Assembly: GCA_016839905.1 (NCBI GenBank)
Contig: JAEOTJ010000221.1
Location: 1 to 24,026, forward strand
Direction of reading: 5' to 3'
Source of the DNA: Promethearchaeota archaeon
GTDB taxonomy: Archaea > Asgardarchaeota > Lokiarchaeia > Sigynarchaeales > SOKP01
DNA: 24,026 nucleotides
The translations under genes were made by a program, and so were the position numbers. The notes under the pieces were generated by a model. It was not told the DNA's origin, ran no database searches, and saw nothing but the letters and a program-made list of their open reading frames with translations. This document shows positions 1-24,026 of the stretch, piece after piece (within the stretch, counting starts at the first letter, position 1; each line of letters opens with the position of its first letter).

Positions 1-508
1 AATTTTCTTGAACCGTATTATTATTACTTTTATCCACTACTATCCCATAGGAGCAATTATAGACTTTATTTTTAATCACCTTCCCGTTATTCGTAGTATC
101 TAATCGAATACCTCCATGTGAAGTAAGACTCCCCGAGGAATTATACACCGTACAATTCCGAATAATAAAATAAACATTAGAATTTTTCACTTGAATCCCA
201 TATGTAGTGCCATTAGCATTAATCGATACATTTTCAATCACATAGGGATTACTCCACGTTCCATTCCCCGAACACCATTGATTGTCGACCGCTGTTTTGC
301 TCCAATTATAGCTCGGATTGGAATCATCTATTAAAATTGGTGTTTCAGTCCAAGATCCCGAATTTTTAACCTCAGGCTCCTGCTCTAATTCTTTCCATAT
401 CAAGGAATTAGACTTTATCTTATCTTGACTTGATAAATTTATACTAAAGGAATTGAAGATTAGTATAAAAGTTAATAAAGTACTAGAAATAAGCATTTTT
501 CGATTCAT
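1..508 (-). CDS. Secreted beta-helix (NosD-like) surface protein, 5' part only
   Basis: The frame opens at an ATG at 508 and runs off the window edge without a stop, giving about 169 codons. The first ~25 residues are a clear signal peptide: basic start (MNRK) then a hydrophobic run of Leu/Ile/Phe. A low-complexity linker follows, then from about residue 65 the 'NPYVIENVSINANG', 'YGIQVKNSNVYFIIRNCTVY' and 'GGIRLDTTNNGKVIKNKVYN' segments. These are spaced about 22 residues apart, as in right-handed parallel beta-helix (NosD/PbH1) coils. N-x-S/T sequons are frequent, fitting archaeal N-glycosylation. It is probably exported and surface-exposed; a ligand cannot be named. The N-terminal design (signal, 'NPY/TPYVI..' entry strand, then coils) matches the large Gly-rich protein at 13670-17941, so both belong to one surface-protein class. 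Confidence 0.8.
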   Translation of the reverse strand, partial: MNRKMLISSTLLTFILIFNSFSINLSSQDKIKSNSLIWKELEQEPEVKNSGSWTETPILIDDSNPSYNWSKTAVDNQWCSGNGTWSNPYVIENVSINANGTTYGIQVKNSNVYFIIRNCTVYNSSGSLTSHGGIRLDTTNNGKVIKNKVYNCSYGIVVDKSNNNTVQEN

Positions 509-656
509 TTATTTTCATCCAAATTAGTTATATTTTTTGATATACAATACTTATTTATTCCTTTATTAAAATTACTATAATGGTCGCTATAATATCAGTA
601 TTTAAGGAAGTAATTTTTTTCTATTAATTTTTATTCTTTTCTGATCCGACATTATT

Positions 657-725
657 TTGGAAATATGATTGGGAGATATCTTGCGAATACATCTGCAGAT
701 AATACACTCCCAATCATATTTCCAA
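657..725. repeat. 19-bp perfect inverted repeat (foldback)
   Basis: The arms at 657-675 and 707-725 are perfect reverse complements (core ggaaatatgattgggag / ctcccaatcatatttcc) around a 31-nt spacer. The right arm and spacer belong to the metG-like reading frame on the minus strand, while the left arm is an inverted copy of metG codons that lie just upstream. It therefore looks like a small inverted duplication rather than a regulatory hairpin. No T-run follows the left arm on the minus strand. Confidence 0.85.
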
Positions 726-783
726 GATGCGGTATTCCTGAAACATAGGGCCAAGCAGATGTCACGACCCATTTTTTTTTAAT
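673..783 (-). pseudogene. metG: Remnant of methionyl-tRNA synthetase 5' end
   Basis: Reading the minus strand from 783 gives three lysines followed by [17 protein letters not shown] and then [16 protein letters not shown]. This is the highly conserved N-terminus of archaeal-type methionyl-tRNA synthetase. It includes the class I HIGH-type signature (here HLGN) and the strand/helix after it. The similarity stops abruptly at about 675, where the sequence turns into an inverted copy of the codons for LGNMIGS. A real enzyme is over 500 residues, so only about 36 codons survive, with no in-frame start codon before the upstream stop at 838-840. It is non-functional as seen. A complete metG must exist elsewhere if the cell is viable; assembly or amplification chimerism is an alternative to genuine decay. 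Confidence 0.8.
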
Positions 784-863
784 AGACTCTGTCAAGATAT
801 AATTTATAATAAAAAGATAATAAAATAACTTTTTTATTTAAGAAGAAATATTTATAGCGAACT

Positions 864-959
864 AAATAATTACGCATACTATAATATTTAGATTGATTTT
901 AAAAACTATTAAAAACCATTCATAATAAAAAATTGATATTATCTTATGCGAAATTATTT
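864..959. repeat. Imperfect inverted repeat, 14-nt arms
   Basis: The arms at 864-877 (aaataattacgcat) and 946-959 (atgcgaaattattt) pair at 13 of 14 positions across a 68-nt spacer. They lie just past the 3' end of the leftward vWA gene. The A/T content makes chance pairing possible, though the shared GCG core argues a little against it. Function unknown. Confidence 0.4.
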
Positions 960-983
960 CATACGCCATAAATAATCATAATT

Positions 984-2195
984 TTAGTAATCATTTGTTA
1001 TTTTTGAACCACAATATCTACATGCTGATACTTCATCATACATTTTTTTTAAACATGGTTCATGGTAATAACTCCCGCAATTGAAACATTTAAAAACCTT
1101 GAATTCTCCTAAAAAAATACTATGACAATAGGAACAAGAAGCGTCAATTCCTTCAACTTTATCATTTGGAATAAGAATTATATCTGAAGTCTTAGTATCA
1201 TCATCTTCAATAATTTTTATTCCATATGAAGTCTGCTCCTTATTTTTTTTTTTTTCTTCCAATTCATCATCAACCAACTTTGATACTGATTTTGGGATTT
1301 CCAATAAAAAAAAACAAAAAGGGCAACGGAAAACATTTTCATTATATTCTGATTTTTTTGCCCACATTCCAGCACAAGTCAAATGTATTGGTCGATCACA
1401 AGAAGGACAATATCTTCCTTCAGAGAGAAAATCTGCATTAGTTAAAGGGGCTATAATTGAATGACAGATATGGCATTTCTCTTGTTCTTCTTCTTTTTGT
1501 TTCATCATCATTCGTACTTCCATCATTGTAGGCCTCCTTAAGCTAACAGCTATTTCGCTAACTAATGGGGGAAGTTTATCCTTTTTATTAGGATCAAAAA
1601 AATCTGAAGCTTTTTTAATATCCTTTTTTGATGCAAAAGCTTGACCCGCAGTTATCATCGCTTTAGAATTATTAAAAAAGCCGAATTCTCCCCCCGTCAT
1701 TTGAGAAACTTTTTTTAAAATACTTTTTTTAGAATCTTGAGTTTTTCCTATTTGACAAGAATCTATAAATATTCCTAATCCTTTAGCGAGCTTAATTATT
1801 TTATTTAATTTTAAAGTTTCATCTGATAATTTATCATCACTAATAATAAAAATTCTTTGTATTTTCCCTCCTATTTTACGCATTTCCACCACTAAAAGTT
1901 GCAGTGCAAAAGCAATTGCATCATGAATTGAGCCTTTACCAGAAAAATGAATTTTTTTTAAAGATTTGAATAATTTTTCTTCTTCAAATTCAAAAGAACT
2001 TAATTTTTTAGTAATATTGCCAAAAGATATTAAACAAATTCTATCTTTTGGGTCTAAAATAAATTTTTTTTGAATAAAATTTCTAACAGTTTGTAATGCA
2101 ATCGAAAGACGATTAGGAATAAAATCCTTTCTAAACATGGATCTGGACATATCTATGAGAATAACAGTGTCTTCTATTTTAACATCGTCTTGCAA
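984..2195 (-). CDS. vWA-domain protein with two C4HC3 (RING/PHD-like) zinc fingers
   Basis: A 403-residue, apparently soluble protein. Residues ~9-190 form a von Willebrand A domain: MIDAS D15-M-S17-R-S19, a GS-I-H-D segment at 88-92 in the place of the MIDAS Thr/Ser, and the third acidic site ISDD at 118-121. A Lys/Glu-rich linker leads to a first zinc module C241-x2-C244, C263-x2-C266, H271, C274, C291-x2-C294. A second follows at C354-x2-C357, C370-x2-C373, H378, C381, C392-x2-C395. Both are C4HC3 cross-brace patterns as in RING-variant/PHD fingers. The overall plan (vWA, then zinc fingers) recalls TFIIH subunit Ssl1/p44 and vWA proteins near archaeal ubiquitin systems, but orthology cannot be claimed from sequence alone. 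The start is TTG: an in-frame stop lies 27 nt upstream and the next Met is inside the MIDAS motif. GAG sits 7 nt upstream. No ubiquitin, E1 or E2 gene is in view. Confidence 0.85.
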   Translation of the reverse strand: MQDDVKIEDTVILIDMSRSMFRKDFIPNRLSIALQTVRNFIQKKFILDPKDRICLISFGNITKKLSSFEFEEEKLFKSLKKIHFSGKGSIHDAIAFALQLLVVEMRKIGGKIQRIFIISDDKLSDETLKLNKIIKLAKGLGIFIDSCQIGKTQDSKKSILKKVSQMTGGEFGFFNNSKAMITAGQAFASKKDIKKASDFFDPNKKDKLPPLVSEIAVSLRRPTMMEVRMMMKQKEEEQEKCHICHSIIAPLTNADFLSEGRYCPSCDRPIHLTCAGMWAKKSEYNENVFRCPFCFFLLEIPKSVSKLVDDELEEKKKNKEQTSYGIKIIEDDDTKTSDIILIPNDKVEGIDASCSYCHSIFLGEFKVFKCFNCGSYYHEPCLKKMYDEVSACRYCGSKITNDY

Positions 2196-2310
2196 ATTTT
2201 TTCTCTTTTCCTTTAAGTATGATTATATTTCAATTCAAGAATTATAAATTAAATAATGTTTTATTTTAATAAAAATATATATTTTTAAATATAGAATTAG
2301 TTTTAATCCT

Positions 2311-3669
2311 TCATGTCAAGAAATCATAGGCAAAAAGACTGTAGGTTTTTATTGCATTGATAAAATCCTCAATCTCAATATATTCATTGACCGCATGTGC
2401 TGTTCCTGCATTTCCAGGTCCAAAAACTATAGTATTAGTACAATATCCTTCATTTCGAAGAAAATGAGCATCAGTACAAGCAGGAAATAAGAAATAAAAA
2501 GGCTTTTTTTTATATACATTTTCTAAAATTGAATAGAAACTTTTCAAATCATCAGAATCCTCCCAGCCTTTCCAATACGAAGCTTCATTTTCATTAGAAA
2601 CCTCTAGATACACAAAAACCTCATTCGCGTCTCCTATTTGCTTCTCTTTAATTTCATATCCCAAATCTTTTATAAGTCTTTTGAATGCATTAATAATCAT
2701 CTTAGGAGTTTGACCAGGTATTAATCTTAAGTCAGCTATTGCTTCACAGTAATCTGGAATTACATTTGCTTTTATTCCACCATTAATCATTGTAAGAGAT
2801 TTTGTAAATTGAGTAATTGATCGAAGAAAATCTTTTAAGAGTTGTTGCTCATTATATATTTGTTCAAATACTTTTTCATTGGGAAAGGCATCTCCAATGA
2901 GTTCCTTTAATTTATCATAGGACATTGGAGGTTTAACTTTGGGAATATATTCTTCAATTTTATCAAAATTTTGTATAATATCACTCATCATGTATATTGG
3001 ATTTTTACCCATAAATGGTATTGAAGCATGGCATGATATTCCATTAGTATTTATTTTTATTTGTAAATGACCTTTTTCTCCAACAATTATTGCTTTGGGT
3101 AAGGGGCGTAATCCACTAGGCTCACCAACAATTGCAAAATCACATTTAATTGATCTTTCTTTCAATACATTCTCTAAACACCATTTTGTCCCTAGCTTTC
3201 CACCAGTTTCCTCATCTGCAACAGCATTTAAAATTAAATTTCCAGAAGCTTTAAAATCTAATTTATTTAAAATCTTTAATGCAATTGTCATTGCTGCCAA
3301 AGCTCCTTTCATATCTGCCGTGCCTCTCCCATATATAAACTTTTTTCTTTTAATTTGTCCTGAAAGTGGAGGACTTTTCCATTCATCTATTAAACCTGGA
3401 GGTACGACATCCATATGACCATTATATAAAAGATTCTTTCCATCAAAATTATCATTAAGGAAACCAAATAAGTTTGCTCTATTATCGTCAAAAGGGAAAA
3501 TTTCACATTTTATTCCATCTTTTTTTAAATATTTTTCAATTTTTAAAGCAACATTTTTTTCATTGCCAGGAGGATTATATGATTCAGTTTGTACTAAATC
3601 CACTAAAAAATCAACATATTCCTCTTTATTTTTCTCAATTTCACTAATAATTACATTTTCATCAATCAA
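2311..3669 (-). CDS. M20-family metallopeptidase/deacylase (ArgE/DapE type)
   Basis: This 452-residue protein has a full M20 metallohydrolase signature. It has the first metal ligand H85 with D87 (GHMDVVP), bridging D119 (YGRGTADMKG), general base E153 and ligand E154 (DEETGG), ligand E183 (GEPSG), dimerisation-domain H214 (SCHAS) and C-terminal ligand H425 (GTAHAVNE). Such di-zinc enzymes remove acyl groups from amino acids (acetylornithine, succinyl-diaminopimelate, acetyl-lysine) or cleave dipeptides; the exact substrate is not decidable here. The enzyme is cytoplasmic, with no signal peptide. The start is TTG, preceded one codon away by an in-frame TAG, and AGGT lies about 8 nt upstream; the next Met is M86 in the active site. 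It runs in the same direction as the vWA gene 115 nt downstream, but the A/T-rich gap suggests separate expression. Confidence 0.9.
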   Translation of the reverse strand: MIDENVIISEIEKNKEEYVDFLVDLVQTESYNPPGNEKNVALKIEKYLKKDGIKCEIFPFDDNRANLFGFLNDNFDGKNLLYNGHMDVVPPGLIDEWKSPPLSGQIKRKKFIYGRGTADMKGALAAMTIALKILNKLDFKASGNLILNAVADEETGGKLGTKWCLENVLKERSIKCDFAIVGEPSGLRPLPKAIIVGEKGHLQIKINTNGISCHASIPFMGKNPIYMMSDIIQNFDKIEEYIPKVKPPMSYDKLKELIGDAFPNEKVFEQIYNEQQLLKDFLRSITQFTKSLTMINGGIKANVIPDYCEAIADLRLIPGQTPKMIINAFKRLIKDLGYEIKEKQIGDANEVFVYLEVSNENEASYWKGWEDSDDLKSFYSILENVYKKKPFYFLFPACTDAHFLRNEGYCTNTIVFGPGNAGTAHAVNEYIEIEDFINAIKTYSLFAYDFLT

Positions 3670-3754
3670 TAGCTATTACCTAAACTTGATTATTTATTTA
3701 CTATATTTACAAATTTTCATTATTTCTTAATAAAATTTAATACTTTAATAGTAT

Positions 3755-3762
3755 TTTATAAA
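3755..3762 (+). promoter_or_regulatory. Candidate TATA box for the large surface-protein gene
   Basis: tttataaa sits about 36 nt ahead of the GTG at 3794. With the usual archaeal distance of ~25 nt to the transcription start, this predicts a very short leader of about 10 nt. The region is A/T-rich, so this rests on position as much as on sequence. Confidence 0.3.
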
Positions 3763-3793
3763 TAAAAAAAATTGATTCTTTTGGTTATTATCA

Positions 3794-6700
3794 GTGGTAG
3801 GACGACAAAAAGAGTTCAGAAAAATACTTTACATTAGCATATTTGTGTCATGTATTTTTTTCTCTAATATTATAAGGATTAATAATTTGAATCCTCCTTT
3901 GAGTGAGAAAAAGAACAATGATTCTTTAATTTTAGATAAATTAGATAATCCAATAATCTCCAATTCAAATCTCAATTTAACTAGTTATATTAGTGGAGAA
4001 GGAGTTAATCAAACTGTAAGAATTTTTGTAGAAAATAGTTCATTTTCAAATGATAATCGTTATAATTTTAATATAACATCTCCAATGGAAAATATGAATT
4101 TAACTTATGGAGAATTCAATTTTACTTTTGATAATAATTATACTACATTACATTCACTAGAAAATACTAATGCACTATCATCAGATATTCAATCTTATTT
4201 AGAAGCAGCTTTCAATTCAGATAATAGTTATTCTCAATTTTTCTATGAAAATGGAATGAATATAACTCAGGTTGATTTAAATAATTTAATAGATAATGAC
4301 TTGGGAACTAATATTACTATTAATTCAACAACAGCAGGTCTATTAAATTTTACTATACGAGTTAATTTTACCGGAACTGATTTTGAAAGTGCTTATCATA
4401 AAGCTCATAATACACCGTTCAATTGGATTAATGTTTTAGGACTTAGATTAACCTTGACATATAATCTTAGCATGGATGCAAATTTTACGATATTAATGAA
4501 GGATTTCAATGATTCTGGAGCACCATTTTGGAGAAATATATCTTCTACAGTGTTTATAAATAGTAGTATAGATAAAAACAAGTATATTAATGATATGATT
4601 ACAAATGAGAATTTGAATTTAATTAGAAATCCTTATTATAATCTTAGTTTATGGTCAAATTTCACGGGTACTTTCTCATTTGATAATGAATTAGGACACT
4701 CTGGAACAGCTATTGAATTCATAGATGAACATAATGGAACTCAAACAGCAACTGTTATTAAAGAAGAAGATACGCATGAATATGTTTTAAAGATTGAAGA
4801 TACCTCAGATAGCGATTACGTTGGGGTTTACAATAATTTGAGTGTTTATCAACCTAATGGAACTATTGAATTTTGGTATAAAACTAATAATGTAACAAAA
4901 CCTAATTATATTGATCTTTTTGGTAATAATGGTTCAATTCAAACAATTTTTATTAATAATAGTCAGTGGTATTATATTGATAAAGATAATCTTACTGCAC
5001 TAATTCCTAATGTAAATGATCCTATCTCAAATGAATGGATGCATATCAGGATTGACTTTGAATGTACTGATGGGGATTACTCCACACTAGGAGAACAGGA
5101 ATTTAAGATCTATGTTGATGGGATTAATTCAGGAATATTGGATTTCAGAGGAATAAATAATAATAACACTAAATTTGGAAAACTAGGATTTAGAACTAAT
5201 ATCTCGAATGATGGAATTAATATAATACAATATATTGATGCCATAGGGTATAGTTGGAATGAGAGTTATTCTATTGGAGATAATTTTAAGAGAGTCGGAT
5301 TTATTAACGAGGCAAATTGTAGTGTAATACAATTTGTTTTTAATCGCTCTGATGCTCAAGAATTTAATGTTACTATTTATGAATTTGATTTTAATGCAAC
5401 TTATGGATTTGAAGTTCCAATAACAAATAACTCTCAAGTTGCCTTAGAATTTGATTTAAGAGGTGAAAGTACAAAAGTCAATGGTTTTTATGCTTGGATA
5501 CGTACTTTAAACCGTACGAGGGCAGAAGAAATGAACACACATTTAAATATTACACTTTATAGAGCGAACGGAACTATAACAAGAGATCAAGTAGATAATT
5601 TAAATATCATTCCTGATAAAGACGAGTTAATTGATAATATTGTATTAAACTATACTTTATATAATGCAGATGAAATAACATATTTCGAGTTTGATAATAT
5701 AACTGCCATATCTAATTTAGGCCTATATAATTATTTTATAGTAATAAAATCTAACTGTTCTGAGAATATATATAGTTTAGTCACTATACCAGAAGAAAAT
5801 TATGGTGATAAAGTTACAGATCATCAATTGAGAAGGTCTATTGATGGGGGTTACAATTGGATAATAGTCAGGAGTGATGAAAAAGGTAATACGATTTTAG
5901 ATGCGAGTTCTTTTAAAATTAATGTTACTCGAGGATATAAGCCAGAAGATTTTGTAAATGGATTAAAAATTGATGGAATGAATATCATCGGCGTTTCAAA
6001 TGATTGGAAATATCCTAATAGTTCACCTTTACAATGGGGCTTAGGAAGATGGGAAAATTATTTTACAAATCCAGTTAAAAGTAATCTAAATAATTTATTC
6101 CAAATAAATCTAACTTGGGACACAAACTTAACTTATAGTTTCTTATTCAATGTTAGTTATTATAATGTGAAAGCATTCATAGAAGAAAACGCTACATCTT
6201 CTTATAATGTAACTTACGATGACATTCCTATATGGACTTTAAATTATACTCTTAATTTCAACTCCACTTTATTTGATAATTGGAATTTAACAGAGTTTTG
6301 GTATATTTATCCAGATTATTATACTCCAACTAATTTGACTACTCCAGCACCTTATAAATACCAAGTGTTAAGTAATACAACTGGATCATCAATTTTTATT
6401 GATAATTCAAATTATAGAAAAATCATTGTCTCAACTAATATTATCAATATTTCAGATTATGAAAAATATAATGGTACTTTTCAGCTTTATCTTACAAGTG
6501 AAAATTATATAACTGACGATGATATGCATAGTTACATTAATTATAAAGGAGATTTATGGGAAACTAATGGTTTTATGTTCGGTGATAATATATCTATTAG
6601 CTTAGATCTTCAAGATCATGATGGAAAAGCCCCTATCAATGGTAATGCCACGATTATTTTATTTTATGAAAATGGGACAAAATATTATGGTCATGAACTT

Positions 6701-8716
6701 TTTGAAGAGAATGGAAAATTCTCAAATGATCTATCATATCTTGTTTATGATTTTGGAAATAAAAGCATATTTATGGTGAATAATAGTATTCCTAGACTTG
6801 GGAGTTATTATTTAGGATATTTCTGGACGAATGGCTCCTCGATAGGATGTAGAAAAAAGGAAATCTTAATAACAACTTATAATATAAGTATTGATGATTT
6901 TGAATACGATCCCAATCTCGAAGATGGAATTAATATCCTTTCAGGAAGAGTAGATAATGTTCTATCCAATTATACTTTATTAATTGCATCCGTAAATGAT
7001 ACTACGGGAATACCCTTAGAGGACTTTTATCCAATTAATAATTCTATTAGTCAATCCGAAGGGAAATTTTCCATAAATTATAAAGGAGAACCACTTGAAG
7101 TACACATGCAAACTTTCTTACAAAATGAGACCATTCTCAATCCGAATGAAACAATTAATATTAAATCATTAATCCAAAATTTAAACCCTGCTTACGATAT
7201 AAATGTGAGATTACACGTCAAATTAGTTTCTCTTGCAAATGAAGAATGGATTATTACTGAGGCATATACTCCAACAGTTCTTTTAGATAAAAAAGGTGCA
7301 TTTAATCCTTCACATGAATTCAGTGTAAACTTGACAATGCCTGAACTTCAACCTGATGATATCTGGTATGGAGTAAATAGTCCAGTAAGAAAAGCAGGTG
7401 CCAAGGTTAATATTTCTATATATATTGAGGATGAATTTGCAGGCATGTATACCACTAATTCTCAAGATGATTATTGTGTAATAATAAATAAGACCGAAGA
7501 AGAATTTGAAGGATATATCATTAAACTTAAAATTCCTCAAAATGAGGAAGGTCCTAGCTTTTTAAGAGATTTTAACCGAGAAGATTGCATATATCTTCCG
7601 AACAAGACGACATTTATTATAAATGTTTTCGATGAGAATTATGTAAGCAGCTATAATCATTATATTAAGAAATTTGGACTTCTAACCGATAGCGAATTTT
7701 CGGATATTGTTATTGATCCTGTAACTCCTCTTTATGGTAAAAGTTTTAACATTTCTTCTATATTAGCTACAGAATTCGGAGATCCTCTAAGTTATAAGAA
7801 TGTGACTCTTCAATATAATAATTCAGGAGCTTGGATGAATCTAACTCATCAGTTAACAGATATTAATGGAACCAATACATTCGAGATAAATACTTTAGAT
7901 CTTAATATTCTAGATGATACCATCGAAATAAAACTGATTTGGGCTGGTGATACGGATGTATTGAATAATTTAAAAAATATTACAATAACTATAGAAATGC
8001 AAACTAATAGTCTCTCAATTTCGGTTGATGAACAAGACCAATATGCTTTTAGAGAAACCAACTCTACGTTGAAAATTAATATAAGGAATACAGGAAACTC
8101 AAATTTAAAAATTCTTGAAATTGATTTTGATATTAATGAGAATTTAAATTATCAGATTGTATCAATGAATAATTTAATATACAATTATTTTGCTCCTGGA
8201 GGTTTACTTGAATTAATTATAGAAGTTGAAATTCCTAATGTTGAATATGACCTTTTAAACATTACAATCACAGTTAAAGCACAAAATATCCTCTCTAAAG
8301 AAAATATAACGATTGAAGAATTTATATCCATAACAATCCGCGATAAAGAACTATGGGATAGTGTATCGAATTATTTCATGCTAATTGTAATAGGTCTTAT
8401 TGCATTGATATGGATTGCGGGTTATATATATGTAAAGCGAGTAAATAAGAGAATTGAAACAATTTCAAGACCTCAAGCAGAAAGAAGACCTAGAAAAGGA
8501 AGGTATGTGAAAGTTTCGGAGTTAGAACCATCTAAGAAAGAACCTAAAACAAAACCGGTAAAGGATCTAGAAAAGGTTGAGAAACCGTTAGACAAGACCT
8601 TGAAGAAAAAAGGTATTCAAAAAGGAGTAAGTGAAGAAAAAATTGAAAAGAAAAAAGGTACAGACTTAGATTCTCTTTTAAAAGAAAAAGGATTGGATAA
8701 GAAAGAGAAAAAATAA
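3794..8716 (+). CDS. Giant membrane-anchored, sequon-rich surface protein with LamG-like domain
   Basis: A 1640-residue protein. Residues ~10-26 (KILYISIFVSCIFFSNII) form a signal peptide or anchor. The ectodomain is Asn/Ser/Thr/Tyr-rich with dozens of N-x-S/T sequons, as in archaeal S-layer or adhesin proteins. About 335-500 resembles a concanavalin/LamG-type jelly roll (GTIEFWYKTNN, W-M-H-I-R-I-D-F, K-I-Y-V-D-G, followed by YIDAIGYSWN). About 1400-1515 resembles a CARDB/NEW3-type beta-sandwich (LKINIRNTGNSNLKILEIDF). A single membrane helix follows at about 1527-1547, then a 93-residue, strongly basic cytoplasmic tail. The tail holds two related peptides, DKTLKKKGIQKG and DSLLKEKGLDKK. The start is GTG; the next Met lies far downstream, past the signal. 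Probably a surface or adhesion protein with inward contacts; the ligand is unknown. Confidence 0.8.
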   Translation: MVGRQKEFRKILYISIFVSCIFFSNIIRINNLNPPLSEKKNNDSLILDKLDNPIISNSNLNLTSYISGEGVNQTVRIFVENSSFSNDNRYNFNITSPMENMNLTYGEFNFTFDNNYTTLHSLENTNALSSDIQSYLEAAFNSDNSYSQFFYENGMNITQVDLNNLIDNDLGTNITINSTTAGLLNFTIRVNFTGTDFESAYHKAHNTPFNWINVLGLRLTLTYNLSMDANFTILMKDFNDSGAPFWRNISSTVFINSSIDKNKYINDMITNENLNLIRNPYYNLSLWSNFTGTFSFDNELGHSGTAIEFIDEHNGTQTATVIKEEDTHEYVLKIEDTSDSDYVGVYNNLSVYQPNGTIEFWYKTNNVTKPNYIDLFGNNGSIQTIFINNSQWYYIDKDNLTALIPNVNDPISNEWMHIRIDFECTDGDYSTLGEQEFKIYVDGINSGILDFRGINNNNTKFGKLGFRTNISNDGINIIQYIDAIGYSWNESYSIGDNFKRVGFINEANCSVIQFVFNRSDAQEFNVTIYEFDFNATYGFEVPITNNSQVALEFDLRGESTKVNGFYAWIRTLNRTRAEEMNTHLNITLYRANGTITRDQVDNLNIIPDKDELIDNIVLNYTLYNADEITYFEFDNITAISNLGLYNYFIVIKSNCSENIYSLVTIPEENYGDKVTDHQLRRSIDGGYNWIIVRSDEKGNTILDASSFKINVTRGYKPEDFVNGLKIDGMNIIGVSNDWKYPNSSPLQWGLGRWENYFTNPVKSNLNNLFQINLTWDTNLTYSFLFNVSYYNVKAFIEENATSSYNVTYDDIPIWTLNYTLNFNSTLFDNWNLTEFWYIYPDYYTPTNLTTPAPYKYQVLSNTTGSSIFIDNSNYRKIIVSTNIINISDYEKYNGTFQLYLTSENYITDDDMHSYINYKGDLWETNGFMFGDNISISLDLQDHDGKAPINGNATIILFYENGTKYYGHELFEENGKFSNDLSYLVYDFGNKSIFMVNNSIPRLGSYYLGYFWTNGSSIGCRKKEILITTYNISIDDFEYDPNLEDGINILSGRVDNVLSNYTLLIASVNDTTGIPLEDFYPINNSISQSEGKFSINYKGEPLEVHMQTFLQNETILNPNETINIKSLIQNLNPAYDINVRLHVKLVSLANEEWIITEAYTPTVLLDKKGAFNPSHEFSVNLTMPELQPDDIWYGVNSPVRKAGAKVNISIYIEDEFAGMYTTNSQDDYCVIINKTEEEFEGYIIKLKIPQNEEGPSFLRDFNREDCIYLPNKTTFIINVFDENYVSSYNHYIKKFGLLTDSEFSDIVIDPVTPLYGKSFNISSILATEFGDPLSYKNVTLQYNNSGAWMNLTHQLTDINGTNTFEINTLDLNILDDTIEIKLIWAGDTDVLNNLKNITITIEMQTNSLSISVDEQDQYAFRETNSTLKINIRNTGNSNLKILEIDFDINENLNYQIVSMNNLIYNYFAPGGLLELIIEVEIPNVEYDLLNITITVKAQNILSKENITIEEFISITIRDKELWDSVSNYFMLIVIGLIALIWIAGYIYVKRVNKRIETISRPQAERRPRKGRYVKVSELEPSKKEPKTKPVKDLEKVEKPLDKTLKKKGIQKGVSEEKIEKKKGTDLDSLLKEKGLDKKEKK

Positions 8717-8752
8717 ATTCTTTTTATGTATAAAACCCAACCAATTGATATT

Positions 8753-8760
8753 AAAAAAAA
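8753..8760 (-). terminator. T-run terminator for the Roadblock gene
   Basis: Eight consecutive T on the minus strand, ending 10 nt after the stop of the leftward Roadblock gene. It sits in the short convergent gap with the surface-protein gene. Archaeal termination commonly needs only such a U-tract. Confidence 0.45.
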
Positions 8761-8770
8761 GAAAATATAA

Positions 8771-9121
8771 TTATATTTTAGATATTGAAATTAAATTACG
8801 CTTAAGAAGGCCTAATGATGCTTGTCCATCTGTTCCTGCTAAACCTATTAATAGAGTCTTTGCTGAACTAGCCAAAACTGCATATCCTTTTTCTAATTCA
8901 ATAGTCGTTGTTTTAATAGATCCTTTTTCAATACTATCACCTAATGTTTTTGAATTCTTAATGAAGGTTGCGCAAGCTTTCGCAATTTTTCCATGATCCA
9001 TTTCCGTGATTGTTTGCCCTACAATCACTTTACCTGAAGGATCCGCAGCAATTAAACCTTCACATTCAGGAACAGTATCCATCAATTGTGCCAATTTTTC
9101 TTCTATTGCTTTTTTACTCAT
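8771..9121 (-). CDS. Roadblock/LC7-domain protein
   Basis: About 116 residues from the ATG at 9121 (MSKKAIEEKLAQLMD). The whole protein is one Roadblock/LC7 alpha-beta domain: helix, then strand 'EGLIAADPSGKVIVGQ', helix 'GKIAKACATFIKNSKTLG', strand 'IKTTTIELEKGYAVLAS', strand 'KTLLIGLAGTDGQASLGLLKR'. Family members (MglB, Rag/Ragulator and dynein light-chain relatives) dimerise and regulate small Ras-like GTPases. They are numerous in Asgard archaea, where their partners are mostly untested. A TTG 15 nt upstream (9136) would add five residues, but the ATG is preferred because GAGAAG lies about 10 nt before it. No small GTPase gene is in the window, so the partner must be encoded elsewhere. 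Confidence 0.88.
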   Translation of the reverse strand: MSKKAIEEKLAQLMDTVPECEGLIAADPSGKVIVGQTITEMDHGKIAKACATFIKNSKTLGDSIEKGSIKTTTIELEKGYAVLASSAKTLLIGLAGTDGQASLGLLKRNLISISKI

Positions 9122-9237
9122 TGGAATACTTCTCAATAATTTATTTTCTTATAGTTAATTGTAGACCTATAATAATATATATATTTGTATTCAGAAATAA
9201 ATTTAAACTTTTTATAAAGAATTAGATAGAATTTGGT

Positions 9238-9246
9238 AAAAAAAAA
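9238..9246 (-). terminator. T-run terminator for the methyltransferase gene
   Basis: Nine consecutive T on the minus strand, starting 10 nt beyond the methyltransferase stop codon. There is no clear hairpin. Confidence 0.4.
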
Positions 9247-9255
9247 TAATGATAC

Positions 9256-9996
9256 TTATTTTTTTCGCATAATAAAGAAAGTATATCCATAATATTCTGA
9301 ATATTTCCTAAACATTTCAATTTCTACATTAAATAACTTAAGTAGTTCAAGGGTTTCATTATTATTTTGGTATTTTTTTTTAATATTTTGAATGCTTTTC
9401 TCTAAAGGAATGTAATAATTATCCCACCAACTAGCTTCGGGAAGATTAAAATGGAATATCAAATCTAATCCTATAGAATTTATTGAAGTTATATTTCCTT
9501 CTACACTTTTCATTTCTGGATATTCACTCATCATGTAATCATTTATTTCTTTTGGAATGTTATCTTTAAACCAACATAGCTCTGAAAACACGAGATAACT
9601 TTTTTCTTTAAGAAAGATCTGCCAATCTATAAGAGCTTTTTCAAAACCATAGATATATGCCGCTCCTTCAGACCAGATAATATTAAAACTATTAATATTA
9701 AATTTCATATCAAGCATGGATTGGTTTATAGTAGTTATTCGATTAGTAAAATTCATTGTATTAATTTTTTTCCTAAGTACATCGAGATAAGGCTGATGAT
9801 TGTCTAATGCGAAGATTTTTCCAGTTGTTAATCTGGCAAGTTCTATTGTCTGCATACCATTTCCACATCCCACATCCAAAATGCAAGGTTCTGAAGGCAA
9901 TTCAGTTAGATAAGAAAATGCTTTTTTTGTTGAGACATTATCGCCGGGACCTTGTCTAGGTAAATCTTCGTTAAATACTTCGTAGATTAAATCCAA
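9256..9996 (-). CDS. Class I SAM-dependent methyltransferase
   Basis: A 246-residue Rossmann methyltransferase. Motif I is DVGCGNG (41-47), preceded by ILD; the ribose-binding acidic residue is D65 (IFALDNH). The post-I region has 'NQSMLDMKF', and the motif IV-like strand is 'FNIIWSEGAAYIYGFEKAL' (104-122). The N-terminal lead 'NEDLPRQGPGDNVSTKKAF' is typical of a subgroup of bacterial and archaeal small-molecule methyltransferases annotated only as methyltransferase-domain proteins. The Trp/Tyr-rich C-terminal part probably forms the substrate lid; the substrate is unknown. TTG is the only plausible start: the in-frame stop is 24 nt upstream and the next Met is M48 inside motif I. It is divergent from the ATC-hydrolase-like gene across a 104-nt gap, so the two may share a control region. 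Confidence 0.85.
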   Translation of the reverse strand: MDLIYEVFNEDLPRQGPGDNVSTKKAFSYLTELPSEPCILDVGCGNGMQTIELARLTTGKIFALDNHQPYLDVLRKKINTMNFTNRITTINQSMLDMKFNINSFNIIWSEGAAYIYGFEKALIDWQIFLKEKSYLVFSELCWFKDNIPKEINDYMMSEYPEMKSVEGNITSINSIGLDLIFHFNLPEASWWDNYYIPLEKSIQNIKKKYQNNNETLELLKLFNVEIEMFRKYSEYYGYTFFIMRKK

Positions 9997-10054
9997 ATTC
10001 TTACACTTTTTTATATTTTAATCTAAAAATTCAATAGATTTCTAATTACTCATA

Positions 10055-10064
10055 TTTTATAATA
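10055..10064 (+). promoter_or_regulatory. Candidate TATA box in the divergent promoter region
   Basis: ttttataata lies about 40 nt before the ATG at 10101, in the 104-nt divergent space between the methyltransferase and ATC-hydrolase-like genes. Spacing fits an archaeal TATA box with a short leader. The sequence is nearly symmetrical and could serve either direction. Confidence 0.3.
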
Positions 10065-10100
10065 CTTAAAATAAAATAAAATTCCATATATATTCATCTA

Positions 10101-10754
10101 ATGAGTATTCTTGAGAACCTTTTTCAGCAATATAAATATATTACCGAGCTTGTATTGAATAAAAATTTTAAATTAGAACATGCGAAGAGTCTGCTGGATT
10201 TTATTGATAAGGAGTATCATTCACTAATTAATTCAGATGCTACAAAGAGTGTAACCCCCAGGGATATTAACCAGAGAATGCATATAGTTACCCCTTGCTT
10301 TGTTATTGCCTTATATCGTGCTCTAAAAGATAAAATTTCACAAACAATTTCTATTGATCAAGTAAGTGATATAATGATGACCATTTTTCGAGATTTTGTT
10401 GGGTCCTTAGCAGATATGCAGAGAAATAGACTCAAGAATGCATCAGATAAATGGAAATCTTTTAAAGAAACAACCATTTTTGGAACTGAAAACACCTATA
10501 GCTCATTTGAACCCAAATTTATTCAAAATAATGAAAAAATGTTAATATTCCATCTAAATAAATGTATTTTCTTTGAAGTATTCAAGGTTCATGACGAGCA
10601 ATCAATAGCCTTAATTTTATGTAAATATGATGAAATCTTTGCTGAAGCGGTCGAAGAATGGGTCTCCTTCACGAGACCAAAGATTATCGCGGAGGGAGAT
10701 GATTTTTGTGAATTTCGTTATGAACTAAAAACCAATAATGATATGAATTTTTAA
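10101..10754 (+). CDS. L-2-amino-thiazoline-4-carboxylate (ATC) hydrolase-family protein
   Basis: This 217-residue soluble protein is helical in its first half. It carries the C-terminal signature I recognise from the ATC-hydrolase-like family: 'NKCIFFEVF' (C155), 'LILCKYDEIF' (C174, D177), an aromatic-Arg 'SFTRPKIIAEGDDFCEF' with C203. The founding enzyme opens the thiazoline ring of ATC on the bacterial route to L-cysteine. Most family members, found widely in anaerobes, have untested roles, so the family call is firmer than the reaction. It begins at an ATG at 10101 without an obvious ribosome site. It stands alone on the plus strand, flanked by divergent and convergent neighbours. Confidence 0.6.
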   Translation: MSILENLFQQYKYITELVLNKNFKLEHAKSLLDFIDKEYHSLINSDATKSVTPRDINQRMHIVTPCFVIALYRALKDKISQTISIDQVSDIMMTIFRDFVGSLADMQRNRLKNASDKWKSFKETTIFGTENTYSSFEPKFIQNNEKMLIFHLNKCIFFEVFKVHDEQSIALILCKYDEIFAEAVEEWVSFTRPKIIAEGDDFCEFRYELKTNNDMNF

Positions 10755-10839
10755 TAATAGAAACCTCTTCAAATCTATTTTGTTGTTTTAATCCTTTTTG
10801 AAATGAAGTTCATTAAAAATTTTTTATAATTATTAAAAG

Positions 10840-10869
10840 AAAAATGGTTTATTAATCTCTGAAGAGATT
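10840..10869 (-). terminator. Hairpin plus T-run downstream of TIR-LRR
   Basis: On the minus strand AATCTC-TTCA-GAGATT (10869-10854) forms a 6-bp stem with a 4-nt loop. A run of five T follows at 10844-10840, after about 10 nt. The same hairpin, with changed but still mostly pairing bases, lies after the Roadblock gene at 13066-13081. That conservation supports a real RNA structure, probably a terminator or 3'-end stabiliser. Confidence 0.5.
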
Positions 10870-10921
10870 GACCAAAACATCGAGAGCTTTATTGAGTTAT
10901 TTCAGAATTATCAATATTAGA
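10855..10921 (-). repeat. Shared 3' repeat, copy A (after TIR-LRR); Roadblock tail relic
   Basis: Copy A is in the same orientation as copy B at 13067-13144. The conserved ends are atctctgaRgagaYtgac and gagYtatttcagaat plus tatYaatattaga; the middle ~20 nt is poorly conserved, and copy B carries an extra 11 nt. Read on the minus strand out of frame with TIR-LRR, copy A encodes L-I-L-I-I-L-K-stop. That is exactly the last residues of the Roadblock protein in copy B, with only synonymous differences (ttg/tta, aaa/aag, taa/tga). It begins at the TIR-LRR stop codon. Confidence 0.7.
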
Positions 10922-12860
10922 GATATACAATCTTTGGGAGATTTGGTTGATCAAAAATAACCTTCACACCTTTTTCAATTAGCTTTTGTATGATTGGCTT
11001 AGCATTTGGGTCCAAAGGATTATTCTGGATATTCAGAACCCTCAGGTTGGGAAGTTCAAGCAGAAACTCAGGGATTTCTTTAAATTTATTACCCTTTAAA
11101 TTCAACATTATAAGTGCCTTGAGGTTCCCGAAAGATTTCGGAAGAACTGTTAATTTATTATCGATCATGCTTAATATCCGCAAGGATTCAAGCCCCCCAA
11201 AGGATTCCGGAAGTTTTAACAATCCAAGGTATTGTAAATTGAGCTCTACAAGTGATTTCAGGTTCCCAATGGATTCGGGTAGATGTGTAATACCATAATT
11301 CTCGCTTACATTTAAGTCCACAAGTAATTCTAAATTCCCGAGAGATTCTGGAAGCGATTTAAGTTGATTATATGATAGATTCAGCTTCATGAGCAAATCT
11401 TGATTACCAAAGGATTCTGGAAGACTCTCTAACGCATTTCGAGAGAGATCTAATTTCAGAAGAGAATCCAAATTACCAAAAGATTCCGGAAGAGTGGTTA
11501 AGTGATTCCTAGAAATGTCCAGTTCCTGAAGCGATTTAAGATCCCCGAAGGATTTAGGAAGATGTGTGAGGTTATTCTCATAAATATATAGTCTTTCAAG
11601 TGTTTCTAATTCTCCAAAGGATGCGGGGAGTGATTCTAAATCATTCGAATAAACCCAGAGCGTGAGTATCGATTTTAAATTACCAAAGGATTCTGGAAGG
11701 GTTTTAAAGTGATTCCGGCTTATACTACATTCTTGGAGTGATTCCATATTCCCTAAACTTTCAGGTAGAACGCTTAGTTGATTTTCCATGAAGGATAACC
11801 TTTTCACCTTTTTTAGATTTCCTATTGAGTCTGGTAGGGCTGATAGGTTATTAAACTTCATGAAAAGATCCACTAAGGAGTCTAGATTTCCTATATTTTC
11901 TGGAAGACGCGGTAAATCACAAGATGCTAACCCTAATGTTACGACCCCCTCATTTTCAACTTTTATCCCATAGTCACTCCATCCAATATTATCCTCTTTG
12001 GGTAGTTCTTTATCCAGTAATTTCTGTAATTCTTCTAATACTGTAAGTTGGTCAGGCCGTACCTTAAATTTCTCCTTTAATCGATGAGTTCTCTGCGAAT
12101 CTATTCTTACCCGTTCTTCAATTTGCCCTTCCACATAAGCTCTGCCGTTAAAGTATATTTCTTTTCCATCATAGAGAAGATTTTTCACTTCTTCGTCTGA
12201 TTCAAACGACTCCCATGAAAAATTTACTGCTATCAAGTTTTTAAGCGAATAAATCGATTTAGGAATAGAATTTAGCTTTATAGAGGTTAAATTTAGGGAA
12301 GTTACGAAGCCGTGCTCATCGACTTTAAAACAATTTTTAAGAATGTGGTTCAACTCTTTCTGAATCGCCTTTAAGACTTGTATTTCATCAATATTAACTT
12401 GTTTTGTAAAGAACGCGGATTTTTTAAATACCGAAGGTGTGCTAACGACCTCTTCTCTCCCCTTTTGAATCAGTTCATAAATATTCTCAACGATACTTGA
12501 TACTTCTTTTCCGGTCATGTTAACGCCCACATAGGGTTGAAATGTGGCTGGAACATAAGTGAAATCTTCAAAGAGAGGGATAAGGCGCTTATTCTGGAAA
12601 ACAGCCATTTTCCTCTCCTTCCCGCAGTTCTCCGACGTATTGGAGGCATCTGTGCATACAGCAATGAAAATATCAGAAATTTTGATGTTATCTTCCATAA
12701 AACTTATAATATCACCGTCTAAATAGCCGTGCCATCCTTCCCAGTAATGTACTTTCTCAATACCTTCCCGCTCCTGTAGTTCCATCGATACTTCAGCTAT
12801 TTTCAACTTTCTAGCATCCGCCATAGCATAACTGACAAAAATTGTTAAATCCATGCTCAT
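10917..12860 (-). CDS. TIR domain - leucine-rich repeat protein
   Basis: A 647-residue protein. Residues 1-~135 form a TIR domain: first strand 'LTIFVSYAMAD', the BB-loop region with 'YWEGWHGYLDGD', 'SDIFIAVCTDAS' and 'SENCGKERKMA', where E82 sits at the position of the NADase catalytic glutamate, then 'KRLIPLFED'. Residues ~185-215 are a lone LRR unit ('VTSLNLTSIKLNSIPKSIYSL'). Residues ~305-615 hold about 13 repeats of 23 residues of the LPESFGNLKSL.xLxLSxNxL type. No P-loop or NB-ARC/STAND NTPase lies between them. TIR-LRR proteins act in innate immunity and signalling; NADase activity here is inference. The ATG at 12860 has a strong GGGGAG site, and G+C looks clearly higher than in its neighbours (about 40% in sampled lines). 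It lies downstream of a Roadblock gene on the same strand, and its stop codon falls at the edge of a sequence shared with that gene. Confidence 0.9.
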   Translation of the reverse strand: MSMDLTIFVSYAMADARKLKIAEVSMELQEREGIEKVHYWEGWHGYLDGDIISFMEDNIKISDIFIAVCTDASNTSENCGKERKMAVFQNKRLIPLFEDFTYVPATFQPYVGVNMTGKEVSSIVENIYELIQKGREEVVSTPSVFKKSAFFTKQVNIDEIQVLKAIQKELNHILKNCFKVDEHGFVTSLNLTSIKLNSIPKSIYSLKNLIAVNFSWESFESDEEVKNLLYDGKEIYFNGRAYVEGQIEERVRIDSQRTHRLKEKFKVRPDQLTVLEELQKLLDKELPKEDNIGWSDYGIKVENEGVVTLGLASCDLPRLPENIGNLDSLVDLFMKFNNLSALPDSIGNLKKVKRLSFMENQLSVLPESLGNMESLQECSISRNHFKTLPESFGNLKSILTLWVYSNDLESLPASFGELETLERLYIYENNLTHLPKSFGDLKSLQELDISRNHLTTLPESFGNLDSLLKLDLSRNALESLPESFGNQDLLMKLNLSYNQLKSLPESLGNLELLVDLNVSENYGITHLPESIGNLKSLVELNLQYLGLLKLPESFGGLESLRILSMIDNKLTVLPKSFGNLKALIMLNLKGNKFKEIPEFLLELPNLRVLNIQNNPLDPNAKPIIQKLIEKGVKVIFDQPNLPKIVYL

Positions 12861-12868
12861 CTAATTCT

Positions 12869-12874
12869 CTCCCC
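12869..12874 (-). promoter_or_regulatory. Strong Shine-Dalgarno site for TIR-LRR
   Basis: GGGGAG lies 8 nt before the ATG at 12860, which supports that start. Such a site is missing before most other genes of the window, and this is one reason to think the TIR-LRR block has a different history. Confidence 0.7.
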
Positions 12875-13049
12875 AATCTTTTACATTACTAATTTTAAAT
12901 GGGTCAAATTTAATATTATAAGGTAATTTTTAAATGTTTTTTTTACAATCACCTTTAATTTGATAATTATTTTTAATCTTTCAATATCTTTTTTATTCAT
13001 AACTGAGAAGAAGAGAGTAAAAAATTAAAGTGTTAATAATGATTAAAAT

Positions 13050-13081
13050 AAAAAAAGGGAGTGTTGATCTCTGAGGAGACT
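13050..13081 (-). terminator. Hairpin plus T-run downstream of the second Roadblock gene
   Basis: On the minus strand GTCTC-CTCA-GAGAT can form a 5-bp stem, with one G-U pair in place of the A-U pair of the copy at 10854-10869. Seven T follow at 13056-13050. It lies 39 nt beyond the Roadblock stop codon and would end that transcript before TIR-LRR. Confidence 0.5.
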
Positions 13082-13144
13082 GACTATGATGCTTGAAACC
13101 TTGTGGAGCTATTTCAGAATCACTTCAGAATTATTAATATTAGA
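13067..13144 (-). repeat. Shared 3' repeat, copy B (end of the second Roadblock gene)
   Basis: This is the partner of copy A at 10855-10921. It covers the last Roadblock codons (L-I-L-I-I-L-K-stop) and about 50 nt of 3' flank. Relative to copy A it contains an extra 11 nt that repeats the ttctgaa motif. The two copies bracket the TIR-LRR gene as direct repeats. Confidence 0.7.
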
Positions 13145-13458
13145 TTTTCTTCGAGAGCCACCATTACTTCCCCCTTGCTCGTCTCAAGCCTAATAAACTT
13201 TAATGCCCCCTCCTTAAGCGCATCAACTACTTGCCTGGATTTCCCAATAAGGGATGTTATATAGGCAGAAACTTCTTCAGTTTGATCAGTAGGTAAATTT
13301 GCCTTGATCGGGAGCCCGCTTGAATCACAAATGATAACTCCCCTTACACCTTCTTTCTCCTCGAACTGACGAATAATTTTTTGAACTTCTTTGACATCTA
13401 TCGTTGTTATCTCACACCTCCTTTCCACATTCTTTTTTTCCATTAATTTCATTAACAT
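13120..13458 (-). CDS. Roadblock/LC7-domain protein next to TIR-LRR
   Basis: 112 residues from the ATG at 13458. The Roadblock fold covers about residue 22 to the end: helix 'EVQKIIRQFEEKEG', strand 'VRGVIICDSSGLPIKANLP', helix 'EEVSAYITSLIGKSRQVVDAL', strand 'LKFIRLETSKGEVMVAL', ending 'ENLILIILK'. This is a MglB-like small protein expected to dimerise and act on a Ras-like GTPase. The first ~17 residues (Lys/Arg/Met-rich) look unlike the family. A near-perfect ribosome site AAAGGAGGTG lies inside them, six bases before an ATA codon where the family domain would naturally start (TTIDVKEVQ); see findings. It is upstream of TIR-LRR on the same strand with a 259-nt gap and a terminator-like hairpin between, so co-transcription is uncertain. 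G+C is higher than in flanking genes. Confidence 0.82.
   Translation of the reverse strand: MLMKLMEKKNVERRCEITTIDVKEVQKIIRQFEEKEGVRGVIICDSSGLPIKANLPTDQTEEVSAYITSLIGKSRQVVDALKEGALKFIRLETSKGEVMVALEENLILIILK
13415..13424 (-). promoter_or_regulatory. Near-perfect Shine-Dalgarno inside the Roadblock reading frame
   Basis: AAAGGAGGTG is fully complementary to the usual archaeal 16S 3' end. With six bases of spacing it points at codon ATA (13410-13408), which would begin the conserved domain. No ATG, GTG or TTG is suitably placed in that frame. The upstream ATG at 13458 has no comparable site. Confidence 0.6.
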
Positions 13459-13669
13459 GCATTATTTCATTTAACCTCAGAATAATATTATATTCTTTAC
13501 TTTAATAATATAAATAGATTAAGGATATAAAAAAATATCTTTTTATTTAATTCTTAACAATTACAAAATCAATTAAACCTTCATTTGAAAATCTCATTTT
13601 ATTAGGTTTTAATTTAATATACTGGAAAAGATTAAAGGAAAAAGCTTGTTATTTAAATAAACATATACT

Positions 13670-16600
13670 TTAAGTATCTTCGGATTTTCTAAGTTCTATT
13701 TTCTTTTTATGCTTACTGTATATGATTTTAACGACAATACCAGCACAAGCACTAATTATGCCGCCTATCGCTGCTTGAATAACCCAAAAATATCCATCCT
13801 CTTCAGGAGTATCATCTGAATCTTCTTCAACATTTTTTATTATGACAACATTATCCATTCCTACATTACCAGCAGTATCATTTACATAGAATCTAATTGT
13901 CCACTGACCATTTGATAATGCAGTCCAACCATCTAAATCAATTGAGTCATTGTTAGAAAAGAAGTACTTCTTACCATTTAATTCTAACGTGTACCACATC
14001 AGATGAGCATTTGTATCATTGATAAATACATTAAAAGTAGGACTAGGATCATTTTTCTTAAAGACTTCATTTTCTATTGGTAAAAGTACTTCAATTGTTG
14101 GAACATAATTATCTTTGAAAAAATTAACTGAACTAGAACGTAATTGACCTATAGAATCGTTTGCGTAAAAAGTTACGGTATTTGAACCATTTTGTAAAGA
14201 ATTCCACCAATCTGATCTGAAGGTTGTATTAGTTACAAATGTTTGGTTAGGACCTCCATTAAAAGAATACCACATTGTATGAACATTTGTATCATTCACA
14301 AAAATGTTAAATAGTGGCGCATTTATTCCTATTTCTTGACCGGGTGTTGGAGAATATATAGTAATCTTTGGGCTATAATTTTCTTTAACAACCGTTATAT
14401 TTTCAGAATTAACATTTCCAAAAGTGTCGTTTGCATAGAAAGTTATATTGACATTTCCTTCCGGTAAAACACTCCACCAATCTTGTCTAAAAGTCGTATT
14501 AGTAATGAAAGTTTGATTTGCCCCATTATTAAGAGAATACCACATTTCACTTATCCCGTTAGCTTCAATTAGCGTAATATTAAAACTTGGAGCTGTTATA
14601 TTAACTAATTGAAAAAGTGTGGGTTGATAAATAACTATTAGTGGACCTTGCACATCTAAATAGACTTGAACATTTTTACTAACCACATTTCCATCCGTAT
14701 CATTTGCGTAAAAGGTAATTTTTACAGTTCCATTTGCCAAATTATTCCATTCTGTTGTATCAAATGTACCATTATCATTGAATAAAACATTGGTTCCATC
14801 ATTTAGGGTATACCACTTATCATCTAGATTATCATCTGTAATTTCTACGTTGAATTTTGGAGTAGTTTTATTAAATTGCTTCCAAGCAGTCGGTGAATTG
14901 ATAATTATTAAGGGTGTTCGAAAATATATAATAGGTATATAATCTTTGCTTCCAGTTGATCCCGAAACATTATATGGAGCATCTCCAATCCCGTATGGTG
15001 GAAGGCTGTCTAATCCCTCATAATAATACCAATAATTACCTATACTACTATTCCAATTGTTAAACTGCCCTGCACTATCTGTATTATTTTTTGCGAAAAT
15101 CTCATTATTATAAATATCACAATACTCGGAATTTTGTAAATAAAAACCGTATCCTTGTTCATCTAAGCCGGGAAGAGAATTAGTTCCGTTATTAACAAGT
15201 ATACTACCAATTCCACCTAAACCACCTAATCCACCATTTCCACCAGTTGAATTATACAATTTATTTTGAATACTCAATGATTTTTTTGAAGAAAAAATAT
15301 AAATAAATATTCCACGACCTCCATTACCAGATATTCCTCCATTTCCTCCATATGCATTTTCGAAACTATCAGATCCACAATCTCCCCCATTACCACAGTC
15401 AGCACCTTTTCCTCCAGTAATATTTTTTAATAAATTTTTATAAATAGTACTAGAATTAGAAAGTGAATAAATTATTCCCCATGCATTACCTCCACTTCCA
15501 CCATCACCACCATTACCTCCATCACCAGCCCAAGCCCATGCTAGTTGAAGATTTCTCCCTCCTTTCCCTCCATCAGATCCGTTTGAACCAATTCCTCCAT
15601 AAAGATAAGTAATATTATTCCAAGAATTTGTAATATTTTTAGAATTCTCAAAACTAATGCCTATGCAATTGCCACCATCTCCTCCATTTCCGCCATTCCC
15701 ACCAAGTGCGAACCCCGGAGGATGATTGTCCCCACCAGAACCCGCTATACCCGAGATCTTCCCATTCCCTCCTGTTAAATTAAAAATAAAATTCATTTTA
15801 ATGGTTAAATTACAGGATTTTTTGAAATATAAACCATAAGAATCTCCTCCATCTCCAGAATCTCCGCCATCTCCGCCATCTCCGCCATAACCGAAGGTAG
15901 CAGCATGACTCCCACTCTTTCCATTACCACCATTACCTCCATCCCCTCCGAACAATTCAATTAAAACATTAGAAACAAATGTTCCATTATTAATATTAAA
16001 TAAGAAATATCCATAAGTATTTCCCCCAGAACCTCCACTACTTCCTGAGCCACCATCTCTTCCATTACCGTTCGTAGATACCAGAGTAAGATATCCACCA
16101 TTACCACCATTTCCTCCATCACCACCATTTCCAGCAAATAAGTTAGTTAAGATATTTAAATAATCCAGAGTAAAATTGACATTTAAAAAATAGAATCCTA
16201 TAATATCTCCACCGTTACCTCCCTTACTACCATTTCCTCCAAGACCCGGATAGTTTGTAAAGGTAGCTCCCATGTGAATGCCATTTCCTCCTTTACCTCC
16301 ATCTCCCCCATTACCACCTTTACCTCCATAAATGAACTCTAGATAATTCCCCCTATTTGTAATATTAATTGAATTTTTAACCATAACAAAATAATGACTC
16401 CCTCCATTTCCACCATCTCCGCCTTTCCCGCCATCACCTCCATCACCATATTCATTAGCTATAATACTGCTCTCTCCCCCATTACCTCCATTACCCCCAT
16501 TTCCTCCATAACCGCCATAAAGATAAGATAAATTATTAAATTCTACAGAGATATTTATACAATTAAAGAATGAAAATCCTTCTGTAAAACCACCATTATT

Positions 16601-17941
16601 GCCATTTCCTCCTATTCCTCCATCCCCCCCATGCCCATCCTCCGTATTACAGTCCCCACCTTTCCCTCCATTTCCTCCATTACCACCATTTTTTCCAGAA
16701 ATATTGAATAAAATATTGTACTTTAAGTCTATAAATTCTGAGTTATTAGATTCTAATACAATTGCTGATCCTCCATTTGAACCCATCCCTCCAATACCGC
16801 CATCACCTCCAGTATGTTGTTCAATTACGACATTGTACTCGTTTCCACCTTCACCTCCATCCCCTCCATGTCCACCAGTACCACCTTCAATATATGAAAA
16901 ACTTGTGTTTAAAATGGAAATATTATATACTTGTGTAAATAATAACCCTTTACTATTACCTCCTCTTCCCCCAATGCCTCCATTCCCTCCATTACCCCCA
17001 CTTCCAGCAACAGTAATAAAGTCTCCGCCGTTTCCCCCGGAACTCCCATTATTTCCATTGCCACCAGAAATATTAATAATATTATTTTTTAAGATAATTA
17101 GATGATTTGATTCAGAGATGAAAATACCGATTGCATTACCTCCATTACCCCCATTTCCACCATCCCCGCCTTTAGCCCCTATGTCGGTCGTGGCAGCGTT
17201 GCCTCCATTACCACCTCTGCCACCAACACCACCTGCAATATCTGTTATGTTGTTAATAGATAAACAGAGATTATTTGTAGTATTAATATAAATGCCATAA
17301 GCATCAGTGCCATTTCCTCCAAATCCTCCCTTATTTCCAGGATCGTTATTAGAACCAGCTCCTCCGTTTCCCCCATTTCCCCCTGTGATAAAGTAAATTG
17401 CATTATCCGTAATATTTACTGTCGTTGAATTGCTTATAATAATCCCATATGTTTTAGATAATCCACTTGTGCCATTGGAATCAGCAGCTCCGCTCGAACC
17501 ATCTTCTCCATTCATATTATATATTCTACAATTTTTAAATTCTACATTTGTAGCATTTTGAATTTTAATTCCAATATTTCCATCTGAGAGAGAACAATTC
17601 TTAATTACAAAATGTTTAGTAGTATTTTCAATATGGATACAAACACCTGATGAAGGATTAGTAATATTCCAATTAGAAATAATATAAGGTGTTCCTTGAG
17701 AACCGTCTCCACTTCTCACACCATTTGCTAATACAAAAGCACTATCATTATAAATCTTAATCTCTCCACGAATCTCCGCGATCTTCAAATTTCTTCTATC
17801 TTCAATAATTTCAGGTTTAGTATTTTGTTTTCCTTTTTTTATAATCAAGTTAAAATTATTTAGAATTGATAAGTTAAAGAAAATTACTAAAATTAAAATG
17901 AAAATCCCTAATTTCCTACAATTAATATATCTTTTTGGCAT
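13670..17941 (-). CDS. Giant Gly-rich (GGX) beta-helix surface protein with Ig-like repeats and membrane anchor
   Basis: About 1423 residues. A signal peptide or anchor ([13 protein letters not shown]) is followed by an entry region '[14 protein letters not shown]' and beta-helix coils. From about residue 185 to 910 twelve units alternate a ~20-residue coil (e.g. [17 protein letters not shown]) with a ~45-residue GGX-rich insertion (GGNGG, GGDGG). A canonical NosD-type motif ([12 protein letters not shown], then GIGDAPYNV) closes the helix near 965-990. Four Ig-like repeats of ~88 residues follow (about 1015-1370), each with 'MWYSLNNG' and '[11 protein letters not shown]' motifs. One membrane helix (about 1385-1410) and a short basic tail end the protein. 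Sequons are common. It is likely a long, glycosylated cell-surface stalk or adhesin. ATG 17941 is chosen over GTG 17950 because GTGAT precedes it closely and the signal begins MPKRYIN. Confidence 0.85.
15204..17383 (-). repeat. Twelve-unit coil + GGX protein-repeat block
   Basis: Coding-level repeats of about 60-70 residues: one beta-helix coil plus two Gly-rich arms split by a variable, often charged or aromatic turn (e.g. [30 protein letters not shown]). Units begin after ITGG, IAGG, ISGG, IEGG, ISGK, LYGG, IYGG, LFAG, LFGG, LTGG, LYGG and ITGG, with a shorter thirteenth arm after STGG. Copies differ at the DNA level, so they are old or selected rather than recent expansions. The plus strand correspondingly shows many ccaccatt/cctccatt words. 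Confidence 0.85.
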
Positions 17942-18184
17942 ACCTATCACTTATTTCTTTAATATATGTTAAAGGACTATATAGCTTTAGCTCTCTTTAA
18001 TTTTTTTTATTGATTTTGTAATAAATTATTATTTGTTTAATAATTTGTCATTTTTTATTAATTCTACTTATATCAAGATTATATCATTTGGATATTATCA
18101 CGATTAAAAATTGTTTAAAATTATTAATCTTCTATATCTTAGGTATTTTTTTTAATAAAATAGAAGAAATAAATTGAATTTAAT

Positions 18185-19189
18185 TTGAAGCAATTAAAAG
18201 ATCTTTTACAAGAAAAAGAAAAAAAAGTAGGAATTTTACATCCTGATCAAAAATCAAGTAAATTTTATTGGCAAAATGATTCTTATAGCCCGCTTTTAAA
18301 TAAAATGGAATTAACTAAAAGCCTTAAGCGAAATTTATGGAGTTATGAGCTCAATAACATGCTTAATGGATTCATGGCAAACATTAAAAATTTTAAGCAG
18401 GACTTAAAATTTAAATTGAGTGGTAAAATCCTTGGTACTTCTACTTATGTTTTAAAGACGAAATCAAATAAGATCATTAATTATTCTATAGAGACTCAAG
18501 AGGATATTAATGAAATCCAAAATGAAGAGTCTATCTCCCAAGAAGATATCTTAGAATTAGAAGGAGCTCTCATTGAGGAATATGATGATGATGAAGAGAT
18601 TTTTCAAGCATTTTCTGAGTTAGCCACTGAAAAGAAATTGACAGGAGAACAGTTAACCTCCTTTAAAGAAGCAAAAATTGATAGAATATTAAATCTTGAT
18701 ATTTCAGAATTAAATAAAAAAATTAATAAAAAGAAAAAAATAAACTTGCTTCCAGTTCAACCAAAAGTCATCTATAAAAAATTAGAACTAAAAGATTTTG
18801 CGGAAGCATTAAATGATGTTTTAAAAGCTAAAGATATTCATATTGATAAAATAAAAGCAAGGAAAGAAAAAAAACTTGAGAAATCAGATTTACCATTTTT
18901 GCCTGAAAATTTTATTATTAATGCTGAGAAAAAGAGAGCTAATTTTGAAAAAAGAATAAATATTTTTCATGAAAATCTAAAAAAAATGTATGAGGATGAT
19001 CCGATTTCATTTTTAGATTTAGTATCAGAGCCCTCCGTAAAAGAGTTAGTTGATACATTACTCATTATATTACATTTAATAAACCATAAGAAAATTGAAA
19101 TTTGGAAGTCTTTTATCGAAGAATCAGATAATTTAAACGACAGTCATTTAGAAAATAATGGGCATAATATTTATATTAGTCCAATATAA
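18185..19189 (+). CDS. scpA: ScpA-like kleisin (SMC complex subunit)
   Basis: 334 residues. The N-terminal helical part (about 45-100: 'LWSYELNNMLNGFMANIKNF', 'KFKLSGKILGTSTYVLKTKS') resembles the SMC-neck-binding region of archaeal ScpA. A long acidic/charged linker (about 105-190) follows, then 'LELKDFAEALNDVLKA' (200-215). The C-terminal winged helix (about 258-334: 'DPISFLDLVSEPSVKELVDTLL', 'ILHLINHKKIEIWKS', ending 'NGHNIYISPI') is the kleisin module that caps the SMC head. Kleisins bridge the two SMC heads in chromosome condensation and segregation. The start must be TTG (18185) or lie beyond residue 40; the upstream in-frame stop is at 18170-18172. No smc or scpB gene is adjacent, so the partner is elsewhere. 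Homology rests on pattern, not an alignment score. Confidence 0.68.
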   Translation: MKQLKDLLQEKEKKVGILHPDQKSSKFYWQNDSYSPLLNKMELTKSLKRNLWSYELNNMLNGFMANIKNFKQDLKFKLSGKILGTSTYVLKTKSNKIINYSIETQEDINEIQNEESISQEDILELEGALIEEYDDDEEIFQAFSELATEKKLTGEQLTSFKEAKIDRILNLDISELNKKINKKKKINLLPVQPKVIYKKLELKDFAEALNDVLKAKDIHIDKIKARKEKKLEKSDLPFLPENFIINAEKKRANFEKRINIFHENLKKMYEDDPISFLDLVSEPSVKELVDTLLIILHLINHKKIEIWKSFIEESDNLNDSHLENNGHNIYISPI

Positions 19190-19240
19190 ATTTCAGTCAA
19201 AAATACGCATTAAAGTATATTATAATGAGCCTTAATTCGG

Positions 19241-19873
19241 TTATAAAAAACCTCTTCTAAAAATATTTAATTGCCTCTCTTCTCCGATTGAGGTATTGCC
19301 CATATGTCCTGGAAAAACCAAAAAATTATCAGATAATTCGGGATTATTCATTATTTTATGTTTTATGCTGGCAAAGAGGACTTCTTGGTCTCCACCTCCT
19401 ATATCAGACCTGCCAATACTTCTTCTGAATAGTAAATCTCCTGTGAAAATTATTCCATCAATTTTTTTTCCATCTATTTCTTTCACGTCTTTGGAATAAT
19501 AACTTAAACTTCCTGGACTATGACCTGGAGTTTCTAAAACATGTAAGATTAATTCACCAACCTCTATAGTATCTCCTTCTTGCAGCCATCTACTTGCTTT
19601 TTTCGAAGTATTTATTCCTGAATCGAATTCTTTTTTATTATACATTAATGGTATTTCAAAATGTCTCAATATTCTTTTTGCTTTTAAGGCATGATCAAAA
19701 TGCCCATGAGTAAGAAGAATCGAAATGGGCCTTGCATCAAACTTACTCACGGTATCTATAATTAATTCGGGTTCTGCACCAGGATCTATGATCACAACTT
19801 CCTTTGTCTTGCGGGATCCAAAAATATAACAATTAGTACCGAGTGCCCCTACAATGAGTTTCTCTAAGATCAT
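19241..19873 (-). CDS. Metallo-beta-lactamase-fold hydrolase (glyoxalase II-like)
   Basis: 210 residues with the complete di-metal site of the MBL fold. H56-x-H58-x-D60-H61 (THGHFDH), H118 (TPGHSPGS), D146 (IFTGDLLFRRSIGR) and H190 (VFPGHMG) are all present. The 'GDLLF..SIGRSD' stretch and length near 210 match the short glyoxalase II-like/YcbL group that hydrolyses thioesters such as S-lactoylglutathione or other acyl-thiols. In an archaeon without glutathione the substrate is open. Cytoplasmic. The ATG at 19873 has no ribosome site, suggesting a leaderless or near-leaderless message. It lies 81 nt downstream of the winged-helix gene on the same strand and could be co-transcribed. Convergent with the kleisin gene. 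Confidence 0.9.
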   Translation of the reverse strand: MILEKLIVGALGTNCYIFGSRKTKEVVIIDPGAEPELIIDTVSKFDARPISILLTHGHFDHALKAKRILRHFEIPLMYNKKEFDSGINTSKKASRWLQEGDTIEVGELILHVLETPGHSPGSLSYYSKDVKEIDGKKIDGIIFTGDLLFRRSIGRSDIGGGDQEVLFASIKHKIMNNPELSDNFLVFPGHMGNTSIGEERQLNIFRRGFL

Positions 19874-19954
19874 TATAACGTATTAAACAAGAATTGACTT
19901 AATATAATCAATAAAACTTCAATAAATATAGAAAATGAGAAAATAAATATTTGC

Positions 19955-20242
19955 TCATTTTTCATTAATTATTTGATTTATCTCATTTAACTTGTTTAAA
20001 ACATTTAACCCCTTATCAGTAAGCTTAATAAATTTTTTACTATTATGCTGCTCGATTTCAATTAACCCCTTATTGATAAAATTGTCTTTCGTGCGGAAAA
20101 ATGAGTTATAATAGCTGAACTTATTTAATTCATTATAGAACGCATGTTTTTCACATCTATAATCATCGAACATGCTTAAAACTTGAATTGTATCTTTAAA
20201 TCCTTTTTTCTTTATTAAACCTATTAATCCATCCAAATCCAA
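19955..20242 (-). CDS. Small winged-helix DNA-binding protein (putative)
   Basis: 95 residues, apparently one winged-helix domain. Helices at about 3-28 and 30-45 are followed by 'RTKDNFINKGLIEIEQHNSKKFIKLTDKGLNVLNKLNEI'. The last part is the usual recognition helix, wing ('GLIEIEQHNSKKFIKLT') and C-terminal helix ('DKGLNVLNKL') of MarR/ArsR-like archaeal regulators. No ligand domain is present. TTG at 20242 is required (in-frame TAG 9 nt upstream); AGGT lies about 8 nt before it. The position 81 nt ahead of the hydrolase gene suggests local or self regulation, but no operator was recognised. Confidence 0.55.
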   Translation of the reverse strand: MDLDGLIGLIKKKGFKDTIQVLSMFDDYRCEKHAFYNELNKFSYYNSFFRTKDNFINKGLIEIEQHNSKKFIKLTDKGLNVLNKLNEINQIINEK

Positions 20243-20553
20243 GGCTTTTACCTATAAATTTATATTTATTACTAATATGTAAAAAAATTGAAAACCTTAA
20301 AAGATTGATATTTTTTTTTAAATGTGATATATTGGAACGGATTTTAAAATGAATGCCTATATTTTTATAAATGATTTTAAAAATTTTACATAATTTTCCA
20401 AATTTACATTATAATCAGATTTAAGAAAGAATGAGAACCCTTTTTATTAAAATTTTAATAAATAATATTTTTACAAAAAAAAAACTTATTTGAACACATA
20501 TAAAATTTTAAATATAAGCTATGTCTTATTTGAATCTGTAATAAATCTTAAGA
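20243..20553. other. A/T-rich intergenic region, nothing recognised
   Basis: A 311-nt divergent space between the winged-helix gene and the Lys-rich gene. It is rich in A and T runs and must contain both promoters. ttttaaatata near 20500 is the best TATA candidate for the rightward gene. No RNA gene, repeat or conserved ORF could be supported. Confidence 0.5.
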
Positions 20554-20565
20554 TTGATGATATTT

Positions 20566-20940
20566 ATGGGAAAAGAAAAGGAAAAAGATAAGGATAAAAA
20601 AGATAAGGATAAAAAAGATAAAGATAAGAAAGATAAAGATAAGAAGGATAAGGAAAAAAAGGAAAAGGATAAAAAAGATAAGGAAAAGAAGGATAAAGAC
20701 AAAAAAGAGAAAAAAGAGAAAGAGTCTGGTGATACTGCTTGGAAGATTAAGGCAAGCTCGGACCTTGACAGTTATATCATTTCTTTTGAGACAATCACAA
20801 ATAAGTTCCGAGACATTGATAATTATATCTTAAAAGAAGCGAAGTCGAAGGAGAATTTTATTGAAAAAGTCCAAGAGCTCATTTCAGAATTGCCAGAAGC
20901 TTCACAAAATGTATTTAAAGCATTTTTAGACTCTATTTAA
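20566..20940 (+). CDS. Lysine-rich low-complexity protein with small helical C-terminal domain
   Basis: 124 residues from the ATG at 20566; a TTG and an ATG 12 and 9 nt upstream are in frame but give an odd start. Residues 3-53 are built almost only from Lys, Asp and Glu in a ~5-residue period (DKDKK/DKEKK), with Lys near 60%. Residues 54-124 form a normal-looking, predicted helical region ('SYIISFETITNKFRDIDNYILKEA', 'ENFIEKVQELISELPEASQNVFKAFLDSI'). I do not recognise the family. The charged arm may bind nucleic acid or acidic surfaces or act as a disordered linker; the C-terminal part could be a protein-binding helix bundle. A T-run ends the unit, so it seems to be a single-gene transcript. 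Confidence 0.65.
   Translation: MGKEKEKDKDKKDKDKKDKDKKDKDKKDKEKKEKDKKDKEKKDKDKKEKKEKESGDTAWKIKASSDLDSYIISFETITNKFRDIDNYILKEAKSKENFIEKVQELISELPEASQNVFKAFLDSI
20572..20724 (+). repeat. Imperfect 15-nt purine-rich tandem repeat inside the Lys-rich gene
   Basis: The repeating unit is close to gataaggataaaaaa, encoding DKDKK. It is almost free of C. The strand is nearly all purine, with synonymous aaa/aag and gat/gac variation plus Asp/Glu swaps between units, so the repeat is partly diverged. It is prone to slippage, so its length may vary between strains. Confidence 0.75.
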
Positions 20941-20953
20941 ATATTTAAACCAA

Positions 20954-20964
20954 TTTTTTTTTTT
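20954..20964 (+). terminator. T11 terminator after the Lys-rich gene
   Basis: Eleven consecutive T begin 14 nt after the stop codon and 30 nt before the next gene. It probably separates the Lys-rich gene from the amidohydrolase operon. Confidence 0.5.
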
Positions 20965-20993
20965 AATATTATTGAAAATTTAATTGATAAATT

Positions 20994-21713
20994 TTGGATA
21001 ATCGTAGATATTTTGAGAATGACAAGGGAATAGTTCCTATTATTTTATCATGTCCTCATGGTGGGTATAAAAAGCCAAGAATTATCCCAACTAGAGAAAA
21101 TGGAATTATAATCCCCGATAGAAACACGTATATTATAGGAAAAGGAATTGTTCAAGCTTTAAAAGAGAAAAAAATTGATATTTATTACATTTTCAGTAAG
21201 GTCCATAGGTGTAAGATTGATTTAAACAGACCACCTCGGAGTTCCATTACGTTTAATCAATCTTCTAAAGTAGCTAAAGATGTATATCACTATTATCATG
21301 ATAAGATCTTAGAATTTACCCAGGATTGCTTAAAATTTCACAAAAAGTGTTTGTTCATCGATCTTCATGGTTTTACAAAACCACATAAATACTATCCTGA
21401 CATTATTTTTGGTAATATTTTCGGCAACACGCTCACAATAAAAAATAAACTCAAAAATTTAAAACTGAGTGGTTATTGGGGTTTTTCTCAAATAATAAAA
21501 GAATTATCAAAACATTTTTCTTTAAATGATGGATTAAGTCCAAGTGAATTTAATCTTCCCTTTTCAGGAGGTTATATTACGCATCAATTTAATAAAAAAG
21601 ATAGAATAAATGCTTTTCAGCTTGAAGTAGCGAAACATATTCGCTTAGATTTAAAATTAATTCAAAAATTTATTAAAGACTTTGTATTAGCAATCATTAA
21701 TTGTTTAGAATAA
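20994..21713 (+). CDS. N-formylglutamate amidohydrolase-family protein
   Basis: A 239-residue cytoplasmic protein of the N-formylglutamate amidohydrolase (FGase) family. Visible motifs are 'LSCPHGG' (H22), 'KVHRCKIDLNRPP' (D76, N78, R79), 'LFIDLHGF' (D123, H125), 'GGYITHQFN' and 'AFQLEVAKHIR' (Q209, E211). The known enzymes split N-formyl-glutamate (end of histidine breakdown) or related acyl-amino acids using a metal. The exact substrate is open, as no hut genes are nearby. TTG at 20994 is the only start: an in-frame TAA is 6 nt upstream and no other Met exists in the protein. It is the first gene of a tight plus-strand operon (10 nt to the nitrilase-family gene), following a T-run. Confidence 0.8.
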   Translation: MDNRRYFENDKGIVPIILSCPHGGYKKPRIIPTRENGIIIPDRNTYIIGKGIVQALKEKKIDIYYIFSKVHRCKIDLNRPPRSSITFNQSSKVAKDVYHYYHDKILEFTQDCLKFHKKCLFIDLHGFTKPHKYYPDIIFGNIFGNTLTIKNKLKNLKLSGYWGFSQIIKELSKHFSLNDGLSPSEFNLPFSGGYITHQFNKKDRINAFQLEVAKHIRLDLKLIQKFIKDFVLAIINCLE

Positions 21714-21723
21714 TTTATTTTAA

Positions 21724-22515
21724 ATGAACATGACAATAGAAGTTGCAATTGCTCAAATGGAAATTTGGGATGGAGATAAAGAAAGAAATCTAAATAATGC
21801 ATTAAAGATTTTAAAATCTTTATCGAACTCAGAAAAATTACCCGATATTGTATGCTTTCCAGAATTATTTACAACGGGTTATGATTTAAAGAATTCGCAA
21901 GAACACGCTGAGATATTTCCAGGATATACTATAAAACAAATTATTGAAATTTCTCAAAATAAATTTGTTGTTCTTGGAACAATTCTCGAAGTTGAGAATG
22001 GGAAATTCTACAACACAGCATTTTTAATTGGTAAAAATGGAAGTTTAATAGGCAAATATCGTAAGGTACATCTTTTTAAACCAATGCGAGAAGATGATTT
22101 TTTAACGCCTGGAAATGAAATTAGTATTTTTTCATTGGCTGATTTTAATAATTTTAAAATAGGAATTGCAATTTGTTATGATTTAAGGTTTCCAGAATTA
22201 TTTAGGTTAATGGCCTTAAAAGGGGCTCAAATCATCTTTCTTCCTTCTGAATTTCCAAATCCAAAAAGAAAAATCTGGAAGACTCTCATACGTGCAAGGG
22301 CAATCGAAAATCAAATTTATGTTATTGGTATAAATCGTGTAGGAAAAGGAAAGAATAATGATTTTTTTGGATGTTCTATTGTGTCAAATGGCGAAACTCT
22401 CGAGCAATTAAGTGATAAACCAGAAATTAAAGTTTTTTCAATTGATTTAGATAAATTAAATTCAATTAGGGAAAAAATCCATGCTCTAAAAGATCGGAGA
22501 ACTGAATTATATTAA
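21724..22515 (+). CDS. Nitrilase-superfamily amidohydrolase (carbon-nitrogen hydrolase)
   Basis: 263 residues with the intact Glu-Lys-Cys triad: E47 (CFPELF), K114 (YRKVHLF) and C151 (AICYDLRFPELFR). Length and the 'YDLRFPELFR' and 'RARAIENQIYVIGINRVG' segments fit the omega-amidase/Nit2-like and related small C-N hydrolase branches. Those enzymes hydrolyse small amides such as alpha-ketoglutaramate. The substrate is not fixed by sequence. It is cytoplasmic and lies between the FGase-like gene (10 nt) and the radical SAM gene (1-nt overlap at TAATG), so translation is likely coupled. Two linear-amide hydrolases side by side suggest one degradative or salvage route. Confidence 0.9.
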   Translation: MNMTIEVAIAQMEIWDGDKERNLNNALKILKSLSNSEKLPDIVCFPELFTTGYDLKNSQEHAEIFPGYTIKQIIEISQNKFVVLGTILEVENGKFYNTAFLIGKNGSLIGKYRKVHLFKPMREDDFLTPGNEISIFSLADFNNFKIGIAICYDLRFPELFRLMALKGAQIIFLPSEFPNPKRKIWKTLIRARAIENQIYVIGINRVGKGKNNDFFGCSIVSNGETLEQLSDKPEIKVFSIDLDKLNSIREKIHALKDRRTELY

Positions 22516-23261
22516 TGAAAATTGGCGGAATTATTGATATTTCAACAAAGGACATTCCTCATAAATCTTCAATGGTCATTTTTACTGTAGGATGTAATTT
22601 TAAATGTGAATTCTGCCACAATAAATATTTATTGCAACCCCATATTGGTAAATCCTATACCATTAAAGAATTAATTAAAATAATTGGTAGTAATTCACTA
22701 GTTAGTGGTGTAAGTGTCTCCGGTGGAGAACCCACTTTACAAGAGGATTTATTCGAGTTATGCTTGGAAATTATCAACACCGGAAAATATATTAGCATTG
22801 ATACAAATGGCTCTAATCCTGAAGTGATTAAGAAGATTGCTCCTTACATTAATAGAATAGCATTAGACCTAAAAGGACCAATGGAACAAGATAAACTTGA
22901 CAAAATCACGGGAGTTAAGGTGGAGATCAGTAAAATTAATGAGACAATTGAATTTTTAAATACTCGGAAAGAAATTGATTTTGAAATCAGGACCACTTAT
23001 GTTGTAAACTTATTAAGTAAGGAGGATTTAGAGGAAATAATTAACTTTCTTAAAGAAATTAAGTTTAGGGGCAATTTTGTATTACAACAATATCAATTTT
23101 TTGAGGGAGTCGGTGAGCAATTCAAAGAAATATTTCAAAAGCCAGAGCATGATGCGTTACTTGAACTCTTAAAACCATACAAGGATAAGGAATTCCCTTT
23201 TAAAATATGTTTAAGAGATGATATTGTAGGATATTGCAATATTGATAAATTGATTGATTAA
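22515..23261 (+). CDS. nrdG: Radical SAM activating enzyme, NrdG-like
   Basis: 248 residues. The radical SAM cluster motif is C27-x3-C31-x2-C34 (GCNFKCEFCHN). It is followed by 'VSGVSVSGGEPTLQ' (GGEP at 70-73, SAM amino-group contact), 'ISIDTNGS' and 'RIALDLKGP'. The N-terminus 'IGGIIDISTKDIPHKSSMVIFT' and the length match the archaeal and bacterial enzymes annotated as anaerobic ribonucleoside-triphosphate reductase activating proteins, which place a glycyl radical on NrdD. No nrdD or other glycyl-radical enzyme is in the window, so another target is possible. The ATG overlaps the upstream stop by one base, implying translational coupling. It requires a low-oxygen cytoplasm. Confidence 0.8.
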   Translation: MKIGGIIDISTKDIPHKSSMVIFTVGCNFKCEFCHNKYLLQPHIGKSYTIKELIKIIGSNSLVSGVSVSGGEPTLQEDLFELCLEIINTGKYISIDTNGSNPEVIKKIAPYINRIALDLKGPMEQDKLDKITGVKVEISKINETIEFLNTRKEIDFEIRTTYVVNLLSKEDLEEIINFLKEIKFRGNFVLQQYQFFEGVGEQFKEIFQKPEHDALLELLKPYKDKEFPFKICLRDDIVGYCNIDKLID

Positions 23262-23273
23262 ATTGGTATAAAT

Positions 23274-24026
23274 ATGAACGATAATAAAATATAAGACCAA
23301 ATAAAATCTTTTATAGATTGTAAGACTTGCTTGGATGGTTGTGATACTTATGCTGTGACTCAAAACATTTTTCAATCTCCAAATGGAAGGTTAAGAATTG
23401 CAGAAAAAATATTTAATGATCAAGAAATCTCGAAAGATGAGCTTACTGGAATCTATACGTGTACTTTATGTGCTGCTTGTGATTTAATCTGTCCAGAAGC
23501 AATTAACATTACCAATATAATACATTCCTCAAAAATAAAATTAGTAGAGGTTGGTAAGGATCCTTTAGAAATACATAAAAAAATAATTCAAGGGATCATA
23601 GAAAACGATAATTCGGTAGGGGGCAAACCAGAAGATCGATTAAATTGGCTACCTGAAAAATATAGAGAAACCGAAACCTTTGAAAAAAAAAGAGACTAAT
23701 ACCCTACTATTTTTAGGATCTATGTCTTCATTCCAAGTGAAGGAAAGTACCTCTGCTCCTTATGAAATATTGAAAAAAGCAGATCATAATATTAAGATTT
23801 TCAAAAAAGAACCTTGATGTGGTGAATATGTCTATGCTACAGGAAATGATAAATTAACCAAGAAGATTTTTGAAAAAAATATTAATTTATTTAGGAAATA
23901 TCATGTTAAAAATTTAAAAGTCACATGTGGGGGGGTGCCTATATGCTTTTAATACGGTTTATCGAAAAAATTTTAAAGATTATGATATAAATGTCCGACA
24001 TGTTGTTGAAGTTATTCATAAACTGG
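23274..24026 (+). pseudogene. Decayed Fe-S/CCG-domain oxidoreductase (HdrD/GlpC/LldE-like), 3' end missing
   Basis: ATG at 23274 follows the radical SAM gene by 12 nt and reads MNDNKI, then meets TAA (23292-23294). Beyond it the same frame gives the ferredoxin region 'DCKTCLDGCDTYAV' and 'YTCTLCAACDLICPEA', i.e. two 4Fe-4S motifs. The first Cys of motif one is apparently replaced (SFIDC). An extra A in a run of nine (23683-23691) shifts the frame. In the new frame 'LLFLGSMSSF' has Ser where the CCG domain has Cys, and 'KKEP-TGA-CGEYVYATGN' has TGA (23815-23817) in place of the first Cys of CCG. An extra G in a run of seven (23929-23935) precedes 'CLYAFNTVY' and 'DYDINVRHVVEV'. Intact relatives pass electrons between Fe-S clusters and a quinone, thiol or flavin partner. 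At least five lesions argue for a dead gene; the window ends before its 3' end. Confidence 0.8.

Follow-up and report, generated by a model that had tools for sequence, protein, structure and literature searches.

The window, as we call the whole 24,026-nucleotide stretch of Asgard archaeal DNA analysed here, carries an immune-receptor-like TIR-LRR gene between two neighbouring Roadblock genes, Robl1 and Robl2. On the minus strand the order is Robl1, TIR-LRR, methyltransferase, Robl2, and an ATC-hydrolase-like gene lies on the plus strand. Robl1 (13120–13458, minus strand; Robl_LC7 E 2e-16) is a 112-aa ORF for a Roadblock/LC7 protein with the C-terminus LILIILK-stop, and Robl2 (8771–9136, minus strand; Robl_LC7 E 2.1e-7) is a second Roadblock/LC7 gene that is syntenic in relatives; the domain scores above its cut-off in both. 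The two genes are 3,983 nt apart, a distance that holds three extra genes: the 647-aa TIR-LRR protein (10917–12860, minus strand; TIR_2 E 7.4e-11, LRR_14 E 2.7e-42), the ATC_hydrolase-like protein (10101–10754, plus strand; PF14196 E 1.4e-16) and the methyltransferase (9256–9996, minus strand; Methyltransf_25 E 9.8e-12). Neither a tRNA nor an Rfam family at gathering scores was found in the window.

Robl1 itself departs from its family in one respect. LILIILK is the C-terminus of 95 of the 120 listed homologues (the best 120 of 233 found), and 96 of the same 120 are 94 aa long, as against the 112-aa ORF in the window. At 13402–13404 (minus strand) Robl1 has ACG where three relatives (L018, L001 and L002) have ATG before I-D, so the ORF must begin either at a non-standard codon or at a start farther upstream, which would lengthen it by 18 residues; the sequence AGGAGGTG stands at 13415–13422 (minus strand), shortly before this ACG codon. 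Third-position GC content is 0.38 in Robl1 and 0.35 in TIR-LRR, higher than in the 12 other genes measured (0.17–0.275). We rejected a foreign origin of Robl1 on this ground, because the values in L018 (0.40) and L002 (0.35) are similar. Upstream of Robl1, 13670–17950 encodes a large, glycine-rich protein with Ig-like domains, predicted to be a surface protein, for which L001–L019 gave no relative at E<=1e-15 (weaker hits were filtered out) and which may be another extra gene at the locus. The intervening stretch 13459–13669 resembles 9997–10100, the 104-bp spacer out of which the ATC-like and methyltransferase genes diverge, with a score of 191 against a maximum of 187 in 200 shuffles; this was the sole pair among 15 spacer pairs to beat all shuffles, and it may be chance in A/T-rich DNA.

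We compared the locus with its counterparts in other genomes, none of them from the window's own genus. A Robl1 scan of genome contigs gave 19 loci (L001–L019), and a Robl1 search of 79 genomes from the order of genome G007 gave matches at E<=1e-22 in 62, with one match in 61 genomes and two in a single genome, G053. Thirty of the 63 places from the order search were fetched, 12 of which duplicated earlier loci, for a total of 37 distinct loci. An empty site, which the preliminary description had proposed to seek in relatives lacking TIR-LRR, was found: Robl2 lies downstream of Robl1 in the same orientation in 24 of the 37 loci, and in 20 of these 24 the gap between them is 128–350 bp. The window thus keeps the order and strand of the Lokiarchaeota Robl1-Robl2 pair and differs from it in the distance of 3,983 nt. 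No such empty site exists in 13 of the 37 loci; Robl2 lies on the other side of Robl1 in opposite orientation in 11, L009 is rearranged and L019 ends within Robl1. Among the matches listed, the spacers of L001–L019 contained no relative of TIR-LRR, methyltransferase or ATC at E<=1e-5, nor did 74 loci contain a relative of methyltransferase or ATC at E<=1e-8. Beyond the extra genes the window retains the Robl2 upstream region (9137–9214, minus strand), which is conserved in the Robl1-Robl2 spacers of the closest relatives (blastn E 9.7e-10 in L018, 1.2e-8 in L001 and 4.1e-8 in L002). Both sides of the insert are therefore one chromosomal locus and, given the synteny, the extra genes sit inside a Robl1-Robl2 spacer. 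Four of the 24 loci have enlarged spacers: 536 bp in L011, 655 bp in L064, 883 bp in L071 and 2802 bp in L010. In L010, another Lokiarchaeota genome, 10037–12839 places 2.8 kb with other ORFs between the two genes, and the Robl1-Robl2 spacer may be an insertion hotspot.

Direct repeats had been described on both sides of TIR-LRR, at 10855–10921 and 13067–13144. They are present there, although the similarity runs farther in both copies, as far as their T-runs. Copy 1 (13040–13144, minus strand) comprises the last seven Robl1 codons, the stop and the 3' flank up to its T-run, and copy 2 (10830–10921, minus strand) comprises LILIILK-stop at 10920–10897, a related 3' flank and a T-run; the numbers are labels by place, and either copy could be the original. 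Aligned over the full stretch the copies score 223, with 73 identical among 106 columns, 15 gap columns, 80% identity in the ungapped columns and a longest exact block of 11. The local score between 10840–10930 and 13050–13160 is 203, which none of 1000 dinucleotide-shuffled pairs reached (maximum 130); shuffling a 4.6 kb region 200 times gave a maximum of 145, and 60 whole-window shuffles gave one of 156. The repeat therefore scores better than shuffled A/T-rich sequence, a check proposed at the outset, and it is real. When the 3' ends of the window's genes were compared in 120 pairs, TIR-LRR/Robl1 ranked first, at 180 against 151. The coding part matches in 22 of 25 bases, as against 18 at the next best place in the window and 20 (at two places) in the loci fetched by then.

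The flank had been called the same in both copies; the two flanks are related but not the same, with 51 of 79 columns identical, 13 gaps and a longest block of 8. A shorter cut of the flank alone scored 108, and none of 2000 single-base-shuffled pairs was as high (maximum 94). The copy 2 flank scores 117 against the copy 1 region yet up to 100 at unrelated places in the window, and the copy 1 flank scores 109 against copy 2 yet up to 91 at unrelated places. By itself the flank is only moderately distinctive within the window, and the case for the repeat rests on codons and flank jointly. At the Robl1 stop (about 13131–13109) copy 1 carries a tandem duplication of 11 bp; once this is removed, the copies align with no gap and agree at 23 of the first 25 bases and 54 of the first 76. 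Past the T-run the observed similarity was equalled by 27 of 300 shuffles.

A junction of two genomes at a repeat during assembly is scarcely credible as the source of this arrangement: in relatives a single locus is syntenic with the DNA on either side of the insert, and no exact block common to the copies exceeds 11 bases. An exact block of this size is too short for the usual k-mer join in assembly.

The origin of the repeat can be read from its coding part. As the preliminary description had it, 10920–10897 (minus strand) encodes LILIILK-stop out of frame with TIR-LRR and differs from the Robl1 codons only synonymously (in L, K and stop codons); because LILIILK is the usual end of Robl1, the copy derives from Robl1. 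It is very improbable that the repeat instead represents a plus-strand gene's 3' end, or is a small mobile repeat lying behind two unrelated genes. In copy 2 a plus-strand frame does read KNGLLISEEIDQNIESFIELFQNYQY-stop, but the LILIILK-stop part came from Robl1, the mismatches fall 8, 4 and 7 times at positions 1, 2 and 3 over 70 bases with no third-position excess, and the best tblastn match of the peptide on the fetched loci, among the matches listed, had an E-value of 0.6. On the strength of the tblastn result and the codon positions of the mismatches we rejected a plus-strand coding origin. A mobile repeat is opposed by the window, which has no third copy scoring as high; none was found near the Robl2 or methyltransferase end. 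The same 3' sequence after unrelated genes, which had been put forward as a counter-indication, was likewise sought: the 75-base flank gave short weak matches in 14 of the 79 order genomes (best E 0.00128), which we took as chance.

Two histories had been offered for this arrangement: a second Roadblock gene replaced up to its last codons by TIR-LRR, or entry of TIR-LRR, accompanied by a duplication, at the 3' end of a Roadblock gene. The second has the better support, as relatives have Robl1 followed by Robl2 across a short spacer and the copy is closer to the window's own Robl1 end and flank than to their counterparts in 36 relatives; the first has little positive support. If Robl1 had been duplicated in tandem and TIR-LRR had then replaced the second gene except for its last seven codons and 3' flank, the copy would hold codons, stop and flank in their proper order, with no changes other than synonymous ones, as it does; in addition, one of the 62 genomes, G053, has two Robl1-like matches. 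Against such a history stand the 61 of 62 matching genomes with a single Robl1, and this copy number accords more readily with insertion and tail duplication than with the loss of a second Roadblock gene. No Robl1 similarity was detectable upstream of the seven codons, leftward of TCTAATATT and in the 34 nt before copy 2, where 208 of 300 shuffles were as good. The regions upstream of TIR-LRR and Robl1 are not significantly similar either (31 of 200 shuffles as good), a comparison that also led us to reject a promoter common to the two genes. We regard a replaced second gene as rather unlikely.

Next, we turned to the TIR-LRR protein and its altered end. We aligned it with nine homologues (47–85% identity) picked from 120 listed; P0010, a shorter protein, was left out. 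Like other Asgard TIR-domain LRR proteins it consists of TIR_2 (43 bits against a cut-off of 28) followed by LRRs, and its homologues are named in Helarchaeota and Promethearchaeota records. C79 and E82 lie in the motif SENCGKE, E82 being invariant and C79 nearly so among the 10 aligned proteins, and they fit what we take to be the spacing in catalytic TIRs, a glutamate three residues after a cysteine. Between TIR and LRRs no NTPase Pfam family was found at E<=0.001, so we do not class the protein as an NLR/STAND protein. PADLOC gave it only weak matches (MTase_II, E 5e-4).

The eight close homologues (P0002–P0009; lengths 623–636) have a C-terminal K or R right after KVI or its equivalent, and the C-terminus of P0011 (47% identity) differs from these. 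In the 647-residue window protein FDQPNLPKIVYL replaces the homologues' last residue, so that, unlike other Asgard TIR-LRR proteins, it carries an 11-residue read-through tail (FDQPNLPKIVYL-stop, 10917–10955, minus strand). The tail is predicted to be disordered, with pLDDT below 50 for residues 639–647 in a model built from 10 sequences (mean pLDDT 87.3). TIR-LRR had been said to end exactly where the copy begins, which is not the case: the last codon that it has in common with the homologues is at 10958–10956, and 34 nt separate it from copy 2. The stop codon at 10919–10917 does, as had been claimed, come from the repeat; it falls within copy 2 and is the first in-frame stop, supplied through read-through after loss of the gene's own stop and not by an exact gene/copy junction. 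The gene may still yield a working protein, perhaps an immune receptor of the NADase type. An Asgard defence paper lists 'Rst2TM TIR-NLR' among 22 systems commoner in Asgard genomes (PMC11291487); among open-licence papers we found one combining Asgard archaea, the TIR domain and leucine-rich repeats (PMC11249213) and none combining Asgard, roadblock and TIR domain.

For the age of the duplication we compared the Robl1 ends and flanks of 36 relatives, dropping the incomplete L019. Over end and flank, the best scores against relatives were 125 for copy 1 and 143 for copy 2, while the two copies scored 223 against each other; over flanks alone the maxima were 82 and 112, and the mutual score 137. 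With mutual scores so far above those of relatives, the duplication probably arose in the window's own lineage once it had separated from the sampled relatives, although the fast divergence of A/T-rich flanks keeps this short of proof.

The three extra genes differ in their distribution. Only one of 227 phylum genomes matches the TIR part (residues 1–300) at E<=1e-50, and three of 79 order genomes do so at E<=1e-30. The closest TIR-LRR homologues, P0002 and P0003, have 84–85% identity; among the order genomes the closest TIR match is in G057 (69%), on a different contig from that genome's Robl1. The G057 orthologue ends KVNK-stop and adjoins a 336-aa ORF that we take for a transporter. Likeness between its upstream region and that of the window's TIR-LRR was judged unspecific: 1 of 500 shuffles was as good for 12990–13050 and 12 of 500 for the whole region, and control comparisons with unrelated spacers gave 17, 308 and 4 of 500. 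The methyltransferase has matches in 24 of 227 genomes at E<=1e-40 (best 80%), among them G002, with the match on contig C8 and Robl1 on C165. Its flanks were read at 15 of 25 places; in the nearest of these, likeness to the window hardly goes beyond a short upstream stretch, and the stretch that the methyltransferase retains also occurs in L111 and L112. The ATC-like gene is matched in 19 of 227 phylum genomes at E<=1e-20 with at most 33% identity. PADLOC assigned mad2 to the methyltransferase (E 1.5e-12) and nothing to ATC. These differing distributions suggest more than one insertion at the locus; furthermore, copy 2 is followed by the ATC and methyltransferase genes and not by native spacer, so at least one further event is needed. 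A search of viral contigs returned neither TIR-LRR nor Robl1.

Taking the observed duplication, the empty site in relatives, the extra genes and the altered TIR-LRR end together, we consider it reasonably probable that foreign genes entered the spacer between the two Roadblock genes in the window's lineage, and that a duplicated Robl1 tail came with them. TIR-LRR would have entered directly downstream of Robl1 in an event that left two copies of the Robl1 tail, each with the last seven codons, the stop and the 3' flank with its T-run. One copy would complete Robl1 and the other would stand behind TIR-LRR, which, having lost its own stop, would read through 34 nt into this second copy and end at the first in-frame stop there. 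We infer that duplication of the tail accompanied the insertion, the most likely route being repair of a break by copying the neighbouring gene tail. The copied T-run could also end the TIR-LRR transcript and may terminate transcription; hairpins there were not better than chance (z -0.32 and -0.61), and 8500–14000 contained 0 terminator-like sites.

Scars of this type are already known, and the cargo gene is the interesting part. In a Thaumarchaeota survey, gene 3' ends serve 14 of 68 mapped elements, and one element supplied a new stop codon (PMC6563490). Like the elements described there, which lie in the 3'-distal regions of archaeal protein-coding genes, the window has an insert at a conserved gene end, flanking direct repeats, a retained reading frame and an empty site in relatives; unlike them, it has no integrase, no exact core, one gene between the repeats and further genes past the distal copy (PMC6563490). 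The Robl1 3'-end repeat flanks TIR-LRR only, and the ATC and methyltransferase genes fall beyond copy 2. Instead of an exact core there is a longest exact block of 11 in 106 columns, which erosion over time could explain. Among the 17 window proteins we found no recombinase family at E<=0.001 and no transposase. A search for terminal inverted repeats of at least 20 nt gave as its nearest pair 10813–10837/12909–12933, which is 72% complementary, A/T-rich and off the repeat edges. With neither integrase nor exact core, we do not claim membership among site-specifically integrated elements. Among the open-licence papers listed, none was pertinent to gene insertion with duplicated gene ends.

We nevertheless weighed whether a small element had integrated site-specifically into the 3' end of Robl1, with a recombinase acting from elsewhere, the two copies as attL and attR, and the element's own copy restoring the Robl1 frame. 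The geometry fits, enlarged Robl1-Robl2 spacers occur at four other loci, and in L010 the strongest match to its Robl1 end apart from that end itself (84/125) falls inside such a spacer. However, the window proteins include no integrase, the repeat is imperfect, scores of 82 at unrelated places in L005 and L016 make the L010 match unconvincing, and a repeat search of the four enlarged spacers gave no matching pair among the matches listed. This route strikes us as unlikely. A broader version, in which the Robl1 end is an Asgard landing site where an unseen recombinase inserts small immune-gene cassettes that restore the Roadblock tail and take stop and terminator from the displaced copy, we offer as a quite unlikely, speculative idea.

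Insertion into the spacer with a duplicated Robl1 tail, the reading we prefer, would give a two-sided view of an immune-like TIR-LRR gene entering an Asgard chromosome: it would have come to lie beside a Roadblock gene that is conserved and usually present once, leaving that gene in place, and the newcomer's own end would have been rewritten by the copied tail. If landing places of this kind recur, Asgard defence genes could be sought there.
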